A DNA stretch of 58,867 nt from an uncultured Spirochaetaceae bacterium (GTDB lineage: Bacteria > Spirochaetota > Spirochaetia > Treponematales > Treponemataceae). Location of the stretch: positions 1 through 58,867 of the forward strand of contig CACYWZ010000009.1 of NCBI GenBank assembly GCA_902778325.1. The letters run 5' to 3'. The notes under the pieces were generated by a model. That model saw only the letters and a list, made by a program, of their open reading frames with translations, was not told the DNA's origin and did no database searches. The translations under genes and the position numbers were made by a program. This document shows, in pieces, positions 1-58,867 of the stretch; position 1 is the first letter of the stretch, and every line of letters starts with the position of its first letter.

Positions 1-619
1 TGTAGCTGGAGTTAAAATAAAACGGCTCCGGGGCAATCTCGTCGCAAAGCGTGATGACTTCCTCGTGAATGCAGTCGGGATTCCAGAGCAGATAAGCGTC
101 GTCCTGCCCTGCACTGAAAGCGGCTGCGTAAATGCTTATCTTTGCCTCTTTGACGCGGTTGTTCTTGAGGTACAAATCCTTGCTCTGCTGATAGCCGTTC
201 TCCACGGAAAGACAGACCTTGAGATTTCCGCCTTCCCCATTACCGCTGAAATGCCATCTTGTGTCTGAGTCATTCGTACCAACGGGAATCATCACCCATT
301 CGCCGATTCCGTCGCCCTTAACGCCCTCAACCCACGCCGTACGCGCATTTGCACCTTCACCATCTTCATCGTTGATTTTGTTTATCTCGTAGAAATCGGC
401 GCTCTTTCCTTTTTCTGTGAGAGCCGAGCTTCTGCCTTCTTTCCAAATCCAGCCGTCCGCGTGCATATTCGCGTTGAACGACAGCACGGGCGTAATCAGC
501 TTGGCGATGTCCGACAGCTCAAAGTCGTACTTTCTCTCTTTCCTCGGATATATCTGCGCCGCCGCCACTCCCGCAAGCATTACCGCCACTAAAACCAGCA
601 CAATCTTCTTTGCTTTCAT
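1..619 (-). CDS. Secreted protein with NADase-type glycan-binding (discoidin-like) domain, 3' end outside window
   Basis: Read directly from the minus strand; the frame stays open to the window edge, so about 206 N-terminal codons are present and the C-terminus is missing. ATG at 619 follows GGAGG about 7 nt upstream. Residues 1-21 form a signal peptide (MKAKKIVLVLVAVMLAGVAA). From about residue 90 the pattern TAWVEG-x-GIGEW, then VENGYQQSKDLY and NNRVKEAKI, matches the NADase-type glycan-binding / F5/8-like jelly-roll domain of many secreted bacterial proteins. Role is inferred: surface or periplasmic carbohydrate binding, with any catalytic part beyond the window. It is first in a run of minus-strand envelope genes. 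Confidence 0.75.
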   Translation of the reverse strand, partial: MKAKKIVLVLVAVMLAGVAAAQIYPRKERKYDFELSDIAKLITPVLSFNANMHADGWIWKEGRSSALTEKGKSADFYEINKINDEDGEGANARTAWVEGVKGDGIGEWVMIPVGTNDSDTRWHFSGNGEGGNLKVCLSVENGYQQSKDLYLKNNRVKEAKISIYAAAFSAGQDDAYLLWNPDCIHEEVITLCDEIAPEPFYFNSSY

Positions 620-662
620 AAAAAAATCCTCCATGAACTATTTTTGCTTTTCGGGAAACCTC

Positions 663-722
663 GCCCAAGTTTGGGGAAGCCTCGCTTCGACTCCCTTCGA
701 CTCCGCTCAGGGAACAGACGCG
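663..722. repeat. Single 21-nt array unit plus TTCGACTCCGCTCAG repeat
   Basis: One copy of the unit GCCCAAGTTTGGGG, the same unit tandemly arrayed at 5978-6199, is followed by the direct motif CTTCGACTCC-CTTCGACTCCGCTCAG. The same composite recurs at 5888-5973 and 6222-6283. It lies between two minus-strand genes and looks like a dispersed intergenic element. Confidence 0.7.
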
Positions 723-738
723 AGTTCTAAGAGGAAGA

Positions 739-1395
739 TTATTGGAGTTTTTTGATTGTGATAACGTCGTATTCTTCCAAAAAGTCTTGGAGCGATTTGA
801 TGAAATCTTTGTCGATGACGAAAGAGGATTGAGCCATAACTGCGTTGTCTTCCCCGCGCAAAAAGCAGACCGCCACAGGATACGCGTCAGGGAACTCGTA
901 TACGAAAATGCAGTCTTGTGAAAGCTCCTTGCTGACAAAAACTTTTGTGCAGGTCAAAAGGCTTGAAGCTGCAAGTTGGTATTCTCCAGCCTTACTTGCG
1001 GTCCAAGTTGTCGCAATTGCTGAAAGAAATTGCTTGGACAATTCCTCTTTAAGTTCGCTTGACAATTCCATGTCCGAAGTGTCGAACGCTATTGTCATCA
1101 AAGAGAACAAAGTGGTAAAATCCCCGCTCAATCGATAAACTGCGCTTGGCTTTGAAAAGTCCTGCTGTGCGATTTCCTGAACAATGTTGCTGACTTCGTC
1201 GTTGCTTCCAAAATACATCTTGAAGAGGTTCTTGTTTTCCGCTTTCTCCCTCATCAGCGAGATGAGCGAAAGCCCTTGCTCTACGAGCGTCTTCGGCTTT
1301 GATGACTTCGCTTTTTTCGGATGCGCGCCGCCTCCAGCGAACGCCATTTGTGAAAGCAAAACAAGAGCCAGAGCGATTTTCATAATCTTCTTCAT
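739..1395 (-). CDS. Secreted hypothetical protein, 218 aa
   Basis: ATG at 1395 has GGAG about 9 nt upstream. The N-terminus (MKKIMKIALALVLLSQMAFA) is a clear signal peptide ending at an AFA cleavage site, with no lipobox Cys. The mature part is mostly helical and has no family I recognise. It sits in the minus-strand run of envelope proteins, 25 nt downstream of the DUF1963 gene, probably in the same transcript. Periplasmic location is inferred from the signal peptide. Confidence 0.7.
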   Translation of the reverse strand: MKKIMKIALALVLLSQMAFAGGGAHPKKAKSSKPKTLVEQGLSLISLMREKAENKNLFKMYFGSNDEVSNIVQEIAQQDFSKPSAVYRLSGDFTTLFSLMTIAFDTSDMELSSELKEELSKQFLSAIATTWTASKAGEYQLAASSLLTCTKVFVSKELSQDCIFVYEFPDAYPVAVCFLRGEDNAVMAQSSFVIDKDFIKSLQDFLEEYDVITIKKLQ

Positions 1396-1419
1396 AATTA
1401 TTTCTCCATTTATAAAAAA

Positions 1420-2619
1420 TCAGTAGCAGTCCCAATTATACAGCACATTCGAAAAGTTGTGCGCTTTCAGGTCGGCAGGCGGGATAAAAAAGTTTGCGAT
1501 TCCGCTGTCGCCCCAAGAGATTTCGCCCGCGCCGTCCATCTGGAACAAAAGCACATCGCCCTCGCGCCTAACATCGTTCTGCGTGAAATCGGGATAGCCG
1601 CCGATTTGGTGCTGTTCGCCGTCGCAATAGAATGCGCTAAGCGAATCGGAGTCAAGAAGCTCGTAAGGGCTTTTGTCGTAGACGGGGAAGCCCAAGACTT
1701 GAGCCGCATTTTTCAGAACGCCGTCGAAGTCGTCGAGGTGCGGGTGCGAATATGTTTTGCATTTCTCGAAGATGAGCGCGTATTCTTTTTGCAAGGGCAG
1801 CGGCATTTCTGAGTTTTCCTCTCCTGCGCACTTTACGCCCATTTCACCGAGTTCGGCTTCGCTCATCGCAAGGCTCGGAGAAAACACGTCGCGCCACACA
1901 ATGCGCCAATCTTTTTGCTGTGTGTCCGTATCGAAAGAACAGCCATAAGTGTCGTCGGCTTTGATGAAAATCTGCAAAAGCCCGCGAGTCGGATAATCGT
2001 CGATATGAGACACTTCGGCGAAGTTGATTTGCGCCAAAAGATAAAGAGCCTCGCCGTCTTCGCTCTTGGGGTATTCCTCTCCGCGTGTCCAGTACGGAAG
2101 CCCGCCGAAGCGTGAAGAGCAGACTTTCTTTTCAAAGGGCAGAGAGCTATCAGCTGGCATGGGCTTTATGCGAACCGTGTCCATCGCTGTGCTGTCGTGG
2201 ATGTAGCGCAAAAGCCGCTTCGCCTGCTCCTCGGTGTAGTGCGGATTGACTTCTGTCTTTGGTTGGAAATCAGCCTTTTTTTGAGAAGCACCCTGTGGGT
2301 GTTGAGAATCACCCTTTGGGTGTTTAGGCACTTTGATGGTAAAAAATTCTCCTACTTTCCGAGTTTCGTACTCTTCGTCGTTTTGTGGACTTGAATCGCT
2401 CTTCGCGGCAAAGGAATCCATCATATTTTTGAAAGAGTCCATTATAAGCAAATCAGCTTTTCCAAATGGAGTTTCTGCCATTTCTTTCGACTTGAGCGTG
2501 GTTACTATCGCAAGCACCGCAAGAATTATGAAAATCGGACTCATCGAAATCAGCAAGCCAATGAGAGACAGCGCAATAATCAACACAACTTTGAGTATTT
2601 TCTTCGTATTCTTCGTCAT
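1420..2619 (-). CDS. Membrane-anchored DUF1963 (YwqG-like) protein
   Basis: A 399-residue protein. Residues about 8-40 form one or two hydrophobic segments, followed by a polar linker and a DUF1963 domain from about residue 130 to the end. Domain hallmarks are FGGLPYW, LYLLAQINFAEV, KADDTYGCSFD and a C-terminal NVLYNWDCY. The same domain, including the YT-EQAK--L--IHD lead-in, closes the 1002-aa protein at 8161-11169, so the two are paralogues. Biochemical function of DUF1963 is unknown; Bacillus subtilis ywqG lies near a toxin/immunity operon, which is only a hint. Its ATG overlaps the stop of the decayed gene at 2616-2763 as ATGA. Confidence 0.85.
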   Translation of the reverse strand: MTKNTKKILKVVLIIALSLIGLLISMSPIFIILAVLAIVTTLKSKEMAETPFGKADLLIMDSFKNMMDSFAAKSDSSPQNDEEYETRKVGEFFTIKVPKHPKGDSQHPQGASQKKADFQPKTEVNPHYTEEQAKRLLRYIHDSTAMDTVRIKPMPADSSLPFEKKVCSSRFGGLPYWTRGEEYPKSEDGEALYLLAQINFAEVSHIDDYPTRGLLQIFIKADDTYGCSFDTDTQQKDWRIVWRDVFSPSLAMSEAELGEMGVKCAGEENSEMPLPLQKEYALIFEKCKTYSHPHLDDFDGVLKNAAQVLGFPVYDKSPYELLDSDSLSAFYCDGEQHQIGGYPDFTQNDVRREGDVLLFQMDGAGEISWGDSGIANFFIPPADLKAHNFSNVLYNWDCY

Positions 2620-2763
2620 AATGTCCGTCCTGTGTTAATTCTGACAATGCTAAGCTCCTCGACCGCCTTGTCAAGAAACTACTCGGCACTTTCAAGGAAA
2701 AACTGTCTGTCCTTGCTAAGCGTCTTGTTGTTCTGCAAAAAAAGCCTCTATCTTTGCTTTCAT
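2616..2763 (-). pseudogene. Decayed small coupled gene (about 48 aa when repaired)
   Basis: A start MKAKIEAF lies behind a perfect GGAGGAAAA ribosome site and overlaps the stop of the preceding lipoprotein gene as ATGA. As written, the frame closes after 15 codons. Dropping one T from the T7 run at about 2737-2743 restores KTLSKDRQFFLESAE, an amber codon, then FLDKAVEELSIVRINTGRTL. That frame ends in a TGA overlapping the ATG of the DUF1963 gene, again as ATGA. Perfect coupling at both ends argues this was a real short coiled-coil gene, now broken by one frameshift and one TAG. No family recognised. Confidence 0.6.
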
Positions 2764-3581
2764 TTTTCCTCCTTCGTCAGCACCAGCGGAACGGGGAAGC
2801 GGTAACCTTTCTCCAGCTTGTCCGCAGAATCCAGAACGTCGGAAAGCGGCGTGTGTATCGTGAGCGTGTCGCCGTCTAAGGAATAGGAAAGCTCGCAGTA
2901 ATCCGTAAGGCTTCCGTAGCCGCCAACGCCGTCTTTGTAGCCTTCAGCGTAGTCCGTTACGAAAAGCTCGATGTGGCTGTCGGTGGCGGCGTATTTTCCT
3001 TGCCACGCATAAAACTTGTATTTGATTTTTTTGTAGTCAAGCTTGATTTTCATTTCGTCAGCCTCTGGATAACCGCATCCGAACTCCACGGTGATTTCCA
3101 CTTTCTCGTCGGAAAAAGTCCACCGAACAGGGCTCGGAGAAAGGATTTCCGCTCTCTTTTCCCCCAGAGCGACGCGGGATTTTTGTTCTTCGTCTTTGGC
3201 TTTTTGGATTTCACACAGCTCATGCCATCGTTCATTGTCGATTTCAAGCGAAATCTTGCAGTCTTTAAATTCATCGCTAAGGTTCGGAATAAAAATCTCT
3301 GAGTTTTCGTCGCACTTTGTCCAAATCCGTCCTTCTCTTCCATCTGGGAAATGCACGGTGATAATGACGGGCATGTTTTTCATAAATGCCTGTGACTTGC
3401 CTTTCTTGTCCACAAAGTGAACATGATACCATTCCGAGCCGTCGAAGCTGATTCCTTCGCTTTTGAAAACAGGCGACGGCGGGACATTTTCGGACGGATT
3501 TTTCTTTGTCGTCGCACAGGCACACAGTGACATTTGTAAAAGAAATGCCAGAGCGATAAATGCAATCTTATTTGTTTTCAT
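2760..3581 (-). CDS. Putative lipoprotein, 273 aa
   Basis: The N-terminus is Lys-rich, then hydrophobic, then MSLCAC, a plausible signal peptidase II site with Cys about residue 22. The mature part looks beta-rich, with FDGSEWYHVHFVDKKGK and a C-terminal DGDTLTIHTPLSD that suggests an Ig-like or lipocalin-like fold; no family recognised. It sits 38 nt downstream of another lipoprotein in the same direction and is translationally coupled (ATGA) to the decayed gene that follows. Envelope location is inferred. Confidence 0.7.
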   Translation of the reverse strand: MKTNKIAFIALAFLLQMSLCACATTKKNPSENVPPSPVFKSEGISFDGSEWYHVHFVDKKGKSQAFMKNMPVIITVHFPDGREGRIWTKCDENSEIFIPNLSDEFKDCKISLEIDNERWHELCEIQKAKDEEQKSRVALGEKRAEILSPSPVRWTFSDEKVEITVEFGCGYPEADEMKIKLDYKKIKYKFYAWQGKYAATDSHIELFVTDYAEGYKDGVGGYGSLTDYCELSYSLDGDTLTIHTPLSDVLDSADKLEKGYRFPVPLVLTKEEK

Positions 3582-3619
3582 AAAAAATCCTCCTCTCCTT
3601 ACAAAGCCGTCTTAGACGG

Positions 3620-4345
3620 TCATTCGCCCATCAAATTCACAAAAGAAAGATTGTGATAAATAACAGTACCAACATTACGGTCTTTTGCATTTCCGCCTTC
3701 CTGCCAATGTCTGATTTGATACGTCAGACCGGGTTTCACGCCTGTATACTTGAGATAATAATGATATTCATCAACAGGAATCTTGTCGTCATTGCAAAGT
3801 CTTGTTTGCGAATATTTTCGTCCGCCGCTTATGTCCTCAAGCCTATAGCCCTTGTTTGAAACTTCCATATATGGATTGTTCCAAATGGTAATCTTGAATG
3901 CAAAATCTACAGGAATAGGCTTACTGACTTTTGAGCCAAGCACAAGAAAATATGCAAGAGTGTCATTCAGCGAAAGCGATTCAAGAAACTCATTCGACTC
4001 TTTTATCAAGGGTTCGCCCCGAACTTTGCCGCCGTTCGCCTTACACGCGACTTTCTGCACAAAATCGTCTTTGTCTTTGGCATTGTTGCGGTAGATGTAA
4101 GCAAACACCTCTTCGCCATCAGAAAGAATTGGTGTCTTTGCCTCAAAGTAGAGTTTCGTTCCTTCATCTGTCATATACTCCGCAGTGAGAGCCTCAAGCC
4201 CGTTTTCGTCAATCCACTTCGCTTCGCCCGAAGCAGTCGCCCACTCTGGCACGGCAACAATCGCCCTGTTTGTCGCACAAGAGAACAGCGCGATTTGTGA
4301 GAGAACTACCAACATCATAAAAATCTTATTTGCTTTTGCTGCCAT
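3620..4345 (-). CDS. Putative lipoprotein, 241 aa
   Basis: ATG at 4345 has AAGGAG-like sequence upstream. The signal peptide ends in IALFSC, a lipobox with Cys about residue 23. The mature sequence has no family I recognise; it contains LKYTGVKPGLTYQIRHW near the C-terminus. Same-strand neighbours on both sides are envelope proteins. The 21-nt array at 4415-4582 lies just upstream of its start, so the array falls between this gene's ribosome site and the end of the preceding gene. Confidence 0.7.
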   Translation of the reverse strand: MAAKANKIFMMLVVLSQIALFSCATNRAIVAVPEWATASGEAKWIDENGLEALTAEYMTDEGTKLYFEAKTPILSDGEEVFAYIYRNNAKDKDDFVQKVACKANGGKVRGEPLIKESNEFLESLSLNDTLAYFLVLGSKVSKPIPVDFAFKITIWNNPYMEVSNKGYRLEDISGGRKYSQTRLCNDDKIPVDEYHYYLKYTGVKPGLTYQIRHWQEGGNAKDRNVGTVIYHNLSFVNLMGE

Positions 4346-4414
4346 TTTATTTCTCCTTAGACATAAAATTTTCTAAAGCCTATATGTTTTGCATACCAAA
4401 TTTCAATCCCGTAT

Positions 4415-4582
4415 CTCAAGGAGAGTTTCCTTGACCTCAAGGAGAGTTTCCTTAACCTCAAGGAGAGTTTCCTTGACATCGAGGAAGTTTTCCTTGACCT
4501 CAAGGAAGTTTCCCTTGACCTCAAGGAAGTTTCCCTTGACATCAAGGAAGGTTTCCTTAACCTCAAGGAAGTGTTCCTTGAC
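4415..4582. repeat. Tandem array, 8 x 21 nt, hairpin unit
   Basis: Eight exact 21-nt units of the form CTCAAGGAAGTTTCCTTGAC with substitutions but no indels. Each holds the inverted repeat CAAGGA...TCCTTG. Because 21 is a multiple of three, several frames stay open and give spurious SRKxSLT repeat ORFs on both strands. The same unit reappears at 8014-8067. Confidence 0.92.
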
Positions 4583-4597
4583 CTCATGAAAGCTCGC

Positions 4598-4861
4598 TCA
4601 AGTCGCATAGATGCATATTTGCAGGAAAAAGAACCAGATGCCCATAATGATAAAATGCAGGACAGAGAAAAGCAGCTCTTTCGATAAAAAGCGGCATTCG
4701 TCGTCCGTCCACGCAAGCACGGAAAACAGGACGCCTCCGATTGAAAGCACAATCAGGGCGAGCCAGACGAAAATGCCGAACTCAAAGGATTTTATAACAA
4801 ACTCAAGCGCATACAAAACAAACGGCGTGTATGCACAAATCTTTGCAATTTTGTATCTCAT
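4598..4861 (-). CDS. Small integral membrane protein, 87 aa
   Basis: Three hydrophobic segments are visible (about residues 10-25, 28-50, 62-85), separated by short polar loops; no signal peptide beyond the first helix and no family recognised. Its ATG overlaps the TGA of the upstream SH3 protein gene as ATGA, so it is probably translationally coupled to it. Inner-membrane location is inferred; a partner role for the SH3 protein is possible but unsupported. Confidence 0.7.
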   Translation of the reverse strand: MRYKIAKICAYTPFVLYALEFVIKSFEFGIFVWLALIVLSIGGVLFSVLAWTDDECRFLSKELLFSVLHFIIMGIWFFFLQICIYAT

Positions 4862-5829
4862 TCGTTTTCCCCTTTGCCGAGCTTATACCGCTCAAGAGCA
4901 TAAAGATATGGATTATCGTAACCTGCATACAAAGTGCCTCTTTTTTTTCCATCAGAAAGAGTACGCGTTTCACCCAAGAATGCAAAAAGATTGACTTCCT
5001 CACAAGAGCAGTAAACTGTGTGGTTTCGTTCCACAATCTCAACAGCAGCCCCTCTATATTCTAGCTTCAAAGAAAACTCGCCGTGAACAGCATAGCTGTA
5101 TATGTTCAGATAAAGTTTACCATCTTTTTGGTAAAATCTGTAAACCCAAGAAAGGTCGTCGCCTGTCGTCCAGTCAAAAGCGCAAAGTGTTTTCCACATC
5201 GGCACTCGGTATTCCGTGCCGTCGGTGAGGTAGCCCGCAAAGCACCAGCCTTCCGCTCCGTCTTTTGTGCGCACTTTGACCCACGCCGACTCAATCCCGT
5301 CGATTGTAACATCTTCGCCCACTTCGATGACGGTAGCGCGCTCAGCTTTCTCAAGCCGCCCGATTTGCTTTGCCGAAAGCGAGGGAGCTTCCCTGATTTT
5401 GAGCGCGTCCGTTGCGATGTATTTTTGTCCCACAAAACGAGCTTCGTCCACGACGCGCCAGCCGTCAACGGAATACCACGAGCCTGCATTTGCAGACTTA
5501 TGTCGAATATAAAGTTCAATGGCTGTGAACGGAGGAATATCACTTGGAATAAACATAGAAGCAAACGGATCAGATATGCCGTCGCCGTAGCAATGAAACT
5601 CTTTTACGCCGCTTTCGCATTCTCTGATACGCTGTAAATGGCATTTGATTCTCGCGAAAATGTCTGAGTCAGACTTGATGCAAGCAGTGCGGAATTCTTT
5701 CAATGTCATTTCCTTGTATTTGCTCTTGTCGAAGCCGTCCACAAATCCGCTCCGTGCAGATTGGGCAAACACACAAAATGTGCTTTTCAAAAGCAAAATT
5801 GCCAAAATCAAAGCTGTTTTCTTACTCAT
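4858..5829 (-). CDS. Secreted protein with bacterial SH3 domain, 323 aa
   Basis: The N-terminus is a signal peptide ending in VFAQ at about residue 23. Residues about 128-205 form an SH3b domain: YIATDALKIREAPSLSAKQI, then VTIDGIESAWVKV and EGWCFAGYL. Such domains bind cell-wall or protein ligands in secreted bacterial proteins. The rest is unrecognised, ending in the motif GYDNPYLYALERYKLG. The adjacent protein at 6303-7943 carries closely similar SH3 domains, suggesting local duplication. ATGA overlap couples it to the small membrane protein downstream. Confidence 0.8.
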   Translation of the reverse strand: MSKKTALILAILLLKSTFCVFAQSARSGFVDGFDKSKYKEMTLKEFRTACIKSDSDIFARIKCHLQRIRECESGVKEFHCYGDGISDPFASMFIPSDIPPFTAIELYIRHKSANAGSWYSVDGWRVVDEARFVGQKYIATDALKIREAPSLSAKQIGRLEKAERATVIEVGEDVTIDGIESAWVKVRTKDGAEGWCFAGYLTDGTEYRVPMWKTLCAFDWTTGDDLSWVYRFYQKDGKLYLNIYSYAVHGEFSLKLEYRGAAVEIVERNHTVYCSCEEVNLFAFLGETRTLSDGKKRGTLYAGYDNPYLYALERYKLGKGENE

Positions 5830-5887
5830 AATTTTCTCCTGTTTTTCATCGGCGTTTTGTCATCGGTGAGTTTGTTTGGGAATCTCT

Positions 5888-5973
5888 GCTTCGACTCCGC
5901 TCAGCATCCGCACTTCGACTCCCTTAGACTCCGCTCAGGGAACAGCGGATGCTGAAACTTTTTTCAGCATGAC
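5888..5973. repeat. Composite dispersed repeat with ATGCTGAA hairpin
   Basis: Two tandem TTCGACTCCGCTCAG-type motifs lead into GGATGCTGAAAC-TTTTTTCAGCATGAC, whose arms GCTGAAA/TTTCAGC form a hairpin. Related copies lie at 6222-6283, about 8094-8148, 41476-41527, 41800-41837 and 42391-42425. Palindromes of this wording occur in several bacterial phyla (established knowledge, not checked here). Confidence 0.75.
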
Positions 5974-5977
5974 GTTT

Positions 5978-6199
5978 GCCCAAGTTTGGGCAAACTCTGC
6001 CCAATTTTGGGGAACATCTGCCCAATTTTGGGGAAACACTGCCCAAGTTTGGGGAAACGCTGCCCAACTTTGGGGAAGCTCTGCCCAAGTTTGGGGAAAC
6101 GCCGCCCAACTTTGGGGAAGCTCTGCCCAAGTTTGGGGAAACGCCGCCCAACTTTGGGGAAGCTCTGCCCAAGTTTGGGGAAACGCCGCCCAAGTTTTG
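5978..6199. repeat. Tandem array, 10.5 x 21 nt (GCCCAAGTTTGGGG unit)
   Basis: Ten full 21-nt units and a partial one. The core GCCCAAgTTTGGGg is itself an inverted repeat. From the fifth unit on, two variants alternate (GCCCAACTTTGGGGAAGCTCT and GCCCAAGTTTGGGGAAACGCC), giving a 42-nt higher-order period. It lies between the SH3 protein genes and is flanked on both sides by the composite element. Apparent ORFs in all frames here are artefacts of the 21-nt period. Confidence 0.95.
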
Positions 6200-6221
6200 A
6201 AACTGTCATTCCGAGCCTGTG

Positions 6222-6283
6222 CTTCGACTCCCTTCGACTCCGCTCAGGGAACAGTGGATGCTGAAACTTTTTTCAGCATGACA
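6222..6283. repeat. Composite dispersed repeat, second copy
   Basis: CTTCGACTCC-CTTCGACTCCGCTCAGGG is followed by the GATGCTGAAAC...TTTCAGCATGAC hairpin. It is nearly identical to 5908-5973, so the 21-nt array is bracketed by two direct copies. It lies just downstream of the stop of the minus-strand SH3 gene at 6303. Confidence 0.75.
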
Positions 6284-6302
6284 GCCGAATGACGAAAAAA
6301 AG

Positions 6303-7943
6303 CTACTCCAAATACGCGCCGAAGACCCAGGCGGCAGTCGCCTCTGCAGGAAGGAAATCCTTGATGACGTTGCCTTCCACAGACTTGTCATCGTTGACAG
6401 GCTCAACTTTTACCCAGTTCGCGCTCAAGCCGTCGATTGTTTCCTGCTTGCCGACCTCGACAACCTTGAGAAGCGTTCCAGCCTCTAAAAGCAGGAGTTC
6501 CCGAGAATAACGGTCAGGGGACTGTCGCATTTTTAGGCGGCAAATCGGGTTTACATACTGACCAACTTTCAGGCTCTGGCTTTTTCCCTGCGGCTCGCCA
6601 TTTCTTTCATCGTCAAACACAAACGCATAGGGTGTAATCCCTTGCCGATATGTTTTTTGCCTGTTCGTTTCAACTTTGCCCATTTCGTCAGTCTGATACT
6701 CATAGGTTACCACGCCGTTTTTTGTAAAGTAATGATACGCCATGCCGTCGTCGCCCGCGTCTACGCTCAAGTAGCCGTATTCGCAAATCTCGCGGAGATA
6801 TGCTCTGCCGTCAGATTTGGCTTCAAGGGTGCTGAGTTTTGTCGAAAAATATCCGCCGCCCATTCCGCCTGAAAACGAATCCGCCTGCAAAATCGGCACA
6901 GGCTTGTCCATATTGAGCGGATACAGGAGTTTGAGAACAGATGCCCTTGAACCAATGCTCAAACGGTATGTTTTTCCCTGCGGGTCGGTGTACTCGGCAA
7001 AGTTCATTTCCAAGCCGCCTCGGAGATATTTGCCCTCATAAGGCTCGTAGCTGAAATATTTTTCAAGCTGCTCACTCGTGGAAAGTTTTTCTTTCGACCA
7101 TTGGTTGAAGTTCTGAACGTTCTTCATCGAAACATCTTCCAGAAGTTGCTGATAGACGAGCGTGTGGAATCCGCCCTTGCCGTCGCTCGCCCTTGAAACG
7201 CAGTCGCTCCCCGTAACGTCGATTCCGCGGATATACGAGTGATAGTCAAGCCTGTAAATAGGGAAGAGAGTGCCGTCCTCGATTCCCCAGCTCGACACGC
7301 CTTGAACCGTGAACTTTGTGCCAGCTTTCACAAAGCGAAGCCAGCCGTAAGCACACGCCGCAACAGGTTCAAAATACATAAAGCAGTCGCGCACGGCAAC
7401 GACTTCGCCCTTTGTTTCATACTCCCAATATTTGCTGGCATAGTTCGGAAGCGCACTCGAAAAAGACGCATTCGGCTTTTGCCATTCCGCTCCGTCAAGC
7501 TCAAAGTCTACGTCGGGGTTTTTCATATAGTTTGTGGCGTGGTTTTTTGGAAAATAGTTGCTGTTCAAAAAATCCTTGTCCTCCGCGCTGAGCTTTTTGA
7601 GATAAGCGATTATCTCTTTTTCGCTCATCGGGCATTCTTTCTGCAAATATCCGCCGAAAACCCAGCCGTAATTGTTATAATCCTCCGCTGCATCGTTTCC
7701 GTCGTGGTCTATGATGATTTTCGCCCATCTTGCTTTTATTCCGTCGATTGTTACGATTTCGCCTTCTTCCACCACGCCGATGTATTCGCCGTATTTGAGA
7801 GCCTTAATTTTTTCTGCGCTCAAACTCGGCGATTTTCTGATGTTCAGCCCCTCGCGCGAATTGACGTACATTCCGCGATATTCTTTTGCAAACGCACAGA
7901 GCGCGCAAAACAAAGCAAGCAATATAAAAATAATCTTCTTCAT
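6303..7943 (-). CDS. Secreted protein with two bacterial SH3 domains, 546 aa
   Basis: I start the gene at ATG 7943 (MKKIIFILLALFCALCAFA, a signal peptide) with AAGGA just upstream. A longer in-frame start at 8060 would only translate the repeat array. SH3b domains sit at about residues 20-105 (GLNIRKSPSLSAEKIKAL ... WVFGGYL) and 455-546 (CRLKMRQSPDRYSREL ... AAWVFGAYLE). Both contain the phrase V-TIDG---W-K found in the protein at 4858-5829. The middle is unrecognised. Exported location and ligand binding are inferred from signal peptide and SH3b family. Confidence 0.82.
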   Translation of the reverse strand: MKKIIFILLALFCALCAFAKEYRGMYVNSREGLNIRKSPSLSAEKIKALKYGEYIGVVEEGEIVTIDGIKARWAKIIIDHDGNDAAEDYNNYGWVFGGYLQKECPMSEKEIIAYLKKLSAEDKDFLNSNYFPKNHATNYMKNPDVDFELDGAEWQKPNASFSSALPNYASKYWEYETKGEVVAVRDCFMYFEPVAACAYGWLRFVKAGTKFTVQGVSSWGIEDGTLFPIYRLDYHSYIRGIDVTGSDCVSRASDGKGGFHTLVYQQLLEDVSMKNVQNFNQWSKEKLSTSEQLEKYFSYEPYEGKYLRGGLEMNFAEYTDPQGKTYRLSIGSRASVLKLLYPLNMDKPVPILQADSFSGGMGGGYFSTKLSTLEAKSDGRAYLREICEYGYLSVDAGDDGMAYHYFTKNGVVTYEYQTDEMGKVETNRQKTYRQGITPYAFVFDDERNGEPQGKSQSLKVGQYVNPICRLKMRQSPDRYSRELLLLEAGTLLKVVEVGKQETIDGLSANWVKVEPVNDDKSVEGNVIKDFLPAEATAAWVFGAYLE

Positions 7944-7961
7944 TTCCTTTTCCTTTTTGTT

Positions 7962-8150
7962 GTGTGCTTCGGCTACGCTCTGCAACCGTGCTTCGACTAC
8001 GCGCTTCCTTAACGTCAAGGAGGTTTTCCTTGACCTCAAGGAAGAGTTCCTTAACGTCAAGGAAGGTTTGTCATTCCGAATTTATTTCGGAATCCGTGCT
8101 TCGGCTATGCTCAGCAACCGCAGATGCTGAAACGAGTTCAGCATGACAGG
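7962..8150. repeat. Repeat cluster: TTCGGCTACGCTC motif, 21-nt units, TCATTCCGAA palindrome, ATGCTGAA hairpin
   Basis: Between two minus-strand genes the sequence is entirely repeats. At 8014-8067 are two and a half units of the CTCAAGGAAG 21-mer also arrayed at 4415. At 8069-8093 is the palindrome TCATTCCGAA-TTTAT-TTCGGAATC. At 8094-8148 is TTCGGCTATGCTCAG with the GATGCTGAAACGAGTTCAGCAT hairpin. No gene is evident here. Confidence 0.85.
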
Positions 8151-8160
8151 ATTTTTTCAA

Positions 8161-11100
8161 TCAGTAGCAGTCCCAGTTGTAAAGCACGTTTGAAAAATCA
8201 AGGTTCTTCAAATCTTCGCGGCTGATAAAGAAGTTCGCAATTCCGCAATCTCCCCAAAGGATTTCCCAGCTCTTGCTTTTTCCGTCCTCGCCGTTGCCCA
8301 TTTCGCTGTCCATCTGGAACAAAAGCACGTCGCCCACTCTGCGCACGTCGTTTTGCGTGAAGTTAGGAAAGCCGCCAAGCTGGTGCTGTGCGTAATCTTC
8401 GCCCACATAGAACGCGTTGTAATCGTCCTCTTCAAACCAGTCGAGCGCGCCTCCGTCGAACACAGGAAAGCCAAGCTCTTTTGCGATATCCTGCACCGTG
8501 TCGTCGAACTGGTCGTCGCAGTTGGGGTGAACAAACGTGAGTTGCTTTTCAAACGAAAGCGCATATTCTTTTTCAAACGGGAGATATTCATCTTCGTCTT
8601 TTTCGTCTGACGAGCTCTTTACGCCCATTGCACGCAAATCCGCCTCGTTCATTGCCGTGATTGAAGAGATGGACTTGTGATAGACGATGCGCCAGTTTTT
8701 TTGCTCCGAGTTGAAATCGCAACCCCACAAATCATCTGCTTTCACAAAAAACTGCAAAAGCCCCTTTTCCGGAAAATCAGACAAATGCGGAACGTCTGCA
8801 AAGTTTATCTGCGCCAAAAGATAAAGCGGCTTTCCGTCCTCGTCGCGCGGAAACTCGTCTGTTCGCTCCCAATAAGGAAGCCCGCCGAACTTGCTCGCGG
8901 TGAGAGAAAGCGGCGTGTCTTTTACGGCTGTCTTTATGCGAATCGTCTCTGCTCCGTCTGTGTCGTGAATGCGCTGCAAAATCCATTTCGCCTGTTCGTG
9001 CGTGTATTTTCCGACGTTGCCGTTTTCGTTTTCATCGTTTGATTTGACAGAAGAGTCTTGATTGTGCTGAAAGTCGTTCATGCCGTCGCTTTTATAGTTC
9101 CACCAACCAGCGTAATCTGGTGTTTCTTGCTCATCGCTTTCTTTTACAACTTCAAGATTTTTTGTCTTTGAAGTCCAATATTCATAAGGATTGCTGTCAT
9201 TTGAAGATGCTGAGGATTTTCTGTCTTCTCTGTTTTTGCTGAAAATGAAGAACAAAAAGGCAACAAAATAGAAAACAACTCTGCTGTGCGTGAGTGCGAA
9301 CAAAATTATTCCCACAATGACAATCAAAATCGGAAGCAGAATATCGCTCCACTTTATTTTGCTTTGTTTTTTTTCGACACGCTCGCTCTTCTGTGTTTTG
9401 TATGATTGATAGAACTCATCAGCCCTTCGCTCAAGAGCCTCTTTGTTGAAGTTTTCGTCATAACTTTCCGCTTCTTCTTCGTATTCTTCAGCCTCTTCTT
9501 TTGCTTTTCGCCAGTCATAGTAGACAGTTTCTGGCAAAACTGTGCCGCCGTTTCGGCAAATGCGGATTGAATATTGCGGGGTCGCAACTTCGGGCGAAGC
9601 AAAGGGCGCGGTCAAATCTTCCTTGTTCCAGTCGCTTGAAACAAGCGCGCTGTGGCTTGGAATATCATCTCTCCAGACCCACAACAGAAGACCAAGTTCT
9701 GCAATCGTGTCTTTTTGTATTCCGTCGGTTTTTGCCGCTCTCTTACATTCATCGAGTGTTGGAAGCCTCCAGCCGTTCGCGTTCGGATTGAAGACAATGC
9801 GCTTGTATTTCTCTTCATTTTCATAATCGCTGTTCACTTTCTCTGTGTACGAATTGTATTCGGAATACGGCGCAGATCCCCATTTTCGCGGGTTTGTCTC
9901 GCCGTCAATCGAATAGCACGGCTCAAGGGCGCAGGTGATGCTTAGCGCGTTGCAATACTGAATCGCCCAGTAAAAGCTGAAGGAGTCAATTGGAAAGACT
10001 TCGTCGTCCTCATCGGTATCAATCTGAGTGCTTTCGCTAAAAACAAAATCCATCGCAGCATCGCTTTGCGCTCTTGTCAGCACGGTGCGCGCCATCTCAA
10101 TGCCAGCGGGATTGTTTTCATCGCCTTCAACGTGCACGGTTTCAAAATACGCAGGTCTAACTCCGTGAACAAGCGTTCTTGTGATTCTTGGATTTTGCGG
10201 GGCAGACTCTTCTTGCGGGGCTTTGATTTCGTTCGTTGTGGATTCGCTTTGGGCTTCCTGTAACAATTGGAGCAAAAACTCTTTTTTGGGTGGGTATTGC
10301 AAGAACAAGCAGTCAAAACCATCAACTTTGTCCGTCGTTTCAAAATAGGCGTTTTTCCGAATCAGCTCAATCGCGCGGTGATACTCGATTTCTCCGAGTT
10401 TTTCATCGTCCTTGCTCAAAACAAAAAGACGGTACTCTCTTTCCTCGAACATTTTTTCTGGCTCAAGCGGAAGCGCAACCTTTTCGCCTTCTTTTATGAT
10501 GAGCGCAAAAAAGCCGCCGCCGTAGCCATACTGATGATATTCTGGCTCTGCCAAATATGATTCAATATCATCGGCTTTTGCTTCATTGTGCGCTTGTTCT
10601 GGTTCGAGCTTTGCATTTGGCTTTGGCTCTTCATCTTCGCTAGCGTTATCTTCTGAGTCAGGCATAAAATAGAGCGTGTTCGTCCAGTATTCCGCTTCAA
10701 GCTCGCGCACATCAAAAATATCGCCGTCGTAGTGAATGCGCTTTAGAGCCTTTTTGATTTCTTCATCGATGTTTTTTATCTCTTCAACCAGTTCGGCGTT
10801 TTTTTTCTCAAGTTCGTCGTCGCTTTCGGCTTCCATTGCAAAGATTTCAGCGCACTCAAGATGAATGTAAGTCTGCCTGTTCTTGTAATCTTTCAAGAAT
10901 TTTATAACGTTGTCGGCTTTCTCTTTGTACTCTTCGGGAAGTTTTGAAAAGAACTCTTCGAGCTTTCTGACTCCTCCGTCATAATCAGCCGTAATCGCGA
11001 TTTTTCCTTGCCCAGAAAACAAAATGGACTCGGTTGCTTGCGGGGCAGAACTCACGAGAATGCGGTAAATGAGCGGGATATTGTATTCGCTTTCCGAAAG

Positions 11101-11169
11101 CCCTATTGCACGCGGCTTCAAGTAATTTGGAAAAACGTCCAATGAATAAAGATAACTTCTGTTTGCCAT
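8161..11169 (-). CDS. FGE/SUMF-like domain - transmembrane - DUF1963 fusion protein, 1002 aa
   Basis: ATG at 11169 follows AGGAGAGAGTT. Three parts are visible. The N-terminal about 380 residues are acidic, partly coiled and unrecognised. Residues about 390-560 resemble formylglycine-generating-enzyme/SUMF folds: YCNALSITCALEPCYSIDG, then NGWRLPTLDECKRAAK. After an acidic helix, two hydrophobic segments at about 625-665 (ILLPILIVIVGIILFAL, VVFYFVAFLFFIF) are followed by a DUF1963 domain from about 745 to the end, paralogous to that at 1420-2619 and with the same NVLYNWDCY tail. No signal peptide is seen, so topology is uncertain. Whether the SUMF-like part is catalytic cannot be judged; the key Cys pair is not evident. 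Confidence 0.75.
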   Translation of the reverse strand: MANRSYLYSLDVFPNYLKPRAIGLSESEYNIPLIYRILVSSAPQATESILFSGQGKIAITADYDGGVRKLEEFFSKLPEEYKEKADNVIKFLKDYKNRQTYIHLECAEIFAMEAESDDELEKKNAELVEEIKNIDEEIKKALKRIHYDGDIFDVRELEAEYWTNTLYFMPDSEDNASEDEEPKPNAKLEPEQAHNEAKADDIESYLAEPEYHQYGYGGGFFALIIKEGEKVALPLEPEKMFEEREYRLFVLSKDDEKLGEIEYHRAIELIRKNAYFETTDKVDGFDCLFLQYPPKKEFLLQLLQEAQSESTTNEIKAPQEESAPQNPRITRTLVHGVRPAYFETVHVEGDENNPAGIEMARTVLTRAQSDAAMDFVFSESTQIDTDEDDEVFPIDSFSFYWAIQYCNALSITCALEPCYSIDGETNPRKWGSAPYSEYNSYTEKVNSDYENEEKYKRIVFNPNANGWRLPTLDECKRAAKTDGIQKDTIAELGLLLWVWRDDIPSHSALVSSDWNKEDLTAPFASPEVATPQYSIRICRNGGTVLPETVYYDWRKAKEEAEEYEEEAESYDENFNKEALERRADEFYQSYKTQKSERVEKKQSKIKWSDILLPILIVIVGIILFALTHSRVVFYFVAFLFFIFSKNREDRKSSASSNDSNPYEYWTSKTKNLEVVKESDEQETPDYAGWWNYKSDGMNDFQHNQDSSVKSNDENENGNVGKYTHEQAKWILQRIHDTDGAETIRIKTAVKDTPLSLTASKFGGLPYWERTDEFPRDEDGKPLYLLAQINFADVPHLSDFPEKGLLQFFVKADDLWGCDFNSEQKNWRIVYHKSISSITAMNEADLRAMGVKSSSDEKDEDEYLPFEKEYALSFEKQLTFVHPNCDDQFDDTVQDIAKELGFPVFDGGALDWFEEDDYNAFYVGEDYAQHQLGGFPNFTQNDVRRVGDVLLFQMDSEMGNGEDGKSKSWEILWGDCGIANFFISREDLKNLDFSNVLYNWDCY

Positions 11170-11184
11170 AACTCTCTCCTTTCT

Positions 11185-11643
11185 TTAATCATTAATCCAA
11201 AGTTCGTCATCTGCCTTGAAGTCGCTTGTCTTTGTAAACGATGTGAACTTGTGCGCCATTATCTTTTTTACAGCGCCTTTGCACGCATCAATCTTGTCCG
11301 ACCATTCCCAGTCTTCAATGCCGTATTCTTTTTCCTGAAAATTAAACCTAACGTGGTTTTTCCAGTCTTCCGTGTCGTATTCTCCGCCGCCCTCGCTTAT
11401 CGAAATAGCCTCTTCCAAGCTTTTGCCCTTCTTGACCCAATAATCAATAACGCGCTCAACTTCAGATTTGCTCACAACTATAGCGCAAAACTCAATCCTG
11501 TCTTCCCACTCGTTCTTTTCGTTTTCGTGATAATACTGTGTCATCTGGAAAAACATCTTCTGAATGAGTTGACCGCTGTATTTCTTTTCGATTTCAGCGA
11601 TAACAGCATCAGCGATTTTTGTTGAAAGTTCTCTTTTAGTCAT
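11185..11643 (-). CDS. Hypothetical cytoplasmic protein, 152 aa
   Basis: I prefer ATG 11643 (MTKRELSTKIADAVIAEI), which has GGGGAAG about 5 nt upstream, over the longer in-frame start at 11664. The product is charged, without signal peptide or membrane segment, and contains FCAIVVSKSEVERVIDYWVKKG; I do not recognise it. Its start overlaps the end of the upstream membrane protein gene by 8 nt and it ends 15 nt before the 1002-aa fusion gene, so the three are probably one operon. Confidence 0.65.
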   Translation of the reverse strand: MTKRELSTKIADAVIAEIEKKYSGQLIQKMFFQMTQYYHENEKNEWEDRIEFCAIVVSKSEVERVIDYWVKKGKSLEEAISISEGGGEYDTEDWKNHVRFNFQEKEYGIEDWEWSDKIDACKGAVKKIMAHKFTSFTKTSDFKADDELWIND

Positions 11644-12436
11644 TCGCTTCCCCTTTGCTTTCAACTTTGTTAATCTCGACTTTGCTCATATCGATATCGA
11701 TTTCAGCGTTTCCGAAAACGAATTTGCTCAAAGTATGCCCGTTCGGAACTTGTGTACGCACGTTAAGATATGATTTTCCAACAGGAACGAACTCGACTTT
11801 CTGGTCTTTTTTGTACTGTGGCAAAAGCCAAGTCAGAAGCCAAGGCACATCGTCAAACTCTGCGTGGTTAATAATGTATGCTGGAATAAATACGCCGTTT
11901 TCGTCTTTTACATAGCAAAGGTTTGACTTGCGAAGTTCTTTGTAACTGATTCCAGTGTTCTTTGAATGATTGTCAACAACGATTGTCAATTCATATGGAA
12001 CATAGTCTCCTATGCTGAGCATTTTTTCTGCTTTGTTGATAACAGAAGCGTCACCTTCGTCTAAGTTAGCCTTTTTTTCATCAGTTGTTGTAAGCCATTC
12101 CTTTTCATCGTAAATAATCGCGACTTTATCAACAGCAAGTTCAAAATTGCTTGTTTTTTTCAATACCTTATTGGACCAATTTCGTTTTGCATTTTCATAA
12201 CTTATTACAGGCATTGAAAAGCCTTTTTCCTTTACAGAACCAAAAACTTTTGCACTGACAAAACCAAGAGCGCAAAGTGATAAGACAAGCCAGACACAAG
12301 CCATAACAATAGCTGTGACAAAACACTTTTTTGCGCTTTTCTTTGTCACCTTTTTGTAGATTCCAAGTCCTATAAAGACCCAAAACAGAAAGCCGACGAT
12401 TAAAGCCAAAACGAATAATAAGACACCAATAAACAT
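11636..12436 (-). CDS. Membrane protein with extracytoplasmic domain, 266 aa
   Basis: I start at ATG 12436 (MFIGVLLFVLALIVGFLFW), preceded by TAGGGAG at 8 nt; the frame extends further upstream but without a ribosome site. Two hydrophobic segments at about residues 1-25 and 35-60 are followed by a soluble domain with YVPYELTIVVDNHSKNTG and SYLNVRTQVPNG, resembling beta-sandwich DUF domains but not one I can name. First gene of the minus-strand operon 12436-8161; a TATAAT at 12458-12463 (minus) gives a plausible start site. Confidence 0.68.
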   Translation of the reverse strand: MFIGVLLFVLALIVGFLFWVFIGLGIYKKVTKKSAKKCFVTAIVMACVWLVLSLCALGFVSAKVFGSVKEKGFSMPVISYENAKRNWSNKVLKKTSNFELAVDKVAIIYDEKEWLTTTDEKKANLDEGDASVINKAEKMLSIGDYVPYELTIVVDNHSKNTGISYKELRKSNLCYVKDENGVFIPAYIINHAEFDDVPWLLTWLLPQYKKDQKVEFVPVGKSYLNVRTQVPNGHTLSKFVFGNAEIDIDMSKVEINKVESKGEAND

Positions 12437-12542
12437 AATGTTTCTCCCTAAAATAAAATTATAAGAAAAGTATATTATTTTCGTGGCTAATTGCGCAAGT
12501 GTGGACTTGCACGAGAGTGAAATACGATATAATCTTAAGAAC
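12437..12542. promoter_or_regulatory. Divergent promoter region
   Basis: Minus strand: TATAAT at 12463-12458 serves the operon starting at 12436; its -35 is weak. Plus strand: TTGCAC (12507-12512) with TATAAT (12528-12533) serves the endonuclease; spacing is short at 15 nt. The plus -10 lies only 9 nt before the endonuclease ATG and no ribosome site is seen there. Confidence 0.5.
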
Positions 12543-13544
12543 ATGGCAACACGTAAAAGAAAATCCAGAAGAAAGTCCAAGAAACAAAATAGGTTTGTAG
12601 AAGCATTTTCCGTTGTTTTGTTTTTGATTGTTGTTTCCCTCGCGTTTTTGTACTTTTCGGGAGTCCGCCCGAAGCCCGCGATTGAAACGGCAGTCTCTAG
12701 TATCAGCGAAATCATTCAGGCTGTAGAAGGCTCAATCCCTGTCGAAGAGCACATTCCCTCGCCAACATCGTTGCGCTCTGAGCTTTGCGACGAATCAGAC
12801 AAAGAAGCGTATTGGGAAGACTTGCCGCTCGGACTTCAAATCCCGATGTGCCCTGCGGTGAAGGCTTATGAGAGCTCAAAGACCGTAGTCGGACACGAAA
12901 TCCAGCGTTATGCGGGCTTCACTCTTTGCTATCGCGAAGATTATGAGCTTCCTGAATGGGTGGCGTACTGCATAACAAAGAACGAACTTGCAAAAGAAGC
13001 CTCTCGAAGCAACGACTTCCATTTTGACACAAAAATCTCAACAGGAAGCGCCGACCCATCAGATTACACAAGAAGCGGCTTTGACCGCGGACACATCGCA
13101 CCGGCAGCGGATATGGCATTCAGCGCTCAAGCGATGCACGATTCATTTTCGATGAGCAACATGACACCGCAAACACCCGCATTGAACCGCGGCATCTGGA
13201 AAAATCTTGAGGAGCAAGTGCGAAAGTGGGTTTCGTCCTTTGGCGCGATTTATGTTATCGCAGGCCCTGTCCTCGACAAAAAGCCGTCGGAGTTGAAAGC
13301 AATCGGAAAAAACGCCGTCAGCGTTCCCGAAGAGTTTTACAAAGTGCTTTTGACAAAGTCGGGCGATTCCGTAATTGCTGTTGCCTTTATTTTTCCGAAC
13401 GACAAGCCGAAAGGCTCGATTTGGGATTACGCTGTGAGCGTTGACGAGGCAGAAGAGCGCACTGGACTGGACTTTTTCTATCTGCTGGACGATGTTCTTG
13501 AAAAATCGGCGGAAAAAACATTCTCGCCTCTTGATTGGAATTAG
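12543..13544 (+). CDS. Membrane-anchored DNA/RNA non-specific endonuclease (NUC1 family), 333 aa
   Basis: I start at ATG 12543; the frame extends upstream to 12483 but the -10 box lies between. Residues 1-18 are strongly basic, followed by a hydrophobic segment (AFSVVLFLIVVSLAFLYFSG), giving a signal anchor. The nuclease domain contains the family signature SGFDRGHIAPAADM with catalytic His in DRGH, then MSNMTPQTPALNRGIWKNLE with the metal-binding Asn. The fold is beta-beta-alpha-Me. Likely acts outside the cytoplasm, in nutrient scavenging or DNA turnover (inference). Divergently transcribed from the envelope operon; no adjacent inhibitor gene is recognisable. Confidence 0.88.
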   Translation: MATRKRKSRRKSKKQNRFVEAFSVVLFLIVVSLAFLYFSGVRPKPAIETAVSSISEIIQAVEGSIPVEEHIPSPTSLRSELCDESDKEAYWEDLPLGLQIPMCPAVKAYESSKTVVGHEIQRYAGFTLCYREDYELPEWVAYCITKNELAKEASRSNDFHFDTKISTGSADPSDYTRSGFDRGHIAPAADMAFSAQAMHDSFSMSNMTPQTPALNRGIWKNLEEQVRKWVSSFGAIYVIAGPVLDKKPSELKAIGKNAVSVPEEFYKVLLTKSGDSVIAVAFIFPNDKPKGSIWDYAVSVDEAEERTGLDFFYLLDDVLEKSAEKTFSPLDWN

Positions 13545-13569
13545 CGATTAAAATCAGCGAAAACATTTT

Positions 13570-13803
13570 CAGCCGTAAATTTTTAATAATTGCTTGCTTG
13601 TTGAAAAAGTGAGCAATTATTTTTTTATAATTCGCTCACTTTTAAAAAAGCGGACAATTATTGCCTGATAATTCGTCGTTTGATTCTCTAGACAGAAAAT
13701 TATTGACTAATAATTCACTACTTTTAAAAAAAGCAATCAATTATTGGCTGATAATTGCCTTCCTGGAAAAAAAGTGAGCAATTATTTTTCAATAACGCCC
13801 ACT
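13570..13803. repeat. Tandem array, about 6 units of 40-42 nt, AATTATT...AATAATT hairpins
   Basis: Units begin at about 13570, 13610, 13651, 13693, 13734 and 13775 (spacings 40, 41, 42, 41, 41). Each holds an AATTATT-nnCTn-ATAATT stem and most end in an A-rich run AAAAAAG. It fills the space between the convergent endonuclease and aldolase genes; the T-rich stems could also terminate transcription from both sides. Confidence 0.85.
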
Positions 13804-13834
13804 CTTCTATTTTTCCTTTCTCGTGAAAACAAAA

Positions 13835-14803
13835 TCAGTCTTTTTTCAGGTGGACGGCAAACCCTCCGATTTCCTTGTCGAGATAAACCACCTTCATGGC
13901 GCTCTTTTCTTTCTCGCCGAAATACTTTGCGCTTTCCATAATGGGCTTGAAACCAAAATTGTCGAGATAGGCGAGGGCGCGCTCGACGTTGTGCGTCAAA
14001 ATGCAAAGGTGACCGTTTGTTCCGCGACCTCTTTCCTTCATTATCTCGATGCTGTCAGACGCGAAAATTGATGATGAGCCGCTTCGCTTTTCAAATCCGA
14101 AGAGCGAGAAAGTGCTTGCGATTTCGTCGGCGCTGTCGCTGTCAGCCACGTTTATTCCGACGTGCTCGATTTTGAAGCCGTGCAGATTTTTAACGGCCTG
14201 TTTTGAAAGCGTGGTGATTTCCTCCCATTTCTCGCCGTTTATCAAGTCCGCTTTTACCATCCAAGTGCCGCCCATGCAAAAGACATTTTTGCGCCTTGCG
14301 TAATCGCTCAAGTTTTGCGTGTTGACCCCGCCCGTCGGCATAAAAGACACTTGCGGGAAAGGGCCTGAAAGCGCGTCAATCATCTTCACACCGCCAAGAA
14401 CTTCGGCTGGGAAAAGTTTTATGTGCGTCAGATTGTGCGAGAGCGCCGCCTCGATTTCGCTTGCGTTGGACACTCCGGGCATGACGGGAATGTCATTGTC
14501 GAGGCAATACTGAACGACGTCCTCTTTGTAGCCTGGACTGACGATGAACGACGCTCCTGCTTTTTTGGCGCGCTCTGCCTGCTCGACGTTTATGACCGTT
14601 CCCGCACCGACAAGGATTTCACTGCATTCGCTTGAAATCGCCTTGATTGCTTGCTCTGCGCCATTAGTTCGGAATGTTATCTCCACCGCAGGAAGAGAGC
14701 CTTTCGAGAGCGCTTTTGCAAGGCTTACAGCCTTTGTTGCGTCGTTAATCGCCACGACAGGAATGATTCCGATATTGCGAAGTTGTGTAAAAATGTCTGA
14801 CAT
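13835..14803 (-). CDS. eda: KHG/KDPG aldolase fused to a C-terminal VOC (glyoxalase-like) domain, 322 aa
   Basis: Start at ATG 14803 (MSDIFTQLRNIGIIPVV), with AGGAG 7 nt upstream; a longer start at 14827 lacks one. Residues 1-210 are a class I 2-keto-3-deoxy-6-phosphogluconate / 2-keto-4-hydroxyglutarate aldolase: catalytic Glu in PAVEITFRT, GAGTV, and Schiff-base Lys in HIKLFPAEV, then MPTGGVN. It cleaves KDPG to pyruvate and glyceraldehyde-3-phosphate. Residues about 215-322 form a VOC module (IEHVGINVADSD ... GFAVHLKK). Plain Eda is about 210 aa, so the extra domain is notable, though similar fusions occur in anaerobes. Divergent from dapA with palindromes between. Confidence 0.88.
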   Translation of the reverse strand: MSDIFTQLRNIGIIPVVAINDATKAVSLAKALSKGSLPAVEITFRTNGAEQAIKAISSECSEILVGAGTVINVEQAERAKKAGASFIVSPGYKEDVVQYCLDNDIPVMPGVSNASEIEAALSHNLTHIKLFPAEVLGGVKMIDALSGPFPQVSFMPTGGVNTQNLSDYARRKNVFCMGGTWMVKADLINGEKWEEITTLSKQAVKNLHGFKIEHVGINVADSDSADEIASTFSLFGFEKRSGSSSIFASDSIEIMKERGRGTNGHLCILTHNVERALAYLDNFGFKPIMESAKYFGEKEKSAMKVVYLDKEIGGFAVHLKKD

Positions 14804-14846
14804 CTGTATTCTCCTCGATTTTTGCAAAAAGTTTGGTGATTGTTTT

Positions 14847-14974
14847 ATGATAGTGCATAAGTTTTAGTTTGTGCAAACGCAAATTGCGTTTTCTTTTGGC
14901 AAAAAACACAATTCGCATCCGATGTTCCTTTGAATAACAAAGCGTCTATTGATTATTTTGCATAAATATGCAAT
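14847..14974. promoter_or_regulatory. Divergent eda/dapA promoters with three palindromes
   Basis: Inverted repeats: GTTTG-TG-CAAAC (14867-14878), AACGCAA-A-TTGCGTT (14876-14890) and TTGCATA-AA-TATGCAA (14958-14973). The third overlaps the spacer and -10 of a dapA promoter TTGATT (14949-14954), 17 nt, AATAAT (14972-14977). The first overlaps a possible minus-strand promoter TTGCAC (14876-14871), 18 nt, TATCAT (14852-14847) for eda. These look like operator sites; the regulator is unknown. Confidence 0.55.
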
Positions 14975-15012
14975 AATCTGCGCAAATCTTGTATAAATAC
15001 GCGAGGCACAGT

Positions 15013-15921
15013 ATGGTAGCATTAAGAGGTGCGTTTACGGCTCTTGTTACACCGATGAACGCAGACAGTAGCGTTAACTATGACGGTTGGAGAGAGCTTG
15101 TAAAATACCAGCTCGAAGGCGGAATCGACGGTCTTGTGCCGCTCGGAACAACCGCAGAGACTCCAACGCTTGATGAAAATAGCGAAGAAGACAAAATCAT
15201 CGAAATCGTTATGGAAGAAGTCCGCTCTTTTGAGCAGAAGACGGGCAAACACGTTCCAGTTGTTCTTGGCGCGGGAAGCAACAATACCCGTGATGCTGTG
15301 AAATACTGCGAAAGAGCAAAAAAAGCGGGCGCAGATGCGGCTCTTGTTGTCACTCCTTATTACAACAAGCCTTCCGACGAAGGAATCTTCCGCCACTTTG
15401 AAGCCGTCTCCCGCGTTGGCATTCCGATTGTTGTCTACAACATTCAGGGACGCACAGGAAAGAACATTTCAACGCCTCTTTTGACTCGCATTGCAGAGCT
15501 TCCGAATATCGTAGGCGTCAAAGAGGCGAGCGGAAACGTTGCACAGATGATGGACGTCATAAGCGCGATAAAAAGCAAGAAGCCTTCTTTCGCGGTTCTT
15601 TCAGGCGATGATTCTTTGACATTGCCTCTCATCGCGCTCGGTGGCGACGGCGTTGTTTCCGTTGTGTCAAATCTCGCGCCTGCCATCGTTACAAAGATGG
15701 TTCACGATGCGCTTGACGGAAAAATCGAGGAAGCGAGAGCGGCTCATTATCGATTGTTGCCGTTCTTCAAAGCGGCTTTCGTTGACGGAAATCCGACATC
15801 GATAAAATACGCGATGAACTTGAAGGGACTTCCTGCTGGGGCTGTAAGATTGCCTCTTGTTGAAGTGAATGATGATGCCAAAAAGATAATTGAGGCGGCT
15901 CTCAAAGTTTGCAATTTATAG
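15013..15921 (+). CDS. dapA: 4-hydroxy-tetrahydrodipicolinate synthase, 302 aa
   Basis: I start at ATG 15013 (MVALRGAFTALVTPM) with GAGG upstream; the frame's earlier ATG at 14989 is probably upstream of or at the mRNA start. Family landmarks: VPLGTTAETPTL with the paired Thr residues, GAGSNNT, VTPYYNKP with the catalytic Tyr, and GVKEASGN with the Schiff-base Lys. The usual YNVPGRT is YNIQGRTG. The enzyme condenses pyruvate and aspartate-semialdehyde in the diaminopimelate/lysine pathway. asd follows after 10 nt, so the two consecutive steps are co-transcribed. Confidence 0.93.
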   Translation: MVALRGAFTALVTPMNADSSVNYDGWRELVKYQLEGGIDGLVPLGTTAETPTLDENSEEDKIIEIVMEEVRSFEQKTGKHVPVVLGAGSNNTRDAVKYCERAKKAGADAALVVTPYYNKPSDEGIFRHFEAVSRVGIPIVVYNIQGRTGKNISTPLLTRIAELPNIVGVKEASGNVAQMMDVISAIKSKKPSFAVLSGDDSLTLPLIALGGDGVVSVVSNLAPAIVTKMVHDALDGKIEEARAAHYRLLPFFKAAFVDGNPTSIKYAMNLKGLPAGAVRLPLVEVNDDAKKIIEAALKVCNL

Positions 15922-15931
15922 GAGAAAGATT

Positions 15932-17035
15932 ATGGCAGAGAAAATCAAAGTCGGAGTTTTGGGCGCAACTGGAATGGTTGGTCAGCGCTATATAAAGTTG
16001 TTGGAAAATCACCCATGGTTTGAAGTGACTTATGTTGCCGCAAGCCCTCGCAGTGCAGGAAAGCCTTATCGCGAGGCGGTGAAGAACCGCTGGCTTATCG
16101 GCTCGGACATTCCTTCGGGCGTGGCTGACCTCGTTGTTGAGGACGCGAACAATGCGAAACTCGCGCTCGGAAAGTGCAAGTTCGTGTTCAGCGCTCTTGA
16201 AATGGGCAAAGACGAAATCAAGGCTCTTGAGGAAGCGTATGCCGCCGAGGGAATCCCTGTCGTGTCAAACGCGAGCGCAAACCGCTGGACATCGGACGTT
16301 CCGATGCTCATTCCAGAAATCAACGCGTCTCACCTTGACATCATCAAGAAGCAGCAATCTCATCACGGCTGGAGCAAAGGCTTCATCGCGGTCAAGCCAA
16401 ACTGCTCATTGCAGACATATATGATGCCGCTTTACGCGCTCATTCAGGCAGGATACCCTGTGAAGCGAATGATTGTCACAACGCTTCAGGCAACATCTGG
16501 CGCAGGCTATCCGGGTGTCGCGTCATTCGATATGATTGACAACATTGTCCCGTTCATCGGCGGCGAGGAAGAAAAGACAGAAAAGGAATGCCTCAAGATT
16601 TTGGGCAAAGTTGACGGCGAGGAAATCAAAAACGCGTTGGCTCCAGTCGTTTCTTCAACATGCACACGCGTTCCTGTAATCGACGGACACACAGCGACAG
16701 TGAGCCTTGAGTTCGACTTGAGCGAAGACAAAAAGCCGAGCCTTGAGGAAATCGAGCGCGTCTGGACATCGTTCAGCGCTTTGCCGCAGGAACTAGACCT
16801 CCCGAGCGCACCGGCTCACCCGATTGTCGTTCGCCATGAAGAGAACCGCCCTCAGCCACGACGCGACCGCGACTGCGAAAAGGGAATGGCATGCGTCATC
16901 GGTCGCCTCAGAAAATGCAATGTCTTTGACGTAAAGTTCGTCGCCTTAAGCCACAACACAAAGCGCGGAGCGGCGCTTGGTGGTATCTTGAACGCAGAAC
17001 TTTTGAAAGCGAAGGGATTCTTTGACAACCTGTAA
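15932..17035 (+). CDS. asd: Aspartate-semialdehyde dehydrogenase (archaeal/fungal type), 367 aa
   Basis: I start at ATG 15932 (MAEKIKVGVLGATGMVGQRY), with GGAGAAAGATT directly upstream. N-terminal GATGMVGQ is the NADP-binding loop; the active-site Cys is in VKPNCSLQTYMMP; SGAGYPGV and SHNTKRGAALGG follow. The KPNCSLQ wording and length match the archaeal/fungal-like subgroup rather than the E. coli type. It makes aspartate-semialdehyde from aspartyl phosphate, the substrate of the preceding dapA product. A terminator at 17078-17118 ends the operon. Confidence 0.93.
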   Translation: MAEKIKVGVLGATGMVGQRYIKLLENHPWFEVTYVAASPRSAGKPYREAVKNRWLIGSDIPSGVADLVVEDANNAKLALGKCKFVFSALEMGKDEIKALEEAYAAEGIPVVSNASANRWTSDVPMLIPEINASHLDIIKKQQSHHGWSKGFIAVKPNCSLQTYMMPLYALIQAGYPVKRMIVTTLQATSGAGYPGVASFDMIDNIVPFIGGEEEKTEKECLKILGKVDGEEIKNALAPVVSSTCTRVPVIDGHTATVSLEFDLSEDKKPSLEEIERVWTSFSALPQELDLPSAPAHPIVVRHEENRPQPRRDRDCEKGMACVIGRLRKCNVFDVKFVALSHNTKRGAALGGILNAELLKAKGFFDNL

Positions 17036-17077
17036 ACAAAAACGAAGAGCGAAAAATCAATAATCACGAAAAAACAA

Positions 17078-17118
17078 AAGCGGCTCATTCCTTTTCGGGA
17101 ACGCGCCGCTTTTTTTTC
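17078..17118 (+). terminator. Terminator of dapA-asd
   Basis: Stem AAGCGGC / GCCGCTT followed by T8; it is also the first unit of the adjacent repeat array, so the array may have grown from the terminator. Confidence 0.75.
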
Positions 17119-17319
17119 TGGAAGCCAATTCCGCGCAGGGAACGAGGCGAAATTTGAAAAAGACAGTGAATTTCCCGTCGGGAACGCCTCACTTTTTCTC
17201 TAGGAAGCCAATTCCCAACGGGGAACGAGGCGAAATTCAAAAAAGGAGGCGAATTCCTCACGGGGAACGCCTCTCTTTTTTTCTGGGCAGTGAATTCCGC
17301 GCGCGGAACGACGATGGCG
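17084..17319. repeat. Tandem array, 6 units of 41-42 nt, AATTCC...GGGAAC cores
   Basis: Units start at 17084, 17125, 17167, 17208, 17250 and 17291. The core is AATTCC-nnnn-GGGAACG. Odd units continue GCCTC-(T-rich) and even units GAGGCGAAATT-(A-rich), which are near complements. Neighbouring units can therefore pair into larger hairpins (GAGGCG with CGCCTC). It lies between the convergent asd and yigZ genes. Confidence 0.85.
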
Positions 17320-17328
17320 CGAAAATGG

Positions 17329-17919
17329 TCAGAACGCAACAGAAGATTTTCCTTGCGTGATGTCGAAAATGCGCTCTGAAAACGATTTGGCTTCGTCTGA
17401 AAAAATCAGCCCTTTTATCGCTATCGCCTCTGCAAAGTCCTCGCCTTCGATTTCGAGGTGAAAATCCTTGAAGGCACGCTTTACGATGTCGTATTTGTCG
17501 TATTGAACGCTCACGGAAAACTCTTGTTTTGCGACGAGCGGCTCTGTTTCGGCGACGGCAAGAACGTCTTTCGCTCCTCCAGAGTACGCCCGCGAAAGTC
17601 CGCCTGTTCCCAAGAGCGTTCCTCCGAAATATCTCGTTACGGTAATGAGAATGTTTGTGATTCCGCTCCCTTTGAGCACTTCAAGAACGGGGCGTCCCGC
17701 AGTCCCGCTCGGCTCTCCGTCGTCGCTCATGCCCATAATTCCGCCCGTCTCGCCCGTGATGAAAGCGTGAACGACGTGTGTTGCGTCCTCGTATTTTTCT
17801 TTTTGGGCGCGAAGGACTTCGCGAGCCTCTGCCTGGCTTTTCACGGGGAAGGCTTCGCTTATGAATCTTGAGCCTTTGATTATGCACTCAGCGAGCGCGG
17901 GAGATTTCAGGACGTTCAT
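17329..17919 (-). CDS. yigZ: YigZ/IMPACT family protein, 196 aa
   Basis: I start at ATG 17919 (MNVLKSPALAECIIKGSRF), which has GGAG 9 nt upstream and overlaps the preceding stop as ATGA; the longer start at 17940 has no ribosome site. The N-terminal UPF0029 domain contains HVVHAFI, SDDGEPSGTAGRP, VTRYFGGTLLGTGGLSRAY, the family signature; the C-terminal about 70 residues fit DUF1949. The IMPACT family is linked to translation/stress control in eukaryotes; the bacterial role is not settled. Coupled to the membrane protein upstream. Confidence 0.9.
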   Translation of the reverse strand: MNVLKSPALAECIIKGSRFISEAFPVKSQAEAREVLRAQKEKYEDATHVVHAFITGETGGIMGMSDDGEPSGTAGRPVLEVLKGSGITNILITVTRYFGGTLLGTGGLSRAYSGGAKDVLAVAETEPLVAKQEFSVSVQYDKYDIVKRAFKDFHLEIEGEDFAEAIAIKGLIFSDEAKSFSERIFDITQGKSSVAF

Positions 17920-18797
17920 TGGCTTTTCTCCGAAAGGCATTTTATATCAACAAAATCGATTTGCAGCTGCGCGCTTTGCTCCATAAAAATGTCGTAGACA
18001 ATCGGGATTAAAAGGTAGAGGAAAGCTTGCGTTGAATAGAGCGTGAAGACGTAATAGAAATTGGAGAACGCCGACAGAAGGGCGAACAGCGAGGACTTTG
18101 TGAGAGATGACATTGTCGAGAATAAAAACAGAGCGACAATCGTGGCGAAAAGGCGCACAAAACGAGGAGCGAGCGCTTTGAAAAAGATTTTCAGGAAGAG
18201 AAGCTTTCTTCCTTTCAAAAGCGAGCGGCTTCGACTGAAGACCGCCTTTTGCTTTTCAGGCTCTTTTGAAAGGATGCACCAGACGAAACTGAACGGAAAG
18301 AAAAGTGCCGCGATTAACAAGAAGAACGCAATTACAAGAAGCCCTATCGTAAGGAAGTTCGGCATTCCGTCTTTCATCGGGTTTATGCGGAAGACGGCTA
18401 TCGCAATGCTGAGGATGAAAACTGAGGCGAAAAGGATTGCTGCAAACGTGATTGCATAGCGGAACAGCGCTTTGAAATGCCTGAAGCCGTCAAAAAGAAA
18501 GCCGAATGTCACGAAATCTCTGCGTGACAATCTGATGAGGATTTGGTTCAGACCGTAAAACAAGAGCATTACGGTTGTCAAAAATGTGAGCGTCATAAAA
18601 ACTGTGGCGATTATCGAGATTACAGGCGGAAGAGCGCTGAGCGCAGGCAGGAAAAAGCGCATGGAGAGGATAGCCAATATTGTTTCGGCAATGTTTAATG
18701 CAAAAATTGTGATTACGATTTTTCCAAGATGGTGTTTTGCGCAAGTGTTTAGCCGATGAATGGCTAGCGCGATTGTTTGTTTTTCTGTTTGAATCAT
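17916..18797 (-). CDS. Multi-pass inner-membrane protein, 293 aa
   Basis: About six hydrophobic segments are visible (for example KIVITIFALNIAETILAIL, YAITFAAILFASVFILSIA, FLTIGLLVIAFFLLIAALFF), with basic loops such as RSRSLLKGRKLL between the fourth and fifth. The general pattern resembles DUF975-like integral membrane proteins, but I cannot assign it. TGA overlaps the yigZ ATG. No signal peptide or catalytic motif seen. Confidence 0.65.
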   Translation of the reverse strand: MIQTEKQTIALAIHRLNTCAKHHLGKIVITIFALNIAETILAILSMRFFLPALSALPPVISIIATVFMTLTFLTTVMLLFYGLNQILIRLSRRDFVTFGFLFDGFRHFKALFRYAITFAAILFASVFILSIAIAVFRINPMKDGMPNFLTIGLLVIAFFLLIAALFFPFSFVWCILSKEPEKQKAVFSRSRSLLKGRKLLFLKIFFKALAPRFVRLFATIVALFLFSTMSSLTKSSLFALLSAFSNFYYVFTLYSTQAFLYLLIPIVYDIFMEQSAQLQIDFVDIKCLSEKSQ

Positions 18798-18929
18798 TTT
18801 TCCCTCAAAAAACTACAGGTGCTTCCTGATTCTAGCACGTTTTTGACCGTTTTGAAAATGGCAAAAGCCTCTCATTTGTGCAAAATGTAATATTTATGCA
18901 ATTTATGTAAAGAAAATGTATATATATGC

Positions 18930-18958
18930 TTGACAGCGCTCTTTTTTATTGCTAAAGT
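18930..18958 (+). promoter_or_regulatory. Promoter of the DAHP synthase leader
   Basis: TTGACA (18930-18935), 17-nt spacer, TAAAGT (18953-18958). The predicted start site is about 18965, at or next to the leader-peptide ATG. A second TATATA stretch at 18919-18926 could give a slightly longer leader. Confidence 0.7.
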
Positions 18959-18964
18959 AGGCTC

Positions 18965-19048
18965 ATGAAAACAAGAAATATCGGCGCATTTTATTACTAT
19001 TTGTACTCTCTAAACCCTTGCGAAGGTGTTTCTTGCCGCTCGAACTAA
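18965..19048 (+). CDS. Tyrosine-codon leader peptide of DAHP synthase, 27 aa
   Basis: ATG AAA ACA ... TAA encodes a 27-residue peptide containing Phe-Tyr-Tyr-Tyr-Leu-Tyr at residues 9-14 (codons TTT TAT TAC TAT TTG TAC, 18989-19006). It is followed by Cys- and Ser-containing residues and a stop 35 nt before a terminator. Position, length and codon run match leader peptides of ribosome-mediated attenuators, with Tyr the end product of the downstream pathway. The codons after the Tyr run (19022-19037) also form one arm of the antiterminator. The upstream AAAGTAGG could act as a weak ribosome site if transcription starts earlier. Confidence 0.8.
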   Translation: MKTRNIGAFYYYLYSLNPCEGVSCRSN

Positions 19049-19118
19049 TTCGATGCGGTTTTTGCTTGAAACTGGCAACAGAAGAACCTTCCAAGAGCTT
19101 TGGAGGGTTCTTTTTTTT
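19022..19118 (+). promoter_or_regulatory. Attenuator: antiterminator and terminator alternatives
   Basis: Terminator: 19083-19092 pairs with 19102-19111 (AGAACCTTCC / GGAGGGTTCT), then T8 to 19118. Antiterminator: 19022-19037 pairs with 19074-19091 (TTGCC with GGCAA, TTTC with GAAG after a 2-nt bulge, AAGGT with ACCTT), which occupies the 5' arm of the terminator. A third hairpin, 36-44 with 49-58 (CCGCTCGAA-CTAA-TTCGATGCGG, numbering 190xx), sequesters part of the antiterminator. A ribosome stalled on the Tyr codons leaves 19022 onward free; one reaching the stop codon covers it. Confidence 0.75.
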
Positions 19119-19169
19119 ATATTTTACACAACGCCATTGTTATTGATGGCAGAATATAAGGAGTTTTAT

Positions 19170-20198
19170 ATGATAGTTGTTTTGAAAAACGATGTGTCTG
19201 AGCAGAAAGTGCAGGATTTTATGTCTGGCTTGAAAAGTCGCGGGCTTGATGTCCACGTTTCAAAAGGCGCAACAACGACTGTTTTGGGCTTAATCGGCGA
19301 CACTTCGAAAATCGAGCCTGAAGAGCTTTTGGCTTACGATTTCGTTGAGAGTGCGCAAAGAGTCAAAGCTCCTTACAAACAGGCGAGCCGCTCTTTCCAT
19401 CCGCAAAACACTGTCGTGAGCGTTCACGGAGTAGACGGCTTGGGCGCAGACATAGGAGATGGCAAGACTTGCGCGATTATGGCAGGTCCTTGCTCTGTTG
19501 AAACCGAAGCGCAGATTATCGAGGTCGCAAAAGACGTTAAAGCCTCTGGTGCGCGCTTCCTTCGAGGCGGAGCATTCAAGCCTCGCACTTCTCCATACAG
19601 CTTTCAGGGCTTGGGCGCGGACGGCTTGGAGCTTTTGAAGCTGGCACGAAAAGAAACAGGTTTGCCGATTGTCACAGAGCTTATGGCGATAAATCAGATT
19701 CCGCTTTTCGAGGACGTGGACATTATCCAAATCGGAGCGCGCAATATGCAGAACTTTGACTTGTTGAAGGAAGTCGGAAAACTAAAGCAGCCGATTTTGC
19801 TGAAGCGCGGACTTGCCTCGACGGTCAAAGAGTTTTTGATGAGCGCAGAATACATCATGGCGAGCGGCAATCAGAACGTAATCCTTTGCGAGCGCGGAAT
19901 CCGTACATTCGACAACTACACACGAAATTGTCTTGATTTGTCTATCGTTCCTTACCTTAAAAAAGAAACACATCTTCCTGTCATCATCGACCCAAGTCAC
20001 GCCTGCGGCATTCGCTACATGGTGCCGACATTGGCAAAAGCAGCTGTTGCGGTGGGCGCAGACGGTCTTATCATCGAGGTTCACAACAATCCAGAAAAGG
20101 CTTTGTGCGATGGCGAGCAGTCGCTGACTCCAAAGCAGTTCGACGACACAATGAAGCTCTTGTCAAAATACGCTGCTGTTGAAGGCAGAACGCTCTAA
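19170..20198 (+). CDS. aroF: 3-deoxy-7-phosphoheptulonate (DAHP) synthase with N-terminal regulatory domain, 342 aa
   Basis: I start at ATG 19170 (MIVVLKNDVSEQKVQDF), with ATAAGGAG 6 nt upstream; the open frame extends back through the attenuator but that part is not coding. Residues 1-70 form the ferredoxin-like regulatory domain of the Thermotoga-type (I-beta) enzymes; the barrel begins near residue 95. Landmarks: AIMAGPCSVETEAQI with metal Cys, SPYSFQGLG, PILLKRGL, ILCERGIRTF and IIDPSHACG with metal His. It condenses PEP and erythrose-4-phosphate, first step of aromatic amino acid synthesis. The leader predicts repression when charged tRNA-Tyr is plentiful; allosteric control by aromatic amino acids is typical of this class. 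Confidence 0.92.
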   Translation: MIVVLKNDVSEQKVQDFMSGLKSRGLDVHVSKGATTTVLGLIGDTSKIEPEELLAYDFVESAQRVKAPYKQASRSFHPQNTVVSVHGVDGLGADIGDGKTCAIMAGPCSVETEAQIIEVAKDVKASGARFLRGGAFKPRTSPYSFQGLGADGLELLKLARKETGLPIVTELMAINQIPLFEDVDIIQIGARNMQNFDLLKEVGKLKQPILLKRGLASTVKEFLMSAEYIMASGNQNVILCERGIRTFDNYTRNCLDLSIVPYLKKETHLPVIIDPSHACGIRYMVPTLAKAAVAVGADGLIIEVHNNPEKALCDGEQSLTPKQFDDTMKLLSKYAAVEGRTL

Positions 20199-20217
20199 GA
20201 AATAAAAAATGAAAATC

Positions 20218-20260
20218 GCCCTCTTTGCGCTTTACGATTTTGCGACGAGGGCATTTTTTT
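20218..20260 (+). terminator. Terminator of DAHP synthase
   Basis: GCCCTC (20218-20223) pairs with GAGGGC (20247-20252), followed by ATTTTTTTT. The loop holds a second short stem. Located 20 nt after the stop. Confidence 0.75.
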
Positions 20261-20286
20261 TCGCCTTCCTTCACGCCGTTTTCTTG

Positions 20287-20468
20287 TCGTAGTCACTACG
20301 AAGCATTTCTGGCATGCAAATCTTGAATCGTAGCCACTACGAAGCGTTTCCCGCATGCAAATCTTGAATCGTAGTCGCTACGAAGCGTTTCTGGCATGCA
20401 AATCTTTAATCGTAGTCACTACGAAGCATTTCCCGCATACAAATCCTCAATCGTAGTCACTACGAAGC
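20287..20468. repeat. Tandem array, exact 41-nt period, five TCGTAGTnACTACGA palindromes
   Basis: Palindromic cores begin at 20287, 20328, 20369, 20410 and 20451, always 41 nt apart. Core TCGTAGT-C-ACTACGA is a 7+1+7 perfect inverted repeat in most units (one unit has a GCC variant). A secondary GCATGC lies mid-unit. It follows the aroF terminator. From 20469 to the promoter at 20686 I see nothing else convincing. Confidence 0.9.
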
Positions 20469-20685
20469 TCGTTTGGCAAAAAGGGAGCTTCGTAGAAAAA
20501 AAACGAGGGCAGGCGCGCTTTTCAAAGTACTTCGTATCTTGAAATGAAAGCAGTGTGTTGTACAATCCCTTCTTTTCTCCTGCGTGTTTATCGATTCCCG
20601 TGTAACTAAAGCTTTTGTCTTCGTTGCATTAGAACTTACAAACTGCGTCATCCATAAAAATTGCGTTTTCTTCTTTCTCCTTTCA

Positions 20686-20715
20686 TTGACGAATATAGGA
20701 TATACTCCATATAAT
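20686..20715 (+). promoter_or_regulatory. Promoter of the toxin-antitoxin pair
   Basis: TTGACG (20686-20691), 18-nt spacer, TATAAT (20710-20715). The predicted start is about 20722, the A of the toxin ATG, so the transcript may be leaderless. No Shine-Dalgarno is visible. Confidence 0.7.
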
Positions 20716-20721
20716 ATGGCT

Positions 20722-21078
20722 ATGGATACTTATGAGGTTATCTTTTACGATTTACCAGATGGCAGCAAACCTGTGAAAGATTTTATGGACACGCTTGACG
20801 CAAAAATGTTTGCAAAAGTTGTCAGGACTTTGGAGATGATAAAGCAAGCTGGTCCTAATTTGCGTCTGCCGTATTCAGAACATCTTGATGACGGTGTTTT
20901 TGAAATTCGTGCCAAGCAAGGTTCAAATATCACACGAGTGTTGTATTTTTTCTTTGTGGGCAAAAAAATCATTCTTACAAATGGGTTTGTAAAGAAGACT
21001 CAAAAGACCCCAAAAAGCCAGATAGAATTGGCAAAAAAATACAGAGAAGAATATAAATCCAGAGGAGAAAAGAAATGA
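20722..21078 (+). CDS. RelE/HigB-type toxin (phage Gp49-like), 118 aa
   Basis: I start at MDTYEVIFYDLPDG (20722); an ATG two codons earlier lies directly against the -10 box. The protein has the HigB/Gp49 pattern: VKDFMDTL, then GVFEIRAKQGSNITRVLYFFFVGKKIILTNGFVKKTQKTP with the conserved basic residues, and a C-terminal A-KYREEY helix. Family members are ribosome-dependent mRNA interferases. The antitoxin gene overlaps by 4 nt (ATGA), and the toxin-first order is typical of higBA modules. Confidence 0.88.
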   Translation: MDTYEVIFYDLPDGSKPVKDFMDTLDAKMFAKVVRTLEMIKQAGPNLRLPYSEHLDDGVFEIRAKQGSNITRVLYFFFVGKKIILTNGFVKKTQKTPKSQIELAKKYREEYKSRGEKK

Positions 21079-21353
21079 CAGATTATGATTCTTATGTTGC
21101 AGAAAAGCTTAAAGACCCAGAATTTAAGGCAGAATATGATGCTCTTGAGCCAGAGTTTGCTATTATCCAAGAGATAATCAATGTTAGAAAAGAATGTGGG
21201 CTTACGCAAAAAGAGCTTTCTGCAAGAACAGGGATTGCGCAAGCGGACATCAGCAAGTTGGAGAGGGGAAATGCAAATCCGTCTTTGCGCACACTAAAGC
21301 GACTTGCTGCAGGAATGGGCAGAACTCTTAAAGTTGAGTTTGCAAGAATGTAA
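21075..21353 (+). CDS. HigA-type XRE antitoxin, 92 aa
   Basis: The N-terminal half is a linker (FKAEYDALEPEFAIIQEI). A helix-turn-helix follows at about residues 38-90: GLTQKELSARTGIAQADISKLERGNANPSLRTLKRLAAGMG. It is expected to bind the toxin and repress the shared promoter. It begins inside the toxin gene's last codons, so the two are translationally coupled; AGAGGAGAAAAGAA precedes the ATG. Confidence 0.9.
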   Translation: MTDYDSYVAEKLKDPEFKAEYDALEPEFAIIQEIINVRKECGLTQKELSARTGIAQADISKLERGNANPSLRTLKRLAAGMGRTLKVEFARM

Positions 21354-21404
21354 GGAGGAAAACGGACTGTAGTTTCTTTGTTCTTATTTCAATGGGCGAG
21401 AAAA

Positions 21405-21514
21405 TAGAGTATTTACCAAGGGCGCATATATTTTTTGACTTGGGCACATAGGCTATTTACCATAGGCACATAACGTATTTACCAGAGGCAAATAGTTTAT
21501 TTACCCGAAGTAAA
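21405..21514. repeat. Tandem array, 5 x 22 nt, TATTTACC...AAATA units
   Basis: Units start at 21405, 21427, 21449, 21471 and 21493 with no indels. Stems cross unit boundaries: TATTTAC-CCGAA-GTAAATA is perfect in the last copy. It lies between the convergent antitoxin and MBOAT genes. The rest of the gap to 21622 holds nothing I can name. Confidence 0.85.
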
Positions 21515-21622
21515 TAGTCGTTTTGCTCAAGCATTTCAGGCAAAAAGGTCTGTTGTATTTGGAGCGAATCAGTATGTTTTATTTTTTTGTCGATGTTTGT
21601 TACAACAGTAAAAGTTTCTTTT

Positions 21623-22945
21623 CTAAAATGCTCCGTAAATAAATGGACTTCCACCTGTGTATGCCAAGCTAAAAAGCAAACCTAAGAACACAAAGAAGAT
21701 TGTTATATGAGAAATTTTTTTGAGGTCAAGAATTGGATAAAAACTTTCTCCATCATTTTTTTTCACGAAAACCGTTGAGATTATAAAAACTATTATGGAA
21801 ATAAAAGTCCATAGATACGGCTGATTTAAACCGGCGGCAAGTGTGAATAAACGTTTATAGATTTGTATTGCAATATTAAGATTTTCTGAGCGAAACAACA
21901 CCCACAAAAGCGAAACAAAAGAGAAAGTTAGTACAGCAGAAAATGGTTTTGCCATACGTTTGAAGTTTTTCTGAACTAATAATGCTACTCCGTGCAAAAA
22001 TCCCCAAAGAATAAAATTTAAAGTTGCGCCGTGCCACAATCCGCATAAAGTCATTGCAACTAAAAGATTTAGATTTTGGCGCAATTTTCCTTTTCGGTTT
22101 CCACCAATAGAGATGTAAATATAGTCGCGAATCCAAGTTGAAAGCGAAATATGCCATCTTCTCCAAAACTCTGTTACATTTCGGGAAAGATACGGCATAT
22201 TGAAGTTTTTGGGAAGCTCAAATCCTAGCATCTTGCCTGTTCCAATCGCCATATCTGAGTAACCAGAAAAATCAAAATAAATCTGCAAGGAATACGACAA
22301 TATTGCAAGTAAAATCGAAAATCCGCTGAATGCATTAGGAGTTGAAAACACTTCGTTCACAAAAACTGATAAATGGTCAGCTAAAACGAGTTTTTTGAAA
22401 AGTCCGAAGCAATATATTTGCAATCCTGCGGAAAGATTTTGCTGATTTATGTTTCGGTTCTTATCGATTTGTGCAAAAAAATCAGAAGATTTTTGAATAG
22501 GTCCAGATGTCAATTTTAGAAAGAATGAAAGATATAATACAACAGAAAGAAAATCTTTTGCTTTGATTTCATTTCTTGAAATATCAACAAGATAGCTGAT
22601 TGCACTGAATGTAAAAAATGATACTCCGAGAGGCACAATTATATTTAATTGCTTTGCGTCTGCAAATTTATAGAAAACAAGTGTTAAAACTAAAACCGTG
22701 ATTCCGATGTATTGCCATGTTTTTTGTTTTTGCTTGCCACAGAACCAAGTAATAAAACTGACAACAAAAATGCAAATCAGAGCTTTCCACGAAGCAAAAC
22801 AAATGAAAATTGCACTTGCAAAAAGAAGCAAGAGTTTTTGAAAAGTCTTGTTTGATGCTTTTTCAGAAAAAAACTTTGAAATAAATGCTGTGCAAACAAG
22901 AACAATTGCAAAAAGTGCGTAAAAATATAGGCTAAAAAGCGACAT
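21623..22945 (-). CDS. MBOAT-family membrane O-acyltransferase (AlgI/DltB-like), 440 aa
   Basis: I start at ATG 22945 (MSLFSLYFYALFAIVLV), with CAGGAG upstream; a longer start lacks a ribosome site. About ten membrane helices are evident. The MBOAT core reads FWRRWHISLSTWIRDYIYI, GGNRKG, then MTLCGLWHGATLNFILWGFLHG, with the conserved His in LWHG. Such proteins pass acyl groups across the membrane to a partner that modifies an exported polysaccharide. The gene overlaps the upstream SGNH-like gene by 14 nt, which fits an AlgI/AlgJ-like pair. The region is AT-rich compared with the biosynthetic genes around it, suggesting transfer. Confidence 0.9.
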   Translation of the reverse strand: MSLFSLYFYALFAIVLVCTAFISKFFSEKASNKTFQKLLLLFASAIFICFASWKALICIFVVSFITWFCGKQKQKTWQYIGITVLVLTLVFYKFADAKQLNIIVPLGVSFFTFSAISYLVDISRNEIKAKDFLSVVLYLSFFLKLTSGPIQKSSDFFAQIDKNRNINQQNLSAGLQIYCFGLFKKLVLADHLSVFVNEVFSTPNAFSGFSILLAILSYSLQIYFDFSGYSDMAIGTGKMLGFELPKNFNMPYLSRNVTEFWRRWHISLSTWIRDYIYISIGGNRKGKLRQNLNLLVAMTLCGLWHGATLNFILWGFLHGVALLVQKNFKRMAKPFSAVLTFSFVSLLWVLFRSENLNIAIQIYKRLFTLAAGLNQPYLWTFISIIVFIISTVFVKKNDGESFYPILDLKKISHITIFFVFLGLLFSLAYTGGSPFIYGAF

Positions 22946-23972
22946 TTGTTTTCTCCTGTGTGATGATTTTTTTTGCAAGATTTTCCGCAGCGATTTTGTG
23001 TCCGTTTCTGTTGAAATGCCCGCTGAAAGCTGTTCCTGTGCAGAATCCGTGTGTTGTTTTATGTTCTGTTTGCCAAAGTTTTTCAGTATCTTTTGTCAAA
23101 TCTATAAAATCAATGCCATATTTTTCCGCAAAATCAGAAAACAATGAAAGAGAGTTTTCGTTTGTGTCAAAAGTGAGATTTCCAGAAATATTTGGTGTTC
23201 CTGTTGGGTGATAGAAAATAATAATTCTTTTTCCGTTAGAGTTTTCTTTGATGTATTCAAAAAGTCTGTTGTATGAGTTTTTGATTTTTGTATCATCTGT
23301 AACTGTGTTGCTTATTGAAACAAGATTTGTCTTTTTGGACAAAAACAACTGCAAAAGCCCGTGTTCTAATTGACTCCATAAAAGGCGAAATAGAGGCAGA
23401 TGCTGTAAAAATCCTATAATTCCAGATGTATAGCTTGATGTAAAATCGATTTTATTATTGAAAAAATTGTCGATTTCAGTTTCTGAAAAATCAACTTTTG
23501 AAGTTTCAATTATCACATATTTCAATGAATCATCTTTTGTATTGTTGTTCAAATACTTGCAGCATTTCAAAAAATGATGTCCGCTGATTCCATGATTGTA
23601 GACCGTCAACGGTATATTTTCTTTTTCAAAATATGATTGCAACAAAAATGCAGTGTTCTCATTTTGAAAAACGTTTGTTGCTTCCATATGAGAAGAACCT
23701 AAAATCAAAACATCAGGATTTTCTACAACTTTTGCATTATTAAAGCCATTTGCGTCCAATTTTCCCCACGATATGCCTTCTGTCCATTTTATCCAATGTG
23801 AGTTTTTCTCCCAAACATAGTCTGTTGTGTGCAACGAATTATTAATGTGTAATGGCAGATGATAATAAAATGACAGCAAACAATTTAAAATCAACAATGC
23901 AAATATGCCGCTAATACAAATTTTTCCGAAAACAATAGGTGTGATTAGACAATTTTTCTGTGTACAAAACAT
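22932..23972 (-). CDS. Membrane-anchored SGNH/AlgJ-like acyltransferase partner, 346 aa
   Basis: An N-terminal hydrophobic segment (about residues 13-35) anchors the protein. VLILGSSHMEATNVF carries the GxS-type nucleophile block, followed by YNHGISGHHFLKC and, near the C-terminus, SGHFNRNGHKIAAENLA with the catalytic His block. This is the layout of DltD/AlgJ/AlgX-like proteins that act with an MBOAT partner. It is the first gene of the pair, divergent from an XRE regulator. AGGA precedes the ATG by about 8 nt. Confidence 0.8.
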   Translation of the reverse strand: MFCTQKNCLITPIVFGKICISGIFALLILNCLLSFYYHLPLHINNSLHTTDYVWEKNSHWIKWTEGISWGKLDANGFNNAKVVENPDVLILGSSHMEATNVFQNENTAFLLQSYFEKENIPLTVYNHGISGHHFLKCCKYLNNNTKDDSLKYVIIETSKVDFSETEIDNFFNNKIDFTSSYTSGIIGFLQHLPLFRLLWSQLEHGLLQLFLSKKTNLVSISNTVTDDTKIKNSYNRLFEYIKENSNGKRIIIFYHPTGTPNISGNLTFDTNENSLSLFSDFAEKYGIDFIDLTKDTEKLWQTEHKTTHGFCTGTAFSGHFNRNGHKIAAENLAKKIITQEKTNVAF

Positions 23973-23990
23973 AATAAGTCCTAAATATGA

Positions 23991-24030
23991 CAGATAATAT
24001 CTGATATATTACTTTGATAGAACAGATAAT
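23991..24030. promoter_or_regulatory. Palindrome and half-site between the acyltransferase pair and xre
   Basis: CAGATA-A-TATCTG (23991-24003) is a perfect 13-bp inverted repeat, with a further half-site ACAGATAAT at 24022-24030. It lies in the 126-nt divergent gap and is a plausible operator for the XRE protein. Confidence 0.45.
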
Positions 24031-24098
24031 GAAGAAAATATATACCTTATAAGACAAATTAGTAAATAGGATAGCGTATATTTAAGTATGATAATGCT

Positions 24099-24425
24099 AT
24101 GAGTTTTCGAGAGAATCTAAAAGCAGAACTAACATATCAAGATATGATGGTGAAAGAGTTGGCTGTAAAAACAGGAATTAGCAGACGGACTCTCGACAAT
24201 TATCTTCGCGATAAGCCTGCAAGTCCGACTGTGGAAAATGCTGTTAAAATCGCAAAAGTTTTGGGCGTTACTGTAGAACAGCTTGTAACTGGTGAAAAAG
24301 CAAAAAACTTGGATTCGTCTCAGAAGACATTTTTGATTTTCAAAGAAAGCGAGCATCTTGAGCCTACTAAACAGCAGATTGTTTTAGATGTGATTAGCTC
24401 TCTGAAAAAGAATCTAAAAAGTTAA
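24099..24425 (+). CDS. XRE-family regulator, 108 aa
   Basis: The N-terminal helix-turn-helix reads MVKELAVKTGISRRTLDNYLR, then SPTVENAVKIAKVLGVTVEQLVTGE. The C-terminal about 40 residues form a helical tail (KQQIVLDVISSLKK). It is a clear paralogue of the protein at 36413-36745 (shared LxxELxYQ, VKELAxKTGIS, TLxxY, TGxxxxL). There is no ribosome site; TATGAT lies 6 nt before the ATG. Its stop codon overlaps that of rarA on the other strand. Likely represses the divergent MBOAT/SGNH pair (inference). Confidence 0.88.
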   Translation: MSFRENLKAELTYQDMMVKELAVKTGISRRTLDNYLRDKPASPTVENAVKIAKVLGVTVEQLVTGEKAKNLDSSQKTFLIFKESEHLEPTKQQIVLDVISSLKKNLKS

Positions 24426-26752
24426 CGTGTGATTGCGAAAAACGCGATTTCGCTTTTCCAAGAGAAAATCTTTTTGTCGATGTTCTCAAGCAAGAGATTT
24501 TTTATTGCTGCAAGTTCATCTTGGCTGATTGCGCTCAGCATTGCTTTTGCATAAGCAGAACTTTCCGCGTCAAACCAAAGCGCAACCTGTCTTTCTGTGA
24601 TTCGCCGCTTTTCCTCAAGCGTTTCACAAGCGCATTGAACAACAAACTTATTTTGCTCAAAACTCTCAAAATAACTCTTTATCGTGTCAGCGTCCCACGC
24701 AAAAAGCGGATTTTCTGTGTTTTCAAAAAACTCGTCTTCTGCAATCGCCATTTTCTCCAAAATCGCTCTCTGTTCAGCACTGCATTTTATCTGCTCGGCA
24801 ATCAAGCGCGACAAATGCTGTCCGTGCTTTGGAATATGCTGGGCGAAAACGGCTTTTGCAGAGAGAGCAAAATGCACTTTGCCAGAAAAGATTTGGCTGA
24901 GTTCTTCGATGTCGGAGATTTTTGTGATTGCATCGCGCATAAAAACACGGTCAAACTCCACATCAGAAAAATCTTCTAACTTCAGCGAAAGGAGCGGTCG
25001 GTCGAGCTCGTCAAGCGTGCGCGAATACTGCTCGATGACGGCTTTTCCATTTTGGCCTTTGCAAAGTCCGCAAGTTATGCCCTCTGGCGTTTTTCTTGCC
25101 AAAGCCCAAACAAGAAGCGCGTCGTCCGCGTTCAAAATCAGGCTTCGAGTGTGGCGCGAAAGGTCTGCGATTTGAAGAAGCGCGTCGCGGATTTTTGAAA
25201 GGATTTCGGCTCTGTTTGATTCAAGGCGACTTCTCCACGCTTTTTCTGCTCTGTCGAGTGCGCTTTCTTTAGCCTTGTCTGTCGGCGTGAATGTGAGATT
25301 TTCGGCTTTTTGCGTCGTGTTTGTCTTGAATGTGCTGTTCACCCACCATTCGCTCAAAACGCCTTCTTTGCTGGCAAAATGCGGGAGCGGGTGCATTCCG
25401 CAGGAAGCGTCTGTGTCGGCTTTCTGCACGCTGTTTTCCATCATCGAAGCGATTTGGATTTCTCTTCGGGAAAGAACGTCGGCTTTTATCGTCGCCTCGT
25501 ATCCCTGTTCGCTCGGTGTGTAGAAAACCCGTCCCACAAGCGCGTCTGGCAAATATTGCTGAGCAACCCAGTGGTCGCGGTATGCGTGCGGATACATATA
25601 GCCCTGCCCGTGCCCGAAGCCCTCAGCGTCGCGACTTGAATCGCGCAAATGATTCGGCACGTCTGCGTCCTCTTTTTCCACGCTTGCCAATGCGTCAAAA
25701 AACGCCATCGATGAATTGGACTTCGGAGCGGTCGCAAGATAGAGCGCGGCGTGCGCCAAAAAGTAGCGACCTTCAGGCATTCCCACGCGGTCAAATGCTT
25801 GCGCGCAACTTTGCACAACGCTAATCGCTGTCGGGTCTGCAAGCCCTGTGTCTTCGCAAGCAGAAATCAACATTCGGCGAAAGATAAAATCTGCGTCTTC
25901 GCCAGCTCTCACCATTCTGGCAAGCCAATACATCGCAGCATCAGCGTCGCGTCCACGCAAAGACTTTATGAATGCCGAAATTATGTCATAGTGATAATCG
26001 CCATCGCGGTCATAAAGCACGACTTTTTTCTGAATCGACTCTTCGCAAACTTCGCGACTGATAAAGATTTTGCCGTCAACTTCGTCCGTTGTTTCAACAG
26101 CCAACTCAAGCGCATTCAAAAGGCTTCGAGCGTCTCCGTTAGCAGTGTCCACAAGATGTTCTAGCGCGCCATCTTCAAAGACGACGTTCTTGTTTCCGTA
26201 ACCGCGCTCTTTGTCGCTTAATGCCATTTGTGCGGCTTTTAGCAAATCTGCTTTTTCGAGTGGTTTTAGCTGAAACACACGGCTTCGGCTCACCAAGGCT
26301 TTGTTTACTTCAAAAAACGGGTTTTCGGTCGTTGCTCCGATTAAGATAATCGTCCCGTTTTCAACCCAAGGCAAAAGAGCGTCCTGCTGGCTTTTGTTCC
26401 AGCGGTGAACTTCATCAACAAACAAAATTGTCTTTTTGCCGTAGAGCTTTCGCGCATTGTCTGCTTGAGAAATTGCAGTGCGAATGTCAGCGACACCCGT
26501 CAGAACGGCGTTGAGCGTGATAAAATCGCTTTTTGTATGATTGGCAATGACACGGGCGAGGGTTGTTTTTCCAGTTCCTGGAGGACCGTAAAAGATAACA
26601 GAAGTAAGGCGGTCTGCTTGAATTGCACGGCGCAAAAGCCTGCCTTTTCCAACAATGTGGTCTTGCCCAATGTACTCATCGAGGTTTCTCGGTCGCATTC
26701 TGGCAGCAAGCGGTTCTTTTGTGCTGTCGTTTTTGTCAAACAAATCGCCCAT
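24422..26752 (-). CDS. rarA: Replication-associated recombination protein RarA with long C-terminal extension, 776 aa
   Basis: Residues 1-430 are RarA/MgsA: MRPRNLDEYIGQDHIVG, Walker A GPPGTGKTTLARV, Walker B ILFVDEVHRWNKSQQ, sensor IGATTENPFF, and the tetramerisation region with MPEGRYFLAHAALYLA. It is a DNA-dependent AAA+ ATPase acting at stalled forks. E. coli RarA is about 447 aa; here about 330 further residues follow (ALLVWALARKTPEGITCGLCKGQN onward). Fused RarA proteins with methyltransferase-like tails are known in some phyla, but I see no clear SAM-binding motif. Ends convergently on xre with overlapping stops. Confidence 0.88.
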   Translation of the reverse strand: MGDLFDKNDSTKEPLAARMRPRNLDEYIGQDHIVGKGRLLRRAIQADRLTSVIFYGPPGTGKTTLARVIANHTKSDFITLNAVLTGVADIRTAISQADNARKLYGKKTILFVDEVHRWNKSQQDALLPWVENGTIILIGATTENPFFEVNKALVSRSRVFQLKPLEKADLLKAAQMALSDKERGYGNKNVVFEDGALEHLVDTANGDARSLLNALELAVETTDEVDGKIFISREVCEESIQKKVVLYDRDGDYHYDIISAFIKSLRGRDADAAMYWLARMVRAGEDADFIFRRMLISACEDTGLADPTAISVVQSCAQAFDRVGMPEGRYFLAHAALYLATAPKSNSSMAFFDALASVEKEDADVPNHLRDSSRDAEGFGHGQGYMYPHAYRDHWVAQQYLPDALVGRVFYTPSEQGYEATIKADVLSRREIQIASMMENSVQKADTDASCGMHPLPHFASKEGVLSEWWVNSTFKTNTTQKAENLTFTPTDKAKESALDRAEKAWRSRLESNRAEILSKIRDALLQIADLSRHTRSLILNADDALLVWALARKTPEGITCGLCKGQNGKAVIEQYSRTLDELDRPLLSLKLEDFSDVEFDRVFMRDAITKISDIEELSQIFSGKVHFALSAKAVFAQHIPKHGQHLSRLIAEQIKCSAEQRAILEKMAIAEDEFFENTENPLFAWDADTIKSYFESFEQNKFVVQCACETLEEKRRITERQVALWFDAESSAYAKAMLSAISQDELAAIKNLLLENIDKKIFSWKSEIAFFAITR

Positions 26753-26773
26753 ATTTTTTTATATTCGCAAAAA

Positions 26774-27838
26774 TTATTCGCAGTTCCAGTTACCGCGGCT
26801 CGGATAATATGACCACAAGCACTGGTTTTTCCAATATGAAGCAGAAGCGCCTGCTGAGCCTTTGTAGACCGTTGACGCATAAAGTGTATTAGCGTTTTCT
26901 GTTGCTGTCGGGTCGAGAGCAAAGACAAGCCAAATGTAATAGTAAGAACTCAAAACACTTCGCGCGTTTGTGTCAAAACTAGAAGACGCTTCTGATGTGA
27001 TTGAGCCGTCTGAGTTTCGTGCAACGTGGTATGCGCCCGTCTTTGTGCCGAGAAAAAGTTTGTCTGATGTGATTGCGATTGAAAGAATATCAGCGCAGTC
27101 CACGTCCTTAGAGCCTGTCGCAGTATTTGATGTGCCGTAGTAAATCGTATCGCTTCCGTTTGTCCAATAAAGTGTAGTGCCGTCTGAAGCAATCGCAGGA
27201 TAATCGCTGAAATATACAGTGCCACCGCAACAAGCTGCTGCAACAGATGATGTCGTCATTGTTGATGTTGAGTCTGTGTATGTAGAAGAAAGCGCTGTTG
27301 AGCCGTCTAGCTCATAAACGTGTCCGCTGCTCATCCTGACAAACGCGTGCCGATTTGTCGCTGTTGTTGAATCAGTGCAGAAAATCACTACTGGGTAATA
27401 AGAAGAACCGTCGGCTGATGTGTCGATTGCTGTCCAAGTGTCGTCAACATCGTTTGCAACATAGACAGTGCTTGATTTTTGAATGAGCTCGCCCTCATAA
27501 TCGCTGGAAGAGTCCGTGTCTTCTGTGTAGACCTTGCTGATTGCATAAATGTGGCTTTCGTCAGTGGCAATCTTCCAGACAGTGCCTCCGTCTGGAATTG
27601 CAGCCATTTTTTTCCATTCACCGTTTGTTGATGATGAAGCGCTTTTGTACCAAACGTAGCCGTTTTGTGTGATAAGATAATTGCCAAAACGCGCTATTGA
27701 ATTAACATCTCCGTCAATCTGGGAAGAGTTTAGTTCAACTTCCTGATTGATGTCGTAGAAAATCGGGTCATGACAGCCTGAAAGCGCCATGATTGAGGCA
27801 AGAAGCGAAAGAATAAGTATCGTTTTAATTGATTTCAT
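26774..27838 (-). CDS. Putative lipoprotein, beta-propeller-like, 354 aa
   Basis: The signal peptide ends in IMALSGC, a good lipobox (Cys about residue 22). The mature protein is rich in Ser, Thr and Tyr with repeating short strands (SIARFGNYLITQNGYVWYKS, KIATDESHIYAISK, IAITSDKLFLGTKTGAYHV), as in beta-propellers. It lies 20 nt downstream of the outer-membrane barrel gene on the same strand, so a shared envelope role is likely. Function unknown. Confidence 0.75.
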   Translation of the reverse strand: MKSIKTILILSLLASIMALSGCHDPIFYDINQEVELNSSQIDGDVNSIARFGNYLITQNGYVWYKSASSSTNGEWKKMAAIPDGGTVWKIATDESHIYAISKVYTEDTDSSSDYEGELIQKSSTVYVANDVDDTWTAIDTSADGSSYYPVVIFCTDSTTATNRHAFVRMSSGHVYELDGSTALSSTYTDSTSTMTTSSVAAACCGGTVYFSDYPAIASDGTTLYWTNGSDTIYYGTSNTATGSKDVDCADILSIAITSDKLFLGTKTGAYHVARNSDGSITSEASSSFDTNARSVLSSYYYIWLVFALDPTATENANTLYASTVYKGSAGASASYWKNQCLWSYYPSRGNWNCE

Positions 27839-27858
27839 AAAAGTCTCCGCAAAAAAAA

Positions 27859-28527
27859 TCAGAAGAAGTGATAGCGCATTGAAATTCCTGCGTCCAAGAA
27901 ATGACCGAAATAGTTGTATTTTGGATTGTCAAACCACTGCGGCATTCCCATCCAAGTGCCAGAAAGACCGATAGACCATGCTGGAGTAATGTGGTAAAAA
28001 GCGCCAGCCTCTGCTTTTAAGATAAGACCTGGAAAATATGTTTCAGAAAGATAGTTTTCAACAGCAGCACCAACGCTAAGTGTGAGCGGGAACTCGAACT
28101 TTGCGAGAGTCGGCTGGAACATCGCTGCGAACGTGAGCGGAATATAGTTGAAAATGTTTCCGCCAATTGTTGGCTGATAGCCAAAACCAATGTCAGCGCC
28201 CAGCGCAATTGTTTTCTTCAAGAAATAGTAAAAGCCAATAGAACCAGTGCCACCGACCTCGAGTTGTCCCTCGCCGTCTTTTAGCGGGTTTCCAAAATTG
28301 AGCGGAAATGCTCCGGCAAGCGCAATCTTTATGAACTTGTCGCCATGAACATTCATCGGAAGCTCATCTTGAACCTCGTCCTGAATTTCCTGCTCATCAT
28401 CGCCATCGCTTTCATCTGCGGTTTTCTGGGCAGTAAAATCTTTGTAAGTGAGAAAGGTTGAGTCTTCTGCCTGTAGTGCGAAAGACAAAAGAAACAGTGC
28501 GCAAAGAGTCGTTAAAAATCTTTTCAT
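27859..28527 (-). CDS. Outer-membrane beta-barrel protein, TP0733-like, 222 aa
   Basis: A signal peptide (residues 1-20, ending LQA) is followed by an acidic linker and alternating amphipathic strands: KFIKIALAGAFPLNF, GTGSIGFYYFLKK, ALGADIGFGYQP, and a C-terminal strand ending ISMRYHFF with terminal Phe, typical of barrel proteins. Placement next to folD resembles the Treponema pallidum TP0732-TP0733 neighbourhood as I remember it. Function is inferred as a small porin or structural barrel of the OmpW/OmpG class. Confidence 0.75.
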   Translation of the reverse strand: MKRFLTTLCALFLLSFALQAEDSTFLTYKDFTAQKTADESDGDDEQEIQDEVQDELPMNVHGDKFIKIALAGAFPLNFGNPLKDGEGQLEVGGTGSIGFYYFLKKTIALGADIGFGYQPTIGGNIFNYIPLTFAAMFQPTLAKFEFPLTLSVGAAVENYLSETYFPGLILKAEAGAFYHITPAWSIGLSGTWMGMPQWFDNPKYNYFGHFLDAGISMRYHFF

Positions 28528-28669
28528 TATTTCCTCTCGAAGTTGTTAATTGCCTTTTTGTTATAGCAATAGAATTTAATGTGCAAATCGTATATAGTAG
28601 TGAAACCATATCATTTTTAGCACCGTTTTTCAACATACTTACAAACGATTTTGCAGAAGGAAGGTTACT

Positions 28670-29545
28670 ATGAGTGCAATCATTATTGACGGAAAGGCTA
28701 TCGCAGAGGACGTGAGAGCAGACGTAAAGCGCAGAGTTGACGCATTAAAAGAAAAAGGCGTTAATCCTTGTCTTGCTGTTATTCTTGTGGGCAACAATCC
28801 TGCAAGCGTGAGCTACGTCACAGGAAAGCGAAAGGCTCTTGCTGAGGCTGGAATGACGGACAGAAGCCTTGAACTTAGCGAAGACACAAGCGAAGAAAAA
28901 TTGCTGTCGATAATCGATGAACTCAATCACGACAAGAGCGTTCACGGAATCCTCGTGCAGCTTCCTCTCCCGAAGCACATCAACGAGGACAAAGTGATTA
29001 TGGCAATCAGCCCAGAAAAAGACGTGGACGGCTTCCACCCCGTCAACGTCGGAAATATGATGATTGGGCGCGACGGCTATCTTCCTTGCACTCCACACGG
29101 AATTCTTGTCTTGCTTGAAAAGATGAACATCAACACGAACGGCGCAAACGCTGTCGTTGTCGGTCGAAGTAATATCGTTGGAAAGCCAGTCGCGATTTTG
29201 CTCACTCGCCGCGAATACAACTGCACGGTTACGATTTGCCACACTGGAACAAAGAACCTCGCCGAAGTTACTCGAGGAGCTGACATTCTTATTGCTGCTG
29301 TGGGAAAGCCGAACACAATCACTGCGGATATGGTCAAAGATGGCGCGGTCGTCATCGATGTGGGCGTGAACAGAATTGCGGACGCGACGAAAAAATCGGG
29401 CTTCCGTCTTTGCGGCGACGTGGATTTTGAGGCGGTCAAAGAAAAGGCTTCGTATATCACGCCTGTTCCAAAGGGAGTAGGGCCTATGACAATCGCAATG
29501 CTTATGCAAAACACGGTTGAGGCTGCCGAGAAGAGCGCAAAATGA
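28670..29545 (+). CDS. folD: Bifunctional methylene-THF dehydrogenase / methenyl-THF cyclohydrolase, 291 aa
   Basis: GGAAGG precedes ATG 28670. Landmarks: [11 protein letters not shown] with the catalytic Lys, [25 protein letters not shown], the dinucleotide-binding [11 protein letters not shown] and a C-terminal [19 protein letters not shown]. It interconverts one-carbon folates in the cytoplasm. The following folE2 overlaps by 4 nt (ATGA), making a folate operon. Confidence 0.95.
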
Positions 29546-30324
29546 TAGATATTCAAAACACACCAGACAATCGCGAAATCCCGCTTAAAAAAGTTGGCGT
29601 GAAGGGCGTTCGATATCCTGTTACGGTGCTTGACAAAGCAAACGGCAAGCAGCAAACAACGGCGACCGTTGACCTTTTCGTAAACCTTCCGCACGACTTT
29701 AAGGGAACGCACATGAGCCGCTTTATCGAAACCTTCCACGATTATCACGATAATCTTGAGATGAAGCAGTTTTTGAAAATGCTTGGCGAAATGCGTCGTG
29801 TTTTGAATGCGGAGCGTGCTTTTGGCGAATTGCGTTTTCCTTTCTTCATTGAAAAATACGCGCCTGTCACAAAAAAGGCTGGAATGATGGGCTACGACTG
29901 CTCGTATGGCGGAGAGGTGAGCGAGACTGAAAGCAGATTTTGGGTGAGCGCAAAAGTGCCAATCACGACCGTTTGCCCTTGCTCAAAGGCGATTAGCGAA
30001 CGTGGCGCGCACAATCAGCGTGGAATAGTTACGGTGAAAGTTGAGAACACGAGCTTTTTTTGGCTTGAGGACGTGATAAAGGCTGTTGAAGATGCCGCGT
30101 CCTGCTCGCTCTACAGCGTTCTAAAGCGAGAGGACGAGAAGTTTGTAACCGAAACTGCTTACGACAATCCGCGCTTTGTGGAAGATATGGTTCGAGAGGT
30201 GTATCTTTCGCTCAAGAACTTTAAAGCCGAAAAGCCGTTCTCGTATTTTAGCATTGAATGTGAGAACTTTGAGAGCATTCACAACCATAACGCTTACGCC
30301 TTCACCGAATACAAAGCAAAATAA
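29542..30324 (+). CDS. folE2: GTP cyclohydrolase I type 2 (FolE2), 260 aa
   Basis: COG1469 family: [29 protein letters not shown], then [23 protein letters not shown] with the zinc Cys and its neighbours, and [18 protein letters not shown] at the C-terminus. It converts GTP to 7,8-dihydroneopterin triphosphate for folate synthesis and, unlike FolE, can use metals other than zinc. Coupled to folD by ATGA overlap. Confidence 0.94.
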
Positions 30325-30326
30325 CG

Positions 30327-30593
30327 TTTGGGAAAATGCCCGAAGGCCCACTTTTAAAAAGCTGGGTTTGGGTGAATGCCCGAAAGCCCGCTTTGGCAAA
30401 AATGGTGCTTCGGGCAAACGCCCGAAGGCTCACTTTTAAAAAAACTGGGTTTGGGCGAATGCCCGAAAGCCAAATTTGACAAAAATGGTGCTTCGGGAAA
30501 ATGCCCGAAGGCTCACTTTTAAAAAAGCTGGGTTCGGGAAATGCCCGAGAGCCAAATTTGACAAAAGCTGGGTTTGGGCGAATGCCCGAAAGG
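30327..30593. repeat. Tandem array, 7 cores at 40-42 nt, TTCGGGC...GCCCGAA hairpins
   Basis: Cores begin at 30327, 30367, 30409, 30450, 30492, 30533 and 30573. The core is TT(C/T)GGG(c)-AAA-(c/t)GCCCGAA. Linkers alternate between GCTCACTTTTAAAAA-CTGGG and GCCAAATTTGACAAAAATGGTGC. It starts three bases after the folE2 stop and ends 26 nt before miaB, so it probably lies in or next to the miaB leader. Confidence 0.92.
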
Positions 30594-30618
30594 CAAAAAT
30601 GAACAGATGGAGATTTTT

Positions 30619-32037
30619 ATGACATATTTTTTTGAAACATACGGCTGTCAGATGAACATTGCAGAAAGCGCAGCAGCCGAACAGATTTTTATCGCACGCG
30701 GGTGGAAGAAAGCCGAGTGCGCCGAAGTTGCAGACGCCGTGATTATCAACACTTGCTCCGTTCGTGCGACTGCCGAAAACCGAATTTTTGGTCGTCTTGG
30801 CTATTACACAGGACTCAAGGCGGTGCGTTCTGGCAAAAAAGACGCAAAAAACAAGAGCCTTCCTATTGCTGCCGATTACGTCAAAAACGGCGCAAAGCCG
30901 CTCACGCTCGTGGTGATGGGCTGTATGGCGGAGAGGCTTCTGAAGAGCCTCAAGCGCGATTATCCTGTCGTCGATTATGTCGTCGGCACTTACGCAAAGC
31001 AGCATTTCGGCGACATCATCGATGAAATCGAGGGACATCACAAGCCGAGCGAAATCAAGGCTGACATTGCTTACACGTTCTCGCCGCTTTCGCTTGAAGA
31101 AGGTGCGTTCTCTACGTTCGTTCCGATTATGAACGGCTGCAACAATTTCTGCACATATTGTATCGTGCCGTATGTGCGCGGTCGCGAGGTGAGCCGCAGC
31201 GTCAAGGAGATTTTTGCCGAGCTTGACACGCTGAGCGAAAAGGGCGTTCGCGAAATCACTCTTCTCGGACAAAACGTCAACTCATACCGCGGTCTTATGG
31301 ACAAATCGCTCTCATCGCAAGAGAAAACCGAAGAAGAAATCATCACGTTCCCGCGCCTTATGCAGCTCATTGCTGACCATCTTGAAGAAACGAACTCTTC
31401 TATCGGCTGGGTTCGCTTTGAGTCGAGCCACCCGAAAGATTTGAGCGAAGAGTTAATCGACGTCATCGCAAAAAATCCGCGTTTGTGCCATCACATTCAT
31501 CTTCCGGTCCAGCACGGCTCAAGCAAAATCCTCAAGGCAATGAACCGCCGCTACACAAGAGAGCATTATCTTTCTCTTGTGGAAAAAATCCGCGAGAAAA
31601 TAAGCGATGTTTCACTCACGACCGATATTATGCTCGGCTTCCCAGGAGAGACTGAGGAGGACGTGGAAGAGGCGTTGAGCCTTTTGCGCGAGGTCAAGTA
31701 CGAAAGCGCGTTTATGTACTATTACAATCCGCGCGAGGGCACTCCTGCCGCGTCTATGCCGAACCAAATTGATATGGCAGAGAAAAAGCGCAGACTGCAG
31801 AAAATCATCGACACTCAGCTTTTGATTAACCAGGAGGCGATGAAAAAGAGAGTCGGAACAACAGCGAAAGTGCTTGTTGAAGCCGTGAGCCGTGATAGCG
31901 ACGCTGAGCTTTTGGGCAAAATCGAGCAGGACGAGCGCGTTGTTTTTGCAGGCGACAAGAGCCTTATCGGTCAGTTTGTTACAGTGCACCTTGATTCTCT
32001 TAACGGCAGCACATTCCGCGGAACGCTGGCAAAATAG
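30619..32037 (+). CDS. miaB: tRNA-2-methylthio-N6-dimethylallyladenosine synthase MiaB, 472 aa
   Basis: I start at ATG 30619 (MTYFFETYGCQMNIAES) with GGAG 7 nt upstream; the longer frame runs back into the repeat array. The MTTase domain supplies three Cys (YGCQMN, NTCSVRATAENR, MGCMAER) for one iron-sulfur cluster; CNNFCTYCIVPYVRG is the radical SAM CxxxCxxC. A C-terminal TRAM domain follows (about residues 405-472). It methylthiolates A37 of tRNAs reading UNN codons. Confidence 0.95.
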   Translation: MTYFFETYGCQMNIAESAAAEQIFIARGWKKAECAEVADAVIINTCSVRATAENRIFGRLGYYTGLKAVRSGKKDAKNKSLPIAADYVKNGAKPLTLVVMGCMAERLLKSLKRDYPVVDYVVGTYAKQHFGDIIDEIEGHHKPSEIKADIAYTFSPLSLEEGAFSTFVPIMNGCNNFCTYCIVPYVRGREVSRSVKEIFAELDTLSEKGVREITLLGQNVNSYRGLMDKSLSSQEKTEEEIITFPRLMQLIADHLEETNSSIGWVRFESSHPKDLSEELIDVIAKNPRLCHHIHLPVQHGSSKILKAMNRRYTREHYLSLVEKIREKISDVSLTTDIMLGFPGETEEDVEEALSLLREVKYESAFMYYYNPREGTPAASMPNQIDMAEKKRRLQKIIDTQLLINQEAMKKRVGTTAKVLVEAVSRDSDAELLGKIEQDERVVFAGDKSLIGQFVTVHLDSLNGSTFRGTLAK

Positions 32038-32082
32038 GCGATATACTAATTTTTTCAAGAGCGCTTTGTGGTATAATAAGGT

Positions 32083-33642
32083 ATGAATACACGAAAACTG
32101 CCAATTGGCATACAGAGTTTTGAATCCTTGAGAGAAGACGGCTATATTTATGTAGATAAAACTTCATATATATATAATCTTGTTACTAACGGAAAGCCTT
32201 ATTTCTTGAGTCGACCGCGCAGGTTTGGAAAGAGCCTTCTGATTTCCACGATAGAGGCGTATTTCTTGGGCAAAAAGGATTTGTTCCGAGGGCTTGCTAT
32301 CGAGAAGTTGGAACAAGATTGGATTTCGTATCCAGTCTTGCACTTTGATTTCAACGGTCAAAACTATTCTGAGCCGAACGGCTTGAACGAGATAATCGCT
32401 GCTCATCTTCGCGAATGGGAAAAGCTCTATGATTGTCCGAAACAGAGTGAGTCGTTCGGCGTGCGTCTGGCGGACATCATAAAGTGTGCTCACGAAAAAA
32501 CAAATCGGAAAGTCGTTGTGCTTGTGGACGAATACGACAAGCCTCTTTTGGAAACACTGACGCTCAGCGAAGAGCAGATTGAGCAGAACAGAGCCATTTT
32601 CAAAGGAATGTTCGGGCAGCTAAAAAGCCTTGATAAATATCTCCGCTTCGTGCTTTTCTCGGGCGTTACAAAGTTCAGCAAAGTTTCGATTTTCAGCGAC
32701 TTGAACCAGCTCCAAGACATTTCTATGCACCCCAAATACGCAGAAATCTGCGGTATCACTCAAAGCGAACTCGAAGCGACATTTTCGCCTGAAATCGACG
32801 AAATGGCAGAGGCGAACAAGATGACGAGAGAGGAGTGCTTGGCAAAACTCAAGCGCTTTTATGACGGCTACAAGTTTTGCGCAGAGTGTGAGAACATCTA
32901 CAACCCGTTCAGTTTGATTAACGCGTTTAGCGCAAAGAAGTTTTCAAAGTTCTGGTTCGGAACAGGAACGCCGACATTTCTTGTGAAGCGGCTCAACGAA
33001 ATGGGGTTTAATCCGCGACAGTTCAGCGACGGCACGCTTTACGCAAGCGAGGACGAAATCACCGACTACCGCCCAGACAATCCCGACATCGTGCCGCTTT
33101 TGTATCAGTCGGGCTATCTGACGCTAAAAAGCTACGACGAGCGGTATGAGAGTTTTTCGCTTGCATATCCCAACGAAGAAGTCAAATATGGCTTTACGCA
33201 GAGCCTTACGCCTGTCTATCTAAACAGCGACAAGCCTCTTGATGTCCGCAATTTCTGCCGTGACATTGACATGGCAAACACAGACAGCCTGCGCGACCGC
33301 TTTATCGCGTTGTTTGCAAATCTGCCGTATCCTGCAAATCCGAGCGACTCTGTTCTTGAGCGCGACTTTCAGAACGTGGTGTATCTTGTGTTCTTGCTGC
33401 TCGGTCAGTTCGTGAAAGTGGAACAGCACAGCGCGAAGGGCAGGGCAGATTGCATCGTGGAAACCGAAGAATATGTTTATATCTTCGAGTTCAAGCGCGA
33501 CGGTACAGCCGAAAACGCCCTTTCACAGATTGATTCTCAAGGCTACGCAAAGCCATACGAGGCGGACAGTCGCAAACTCATCAAAATCGGCGCAGCCTTC
33601 TCAAGCAAAGAGCGTACGCTATCCGAGTGGCTGGTGCGATAG
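32083..33642 (+). CDS. AAA-ATPase-like / PD-(D/E)XK nuclease-domain protein (DUF1703 family), 519 aa
   Basis: N-terminal AAA-like region: LPIGIQSFESLREDGYIYVDKT, Walker A SRPRRFGKSLLIST, Walker B VVLVDEYDKPLLETL. The C-terminal nuclease fold shows GRADCIVETEEYVYIFEFKRDG, with D and ExK residues intact. Such proteins are multicopy in treponemes, Bacteroidetes and Clostridia; their function is unproven, with a mobile or defence role often suggested. TATAAT lies 5 nt before the ATG, so the mRNA may be leaderless. A shorter, diverged relative is at 53009-54361. Confidence 0.88.
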   Translation: MNTRKLPIGIQSFESLREDGYIYVDKTSYIYNLVTNGKPYFLSRPRRFGKSLLISTIEAYFLGKKDLFRGLAIEKLEQDWISYPVLHFDFNGQNYSEPNGLNEIIAAHLREWEKLYDCPKQSESFGVRLADIIKCAHEKTNRKVVVLVDEYDKPLLETLTLSEEQIEQNRAIFKGMFGQLKSLDKYLRFVLFSGVTKFSKVSIFSDLNQLQDISMHPKYAEICGITQSELEATFSPEIDEMAEANKMTREECLAKLKRFYDGYKFCAECENIYNPFSLINAFSAKKFSKFWFGTGTPTFLVKRLNEMGFNPRQFSDGTLYASEDEITDYRPDNPDIVPLLYQSGYLTLKSYDERYESFSLAYPNEEVKYGFTQSLTPVYLNSDKPLDVRNFCRDIDMANTDSLRDRFIALFANLPYPANPSDSVLERDFQNVVYLVFLLLGQFVKVEQHSAKGRADCIVETEEYVYIFEFKRDGTAENALSQIDSQGYAKPYEADSRKLIKIGAAFSSKERTLSEWLVR

Positions 33643-33746
33643 AAGTAGCTGTTTTTAATTGAATTGCGCTTCTTCAAGCACTTTTCTGCCGAAAATAAAT
33701 AAGGCATAGCCTTTTTATAATACAATTACCAATTTAGGAGAGAAAG

Positions 33747-34097
33747 ATGACTACGGTAAAAATTATTTTGATGACAATAGTGCTTGTTGTACTTGCGATT
33801 TTCTGCGGCTCAAATACAGCAAACGCTTGCAAAATCAGCTTTTTGTGGTTTTCAACACCAAGCGAAATCCCTGTTTTTGTCAGTATGCTTTTGTCATTTG
33901 TGGCAGGCATTGTTGTAATGCTTCCTGTCATGCTTATTCACGGTCACTCAATAAAAAAGAGATTTAACCCATCTGTCAGCGATGACACTTCTGAAGCCAA
34001 AACAAATTGCGCAGAAAACACCCAAGAAAACAACAGCACAGACTCAATCGACGCATCTCAAAGCGAACCGACAACAGAAGACGCACAGAAGGAATAA
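33747..34097 (+). CDS. LapA-domain small membrane protein, 116 aa
   Basis: TTAGGAGAGAAAG precedes the ATG. Two hydrophobic segments (residues 5-24 and 42-66) flank a short periplasmic loop, matching the LapA (DUF1049) layout; the C-terminal about 45 residues are acidic and polar. In E. coli LapA is linked to lipopolysaccharide assembly; here the role is unknown. The SPOR-domain gene starts 3 nt after its stop, so the two are co-transcribed. Confidence 0.75.
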   Translation: MTTVKIILMTIVLVVLAIFCGSNTANACKISFLWFSTPSEIPVFVSMLLSFVAGIVVMLPVMLIHGHSIKKRFNPSVSDDTSEAKTNCAENTQENNSTDSIDASQSEPTTEDAQKE

Positions 34098-34100
34098 AAG

Positions 34101-35132
34101 ATGAGAAAGTGCAGTTGGGTATTTTTCATAACATTGTCTCTCCTTTTTGCAAAACGGCCTGTGTCGGCGCAAACTGCGGCGGACGTGTCTAAAAGGAGTG
34201 CGGAAAAATCAACTGCCCTAGAGTCAATCGAATACATAAAAAAGCAAAGCGCAGAGATGAAAAACTTTGCCGAAAAACGCTCACTACTCGCTTTCCTTGG
34301 CTCTTTGCAAGAGCAACTCGGTCTTTATTCCGATGCATGCTCTTCTTATTCGCAAGCGGCGGCGATTGCGGCTCAAGACGCGGCGGGAATGCCCAAATGG
34401 TCGAACGAGGAGCTGATTTTGTTTGCTGTGCGCTCTGCCTTGAGTGCAGGTGATTACGAAGCGGCGGACAATTATCTTTCCACGTCGGTCAAAGATAGCA
34501 CAAACGAGGACATAACTTCCTATGTAAAGCTCTATAAGCAATGGAGTTTACTTTGTCGTGCGCAGAGCGTCGAGGACACGATTGAGCCTGTCGCGATTTT
34601 GCAGGCATACACATCTCTTGCGTCAATGCTCGACGTGCGTCCTGCGATTTACCTGACGCTTTGGTATGTTACGGGCAAAGAGGAATGGGCGACAAAACTA
34701 AAAGCCGAGTTTCCGCTTTCGCCAGAGGCGTACATCGCAAAAGGAAACATTCAGCTTCTTCCCGCACCATTTTGGTATTTTGTGCCAAAGAACGGCGTTC
34801 AGATGATTACAGCTGAAGGCACGATGATAAAGACAATCCCTGCAGCAGAAGAAACTGCTTCTAATAAAACATCGTCGGAAAAGCAGCCTGTGGTTGCAGT
34901 CGCTGAGATCAAAGATTACACAGTGAAAGAGCAGCTCGGTCTTTTCCGCGAAGAGAAGAACGCGAAGGCTCTTGTCGAAACGCTTTCGAAAAAGGGCTTT
35001 ACGGCGCACATCATGAGCGAGACAAAGCCAAGCGGCAACAAGTACTACATCGTGTTCGTGGGCGACGACGACAATTACACAATCGGCAAGAAGCTCAAAG
35101 CCGCAGGTTTTGACTGCTACCCGATAAAATAA
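34101..35132 (+). CDS. Secreted protein with TPR-like repeats and C-terminal SPOR domain, 343 aa
   Basis: A signal peptide (residues 1-23, ending VSAQ) is followed by helical TPR-like repeats (residues about 50-200) and a SPOR-type domain at about 270-343: VKEQLGLFREEKNAKALVETLSKKGFTAHIMSE ... YYIVFVGD. SPOR domains bind denuded peptidoglycan at division sites. The last 17 codons (ATC to TAA, 35082-35132) are repeated, diverged, at 36756-36806 after the acyltransferase/xre islet. Confidence 0.8.
   Translation: MRKCSWVFFITLSLLFAKRPVSAQTAADVSKRSAEKSTALESIEYIKKQSAEMKNFAEKRSLLAFLGSLQEQLGLYSDACSSYSQAAAIAAQDAAGMPKWSNEELILFAVRSALSAGDYEAADNYLSTSVKDSTNEDITSYVKLYKQWSLLCRAQSVEDTIEPVAILQAYTSLASMLDVRPAIYLTLWYVTGKEEWATKLKAEFPLSPEAYIAKGNIQLLPAPFWYFVPKNGVQMITAEGTMIKTIPAAEETASNKTSSEKQPVVAVAEIKDYTVKEQLGLFREEKNAKALVETLSKKGFTAHIMSETKPSGNKYYIVFVGDDDNYTIGKKLKAAGFDCYPIK
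35082..35132 (+). repeat. Left copy of islet-flanking 51-bp duplication (3' end of SPOR gene)
   Basis: Encodes IGKKLKAAGFDCYPIK and stop. It matches 36756-36806 at 45 of 51 positions. This copy completes the functional gene. Confidence 0.85.
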
Positions 35133-35174
35133 CCGCCATAGGCGGTTTCGTAGGTCATAACAGTTATTCAAAAA

Positions 35175-36285
35175 TTAGATATGAAACACCTTTGAGAAAA
35201 AATATTTGCGAATAAGTTCAATAATTGTACAAACAGCGAAAACAACTGTGGCACAGAAAAACATATACGGTAAAAGATATGGCGATGAAGTCCAATCATC
35301 AAGACGAAAGACAACATGCCAAATTGTTTTGTTAATCAACAGATTTTCGTGAAGCAAATACACGCCAAATGTAGTTGAAGCAACTGTGTTTATAAATCTG
35401 CTATGTAAGATTTTTATATTCTTAAATGTACTGAAAATCAAAACAGCGTTCAATGTAGAAAGTATTCTCGGCATTCCGCCTCCAAAGAAAGATAACACTT
35501 TTTCAGAGTTATTTCTAATAAATTGGAGATGATATAAAAACTTGTAAACAAAGCAGTTCCATAATGCAAAGGAAATCATTAGGCAAATCGAAATTATAAA
35601 ATTTATTTTGGTATGGCTTAGTATTTTTGGATTATAAAAACGTATATAAGACGCAATAAAATATCCCAAAATAAACATAAACAAGTTGTCGTTTACAAAA
35701 AATCCTTCGAAGGGAAATTGTTTTACGACACAGCCAAGAGCAAACATTAAAGTTATTAGTTGTAAGTGCATTTTCTGAGAAAGTTTTTCACGAAAAATGA
35801 TTTAAGAATGGTACAAAAAGATAAAACACAAGATATGCGACAGCAAACCAGTTATTTCCGAAGTAACAAGGCAAAAGACAACGAATTAAATCTTTTTTTG
35901 TTGCAGGCTTTGCACTTTCAAAAAATCCTAATTGAGTATAATTTGGATTGTAAAAGCCAATAACTTTGACTTTTGAAAAGTAAGTGATAAGACCTATTGT
36001 TGCTGAAATCGAAAAGATTTGAAACCACAATGCAAAGACTTTTTTCCATGAAAATTTTGACGTGCAAACAAAATAACCAGAAATCAAAATAAAAATCCAA
36101 TTTCCAAGTTGACCACTCCACATTTGAAAAAGGTGGGCAAGCAAAAATTGATTTGAGATTTCAGCATCTGGCGAAAACCAAATACCGTGCTGCGTTAAGT
36201 GGCTCATTACAATCATAAACATCGCAATAATACGCAAAAGTTCAAAATTTGAATCTCTTTGTTTTTTCTCAACCAAAGTGTTCAT
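35175..36285 (-). pseudogene. Acyltransferase family 3 gene split by a frameshift
   Basis: Two abutting frames make one protein. The N-terminal half (36285-35788) begins with the family signature NFELLRIIAMFMIVMSHLTQHG and ends abruptly FVPFLNHFS. The C-terminal half (to 35175) carries the remaining hydrophobic segments from REKLSQKMHLQLITLMFALG. Removing one base of the A5 run at 35793-35797 (T5 on the coding strand) fuses them as FVPFLNHF-REKLSQK, about 370 aa. The intact family (OafA/NodX type) O-acylates surface polysaccharides through about ten membrane helices. Decay, phase variation or a sequencing error are all possible. Confidence 0.8.
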
Positions 36286-36342
36286 CCTAATTTTCCTTAC
36301 AAGGCTTGTAGATTTGAGATTAAAAGCCTTTTATTACATATC

Positions 36343-36359
36343 GACTGTATATACAAGTC
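36343..36359. promoter_or_regulatory. Imperfect palindrome upstream of second xre
   Basis: The stretch GACTGTATATACAAGTC has GACT/AGTC arms around TGTATATACA. It lies in the divergent gap between the acyltransferase and xre genes, comparable in position to the palindrome at 23991. Possible operator. Confidence 0.35.
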
Positions 36360-36412
36360 TTTTAATACTTTTTACTGATGAAAAACTGTCTTAGATTACA
36401 TATTATTGTGCT

Positions 36413-36745
36413 ATGGGTTTTGCGGAAAACTTACGCGATGAGCTTGAATATCAGGGATTACAAGTAAAAGAGTTGGCGGAAAAGACGGGAATCAGCATAA
36501 ACACGCTCAACAAATACCGACCTGGAAGTAAGGTTGTGCCGACGATAGACAACGCGCTGAAAATTGCACAAACTCTAAAAGTTTCTCTTGATTATTTGGC
36601 TACTGGAAAAAGCGAAGACTTAAAACTTGAAAATGCTGATTTTATCCAAGCTCTAAATCTTGCCAAAGATATGCGCCGATTTTCTGCCCGTGACAAAGAA
36701 ACTGTCAAAGCTGTAATTACATCTCTTTCTGAAAAATATATCTGA
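36413..36745 (+). CDS. XRE-family regulator, 110 aa
   Basis: Helix-turn-helix region LQVKELAEKTGISINTLNKYRPG, then VPTIDNALKIAQTLKVSLDYLATGK; a helical C-terminal tail follows (FSARDKETVKAVITSLSEKY). It is a paralogue of the protein at 24099-24425 with the same length, and each is divergent from an acyltransferase gene. TATTAT lies 6 nt before the ATG with no ribosome site. Its stop is 9 nt before the right-hand duplication. Confidence 0.88.
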   Translation: MGFAENLRDELEYQGLQVKELAEKTGISINTLNKYRPGSKVVPTIDNALKIAQTLKVSLDYLATGKSEDLKLENADFIQALNLAKDMRRFSARDKETVKAVITSLSEKYI

Positions 36746-36755
36746 TTTAGTAAAA

Positions 36756-36806
36756 ATCGGCAAAAAACTCAAAGTCGCAGGTTTCGACTGTTACCCAATA
36801 AAATAA
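36756..36806 (+). repeat. Right copy of islet-flanking duplication (SPOR gene 3' end remnant)
   Basis: Reads IGKKLKVAGFDCYPIK and stop in one frame. Five of six differences from 35082-35132 are synonymous; the sixth is Ala to Val. It has no start and follows the xre stop, so it is a gene-end remnant that evolved under coding constraint. Confidence 0.85.
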
Positions 36807-36814
36807 AAAAAACA

Positions 36815-36844
36815 CCCCGAAACATATCGCTTCGGGGCTTTTTC
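36815..36844. terminator. Bidirectional terminator
   Basis: CCCCGAA (36815-36821) pairs with TTCGGGG (36831-36837), followed by CTTTTTT; A8 precedes it, so it can also serve the minus-strand cdaR gene ending at 36857. Confidence 0.85.
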
Positions 36845-36856
36845 CAAAATCGAAGT

Positions 36857-37984
36857 TTATCTTCTGTCTTTGATGTCAGAATAGAAGTGCAATGCGTTGT
36901 AGAACAGACTTGAGAAGCGGATTGAGCGCGGGTCATAGCCTGTTTTGTTGTACAACTTTCTGAGCTTGTACTGCAAAGTGTTCACAGGAACGCCGAGCTC
37001 TGCCGCCGCTCGCGTGATTGAGCCTTCGTGATTGTAATATGCATTCAAAAGATAAACCCAGTCGCGAATCTCAAACGTCGGAATGTTTCGGAACACGCGG
37101 CGAATATATTTTTCCTTTGCATCGTCTGGAATAAAGTGTGAGAAAATTTCCATGTTGATAGTGTCGTAGAACCTTGTCTCTTTCTTTGGAGAGCGCGCGC
37201 TGACAATTGCCGCCTTCTGCGCTTTCTGGCACTCGTCCTCAACGTGAGCGTATCCCTTTGAGCCACTGTCAATTCCAGCGCACAAGAACAAATGGTGCTT
37301 CTTCTCAATCTTTTCGCGAATATCCTCAACAAAGGTGAACATCGCCTCGTCGTCCTTGTCGCCGCAAGAACACATAAGAACAGAGCCTTCGATGAGTGCA
37401 ATGCCGTTCTTCTCGGCTCGCGCAAGTTCTGCAGCATCGCGAATAGCAGCGTCAATGCGGAACTGACAGTTTTCTTTTGTGTCAGTGTCGTCTTTCGGAA
37501 TAACAGGAACGAACGCATAGAAGCGGCGCGGCATCGTGATATCGATGTTCATTCCGAACGCGAACTCTATCATCTCCGATGTAATAGATGTATTTTTTCC
37601 AAAAAGCCAAGTGTGCAAGAACCTGTTTTCAATACGACGCTGTATTGAGCTCTCCGATGTGGCGTTAACAGTTTCTGCAATAAGAGTACACATCTTTTTG
37701 AGCAAAGGAATTTGAGATGAAATCCCAGAAGTGTCGCCCTCAACAACAACAAAACCGTAATGTTCCTGACTTGCTTCAATTGCAAAAATCGCATTATTTG
37801 AATCGACAAACTCAAAAGACTTTTCGTCAGTGAGCTTTTTTGCCAGTTGGTTTTCGCTTCCTATCCGTGCTTCGTCCGCAGATGCAATGATTACGCCGTC
37901 AGTATCGCATACAAGAACGCTGCGATTCAAAACGGCGCTTACTTCCTGCGCAATTTTTTTCGCTGTGTTGGTAGCAATTTTCAT
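36857..37984 (-). CDS. CdaR-type sugar-diacid regulator, 375 aa
   Basis: GGAGG lies upstream of ATG 37984. The N-terminus has the diacid-recognition pattern (AKKIAQEVSAVLNRSVLVCDTDGVIIASADEARIGS); the middle fits the CdaR GGDEF-like domain; the C-terminus is the PucR helix-turn-helix (YYNHEGSITRAAAELGVPVNTLQYKLRKLYNKTGYDPR). In E. coli CdaR activates glucarate/galactarate genes. Here the same-strand gene upstream is a GH43 glycosidase, so the ligand may be a plant-derived sugar acid (inference). Confidence 0.88.
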   Translation of the reverse strand: MKIATNTAKKIAQEVSAVLNRSVLVCDTDGVIIASADEARIGSENQLAKKLTDEKSFEFVDSNNAIFAIEASQEHYGFVVVEGDTSGISSQIPLLKKMCTLIAETVNATSESSIQRRIENRFLHTWLFGKNTSITSEMIEFAFGMNIDITMPRRFYAFVPVIPKDDTDTKENCQFRIDAAIRDAAELARAEKNGIALIEGSVLMCSCGDKDDEAMFTFVEDIREKIEKKHHLFLCAGIDSGSKGYAHVEDECQKAQKAAIVSARSPKKETRFYDTINMEIFSHFIPDDAKEKYIRRVFRNIPTFEIRDWVYLLNAYYNHEGSITRAAAELGVPVNTLQYKLRKLYNKTGYDPRSIRFSSLFYNALHFYSDIKDRR

Positions 37985-38097
37985 AAATCTGTGCCTCCAT
38001 TAACTATTAGTATAAAGCGATTCTTTACTTTTTCAAGGCACAATTTACATATTGTTACACAAAAAGCGAAATACTGCGTGTTTTTTTAATCATTATT

Positions 38098-39894
38098 CTA
38101 AATTTTGTTTCCAAACAAGTACTCTCCTGCATGAGAGCCTTCTTCTTTTGCACAAACAGAGCTAAATGTTGTTGTTATGCTGTTTTTTCCCTCTTTTCGA
38201 GCGTTATCCCTCGCTTTCATCACGATTCCCTCAAACTCTCCAGCGAATTCCCCGTTCTCGTAAAGCGAAATCGTAATATTGCCGTTTCCGTCCGTCGTCC
38301 AGCTTCCAGTGTATGCGCCCGAAATCTTTCCGCCAGAAGAAAGCGTTATCAACTTTGAAAGACTCTCTCTCTCGTCCGCAGCATTAAACTCGACAGTGTT
38401 GCCGTCAGTCGTCTCGATAAAGTCGTTGTGAGCGGCTCTTCTTGTTATGTTACAAAGATATTTTCCAGCAATATCGCGCTTTGAAATCTTTTGAAGAGCC
38501 GCAGCCTCTCCCGCAAAGTCGTTGATGTTAAGCACAGGCCATCCGTCCGTCGTGAAGAACATCTGATGAACTTGAAGCGCAAAGTTTCCAGTCGGGAAGT
38601 AATTTGTTCTCGTGTGATTAGAAAGCAAAATATGTCCGCCGTTGTCGCGCAAAATGCTCTGACCGCCTGGCGCTCTAAAGCCGTACTCATCGCCTGCATT
38701 TTCGCCGAACTGCCATGCGCCGAGGATTTTTCCGCCAACATTGTGATATTTAGAAGCGTCGCTTGCCGTCGAGAACGACATCGACACCCCCGACGTGTCA
38801 AGATAAGGACCTTCAATGTCAGAGCTTCGACCAACACCAACACGGTATTCATGGAAGAGATTTCCCATTGAGACAAAAACATAAAAATAGCCAGTGTCGC
38901 TATTGAAAATGACCTGCGCACCCTCATAAGCCGCCCCTGAGCCACCTGCGATTTTCACGCCCTGATTGCCCTCAATGCTGTCGAGCGGACAGTCCAACTC
39001 ATCTCCGACCTCATAATGTCTCCCGTCAAAAGTCGACACGCCCGCCTTCGTGCAAACACCCTTGAGCGTCTTTGCGTCAACATAAACAAGCGCAATCCCG
39101 CCAAGCCATGAGCCGTAAGTCATCGCGTAGCAATCACGCTCGCCGATTTTCGTCTTGTAAAGCTCTCCCGTTGCAACGTCCATTACAAACTCTGGGTCAA
39201 TCGTTCCAAAGCCTTTGTTCCAGTTCTCGTCGCACGAGTTGAAACTCCCCTGATAGCCAATTTCTTCAGGACTTTTGTTCTTCTTGTTGCTCCAGACACA
39301 GCGCACAAGACTCGACTGCGCATAAAGACTGCTGTCGTATTTTGAGGCTGGAATGAATGCGCCCGTAGGAGAGTCCGAGATTGCAAGCGTTATGCAGCCT
39401 GCTCGGTGGGCAGTCTTTCCAACAGTCTGACAGTCTTTCACAATGCCGTGGAACATATAATATTTTCCGTCTTGCTTTATCACCGTAGGCGCCCAAGATT
39501 CCGCCCTGCTCGAAAAGTGATAGGCGGCAGTGCTGTATCTTTTTCCTTCATTTGTGATACAGCCTGTCCACTTCAAAAAGTCGTCGTCCCAATACATTTT
39601 GTCATAAACATCAGAAACACTCGTGTCAGAAGATAGAGGGGACTTGTCTATTTTCTCCCAACTTTGCGCGTCTTTGCTCTTTCGTATCTGAACACCGTCA
39701 GCCCAGCCCGTCGAATAAACATAATAAGTGCCGTCGTCGTCCTGAAAAAGTTTTGGGTCATGACAGCCCCACTGGTCGCCCAAAACACCCGCATAGCGAT
39801 TGTCGCTCAGTGCCGATTCTCCATTGCTGCACGAAAAGAGCGCAAGGGACGAAAGAGAGAGTACAAAGATAGATTTGAAAAACTGATGTTTCAT
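38098..39894 (-). CDS. Lipoprotein glycoside hydrolase family 43 (arabinanase-like), 598 aa
   Basis: The lipobox ALFSC gives a lipid-anchored Cys about residue 22. GH43 five-blade propeller features: QWGCHDPKLFQDDDGTYYVYSTG with the catalytic Asp, ESWAPTVIKQDGKYYMFHG, and GFGTIDPEFVMD in the acid/pKa-modulating region. A C-terminal about 130-residue beta domain (TDGNGNITISLYENGEFAGEF) resembles the lipocalin-like tail of endo-1,5-alpha-L-arabinanases. Likely cleaves arabinan at the cell surface. CAGGAG precedes the ATG. Confidence 0.88.
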   Translation of the reverse strand: MKHQFFKSIFVLSLSSLALFSCSNGESALSDNRYAGVLGDQWGCHDPKLFQDDDGTYYVYSTGWADGVQIRKSKDAQSWEKIDKSPLSSDTSVSDVYDKMYWDDDFLKWTGCITNEGKRYSTAAYHFSSRAESWAPTVIKQDGKYYMFHGIVKDCQTVGKTAHRAGCITLAISDSPTGAFIPASKYDSSLYAQSSLVRCVWSNKKNKSPEEIGYQGSFNSCDENWNKGFGTIDPEFVMDVATGELYKTKIGERDCYAMTYGSWLGGIALVYVDAKTLKGVCTKAGVSTFDGRHYEVGDELDCPLDSIEGNQGVKIAGGSGAAYEGAQVIFNSDTGYFYVFVSMGNLFHEYRVGVGRSSDIEGPYLDTSGVSMSFSTASDASKYHNVGGKILGAWQFGENAGDEYGFRAPGGQSILRDNGGHILLSNHTRTNYFPTGNFALQVHQMFFTTDGWPVLNINDFAGEAAALQKISKRDIAGKYLCNITRRAAHNDFIETTDGNTVEFNAADERESLSKLITLSSGGKISGAYTGSWTTDGNGNITISLYENGEFAGEFEGIVMKARDNARKEGKNSITTTFSSVCAKEEGSHAGEYLFGNKI

Positions 39895-39905
39895 ATAAAC
39901 TCCTG

Positions 39906-39947
39906 CTTGATTATCAATAATTATAGCATAATATCAATAATTTTGAA
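39906..39947 (-). promoter_or_regulatory. Promoter of the GH43 gene with TATAATTATTGATA motif
   Basis: TATAAT at 39925-39920 (minus) continues TATTGATA; a second ATTATTGATA lies 21 nt upstream. The same 14-nt string occurs at the promoters at 42486 and 47197. Transcription should start about 39913, giving a short leader with CAGGAG. Confidence 0.55.
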
Positions 39948-39984
39948 AATACTATGAGCAGTGTTATAAGCAATGTATTGCAGA

Positions 39985-40022
39985 TTGTCATTTTGAGCGG
40001 AGCTAAGTGGAGTCGAAAAATC
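39985..40022. repeat. Reverse copy of dispersed TTCGACTCC-type repeat
   Basis: The string GTCATTTTGAGCGGAG followed by AAGTGGAGTCGAAAAATC is an inverted-orientation relative of the elements at 663, 5888 and 6222. No gene lies between 39895 and the tRNA promoter. Confidence 0.5.
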
Positions 40023-40094
40023 TGTATAAATAATGCTGATTGCCAAAAGCAGATTCTTTTTCAAAAAAAAATGCACAAAAACACAAAATGCATG

Positions 40095-40123
40095 TTGACA
40101 TTTTTTTCATGATTTGCTATAGT
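40095..40123 (+). promoter_or_regulatory. tRNA promoter
   Basis: TTGACA (40095-40100), exact 17-nt spacer, TATAGT (40118-40123); expected start about 40130, just before the pre-tRNA stem. Confidence 0.9.
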
Positions 40124-40146
40124 CTAAACATCTACCGCATATGAAT

Positions 40147-40220
40147 GCGCGATTAGCTCAGTTGGTTAGAGTACAAGCATGACACGCTTGGGGTCACTAG
40201 TTCGATTCTAGTATCGCGCA
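40147..40220 (+). tRNA. tRNA-Val (anticodon GAC)
   Basis: A 74-nt cloverleaf: acceptor GCGCGAT/ATCGCGC, anticodon stem CAAGC/GCTTG around ATGACAC (anticodon GAC), T arm ACTAG/CTAGT with loop TTCGATT, discriminator A. CCA is not encoded. TACCGCATAT (40133-40142) and ATATGCGGTA (40224-40233) flank it as a perfect 10-bp stem in the precursor. Confidence 0.95.
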
Positions 40221-40250
40221 CTAATATGCGGTATTCATTTTCTGTTTTCA

Positions 40251-40284
40251 TATTCCCGTAAACCTCCTACGGGAATATTTTTTT
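40251..40284 (+). terminator. tRNA terminator
   Basis: TATTCCCGTA / TACGGGAATA (40251-40260 with 40268-40277), loop AACCTCC, then T7. A convergent minus-strand gene ends at 40293. Confidence 0.9.
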
Positions 40285-40292
40285 ACTCTGCG

Positions 40293-41076
40293 CTAAGATT
40301 CAACAATCGTTATTACATCGCTTACTGCAGACGAAACATTTTTCTTTGACAAAGTGTTTCGTGAGAAGTTTGTCTTGAGAATGACGCAGTATCTCTTTCC
40401 TGCCACAAGCGAGGAGGGAAGAAAGAACTCAAGCTCGCGCGGCTGATTTCGGATAATCTTTGTTTTATCCACCTCAATCCACTTTGACTCGTCCTCAACC
40501 GCATCTCCGCTCTCGGTTGCCGGAGCAAAGAAAATGCCTCCTGCGTCCCCTCCGATTTTGAGCCTTCCGCCTTCGATTTTCATCACCTTGCCCGCTGAGA
40601 AATTTCCGTCCGTCTTTCCTGTGTACACATCCGTCATAACATCGATAAGAGGAGAGGAGTCAAAAACGCTCACCTTGTTCACCTTTATGTTCTCCACAGC
40701 CTTGTTTGTCTCTTTTGATGCAATGCACTTCACATGAAAACTTTTCGACGCTTGTGTTTTCAGGCGTCTTTCCCGTCGTTCCGACAGGGGAGGGGTAAAG
40801 AGTGCAAAGACCAAGAAGATTGACGCATTCGCCTCTCTTGAGCGCGTCAAGAACAGCCTCTTTGAGCAAAAGCGAACTGTATTTCATCGTTGTCGCTTTC
40901 ATCGTGCCGTCCTTTTCGACTGCTCGTGCGATAAGGTTGTCGATGTCAACAGTAATCCTGTCGACGCGTGCATAAAAGCTGTTGCCGTCTTTGTCAAAAG
41001 GATTCTTGATTAAAGTCAAGTTGCCTTTTCCGTCTGTGTCTTCATAGACAATGTTTGAGTTTGAATTTACGCTCAT
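40293..41076 (-). pseudogene. HU-like DNA-binding / DUF4469 Ig-like protein, split by a frameshift
   Basis: The N-terminal frame (41076 down) reads RVDRITVDIDNLIARAVEKDG and LLGLCTLYPSPVG, an HU-like domain, then continues as nonsense. The C-terminal frame (to 40293) reads VKCIASKETNKAVENIKVNK and then a DUF4469 Ig-like domain (MKIEGGRLKIGGDAGGIFF ... RNQPRELEFFLPSSLVAGKRY). Removing one T in the gaaaagtttt tract near 40737-40745 joins them as VEKFHVKCIA with no loss, giving about 250 aa. Intact relatives are HU-fold nucleoid-like proteins. May be a real disruption or a sequencing error. Confidence 0.8.
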
Positions 41077-41170
41077 GTTTTTGAGCCTCCATTATATATT
41101 TTTGTGCTGGTAGAAGCATGTGCGAAATGCCAGTTTGAGATGTTTGTGAATTGTCTGCATGCTTTTTTGA

Positions 41171-41200
41171 TTGACTGACGGCAGCGTAAAAGCGTATAAT
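41171..41200 (+). promoter_or_regulatory. Promoter of small ORF
   Basis: TTGACT (41171-41176), 18 nt, TATAAT (41195-41200); start about 41207. Confidence 0.6.
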
Positions 41201-41218
41201 TCAAGCAGCTACGAAAGA

Positions 41219-41422
41219 ATGATGCGTTTTTTGCGTGTCGTCTTTTCGCTCCCGAAAAACTGTTTTTTTGGTTTATCGGGAGCATTTTCTTCTTGGTTTC
41301 ATTTCTGTTTGCCATCCTTTGCCTTCGTGCAAGCAGTGGACGCGCAAAAAGCGAAGGCGCAAAAGTCTTTAGAAAAAGCAGAGATTTTGTACAAAGCACT
41401 CATGCAAGAGTATTTCGGATAA
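41219..41422 (+). CDS. Possible small protein, 67 aa
   Basis: The frame open from 41171 overlaps the promoter, so I place the start at ATG 41219 (MMRFLRVVFSLP). A hydrophobic N-terminal half (CFFGLSGAFSSWFHFCLPSFAFV) is followed by a helical, Lys/Ala-rich tail (AQKAKAQKSLEKAEILYKALMQEYFG). The 8-bp inverted repeat GCTCCCGA...TCGGGAGC (41249-41284) lies within it. A good promoter and a plausible tail favour a real gene; the weak ribosome site does not. No family recognised. Confidence 0.4.
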   Translation: MMRFLRVVFSLPKNCFFGLSGAFSSWFHFCLPSFAFVQAVDAQKAKAQKSLEKAEILYKALMQEYFG

Positions 41423-41475
41423 ACTGTTTTCCAATGGCACTCTAAAAAATGTGTCATTGGAGAACTTGTTTCTGT

Positions 41476-41527
41476 GCTTCGACTCCGCTCAGCAACCATG
41501 CAGATGCTGAAACGAGTTCTGCATGAC
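41476..41527. repeat. Composite dispersed repeat
   Basis: TTCGACTCCGCTCAGCAACC followed by AGATGCTGAAACGAGTTCTGCATGAC, the same composite as at 5888, 6222 and 8094. Confidence 0.75.
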
Positions 41528-41539
41528 ACGCGCACGAAC

Positions 41540-41837
41540 TTCCTCAAAATAAGGAATGCTGACTTTATTGAAAGACGCCTTTCCTTAAAATAAGGAATGC
41601 TGACTTTATTGAAAGACGCCTTTCCTCAAAATAAGGAAGGCTGACCTTATTGAAAGACGCCTTTCCTTAAAATAAGGAATGCTGACTTCATTGAAAGCGA
41701 GTTTCCTCAAAATAAGGAAAGCTGACTTCATTGAAAGCGGCTTTCCTCAAAATAAGGAATGGCAACTTCATTGAAAGCGAGTTTCCTTAAAATAAGGAAA
41801 GGCACGCAGATGATGAAACGAGTTTGAGCATGACACA
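41540..41837. repeat. Tandem array, 7 cores at 40-41 nt, TTCCTTA...TAAGGAA hairpins
   Basis: Cores begin at 41540, 41581, 41622, 41663, 41703, 41743 and 41783. Each is TTCCT(T/C)A-AAA-TAAGGAA; the linker is GCTGACTTTATTGAAAGACGCC in early units and GCTGACTTCATTGAAAGCGAG later. The array ends in an element copy (GATGATGAAACGAGTTTGAGCATGAC, 41812-41835) directly before the next gene. Confidence 0.93.
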
Positions 41838-41858
41838 CTCACACGGAGAAATAAAAAG

Positions 41859-42347
41859 ATGGCGGGATATGCAAATTATAAACGGCAGGAACTTTTTGAA
41901 AAACTAAAAACTGTTTTTGGCAAAATCAAGAACATAAGCACAGGAATCGAAGCAAATCTGTCAAAAAAATCCCTTGATAAAATGACAAGCGCAAAGGCTC
42001 TTGAAAAGTCGAAAGCAAACGGTTTTACATTGGACGAACATTTTGAGCTTGCCGCAAAGATAAAGCCATTATACGAAAGCGCAATTCTTGTAACTGCACA
42101 CGGAAACTTAAAAAATCCCGACGACCCAAACGTAATTTCAATAAAGCGATTTGTTGCGGCTGCTATTTTGCAAAGCGGAAAAAATGCCGACGTTTTGATT
42201 ACCGTGAAAGAATCAATAGCAAACGGACACAAGATTTATTCGATAGAACTTGATGAAATAAATAAAGCCTCGGAACGATTCCAAGGCTTGAGTGACGCGG
42301 CTGAAACAGCGAACAGGGCAACTAAGACACCTCACGTCGATAACTAA
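41859..42347 (+). CDS. Possible polyvalent-protein-type domain protein (PBECR/LPD-like), 162 aa
   Basis: GGAG lies 14 nt before the ATG. The first 60 residues are basic and helical. Residues about 65-140 read HFELAAKIKPLYESAILVTAHG, NPNV-like ISIKRFVAAAIL and VKESIANGHKIYSIELDEI, resembling small nuclease-like or associated domains of phage polyvalent proteins. The match is by eye and weak. Orphan copies of such domains occur in gut genomes. It lies between two dispersed repeat elements, consistent with transferred DNA. Confidence 0.5.
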   Translation: MAGYANYKRQELFEKLKTVFGKIKNISTGIEANLSKKSLDKMTSAKALEKSKANGFTLDEHFELAAKIKPLYESAILVTAHGNLKNPDDPNVISIKRFVAAAILQSGKNADVLITVKESIANGHKIYSIELDEINKASERFQGLSDAAETANRATKTPHVDN

Positions 42348-42390
42348 ACTATAGCATGTATATAGTGAGTTGTAAAGACTCTGTTACGAG

Positions 42391-42425
42391 TGTGCGCAGA
42401 TGATAAAACGAGTTTGAGCATGACA
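42391..42425. repeat. Dispersed ATGAAACGAG element remnant
   Basis: GTGCGCAGATGATAAAACGAGTTTGAGCATGACAC nearly repeats 41805-41837 and brackets the gene at 41859-42347 on its right. Confidence 0.65.
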
Positions 42426-42485
42426 CAGGCACACGAAGTTTTTGATTCAAACTCTATTTTTCCTTTATCAATGAAAAAGTTATGC

Positions 42486-42498
42486 TATAATTATTGAT
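42486..42498 (+). promoter_or_regulatory. -10 element TATAATTATTGATA at the ATG
   Basis: TATAAT at 42486-42491, followed by TATTGAT and ATG at 42499. Transcription should start at or within a base or two of the ATG. No ribosome site. The same string precedes the kinase gene at 47210. Confidence 0.6.
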
Positions 42499-43845
42499 AT
42501 GGAAGATTTTAAGAATGTCGAGATAACGGGTTTTTACCAAATTGCGATTTCGTTGGCAGAACATTTTGCCTCTGTGTATTATGTCGAAATTGAAAGCGAA
42601 AACTTTGTCGAGTTCATTCCTTCAAAACTCCATGAGAAAAATCCTCTTCCAAAGTCGGGAACGGGCTTCTTTGATTTGGCAACGGTGGGTGCTAGCAAAT
42701 ATGTTCATCCTGATGATTTGGAAATGGTTTTGAAAAAGCATAATAAAGATGCAATTCTTGCAGCGCTTTCAAAAAGTATTTCGTATTCTCTTAGTTTTCG
42801 CGTCATTATTGACGGAAAGGTTTTGCATGTGCGCCATATTGATGTTATGAGCGAGGACAAAAAACACATAATTTTTTGTATGGAAAATGTGGAGGCGGAA
42901 TATCAGGAAAGAGAGGTAATCAAAAAGACCCTGCAATCTGCGGAGCGCATGGCGCGCCTTGACGAGCTGACGGGCATAAAGAACAAAAATGCGTTTTTTG
43001 AGCAGTCAAAGGCTCTTGACGAGCGCATAAAATCAGGGGCGGATGATGTGCAATTCGGTGTCCTGATGTGCGACTTGAATAATCTCAAGACCATAAACGA
43101 CGTTATGGGACACGCTGTCGGCGACGAGGTAATCCAAAAAACAAGCCGTATGATTTGCGATGTCTTTAAGCACAGTCCTGTTTTTAGGATTGGCGGAGAT
43201 GAATTTGCAGTTCTTCTTTCGGGCAAGGATTTAGAAGAGCGCGAGGAATTGCTTGGCGCGCTGAAAAAAGAATCTTGGGAAAACAAACGCTTTCATTCAG
43301 GGCCTGTTGTTGCGTGCGGAATGTCTGTTTTTGAAAAGGGCGTGGACAAAGATTTTTCGTGTGTGTTCCAGCGCTCTGACAAGGCTATGTATCTTAACAA
43401 AAGCGAAATCAAATCGCATGACATCGTGGAAACGCTCAAAAAAATGGAGTTGCTTGAAAAAAATATTCCTGCTGAGCGAAAGCGAAAACTTGATAATCTC
43501 TTTGACGCGCTGCTCACGGTTGCGGGCGAAAGCTATATTTATCTCAATGATATGCGCTATGATTATTCGCGCTGGTCGCTTGCGCTCATCGATGATTTTG
43601 CGCTTGAGAGCGAGTATATGTATCACGCGGATTTAATTTGGCAAAGATATGTTCATACTGAAGATATTGAAATGTACAAAAATGCGGTCAAACTGCTCTT
43701 TTGCCCGAACACTGAATGGAAGCCGTTTTGCTATCGCGCCCGAAAGCCTGATGGCTCTTATGTGCTTTTGACCACGCGCGGCTTTGTTTTGTATGATGAG
43801 ACAGGAAAGCCTGAATATTTTGGCGGCATTATTATAAAAAAGTGA
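42499..43845 (+). CDS. Diguanylate cyclase with flanking PAS-like domains, 448 aa
   Basis: Residues 1-130 look like a PAS domain (EFIPSKLHEKNPL ... HVRHIDVMSEDKKHIIFCMENV). A GGDEF domain at about 150-320 has RLDELTGIKNKNAF, DLNNLKTINDVMGHAVGDEV and an intact RIGGDEFAVLL, so it should make c-di-GMP. No RxxD inhibitory site is seen before the motif. A second PAS-like domain follows at about 345-448 (RYVHTEDIEMYKNAV ... YRARKPDGSYVLLTTRG). No membrane segment, so cytoplasmic sensing is likely. Confidence 0.88.
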   Translation: MEDFKNVEITGFYQIAISLAEHFASVYYVEIESENFVEFIPSKLHEKNPLPKSGTGFFDLATVGASKYVHPDDLEMVLKKHNKDAILAALSKSISYSLSFRVIIDGKVLHVRHIDVMSEDKKHIIFCMENVEAEYQEREVIKKTLQSAERMARLDELTGIKNKNAFFEQSKALDERIKSGADDVQFGVLMCDLNNLKTINDVMGHAVGDEVIQKTSRMICDVFKHSPVFRIGGDEFAVLLSGKDLEEREELLGALKKESWENKRFHSGPVVACGMSVFEKGVDKDFSCVFQRSDKAMYLNKSEIKSHDIVETLKKMELLEKNIPAERKRKLDNLFDALLTVAGESYIYLNDMRYDYSRWSLALIDDFALESEYMYHADLIWQRYVHTEDIEMYKNAVKLLFCPNTEWKPFCYRARKPDGSYVLLTTRGFVLYDETGKPEYFGGIIIKK

Positions 43846-43864
43846 TTCGTTCCTGTTTTGCTGC

Positions 43865-44314
43865 TTATAGCAGAGAGGCGAGCGTCTTGTCAAAACATTC
43901 TCGGAATAATGCGAATTCCTTTTTGCCGTAAGTGTTTTTTGAATAGCCCTGCTTTAATCCAAGATTCGCCATTGCAAGGCTCAAATTCCGCTCTGAAACG
44001 TATTTTTCGATATTCCTTGCTGTAAACAAAACACCGCGGTCATTCATAACCGCAACTTCCGCTTTTACGAGGCGTTCTGCAAACAAAATATCTTTCGTCA
44101 CAACAATATCTCCTTTTGTTGCACGAGCGAAGATAAAATTGTCAGCCTCATCCTTTCCTGCATTGCATAACTGGAACGCAACGAACTCTGATATTTCAAT
44201 TGGAATGTTTCGATTTGCGGCAAAAAGCGCTTTTAGTGAATGTTCTTTTGCTTTTTCTGCGATATAGTTTCTCACTATCGCCGGACAAGAATCTGCATCA
44301 ACCCAAATGCACAT
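43865..44314 (-). CDS. UPF0178 (YaiI/YqxD) family protein, 149 aa
   Basis: The start MCIWVDADSCPAIVRNYI is the family hallmark, with conserved Asp residues, followed by NAGKDEADNFI and GDIVVTKDILFAERLV, a PIN-like acidic arrangement. Family function is unknown, possibly a nuclease fold. It ends a minus-strand run 3 nt after zapA, so it is co-transcribed with it. Confidence 0.9.
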   Translation of the reverse strand: MCIWVDADSCPAIVRNYIAEKAKEHSLKALFAANRNIPIEISEFVAFQLCNAGKDEADNFIFARATKGDIVVTKDILFAERLVKAEVAVMNDRGVLFTARNIEKYVSERNLSLAMANLGLKQGYSKNTYGKKEFALFRECFDKTLASLL

Positions 44315-44317
44315 TTT

Positions 44318-44614
44318 TTATAAGACTTTATCAATCATTTTTATCATTTCAGCGGCTCTTTTTGATGCTTCTTCATCTATTACTTCATCTTCCGCTGTTT
44401 GCTTCGCGATTTTGCTTTTCTCACGATAAAGCTCATCGCAAAGCATAATGCCAGAGAGTATAGATACTTGCAAAGGATTTTTGAGATGACCACGTTGTTC
44501 AATCTGCGCAGTCATCTCGGCATAATAACTGAGAAGTTTTTTCAGATATGCATCGTCCTCTTTTGCCTCAATTGCAAATGAAGAGCCCAATACATCAATC
44601 TGTAATTTACCCAT
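44318..44614 (-). CDS. zapA: Cell-division protein ZapA, 98 aa
   Basis: The N-terminal MGKLQIDVLGSSFAIEAKEDDAYLKKLLSYYAE and NPLQVSILSGIMLCDELYREK match the ZapA fold, an FtsZ-bundling dimer with a C-terminal coiled coil. The tail is a shorter helix than in E. coli. It follows a ZapB-like coiled-coil gene, so the two division factors are probably expressed together. Confidence 0.85.
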   Translation of the reverse strand: MGKLQIDVLGSSFAIEAKEDDAYLKKLLSYYAEMTAQIEQRGHLKNPLQVSILSGIMLCDELYREKSKIAKQTAEDEVIDEEASKRAAEMIKMIDKVL

Positions 44615-44646
44615 TTTTAATATCTATACCCCAAAGCGAAGTTATT

Positions 44647-44997
44647 TTAGAACTGACCCTGTGAACCATTGTTATATGGGTCGTTCTGCTCTCCGTCGTT
44701 TCCGCTGACATAAGAATAGTCTACAGATTCTTCAGAAGAATTGTTTTCTCCGCTTGCTGACTCAAGAACTGTGTTTTCAACAGTATTGAGTCTATCGAGG
44801 GCACTCAGGATACCTTCTTCAATCTTATTCTGGTCGCTCTGGAAAGAATTGAACTGCTCTGATTTAGCATCAAGAGCGCTCTGAAGCTCCGCACACTTTG
44901 CTCTCAACGCAGAATTCTCTGCATTTAACTGTGTAATCTTTTCCACAGCACTCCCAACTTTCTGCTCTAACAGCTGAACTTGATCTAATGAAATCAT
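44647..44997 (-). CDS. Coiled-coil protein, ZapB-like, 116 aa
   Basis: Residues 1-55 form a long heptad coiled coil (QVQLLEQKVGSAVEKITQLNAENSALRAKCAELQSAL) as in ZapB; the C-terminus is acidic and Ser/Asn-rich, apparently disordered. Position immediately before zapA supports a role at the division ring (inference). GGGTG lies upstream of the ATG. Confidence 0.65.
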   Translation of the reverse strand: MISLDQVQLLEQKVGSAVEKITQLNAENSALRAKCAELQSALDAKSEQFNSFQSDQNKIEEGILSALDRLNTVENTVLESASGENNSSEESVDYSYVSGNDGEQNDPYNNGSQGQF

Positions 44998-45025
44998 ATA
45001 ATCACCCTTTGTGCCCTAACAAAAA

Positions 45026-45385
45026 TTAAGCGTTAATAGCCTTTTTTGCTATCTCGACAACAGCCTTGAATGCTGCCTCGTCTTCGATTGCGAGATTGCT
45101 CAACGCTTTGCGGTTGATTGCGACACCAGCCTTTGTAAGTCCGTCGATGAAACGAGAATATGAAAGACCTTCTGCGCGAACAGCTGCGTTAATACGAGTA
45201 ATCCACAACTGGCGGAAATCGCCCTTGCGGTCGCGGCGGTCGATGTAAGCGTGGTTAAGCGCTTTTACGACAGCGTCTTTTGCAGCCTTGTAGTTAGTTC
45301 CACGACGACCTGTGAAACCTTTTGCCAACTTCAAAATCTTTGCGCGTCTGTTATTGCGCTTTGTACCGTCTATTGCTCTTGACAT
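45026..45385 (-). CDS. rplT: 50S ribosomal protein L20, 119 aa
   Basis: MSRAIDGTKRNNRRAKILKLAKGFTGRRGTNYKAAKDAVV ... RDRKGDFRQLWITRINAAVR is the L20 signature; length is normal. Last ribosomal gene of infC-rpmI-rplT; CAGGAG precedes the ATG. L20 often represses this operon in other bacteria. Confidence 0.98.
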   Translation of the reverse strand: MSRAIDGTKRNNRRAKILKLAKGFTGRRGTNYKAAKDAVVKALNHAYIDRRDRKGDFRQLWITRINAAVRAEGLSYSRFIDGLTKAGVAINRKALSNLAIEDEAAFKAVVEIAKKAINA

Positions 45386-45421
45386 AAAATGCTCCTGTTA
45401 AAAACTCTGCTTGCTAGAAAA

Positions 45422-45622
45422 TTAGCCGTATGGCAACATCTGCTTGCGGATTCTGCGTGCTGAATCCTCTGAAAGAATTCCAGCCTCGCGCAGGTGCATC
45501 TTGCGCTTTGAAGAACGCTTCGTCAAGATATGGCGAAGATTCATTTTCTTGTACTTAACTTTTCCAGTACCTGTGAGTGAAAAACGTTTTGCAACGGATT
45601 TCTTTGTCTTCATCTTAGACAT
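45422..45622 (-). CDS. rpmI: 50S ribosomal protein L35, 66 aa
   Basis: [26 protein letters not shown] ... [16 protein letters not shown] is the L35 family pattern with normal length. Lies 49 nt after infC and 36 nt before rplT, all on the minus strand. Confidence 0.98.
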
Positions 45623-45671
45623 AATCTACCTTCTTTGTTGCTCCCTAGCCCTTGAACAGAGTAGAGGCGAG

Positions 45672-46196
45672 TTAGTTTTTGGCTTTTGAGCCCAAAGTCA
45701 TTGACATAAAGCGTCCTTCCATTGCTGGTGCTTTTTCAATGGCATAAGTGCCTTCGGTAAGCCTTTTTTGAACCTCTTTCAGAACATCAAAACCGAGCTC
45801 AGTGTGTGCAAGCTCACGACCGCGGAAGCGAATCGTTACTTTTACCTTGTTGCCCTCGTTAAGAAATTCCTGAACATGCTTGGCTTTTGTATCAAGGTCA
45901 CCCGGTCCAATCTTTGGCTGCATTCGGACTTCCTTGAGCTTCAATACCTTTTGGTTCTTCTTGGATTCGCGAAGCCTTTTCTCCTGCTCGAACCGATATT
46001 TTCCAAAATCCAAAATCTTGCAAACTGGCGGGTTTGCCGTCGGTGAAACTTCAACAAGGTCGAGTTCACGCTCTTTAGCCATTTTTAGGGCTTCGATAAT
46101 AGGAACAATTCCTTTTTGCTCGCCCTTATCGTCTATCAACCGTATCTCACGCACGCGGATTTGTTCGTTAATCCGCAGTCCCTTATTGTCTGCCAA
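45672..46196 (-). CDS. infC: Translation initiation factor IF-3, TTG start, 174 aa
   Basis: [23 protein letters not shown] and the C-terminal domain [23 protein letters not shown] identify IF-3. I start at TTG 46196 (reading [12 protein letters not shown]), which has AGGAGG 4 nt upstream; the ATG in frame at 46223 has no ribosome site and lies within the leader hairpin. Rare start codons on infC are a known basis for IF-3 autoregulation. First gene of the infC-rpmI-rplT operon. Confidence 0.96.
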
Positions 46197-46200
46197 CGTT

Positions 46201-46273
46201 CCTCCTAAGTGTTTGCAAAACACATGTTACTATCATAATCCGCATTATATGTGATTTTTTTCGAGCGTGTCAA
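46201..46273 (-). promoter_or_regulatory. infC promoter and leader hairpin
   Basis: TTGACA (46273-46268), 18 nt, TATAAT (46249-46244). The leader of about 40 nt contains GTGTTT-TGC-AAACAC (46223-46209, coding strand) 2 nt before AGGAGG (46206-46201). The hairpin beside the ribosome site could be a translational control element. Confidence 0.8.
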
Positions 46274-46325
46274 TCTACCTTTTGTCTTTTTATGCGAGGT
46301 CAAAGTTTTCTGCCGCCCTTTTTGC

Positions 46326-46637
46326 TCATTTTTTGTCTGCGATGCCGAACGCTTTCCAGCGTGCCTGTGGAATAACGAGCTTTATCCTTTTTTTTAGCGC
46401 TCCGGTCATCTCGGAGAGTTTCTTGTCGTTTTTTGTCAGCTCTGCCGTGCTTGTTTTCAGAAGCGCCTTTAGCTCCTCCTGCTTTGTGTTGAGCTGCTCA
46501 ACTTGATTTATCTGCTCCTCAATCTCCGCGATATCTTCCTTTGATACTCCGATTTGAGCGAGAGATTCAAGGTCGTTTTTCGCACCTGAAGTAATCAATT
46601 TTGCTCCATAAAGTCGCTCCGAAAATGTTCTTGCCAT
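46326..46637 (-). CDS. Coiled-coil hypothetical protein, 103 aa
   Basis: AAGGAG precedes ATG 46637 and TATAAT lies at 46689-46684. The start MARTFSERLYGAKLITSGAKNDLESL leads into a long helix (EDIAEIEEQINQVEQLNTKQEELKALLKTSTAEL) and a basic tail (KRIKLVIPQARWKAFGI). No family recognised. Probably its own transcription unit upstream of infC on the same strand. Confidence 0.7.
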   Translation of the reverse strand: MARTFSERLYGAKLITSGAKNDLESLAQIGVSKEDIAEIEEQINQVEQLNTKQEELKALLKTSTAELTKNDKKLSEMTGALKKRIKLVIPQARWKAFGIADKK

Positions 46638-46703
46638 ATTGTCTCCTTGTTTATCTTCTTGTTTTTTAGCTCAGGGAAGCAAGATTATATATCATTTTCG
46701 GAT

Positions 46704-46956
46704 TTTGCAACATCACTTTTGAAAAATTTTATCTATTTTTTTTGCTTTGCGACATCACAATTATGTTTTGCAAGATTCATAGAAGATGTTGTGATGTAAA
46801 AAACAATCTTTGTGATGTTGTTTTATGTATTTTTGACATTGCAAAACAGATTTTGTATGTCAAAAAGAGTGTTTTTGATGTTGCAAAATGAATTTGTGAT
46901 GTATAAAAAATGTTTTTGCACGTTGCAAATTTATTTTGCAATGTGATTTTTCTTGT
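46704..46956. repeat. Tandem array, about 12 units of 21 nt, TTTGCAAnGTTG-type, between divergent promoters
   Basis: Units stay in a 21-nt register from 46704 (with one 22-nt unit at 46767): 46746, 46789, 46810, 46831, 46852, 46873, 46894, 46915, 46936. Consensus TTGTGATGTTGnAAAAnnnnT; some hold TTTGCAC/GTTGCAAA-type inverted pairs. Diverged but in phase. Between 46957 and the kinase start at 47210 I see only AT-rich sequence and the -10 box. Confidence 0.75.
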
Positions 46957-47196
46957 TTTATACATGCTTTTAGAAGTTTTTGACGTGATTTTTGTTTTGT
47001 TTGACTTTCTTTTGCTTGAAAAGAATGTTCTTGGAAGGAAAAATCATCTTTTTCAAAAGAAAACTGATGTGGATTAAAGAAGTTTTCTGGTCGATGACAG
47101 AAGTTTTTTCTATTATTTTGCTTTTTTCGCTCTCAAAGATGAGGAAATGAATGTGAAAAAAAATTGCAAAAAGGTCGCTTTTTGCCTTTTTTGCCT

Positions 47197-47209
47197 TATA
47201 ATTATTGAT
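47197..47209 (+). promoter_or_regulatory. -10 element TATAATTATTGAT at the kinase ATG
   Basis: TATAAT at 47197-47202 followed by TATTGAT and ATG at 47210, the same string as at 42486. No ribosome site; the transcript is predicted to be leaderless. Confidence 0.6.
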
Positions 47210-48871
47210 ATGAAAGAGATTACGCTTACTTTTGAGACAAAAACTTTGAAGGTGGAGCAGGGCAGAACTGCAATGTCTGTCCTCGAGTCTATTATGGAGG
47301 AGTTCGCGCCAAAATTGAACGAGATTATGGCGGTTCGTGTGAACAACGAAATCCGTCCGCTCGCGGGCAGATTGAACGTGAACGCTGCTCTTGAGCCTGT
47401 TTTTGCAAATACACGGGACGGAGCGGCGATTTACCGCCGTTCGCTTTGCTTCTTGCTTGCGGCTGCGAGCCACGCGATTTTTCCGGGTGTGCGGCTTCTT
47501 GTCGGTCACAGTCTGGATTATGGCTATTACTACACGGTCGAGAAGGATACTCCGCTGACGGAAAGCGAAATTGCGGCTCTCAAGGCGAAGATGCTTGAGT
47601 TTGTCGACTCTGATATGGAGATTTCCAGACAGTATCTTTCTTTTGCTGATGCGGTTGCGCTTTTGGAGCGTCTCAATCTCACGGAGACGCGAAAGATGCT
47701 CAATTACAACTGTCCGCCGCAGGTTCGCGTGAATACGCTCGGTGATTTTAGCGATTTGTATTTTGGTCCTCTTGTCTTCAAGACTGGGGTTTTGAAGGTG
47801 TTTGACCTTCTTCCTTATCACAAGGGCTTTTTGCTCCGCTATCCGCGTGCGTGCGAGCCTGACAAGTTGCCTCATTTTGAGGACGTTCCGAAACTTTTCA
47901 ATATTTACAGCGAGTACAAGGAATGGGGAAAGAGGCTCGGCGTCACGTCTTCGGCGTCGCTGAACCAGCTCATTCACGACGGGCGCACTGACGACTTTAT
48001 CGACATAACGGAGACGCTTCAGGACAAGCGCATTTCGCAGATTGCGGACATGATTCACGAGAGAGCTGAGGCGAAGGTCGTTTTGATTGCAGGTCCTTCA
48101 AGTTCCGGAAAGACTACGACGAGCAAGAAACTTGCTTTGCAGTTGCAGTCGATTGGCTATCAGCCGAAGGTCATCAGCCTCGACAATTACTATGTGGGTC
48201 GCGACGAGAACCCGCTCGACGAGAACGGAAAGCCTGATTATGAGTGTCTTGAGGCGCTCGATGTTGGACTTTTGAACGAGAATCTCATTGATTTGTTCGA
48301 TGGAAAGACTGTCGAGATTCCGTCTTATGATTTTGCTGCGGGAAAGAGATTCTATGCGGGAAACACGATGAAACTCGCTGACGAGGACATTCTGATTATG
48401 GAGGGAATTCACGGTTTGAACGACAAGCTGACGCCGCGTATTCCAAAGGAAAAGAAGTTCAAGATTTATCTTTCTGCCCTGACGCAGCTCAACCTCGACG
48501 ACCATAACCGTATTCCGACGAGCGACAATCGCCTTATCCGACGTATTGTCCGCGATTATAATTTCCGCGGAAAGAGCGCTTCTGACACGATTTCAATGTG
48601 GGACAATGTTCAAAAAGGCGAGCGAAAGCATATTTTCCCGTTCCAAGGCAATGCCGACGCAATGCTCAATACTGCGCTTGATTATGAGCTTGGCGTTCTC
48701 AAGGTTTACGCAACGCCTCTTTTGCAGTGCGTTTCGCCTTTCCAGCGCGAGTATGCGGAAGCAAGGCGCTTGCTTGAGTTCTTGCGCTACTTCTCGCCGA
48801 TTCCGTCAAATTATGTTCCGAAACATTCTATAATTCGAGAGTTTATTGGAGGAAGCGCCTTTACATACTAG
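47210..48871 (+). CDS. Nucleoside (uridine-type) kinase with N-terminal TGS/ThrRS-like domains, 553 aa
   Basis: I start at MKEITLTFETKTLKVEQG (47210); the frame extends to 47147 but the promoter intervenes. Residues 1-65 form a TGS-like domain; 65-230 resemble the second additional domain of threonyl-tRNA synthetase (HAIFPGVRLLVGHSLDYGYYYTV); from about 285 the uridine-kinase/PRK domain follows with Walker A AGPSSSGKTTTSKKLA, ISLDNYYVGRDENP, YDFAAGKRF and GIHGLND. This architecture is known in Thermotoga, clostridia and spirochaetes as nucleoside kinase. Substrate is inferred, probably uridine/cytidine salvage. Confidence 0.88.
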   Translation: MKEITLTFETKTLKVEQGRTAMSVLESIMEEFAPKLNEIMAVRVNNEIRPLAGRLNVNAALEPVFANTRDGAAIYRRSLCFLLAAASHAIFPGVRLLVGHSLDYGYYYTVEKDTPLTESEIAALKAKMLEFVDSDMEISRQYLSFADAVALLERLNLTETRKMLNYNCPPQVRVNTLGDFSDLYFGPLVFKTGVLKVFDLLPYHKGFLLRYPRACEPDKLPHFEDVPKLFNIYSEYKEWGKRLGVTSSASLNQLIHDGRTDDFIDITETLQDKRISQIADMIHERAEAKVVLIAGPSSSGKTTTSKKLALQLQSIGYQPKVISLDNYYVGRDENPLDENGKPDYECLEALDVGLLNENLIDLFDGKTVEIPSYDFAAGKRFYAGNTMKLADEDILIMEGIHGLNDKLTPRIPKEKKFKIYLSALTQLNLDDHNRIPTSDNRLIRRIVRDYNFRGKSASDTISMWDNVQKGERKHIFPFQGNADAMLNTALDYELGVLKVYATPLLQCVSPFQREYAEARRLLEFLRYFSPIPSNYVPKHSIIREFIGGSAFTY

Positions 48872-48895
48872 GCTCTTCAAAAAAAAGCCTTTTTT

Positions 48896-48942
48896 GGATT
48901 CCTTTTTGGCGAAAAAGATTGCCATTAAGGAATCCTTTTTTT
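48896..48942 (+). terminator. Terminator of the kinase gene
   Basis: GGATTCC (48896-48902) pairs with GGAATCC (48929-48935) and is followed by T7. The remaining gap to 49104 holds the TATAAT at 49086-49091 and nothing else clear. Confidence 0.75.
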
Positions 48943-49103
48943 GCTTTAGTGCGCTATAAATAGATTTTTAAGTGTTTTTAAAAGGAAATTGCGCTAAATC
49001 TATTGACATAAATAGATAAAGAGATTATAAAGTTTTCTTTTGCAACCCACAAAAAAGCCGATATTGACTAAAATCGCCAGAACTGTATAATAGAAAATAC
49101 GCT

Positions 49104-50033
49104 ATGGGTACTCAATCAGAGAAGCAAATCGCGCTGGCTTATCAATTTCTAGCCGCAGGAAATCCAAAACAGGCAAAACAGATTCTTGAAGACGCTCTTA
49201 CAGATGACCTTGAAAATAAAGAGATTATTTTCGGTATTCGTTGCTGTTCGTTTTGGATTGATACAATGCATATTCTTCCTACAAAGGAAGCATTTGAACA
49301 GGGCGAAATGTTGGTTAATCAGTGGAAGTCTTTCCAGACTTTTATTTCTCGCGAAACTGTAAATCATGAGAAGGCTGTTTATGCAACTTGCAGAGGTGTC
49401 TTTTCACTTGCTCTTGCGGGGTATCAGAGGCTTTATTCTGAGAAAGACCCTGCTTTGAAAGCAGAGGCTTACAGAAAATCTGGGCTTTGCTACAAAAAAC
49501 TTGGTGAGTATGAGATGGCTCTTGAATCGCTTCAAGAGGCTAATAAGATAGCGCCAGGAACTGCAGCGGGAACAGCTGAAATGGCTGACTGCTATGCGCT
49601 TTATGGCGATGAAAAACTTGCAAAACTTCTTTTCAGAGAGGCTTTTTTTATCGATGCTCGAAAAATTGACCTCAATTTTCTTGATTCTGAATTGATTTGT
49701 CTGCTTATTCGCCAAGTTGCACTCAAAGGTTATAACGGAGCGGCGCTTCAAGAGTGGATTCCTGTTTACGGGGTTCTTTTTGGAGTGTTTAACGTGAAGC
49801 GCGAACTTAGCGCTCCTGAAGTCGGGAAACTCAAGCAAGAGATTTTTGCTCGTGAAAATGAAGCGAAAAATCCAACTAGCGATATGGAAACGCTGACACC
49901 TAGACTGATAAATTTGTATTTTTGGCTTATTGACCACTATGTTATGTCGAATGATAGCGTTACAAAGATAAATGAAGTCTTGCTGAAAATAAAACTTTTG
50001 GCACCTGAAATTCACGCTATGTATGTGAAATAA
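49104..50033 (+). CDS. TPR-repeat protein, 309 aa
   Basis: Helical repeats: ALAYQFLAAGNPKQAKQILEDAL, KAEAYRKSGLCYKKLGEYEMALESLQEANKIAP and TAEMADCYALYGDEKLAKLLFREAF, matching TPR spacing. No signal peptide. TATAAT (49086-49091) gives a leader of only about 6 nt and no Shine-Dalgarno is present. It lies 54 nt before greA in the same direction; the gene order may reflect a shared role, but the function is unknown. Confidence 0.78.
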   Translation: MGTQSEKQIALAYQFLAAGNPKQAKQILEDALTDDLENKEIIFGIRCCSFWIDTMHILPTKEAFEQGEMLVNQWKSFQTFISRETVNHEKAVYATCRGVFSLALAGYQRLYSEKDPALKAEAYRKSGLCYKKLGEYEMALESLQEANKIAPGTAAGTAEMADCYALYGDEKLAKLLFREAFFIDARKIDLNFLDSELICLLIRQVALKGYNGAALQEWIPVYGVLFGVFNVKRELSAPEVGKLKQEIFARENEAKNPTSDMETLTPRLINLYFWLIDHYVMSNDSVTKINEVLLKIKLLAPEIHAMYVK

Positions 50034-50087
50034 TTTCTTTTGAATTGTATTTTTTTATTTGTGTAGTCTGTTATATAGGAGTTTTGT

Positions 50088-52949
50088 ATGTCTGAAGAAC
50101 TTGTTGCTTCCGTTCAGGCGGAGCTTAAGGAAGAGAAGTGGACGAGAGCGGCAATCAGTGAATGTACTGAGAACACGCTGAAAGAACTTGACAAATATGT
50201 TGAAAAGGCATTAGAGGAAAAATGCGGCGACGAAGTTAAGGCTGTTTGTGATGAGTTTATCAATAATAAGAATAGCAGCATAATTGCTCTCTATGTTTCT
50301 GGAATGATTGGACTCAAAAGCGGAGACCTCGATTTCTCTGCGCTTGAAAGCCTTATCGATGTTTTCCAGAAAAACCACAAAGAGCCGCTCGTTCGCTACT
50401 TGTGTGTCGAGAAAATTTTGCAGGACGACCCTGTTAATAAGTTTGCTCTTCGCACTATGGCGAATTATTATCGCGAGAACAAAGAAGAAGAGGCAATGTG
50501 GAATACTTATGAAACTATCGTTAAGGTAGATTCTGAGGAAGCCGAGATTGCAAAACTTCTTGCAGACCATTATGAGCAAACAGCTCTTGCTCAGCAGACT
50601 TCAAATCCTGCTGCGTTCCTAAAAGGAATGGAAAAGGCTGTAAGTTATTACAAGAAGTCGATTTTGAGAGCAACATCTGCGTCAATTTCTCCGAATGTCG
50701 GCTTGATTTCTGACACATGGAAAAAACTTGTTTCGCTTATTCCAGAGCAGATTGACTTTTTCTACATGCTTCAGAAAAAGATTGCAAAGTCAATCAGTGA
50801 AACGACAAGTGCAACTCTTATGCAGGATATCTACAAAAAGTACAAAGAAATGAAAAAGTGGAATACCTGTATTGATATTCTCAAGTTGATACTTGAAATC
50901 GACAATCGCGATAGTTTTGCTCGTGGTGAAATTACAGAATGCTTCCGCAACAAGTATGTAAGCGAGTACGAGGACGGAATCAAAGAAGATGAATCAAAGC
51001 GCAAGATGTACGAACTTAAAATCAAGCATCTTGACCGCCATATCCAGAACTCTGGATTGAACTCTGATATTCGCAATGTTTTTGAAGCAATCGCGGACTT
51101 TGAAAAGCACGTTTCTTATGATGTTGGAAACTATGTTTTCCATCGCACATGGGGAATTGGTGGCATTGTCAAAGCAAAAGACGATATGCTTGCAATCAGT
51201 TTTGGCGCAAAGAACGGCATTCAGAATATGTCTCTCAAAATGGCAGAGAATGCGCTTGTTCCGCTCGGAAAAGACCACATCTGGGTTAAGAAAGCCACGA
51301 TGAAGAAAGAAGACCTTGCAAAAAAAGTCAAGGACGATAAAGTTTGGGCTCTCAAAACAATCATCAAAAGTTTTGACAACAGTTGTGATTTCAAGAAAAT
51401 CAAGGAAGAACTTTGCGACTCTGTTCTCACAAAAAGCGAGTGGACTTCTTGGAACAATGCTGCAAAGGAAATCATCAAGAAGAACTCTGCATTCGGTGTT
51501 GACCCTAACGACGGCAAAAAGTACATCGTTCGCGACCACGAAATCACTCCAGAAGAAAAATTGTCTCAGGATTTTAAGGCGCAAAAGAAGTTCTTTGAGC
51601 GTATTGCGACACTTTTGAAGTATCTCGATGAAGATGACACAGACAAAGACAGCGAACTCTTTGCTGATATGATTAACTACTTCGCGGCCTATCTCAAGAC
51701 TGTAACAACAGTTGATGAGGAAGTCATGGCTTCATTCCTTGTTGTGAAGGAAATCGAAAAGCAGTATCCAGAGATTCCTGCTGTAAAGAACGTTAGCGTA
51801 ACATTTGACGAGCTTTACAGAAAGGTTCAGAAGCAGATTCCTGACGGCTCTGCAATGCGCGAGCATCTTCCTGACCCTCGTGAAATGTACGAGCTTTTGA
51901 AACAGGACAAATCAAAGCGCCTTCAGGAAAGTTACCTCAAGTTCGTCAAAATGCTTGACGATTGGGCAGATCAGTATGTATTGCTTTTCCCGAAAGTGCT
52001 TAACAAGAAGATGCTTGACGAACTCGTTGTAGGAGGCTTTGTTGAGAGCGTTCAGAAACTTGTCAGAAACGCATTCGAGAACTTCCGCGATTTCCGCGAC
52101 ACAGTTATTTTCTTGTTCGCAAATTGCCAGAAAGACGATTGGTATGTAAACAGCGGCATTTCATACGAAAAGCAGCTTGTAACACTTATCAATATCATTT
52201 CGCTTGGATATCGCGAAATCAATATCCACACGAACACGCCAGAGAACAAGAAAATCTGCAAAAACGCAGAGGATTTGTTGTTCTCAAACAACACTCTTAT
52301 TGATTACGCGCTTTCAAATGACGAGGCTGTCACAAACAGAATGTACACACTCGTCAACGATGTTCAGGGCTTGAATCCAGACATCAAGACAAGAATGCGC
52401 ATTGCAATCCTCAAGAAGTACCCGGACTTCGACTTTGGACGAAGCGAGGAGAACGAAAAATCATCAACATCAGTTGGATTTATCGTTACAAGCAAGATGC
52501 TCGAAGCCAAAAAGGCAGAAGCAGACGATATTCAGAGCGTGCAGCTTCCTAAGGTTACAGCGGAAGTCAGCGAAGCTCGCGAAAAGGGCGACTTGAAAGA
52601 AAACGCTGAGTACATCTCTGCAAAAGAGCACCAGCACATTCTTAACGAGAAGCTCAAGAAACTTCGTGAGCAGATTGACAGTGCAGTTGTCTTTGACCCG
52701 ACAACGCTCAATACAACAGCGATTTCTTTCGGAACACGCGCTGTTTTGCACAACAACATCACAGGAAAAGACGAGGAAGTCACAATACTTGGTGCATGGG
52801 AGTCAAATCCGGATGCGGGAATCATTTCTTACCGCTCACCGCTTGGAAACAAACTTCTTGATGCGAAAGTCGGACAGACACTCAAGTTTGAGATTAACCG
52901 TCAGGAATATGACTACACAGTCAAGGCAATTTCTGCGGCAAATCTGTAA
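50088..52949 (+). CDS. greA: Large treponemal GreA with long helical N-terminal region, 953 aa
   Basis: TATAGGAG precedes ATG 50088. Residues about 800-953 are a full GreA: coiled coil TAEVSEAREKGDLKENAEYISAKEHQHILNEKL with the acidic tip D and E, then the FKBP-like C-terminal domain (TILGAWESNPDAGIISYRSPLGNKLL). It rescues backtracked RNA polymerase by stimulating transcript cleavage. The remaining about 800 residues are helical with TPR-like segments (ALRTMANYYRENKEEEAMWNTYET) and are characteristic of treponemes, where GreA is similarly enlarged; their role is unknown. Normal GreA is about 158 aa. Confidence 0.92.
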   Translation: MSEELVASVQAELKEEKWTRAAISECTENTLKELDKYVEKALEEKCGDEVKAVCDEFINNKNSSIIALYVSGMIGLKSGDLDFSALESLIDVFQKNHKEPLVRYLCVEKILQDDPVNKFALRTMANYYRENKEEEAMWNTYETIVKVDSEEAEIAKLLADHYEQTALAQQTSNPAAFLKGMEKAVSYYKKSILRATSASISPNVGLISDTWKKLVSLIPEQIDFFYMLQKKIAKSISETTSATLMQDIYKKYKEMKKWNTCIDILKLILEIDNRDSFARGEITECFRNKYVSEYEDGIKEDESKRKMYELKIKHLDRHIQNSGLNSDIRNVFEAIADFEKHVSYDVGNYVFHRTWGIGGIVKAKDDMLAISFGAKNGIQNMSLKMAENALVPLGKDHIWVKKATMKKEDLAKKVKDDKVWALKTIIKSFDNSCDFKKIKEELCDSVLTKSEWTSWNNAAKEIIKKNSAFGVDPNDGKKYIVRDHEITPEEKLSQDFKAQKKFFERIATLLKYLDEDDTDKDSELFADMINYFAAYLKTVTTVDEEVMASFLVVKEIEKQYPEIPAVKNVSVTFDELYRKVQKQIPDGSAMREHLPDPREMYELLKQDKSKRLQESYLKFVKMLDDWADQYVLLFPKVLNKKMLDELVVGGFVESVQKLVRNAFENFRDFRDTVIFLFANCQKDDWYVNSGISYEKQLVTLINIISLGYREINIHTNTPENKKICKNAEDLLFSNNTLIDYALSNDEAVTNRMYTLVNDVQGLNPDIKTRMRIAILKKYPDFDFGRSEENEKSSTSVGFIVTSKMLEAKKAEADDIQSVQLPKVTAEVSEAREKGDLKENAEYISAKEHQHILNEKLKKLREQIDSAVVFDPTTLNTTAISFGTRAVLHNNITGKDEEVTILGAWESNPDAGIISYRSPLGNKLLDAKVGQTLKFEINRQEYDYTVKAISAANL

Positions 52950-52969
52950 AAATCGCTGACAGCACAAAA

Positions 52970-52997
52970 GGCCGGAAGTTTTTCCGGTCTTTTTTTT
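52970..52997 (+). terminator. greA terminator
   Basis: GGCCGGAA / TTCCGGTC with a short loop and one mismatch, followed by T8, 20 nt after the stop. The next gene starts only 12 nt further on. Confidence 0.85.
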
Positions 52998-53008
52998 GGA
53001 AAATCGAA

Positions 53009-54361
53009 ATGCAAATATTCAATGAAAAAATAAAAGCAATCGCCACATCACAAGAGCCGCTTCTTTTTTTGCGCCCAGAAGGTTTTGGAAAATCACATTT
53101 TGCTTTTGCCCTTGAAAGTTTTTTTGCTTCACAAAAAACGCCAGTGCTTTCGCTCAATTTTGGCTCACGGCGATACAAAACAAAAAGCGACCTCGATTGC
53201 GTTGTTCTTTCCGCTCTTCAAGCGTGGGAAAGCGTGTGGCACGTTGAAAAAAGCGACTTGAGTGAAGGCGAGCGGCTTTGCAAAATCATCAGCAGCGCAA
53301 AAAAAGCAAGCGGAAAAAAAGTTGCAATCATCATCGACGATTATGATTTTCCGATTGTCGAAGGAGAAGCGGACAGCGAAACACTCTCTTATTATACGAG
53401 CGTTCTTTCCTCGCTTTTTGGCGCGCTCAAAATAAAGAGAGGGGAGGTCGAGTTTTCGCTCCTTTTGGGTCTTTCTCGACAAGAAAACATATTGCGCTTT
53501 GCCGACGTGAAAGACAAAACCTATGACGCCGCATTTTCGCTTGCGGCGGGATTTTTCGCCGAAGACATCGCGTCCGCCTTGGCGCAAAAAGGGGAGGGCG
53601 CTTCTTTTGAAAACAAAATGCGCCAATGGTACGGCGGCTATTATTTTGGAGGCGAAAAAGAATCGTTTTGCGCCAAAAGCGTCCTTCGTGCGCTCGAAAC
53701 AGGCAGTGTCGGCTCTTATTTTCCGAGCGCAAGAATGGCGCAAATGGCTGCGGAGAAGGCGCGATTGTCGCTTTTCGACATTTCGCTTTTTCTTCAAAAA
53801 AACGGCATTGAAGCCACTGACGAATCGTTTTTCACGCTCAGAAACGACGAAACTTCTCCAATCCCGATAATGCTTTGTGCGGGCTTTCTCGAAAAAAAAG
53901 CGCGCGACAAGACTCTCGGCACATTCTCGCTTGCCTTCCCCAATCGCGCAACTCGCGCAGTGTTCTTTGCCGAAACTGCCCGCAGATTTACAGCAATCCC
54001 GTCGCTTCAGACGCGCATTTGGGCAATCAACGCCCTCCGAGAACTCGAAAAAGACGACCTTCGCTCGTTTTTCACTGCTGTGAACAGCGCTCTCCGCGGC
54101 GTAATCGCCTCGAATCTCCGCGACGCGCTGACGACGCTTTTCGGGCTTTTGAGCGTATGCACAAATTGTTTTTTTGAAGACGGCTATTTCACAGTCGAAA
54201 CAAATTCGTTTTTGCACGTCTTCGCTTTCGACCTAAAGTCAATGCAAGTGGCTTTTGAGCGCCTTTACACGAAAACATTTTCCGCAGGAAAAAAAATCGT
54301 CAGAAAAACAGGCGTTTTAATCAGCGCAGAAAGCGGCGTCAGCGGTTTTCGCACGATGTAA
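53009..54361 (+). CDS. Diverged AAA-ATPase-like protein of the DUF1703 type, 450 aa
   Basis: Walker A LRPEGFGKSHFAFALE and Walker B VAIIIDDYDFPIVEGEA match the family at 32083-33642, and MRQWYGGYYFGGE corresponds to its YDGYKF region. The N-terminal substrate-recognition stretch is missing and the protein is about 70 residues shorter. In the C-terminal nuclease region, YFTVETNSFLHVFAFDLKS replaces ETEEYVYIFEFKRD, so the ExK becomes DLK and the upstream GRAD Asp is not obvious; activity is doubtful. The ribosome site is weak (GGAAAATCGAA). Confidence 0.75.
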   Translation: MQIFNEKIKAIATSQEPLLFLRPEGFGKSHFAFALESFFASQKTPVLSLNFGSRRYKTKSDLDCVVLSALQAWESVWHVEKSDLSEGERLCKIISSAKKASGKKVAIIIDDYDFPIVEGEADSETLSYYTSVLSSLFGALKIKRGEVEFSLLLGLSRQENILRFADVKDKTYDAAFSLAAGFFAEDIASALAQKGEGASFENKMRQWYGGYYFGGEKESFCAKSVLRALETGSVGSYFPSARMAQMAAEKARLSLFDISLFLQKNGIEATDESFFTLRNDETSPIPIMLCAGFLEKKARDKTLGTFSLAFPNRATRAVFFAETARRFTAIPSLQTRIWAINALRELEKDDLRSFFTAVNSALRGVIASNLRDALTTLFGLLSVCTNCFFEDGYFTVETNSFLHVFAFDLKSMQVAFERLYTKTFSAGKKIVRKTGVLISAESGVSGFRTM

Positions 54362-54385
54362 ATGTGAAAATATGTTTTTTTGATT

Positions 54386-54555
54386 TTGGGATTGCTCCCA
54401 TTTAATCCTTGTTTAAGAGTCGAGTCGAAGGAGCGCTCCTTTTTAATCCCTATTTAAGAGTGAGCCTTTGGGAGCAGTATTTTTCAATTCCTATTTAAGA
54501 TTGAAGCCTTGGGAGCAGTATAATTCAATCCCTATTTAAGAGTGAACGCTTGGGA
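54386..54555. repeat. Tandem array, 4 units of 40-42 nt, TTGGGAG...TATTTAAGAG
   Basis: Units begin at 54386, about 54428, 54468 and 54509, each with TTGGGA(g)nnnnTCCC or GGAGCGCTCC and then AATCC(C)TATTTAAGAGTgaa. It lies between the convergent AAA gene and lipoprotein gene and is followed by a bidirectional terminator. Confidence 0.88.
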
Positions 54556-54564
54556 GAAAGAAAA

Positions 54565-54607
54565 CGCCTCGAAAAGAAGTTTTTTGACTTTTTCCGAGGC
54601 GCTTTTG
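54565..54607. terminator. Bidirectional terminator
   Basis: CGCCTCGAAAA (54565-54575) pairs with TTTTTCCGAGGCG (54589-54601) and is flanked by A/T runs on both sides; serves the convergent genes at 53009 and 54626. Confidence 0.75.
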
Positions 54608-54625
54608 TCGAAAAATTTTGCAGTT

Positions 54626-55618
54626 TTACTCTGTGGCTTTTTCGCTTTCGAGTTCTTTCACTTTTTCAAGCGGAAGTTCTGTGATATCGGCAACTTCCTC
54701 CGCGCTCATTCCGCGGGAAAGCATTCTTCTTGCCATATTGATTTTTTCTGCTGATGCTTCGCTTTCGTCTTCAACCGCCGCTTCTTCGCTGTTTTTCTCT
54801 CCTTGTGTGGAAGGGCGGACGAGTTTTATCGGCGTTGATTCTGCGTTCTCAATCTTGAATTCCTCTGTGCCTTCAAGCGATAGCGAGAACAAGAAGCGGT
54901 TTATCGCGTTCTCGATTGAGTTCGGGAACAAATCGACGAGGGACTGCTTGTCGAAGCTGTTTCCGTACATCTGCACGCCTTCTGCGGAGAGCGCGACGTA
55001 ATCTTTTCGGACGACCATTTTGCCTTTGTTGTTCAAGATTCTGACTGCCATCGTTGTGCGGGCATAAACTTGTGAGTGTGATTTTTCTTTTTCAAACTGG
55101 AATGTAACGTACATGAGGCTTTTTGCGCCGAGTTTGTCCATCATCATTTTTGCGATTTTGCGGGAATCCGGCGAAAGTTTTTTGTATCCTTCCGGAATGC
55201 AACTTGCGCTCATAAAATCAAGCATTCCGCCTTTTACGCCTTTGTAAATCGACGAATTAAGCACAGTCTCTTTGTCAAGCAGCTGGAAATTGCCTTTTGT
55301 CAGGAGCATCGAAAGGAGTTTTTCTTCTGCGTAGTTGATTCTGTCCATGTTTGAGCTGATTTCGGGGTTTTTCGCGTTTATGCTCTTGTTAAGCATTGAA
55401 TTGATAAGCCCGTCCTCGTTGATGTCGCCTTCATCTTTTTTGGCGTCCTCTTCGTACCACGGAACTGTCGTGTTGCTCGAAATTGAGACAATCGCGATTG
55501 GAAACTCTTTGGCAATCTCGACGGCTGGCTTTGTCGCGCACGAAAAGAAAGGAAGAGCGAGCAGGGCAAAAGAAGCAAAAAGTGCAACTTTTTCACAAAT
55601 TTTTTTCTGAATCTTCAT
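54626..55618 (-). CDS. Putative lipoprotein with C-terminal helix-turn-helix-like tail, 330 aa
   Basis: The lipobox LPFFSC places the Cys about residue 27. The mature region has IAIVSISSNTTVPWYEED, GNFQLLDKETVL and TTMAVRILNNKGKMVVRKDY, resembling the nucleotide-independent CsgG/curli-assembly-like folds that begin with IAIVxISSN; not certain. After an acidic linker the last about 35 residues (INMARRMLSRGMSAEEVADITELPLEKVKEL) match the short tail common on transposase- and Rpn-nuclease-like proteins. The giant TPR gene lies upstream on the same strand. Confidence 0.72.
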   Translation of the reverse strand: MKIQKKICEKVALFASFALLALPFFSCATKPAVEIAKEFPIAIVSISSNTTVPWYEEDAKKDEGDINEDGLINSMLNKSINAKNPEISSNMDRINYAEEKLLSMLLTKGNFQLLDKETVLNSSIYKGVKGGMLDFMSASCIPEGYKKLSPDSRKIAKMMMDKLGAKSLMYVTFQFEKEKSHSQVYARTTMAVRILNNKGKMVVRKDYVALSAEGVQMYGNSFDKQSLVDLFPNSIENAINRFLFSLSLEGTEEFKIENAESTPIKLVRPSTQGEKNSEEAAVEDESEASAEKINMARRMLSRGMSAEEVADITELPLEKVKELESEKATE

Positions 55619-55642
55619 AAATGAACACCTTGTATTAAAGAT

Positions 55643-55667
55643 TTGACGGGGATTTTTTCCCCGTCAA
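55643..55667 (-). terminator. Strong hairpin after the giant TPR gene
   Basis: TTGACGGGG / CCCCGTCAA, loop ATTTTTT; perfect 9-bp stem between the two minus-strand genes. The T tract after it is weak, so it may only partly terminate. Confidence 0.55.
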
Positions 55668-55700
55668 GATTATAACCGTTTTTACTCGGTTTGGGTTACA

Positions 55701-58700
55701 TTATTGCAAACTTGAAAGCAATGAGTCAACTTCAGCAGTTTTGTACTGCGGGTTCTTTGCTTTGAGAGCCTGCAAGTATCCTGTTGCGGACGTGTTGTCC
55801 TGCAATGCGATAAGCACTTTTGCAAGTTCGATGTACGCCTGATAGTTTTCGTCGTTCTGCTTCAAGACGTCGATGTACGCGGCTCGTGCGTTTTTGTACT
55901 GACCTGCGTCTGCGTAAGAGGCTGCGAGGTTTGCACGAACGGCGTCATTCTTGGGCTGGAGGCGGAGCGCATTCTGATAGAACTTTATCGCTTGTGGATA
56001 ATCCTTCTTTTGTCTGTAGACGCTTCCAAGATTGTTGCATGTCTCGAAGTTTGAACTGTCGCTTTGATAAGCGCTCAAAAGCATCTTCTCAGCGTCGTCT
56101 GTTCGTCCTTTTTCGATGTAGAGGATACCAAGATTTACTTTTGCGCTCGAGTTGTCTTTGTCCAATGCGACGGCTTCTTCGTAAAGCGTGACTGACTGGT
56201 CTTTGAGGTTCGATTCTTGGCAGTTGAGCGCATAGTTATAGGCAATCGACGACTTCATCTTTTTGTCTTTGAGGTCGCCTGATGTCTCGTATGCGCTCTT
56301 TGCGTACTGGAGCGCATCAGTCTTCTTTCCTTGCGCAAAGAGGACTGTCGAAAGATTATAGGCTGTTACTGGGTCTTTTTCTCCTGCGCTCAAGAGTTTC
56401 ATTGCTGAACGGAAGCACTGCTCTGCTTCAGCATAGTTATTTTCAGCAGCATATGCAGAACCTAATCCCAAAAGCGCTGTTTTGTCTGACGGGTCAAGCG
56501 CGATTGCTTTTTTGTATGCGTCTTGCGCTTGCTTGTAGGATTTTTGCTGGTAAAGCATTGCACCTGCTGAAACGTATGCTTTTTCGTACTGCGGATTTAT
56601 TGAGTACGCCATCATATACGCTTCTAGCGCTTCTGATGTTTTTCCCATTCTCTCGTATGCAACGCCCTTGTTGTACTGCGCGTTTGCAAACTTCGGGTCA
56701 ATTTTAACTGCTTGTTCGAATGCAGAAATTGCATCGTTGTATTTTCTTAGCGCGAACTTCACTTTTCCAAGTTCATAGAAGTATTTTGCATTGCTTGGAT
56801 TGAGTTTTGTTGCCTGCGTAAGCGCTTCTTCTGCTGTTTTGTAATCACGAGTTTCTGCGCTCAGAACACCAAGCAAGAACTGTGCGTCTGCGTTCGTCGG
56901 GTCTTTTTCAACGGCGCTCTTTGCGGCTTCTTTTGCCTTTTGCAAATACTGCGCTCTTTCTGCTGGCGTTTTTGCATTTTGTGCTGCGTCGTAAAGCGAT
57001 TGCGAGTTTTTAGCGAGTTCCACGGCGGCTTTTTTGTTTTCTGCTGCAAGTTTTTCAGCTTCTGCTTGTGATTTTGCGGTCTGCGCTTCGCTGTTTGCTT
57101 TCGCTGTGCTTTGCGCCAACGCTTTCGCTTTTGTGTTCGACGGGTCGCGACGAGCGGCTTCTTCTGCGTATTCTTGGGCTTTTGCAAGAAGTTCTGCTTT
57201 TTTCACAGGGTCGCTTTCTTTTTGCGCTCGGTCATAAAGCGCCTGCGCCATTTCGGTGAGTTTTTCTGCGGCAAAAGCATTTTCTTCTGGCGTGTTTCCT
57301 GTCGGAAGCTTCTTTCGAGCCTCTTCCATAGCCTTAATTGCGTCATCTGCACTTGATGAGATTGCGGCTTTCTTTGCATTTGTTATTGCATCTTCGGCAG
57401 CTTTTTGCTGCTGAGCCTTTTGCGTGCTTTGACGAGCCTTCTCGCTTTGAGCGCTTTGCAATGCGCGGTCAATTTGCTGCTGAAGCGATTTTGCTTGAGT
57501 GTTTGACGGGTCAAGTTTTAGCGCTTGCTCAACGTGGTCTTTAGCGCTGTTGAGAAGCGAGATTTTCTTGTCCGGGTCGCTTTCTCTCTGAGAAGTTGTG
57601 TATTCATTTCTTGCCGTTTCAATGAGTTTTTGCGCTTCTGAAGCGTTTTTCTGCTGCTCGGAAGCTGCTGCCTTTTCGGCTTTCTCTGCATTTTGAGCCA
57701 ACACTTTCGCTTGTGCGTTTGTTGGGTCTCGACGAGCAGCTTCTTCTGCGTATTCCTTTGCTTTTGCGAGGAGTTTTGCTTTTTTTGCAGGATCGCTTTC
57801 TTTTTCAGCCTGCTCAATCAAAGCTTGTGCCATTTCTGAGAGTTTTTTCGAGGCTTCTGCATTTTCTGCAGGTGAGTTTCCTGTTGGAAGCTTTTTGTAA
57901 GCCTCTTCAAATGCTTTTAGCATTTCGTCAGAAGATGTTGCATTTTTTGCTTTTGAAATCGCCAAATCAGAGATTTTTCGCTGTTTGTCGCGAGCGATTT
58001 CAGTTGCTTTTCTGATTTCTTCTTGAAGAGCCTGAGCTTTTTGATTGTCAGGAAGGCGTGAAATAGCCTCTTCTGCATATTCGTCTGCTTTTGAGAGCAT
58101 GTCGATTTGATTTTGCACGTTCTCTTCTTTTTTTGCACGCTGCAAAAGAGATTCTGCCATTTCTGTGAGTTTTTCGGACGCGTATTCGTTTTCTTCGCTA
58201 TCCTCTTTGTCTGGAATTGTTTTGTGAGCATCATCCATTGCCTTTAGGACAGTTTCTTTTGACGACTTTCCTGCAGCGGTGGTTTTTGCTTTGTTGACGG
58301 CAATATCAGTCGTTTGGCGCTTTTGTGCGCGAAGTTTTGCTATTTCGTCCTGAATCTTTTTCTGCAAGTCTTTTGCGTCTTTGTTCTGAGAATCTTTTCT
58401 GACTGCTTCGTCAGCATATTCTTTTGCTTTAGTGAGCAATTTCATCTTTTCTGACGGATTGTTTTCTCTTTGTGCACGATTGAAAAGTGCCTGTGCGAGT
58501 TCTGTCAATTTTTGAGAAGTATAATCGCTGTCTTCTTTGACGTTGCTTTTTGGAAGCGTGTTTTTTGCGTCCTCTGCAGATTTTATGACATCGGAAACAG
58601 GTGCATTTGAGGCTGCTGTTCTTTTTGCGTCTTCAACAGCCTTGTCAGAAATCTTTCTTTGTGATTCGCGAGCAGAATCTGCTGCGCTTCCAAAATTCTT

Positions 58701-58867
58701 TGCGAGTTCCTGAGATTTTGTGTTTGACGGGTCGCGGCGTGCTGCTTCTTCTGCGTATTCTTGTGCTTTTGCAAGAACTTCTGCTTTTTTCACAGGGTCT
58801 GTTTCTTTTTGGGCGCGCTCATAAAGCGCTTGCGCCATTTCGTTCAATTTTTCAGCAGCATAGGCAT
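55701..58867 (-). CDS. Giant repeat protein with C-terminal TPR domain, 5' end outside window
   Basis: The frame continues past the right edge (AYAAEKLNEMAQALYERAQ), so the N-terminus is missing; over 1050 residues are present. The N-terminal part consists of imperfect repeats of about 110 residues, each with MAQALxxRAQKExDPxKKAxLLAKAxEYAEEAARRDPxN and a Lys/Ala-rich coiled linker ending KKLPTGN-PEENA. The last about 430 residues hold roughly ten canonical TPRs (ANAQYNKGVAYERMGKTSEALEAYMMAYSINP and others). Some DNA copies 1.6 kb apart are nearly identical (57170-57250 and 58740-58845). A scaffold role is inferred. Confidence 0.85.
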   Translation of the reverse strand, partial: AYAAEKLNEMAQALYERAQKETDPVKKAEVLAKAQEYAEEAARRDPSNTKSQELAKNFGSAADSARESQRKISDKAVEDAKRTAASNAPVSDVIKSAEDAKNTLPKSNVKEDSDYTSQKLTELAQALFNRAQRENNPSEKMKLLTKAKEYADEAVRKDSQNKDAKDLQKKIQDEIAKLRAQKRQTTDIAVNKAKTTAAGKSSKETVLKAMDDAHKTIPDKEDSEENEYASEKLTEMAESLLQRAKKEENVQNQIDMLSKADEYAEEAISRLPDNQKAQALQEEIRKATEIARDKQRKISDLAISKAKNATSSDEMLKAFEEAYKKLPTGNSPAENAEASKKLSEMAQALIEQAEKESDPAKKAKLLAKAKEYAEEAARRDPTNAQAKVLAQNAEKAEKAAASEQQKNASEAQKLIETARNEYTTSQRESDPDKKISLLNSAKDHVEQALKLDPSNTQAKSLQQQIDRALQSAQSEKARQSTQKAQQQKAAEDAITNAKKAAISSSADDAIKAMEEARKKLPTGNTPEENAFAAEKLTEMAQALYDRAQKESDPVKKAELLAKAQEYAEEAARRDPSNTKAKALAQSTAKANSEAQTAKSQAEAEKLAAENKKAAVELAKNSQSLYDAAQNAKTPAERAQYLQKAKEAAKSAVEKDPTNADAQFLLGVLSAETRDYKTAEEALTQATKLNPSNAKYFYELGKVKFALRKYNDAISAFEQAVKIDPKFANAQYNKGVAYERMGKTSEALEAYMMAYSINPQYEKAYVSAGAMLYQQKSYKQAQDAYKKAIALDPSDKTALLGLGSAYAAENNYAEAEQCFRSAMKLLSAGEKDPVTAYNLSTVLFAQGKKTDALQYAKSAYETSGDLKDKKMKSSIAYNYALNCQESNLKDQSVTLYEEAVALDKDNSSAKVNLGILYIEKGRTDDAEKMLLSAYQSDSSNFETCNNLGSVYRQKKDYPQAIKFYQNALRLQPKNDAVRANLAASYADAGQYKNARAAYIDVLKQNDENYQAYIELAKVLIALQDNTSATGYLQALKAKNPQYKTAEVDSLLSSLQ

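Follow-up and report, generated by a model that had tools for sequence, protein, structure and literature searches.

A predicted tyrosine-codon attenuator, probably leaderless, upstream of the DAHP synthase gene aroF in treponemes

Introduction

What controls transcription of aroF, the gene encoding 3-deoxy-7-phosphoheptulonate (DAHP) synthase, in an uncultured bacterium of the Spirochaetaceae? The question is raised by a locus in the window, that is, the whole stretch of 58,867 nucleotides analysed here, in which a promoter, a 27-codon ORF, an antiterminator strand and an intrinsic terminator lie between positions 18930 and 19120, all of them 5' of the gene. A preliminary description, made from the sequence alone, had read these elements as a ribosome-mediated attenuator responding to tyrosine. 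In enteric bacteria, tyrosine synthesis is governed by the TyrR repressor, and the attenuators trpL and pheL combine a protector, an antiterminator, a terminator and control codons for the product of the pathway. The predicted treponeme device is alike in its antiterminator, terminator and control codons and in a putative protector, and it differs from trpL and pheL in its Tyr codons and in a leader that would start near the predicted +1, mostly without a Shine-Dalgarno sequence.

The aroF locus

The features of the locus are collected in Table 1. The product of aroF was recognised by the profiles NF006421 (476.9 bits, cut-off 335) and TIGR01361 (388.9 bits, cut-off 267.75), in agreement with the DAHP synthase named beforehand, and we take it to be a type I-beta enzyme. 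All the elements previously described were found in the sequence, with coordinates correct within a few bases. Thus, the promoter and the ORF with its Phe-Tyr-Tyr-Tyr-Leu-Tyr codons are where they had been placed, the terminator assigned to 19083-19118 corresponds to the stem and U run listed in the table, and the proposed pairing of 19022-19037 with 19074-19091 is the core of a longer one, between 19016-19039 and 19072-19096 (-23.6 kcal/mol; equalled by 1 of 100 dinucleotide shuffles), whose 5' strand lies before the leader stop, as had been stated. Two features had no place in that account, namely the near-zero 5' UTR and the protector pairing of strands 1 and 2.

Table 1. Features of the aroF leader region, in window coordinates
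Feature	Position	Strand	Basis or remark
Sigma-70-type promoter, TTGACA - 17 nt - TAAAGT	18930..18958	+	10/12 consensus positions
Leader peptide ORF, 27 codons + TAA	18965..19048	+	ATG 18965, TAA 19046-19048; MKTRNIGAFYYYLYSLNPCEGVSCRSN
Strand 1 (putative protector), pairs with 19019-19035 on the ribosome-free leader	18972..18988	+	MFE of the untranslated leader
Control codons Phe Tyr Tyr Tyr Leu Tyr	18989..19006	+	Read from the sequence; composition compared across the genus
TCTC element, shortly 3' of the last Tyr codon	19007..19010	+	Frequent in related leaders
Strand 2, antiterminator 5' strand, within the leader ORF	19016..19039	+	Pairing
Hairpin whose loop carries the leader stop codon	19036..19058	+	Strong in the window, but not supported as a general part
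Strand 3, antiterminator 3' strand, takes in the terminator 5' arm	19072..19096	+	Pairing, folding
Intrinsic terminator, stem about 19081-19113, then U run	19081..19120	+	-18.8 kcal/mol
Shine-Dalgarno AAGGAG of aroF	19158..19163	+	SD energy -7.7 kcal/mol
aroF, DAHP synthase, 342 aa	19170..20198	+	NF006421 and TIGR01361 profile matches

A scan of 5 kb gave 9 promoter-like sites, against 6.3 in shuffled sequences, and 6 terminator-like sites, against 6.7. The promoter and the terminator are unremarkable by consensus alone; it is their combination and conservation that stand out. The neighbouring ORF 5' of the device (17916-18797) is divergent, on the minus strand, and the terminator therefore does not belong to it. 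On the other side of aroF, repeated units with CGTAGT..CTACGAAG palindromes occupy 20280-20480, and 20584-21353 holds a Gp49-like ORF (PF05973) whose end is overlapped by a helix-turn-helix ORF (PF01381); the two presumably resemble a toxin-antitoxin pair.

Conservation of leader and terminator among relatives

When 201 genomes of the genus were searched, the single-domain DAHP synthase was set apart from a longer paralogue (about 50% identity), and the DNA upstream of the single-domain copies was compared at the 115 loci with at least 300 nt of it (112 from the genus and 3 from other families of the order). L005, L134 and L221, with less than 300 nt upstream, were excluded, and the gene of genome G134, 33 nt from a contig end, lay outside the sample. 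A leader was counted when an ORF of 10-60 codons held at least 3 Tyr and at least 4 aromatic residues within 10 codons. Leaders of this kind precede 96 of the 115 orthologues, whereas shuffled upstream regions gave a mean of 6.0 and a maximum of 9 over 20 rounds; when the same test was applied to the 36 ORFs of at least 200 aa in the window, two passed, the aroF locus among them. For 95/96 of the related leaders, it was possible to assign a highest-scoring promoter followed by a start codon.

A first terminator scan was positive at all 96 leader loci. With a stricter one (-10 kcal/mol or lower), a terminator was found at 95/96 loci with a leader and at 1/16 without (L190), and strong terminators were also present at L165, L167 and L173, three loci counted apart since their leaders, identified by eye, fall just below the Tyr threshold. 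From this co-occurrence, leader and terminator appear to come and go together, the device as a whole being missing from 16/115 orthologues. At six loci that lack the leader (L014, L200, L203, L211, L213, L215), another ORF apparently ends close upstream, as judged by eye. The comparison of relatives called for in the preliminary description thus gave the opposite of the outcome that was to count against an attenuator, that is, the absence of the ORF and of the stems: both leader and terminator are jointly conserved. Tyr-rich leaders were also seen in other genera of the family (L263, L268, L269, L270) and in termite-gut treponemes (L035, L074), and none was seen in the upstream regions read at L024, L025, L026, L032 and L273.

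A leader probably starting at the RNA 5' end

Each promoter was scored blind to start codons and then assigned the first in-frame ATG downstream of it. In the window, this ATG lies 6 nt 3' of the -10 hexamer, near the predicted transcription start. The same holds throughout the relatives: all 87 leaders starting with ATG have it in frame 1-10 nt past the -10 box, mostly at 6-9 nt, and it stands at 6-10 nt in 24 of the 26 divergent representatives described below. A Shine-Dalgarno sequence of -4 kcal/mol or lower was detected in 3/87 of these leaders versus 87/87 of the aroF genes behind them. The leader of the window is one of the three (-4.8 kcal/mol), its energy coming from an AGG three bases before the ATG, which is probably too close to the start codon to serve and likely untranscribed. 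Taking into account that 84 of the 87 leaders are devoid of a Shine-Dalgarno sequence and that their ATG lies so close to the -10 box, the treponeme attenuator leader is predicted to be, probably, leaderless.

Eight leaders start with TTG. L020, L022 and L217 have a Shine-Dalgarno sequence, and their starts are 21-25 nt away from the -10 box; for the remaining five, an earlier TTG at 11-12 nt was selected by the script. Outside the treponemes, 14/17 leaders, chosen from the flagged ones, carry a Shine-Dalgarno sequence. The genome of the window has 29 occurrences of the promoter-to-ATG pattern described above and 9 of its reverse; 11 of the 25 cases that could be read open ORFs of at least 185 codons, which suggests that leaderless messages are not uncommon there.

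Pairing strands and their covariation

Strand 2 was sought as the best partner of the terminator 5' arm in the stretch that runs from the last Tyr codon to a point 10 nt short of the terminator; the overlap of antiterminator and terminator arm, seen in 96/96 loci, is a consequence of the sequence given to the pairing program and is not evidence. The strand had been described as beginning where a ribosome stalled at the last Tyr codon would leave it free, and the spacing agrees with this across the relatives, in which the strand starts a median of 18 nt after that codon (13-36 nt, 5-95%) within search stretches of roughly 47-74 nt. In 75 of 96 loci the pairing ranks within the best 5% of 100 shuffles, and in 51 within the best 1%. 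For the structural tests, L196 and L198 were left out because their terminators were mis-assigned, and L136 because no start was placed.

Covariation was assessed by a swap test, in which the pairing of each locus is compared with pairings swapped between loci. It was run on 26 representatives below 75% identity (from 94; two dropped), because related sequences inflate the counts. It was preferred to pair counts from a MAFFT alignment, since in such an alignment of 23 leaders of one clade the pairing strands looked shifted by eye. The 2:3 pairing gave z -5.8 and the inner helix z -4.1, with none of 10000 permutations as good in either case, against z -0.3 and -1.5 for mid-leader and promoter controls. 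The antiterminator strand therefore covaries with the terminator arm among these representatives, as the preliminary description had suggested should be looked for. At single loci, 3/26 (2:3) and 5/26 (inner helix) beat 95% of swaps. The value for the terminator itself (3:4, z -12.0) is built in, the arms having been selected as a hairpin, and is not evidence.

The untranslated leader of the window folds 18972-18988 on 19019-19035, which would hide the antiterminator strand. In the swap test on the 26 representatives, pairing of the leader start with strand 2 gave z -3.6, a value matched by 5 of 10000 permutations. Pairing of the leader start with the region past the stop codon gave z between -0.7 and -5.4 over seven start stretches, so that the best value is a selected one. 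Some protector at the 5' end is therefore likely, in one form or another. Two other candidate pairings were dropped. That of the Tyr codons with strand 2 gave z -0.4 in the representatives, and the stop-codon hairpin, although rank 0 of 100 shuffles in the window, is not a general part of the device (mean z -0.77; within the best 5% in 5/26 representatives).

Control codons and the amino acid sensed

Between the first and last Tyr of the control run, Tyr accounts for 472 of 706 residues (67%), although this stretch, as defined, has to begin and end with Tyr; in the best 10-codon stretch of the representatives, Tyr reaches 0.46 and Phe 0.17. Phe or Trp stands immediately after the last Tyr in 44/96 leaders. 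Beyond these codons, counts by codon position gave no sign of a general peptide-level constraint in 21 leader pairs, in which differences at positions 1, 2 and 3 number 89, 92 and 106, with no clear third-position excess, and 55 synonymous codon differences stand against 143 non-synonymous ones. Absence of peptide conservation is usual for leader peptides. The 122 Tyr codons in these pairs were unchanged in 98 cases, synonymous in 6, swapped to Phe or Trp in 7 and lost in 11.

The sequence TCTC is present in 77/96 leaders versus 12/544 background pieces of 24 nt. It was often seen inside TTTTCTC, 2-13 nt past the last Tyr codon, and it is spread over all three frames (48, 23 and 6), hence it is not a peptide motif; possibly it is a polymerase pause signal. 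As regards other amino acids, 12 of the 21 runs of four His codons in the same genome were examined, and none looked leader-like by eye (4 had a short ORF with an in-frame start, and the other 8 had no such ORF).

The gene context also bears on the amino acid. On the same strand and within 600 nt downstream, tyrA follows at 87/118 loci, and at 67/96 of those with a leader. In the genome of the window, tyrA is unlinked to aroF (contig C38; PF02153 + PF20463), and no Tyr leader was found in the stretch read before it. There, between an IMP dehydrogenase gene (PF00478) and tyrA (L111, about 2080-2290), lie some four tandem units, each a GC-rich inverted repeat with a T run. The second DAHP synthase of this genome, its copy of the longer paralogue mentioned above, is a 647-aa fusion with prephenate dehydratase (PF00793 + PF00800; contig C31, locus L113), located between ORFs for homoserine dehydrogenase and the acetolactate synthase small subunit. 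It overlaps the preceding ORF by one base, leaving no room for a leader. The tree set included three fused copies, and the loose leader test picked out L027 among them. We infer that the single-domain enzyme is the copy of the tyrosine branch and the fused enzyme that of the phenylalanine branch.

Proposed mechanism and alternative explanations

Taken with joint conservation, spacing, covariation, Tyr as the commonest control residue and the adjacency of tyrA in relatives, the earlier reading holds up well, and it is very probable that the device is a ribosome-mediated transcription attenuator sensing the charging of tRNA-Tyr. It is proposed that transcription begins at or next to the leader AUG, and that a ribosome binds the 5' end of the RNA and trails RNA polymerase. 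With plentiful Tyr-tRNA, the ribosome would reach the stop codon and cover strand 2, the terminator would form and aroF would be off. With scarce Tyr-tRNA, it would stall on the Tyr codons, breaking the 1:2 protector and leaving strand 2 free to pair with strand 3 before the terminator 3' arm is made, so that aroF would be transcribed. The comparison of sequences shows the conserved anatomy, the spacing and the covarying 2:3 pairing, whereas the +1 position, leader translation, stalling and tyrosine-responsive read-through are inferred.

Folding of the RNA ahead of the ribosome agrees with this scheme. In these calculations the terminator 3' arm does not yet exist and RNA behind the leading edge of the ribosome is omitted, for which reason the stop-codon state differs partly by construction. 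When the ribosome stands at the last Tyr codon, the terminator 5' arm is pre-paired (P>0.5) in 88/93 loci, compared with 19/93 when it stands at the stop codon, and pre-pairing is higher in the former state at 92/93. When the whole leader is folded with no ribosome, the arm is pre-paired (P>0.5) in 59/93, and termination as the untranslated default is not clearly predicted for all loci. At equilibrium, the full-length RNA favours the terminator in every state (mean P 0.85 to 0.93), even when stalled (0.85); therefore, the switch must act cotranscriptionally, as classical attenuators do. By folding and covariation, antiterminator and terminator would be mutually exclusive, the antiterminator being freed at the control codons and blocked at the stop codon.

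The same attenuator might sense Phe, Tyr and Trp jointly rather than tyrosine specifically, which we regard as unlikely. DAHP synthase feeds all three aromatic amino acids, the control stretch has some Phe beside its Tyr, Phe or Trp often stands right behind the last Tyr, the non-spirochaete leaders at the same gene are mixed, and the Phe-Tyr-Phe leader aroR of Corynebacterium glutamicum is described as responding to Phe, not Tyr (PMC11802643). However, Tyr is the commonest control residue, the gene is linked to tyrA in relatives, and the fused DAHP synthase could serve the Phe branch. A different sensor would be a leader peptide arrested by free tyrosine, as in TnaC, instead of by uncharged tRNA. 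Leaders of related species do have peptide segments in common around the Tyr run; but the peptides diverge outside the control codons, the TCTC element falls in all three frames and hence provides no peptide motif, and arrest by free tyrosine would presumably raise aroF at high tyrosine, the wrong direction. This makes such an arrest very improbable.

Equally improbable is that the ORF is there by chance and the RNA an untranslated switch (T-box, riboswitch or protein-bound attenuator), even if a terminator and an alternative pairing could operate without an ORF. Against it, the Tyr codons recur in 96/115 loci with an in-frame ATG at the promoter, the pairing strand lies at ribosome distance from them, and no Rfam family reaches its gathering score here, the best weak match being Phe_leader (RF01859; 24.7 bits versus 55). 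A T-box or riboswitch was rejected as a candidate, the sole match at gathering score in the window being a tRNA at 40147-40220; T-boxes were likewise missing from the weak matches in 18880-19260. That the terminator is an ordinary one with some read-through and no regulation is scarcely credible: terminator- and promoter-like sites are no commoner here than in shuffles, yet the upstream gene is divergent, terminator and leader are gained and lost jointly, and a competing, covarying antiterminator is conserved.

Occurrence outside the treponemes

Attenuator-like leaders at this gene were also sought outside the spirochaetes, in 73 loci with at least 200 nt upstream, taken from the best 80 of at least 593 matches in named genomes, mostly Clostridia. 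With a slightly different test (at least 5 aromatic residues and 2 Tyr in 10 codons), 47/73 of the loci from these best 80 matches pass, against a mean of 4.7 and a maximum of 9 in shuffles, and some of the 47 are likely to be chance. The test stretch of these leaders contains Tyr at 0.35 and Phe at 0.33, so by codon content the treponeme leaders look Tyr-dominated, whereas many Clostridia have mixed ones before this gene. Mixed Phe/Tyr leaders include L036, L037, L040, L043, L085 and L094, and stretches like GTGGTTTGTG recur past their stop codons, as seen by eye. Rfam gave no match at gathering score in 16 non-spirochaete loci, except an FMN riboswitch in L044.

In a FastTree tree, 43 rows from treponemes and related bacteria form one clade (local support 99), and the group with TTG starts, represented by L021, is placed with moderate support among clostridial genes, which suggests that it may have acquired gene and attenuator together by transfer. 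A different architecture was seen in L274, L275, L276 and L279 (family f22, possibly Brachyspira). There, the Tyr/Phe leader looks leaderless, its peptide ends in FFYYGV or the like, and a GC hairpin lies across its stop codon, overlapping the last codons, 5' of the DAHP synthase gene. In the hairpin of L276, one paired position differs on both sides, by eye, and L277 and L278 apparently hold a duplicated, interrupted copy of the gene start.

It could tentatively be proposed, as an idea that is possible but doubtful, that attenuators with aromatic leaders form a large class, as yet unnamed, which controls this DAHP synthase both in Clostridia and in spirochaetes. Its treponeme branch would have become tyrosine-specific and leaderless, and the 5' end would refold on the post-stop strand after transcription has moved beyond the stop codon, so that a single pioneer ribosome decides.

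Relation to known attenuators

Attenuators of this design had been called well known in proteobacteria, which is right, and nearer precedents are reported in Corynebacterium, proposed in Acholeplasma, hypothesised at E. coli aroF and predicted in Leptospira. Ribosome-mediated transcription attenuation is reported for aroR-aroF of C. glutamicum (Neshat et al. 2014; PMC11802643; leader in PMC4046766). Its likeness to the treponeme device, compared here by description, is an aromatic-codon leader peptide before a DAHP synthase gene, and the difference lies in the Phe-Tyr-Phe codons and the reported response to Phe but not Tyr limitation. For E. coli aroF-tyrA, a Tyr-tRNA attenuator was hypothesised (Camakaris et al. 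1980, cited in PMC2659441; also PMC8632094), with the same signal, tyrosine, and the same targets, DAHP synthase and tyrA. There it is a hypothesis, likened here by description, and thus tyrosine sensing at this gene is not a new idea. In Acholeplasma, the motif uORFC-13-1 is a predicted uORF with a terminator before aroF (24 representatives), described with Phe codon(s) and from Acholeplasma and environmental sequences only (PMC8632094).

Leader ORFs at the RNA 5' end, or devoid of a ribosome binding site, are described for trpL of Sinorhizobium meliloti, which is leaderless (PMC7298713), and for the RBS-less ilvB leader of C. glutamicum (Morbach et al. 2000), although these serve Trp or branched-chain amino acids in other phyla. 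Within the spirochaetes, the "ilvB motif" of Leptospira is a predicted attenuator with a Val-rich uORF (seven representatives; PMC10272879). It resembles the present device as a leader-peptide attenuator predicted in a spirochaete and differs in its gene, ilvB, and in its branched-chain amino acids; this prediction is the only spirochaete leader-peptide precedent found in the open-access literature searched. In the same literature, which mostly leaves subscription papers outside its scope, neither a Tyr attenuator in a treponeme nor a conserved, Tyr-dominated leader at aroF was found reported. The genus-wide spirochaete system therefore appears to be new, the mechanism itself being classical attenuation.

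Implications for treponeme biology

The DAHP synthase attenuator with a described response, that of C. glutamicum, tracks Phe, not Tyr, according to the account available. The system predicted here would place classical attenuation in a phylum in which one earlier prediction, that of Leptospira, was met. In sum, a Tyr-codon attenuator present in most of the genus and probably leaderless would provide a simple, testable rule for the way in which gut treponemes may balance their aromatic amino acid synthesis.
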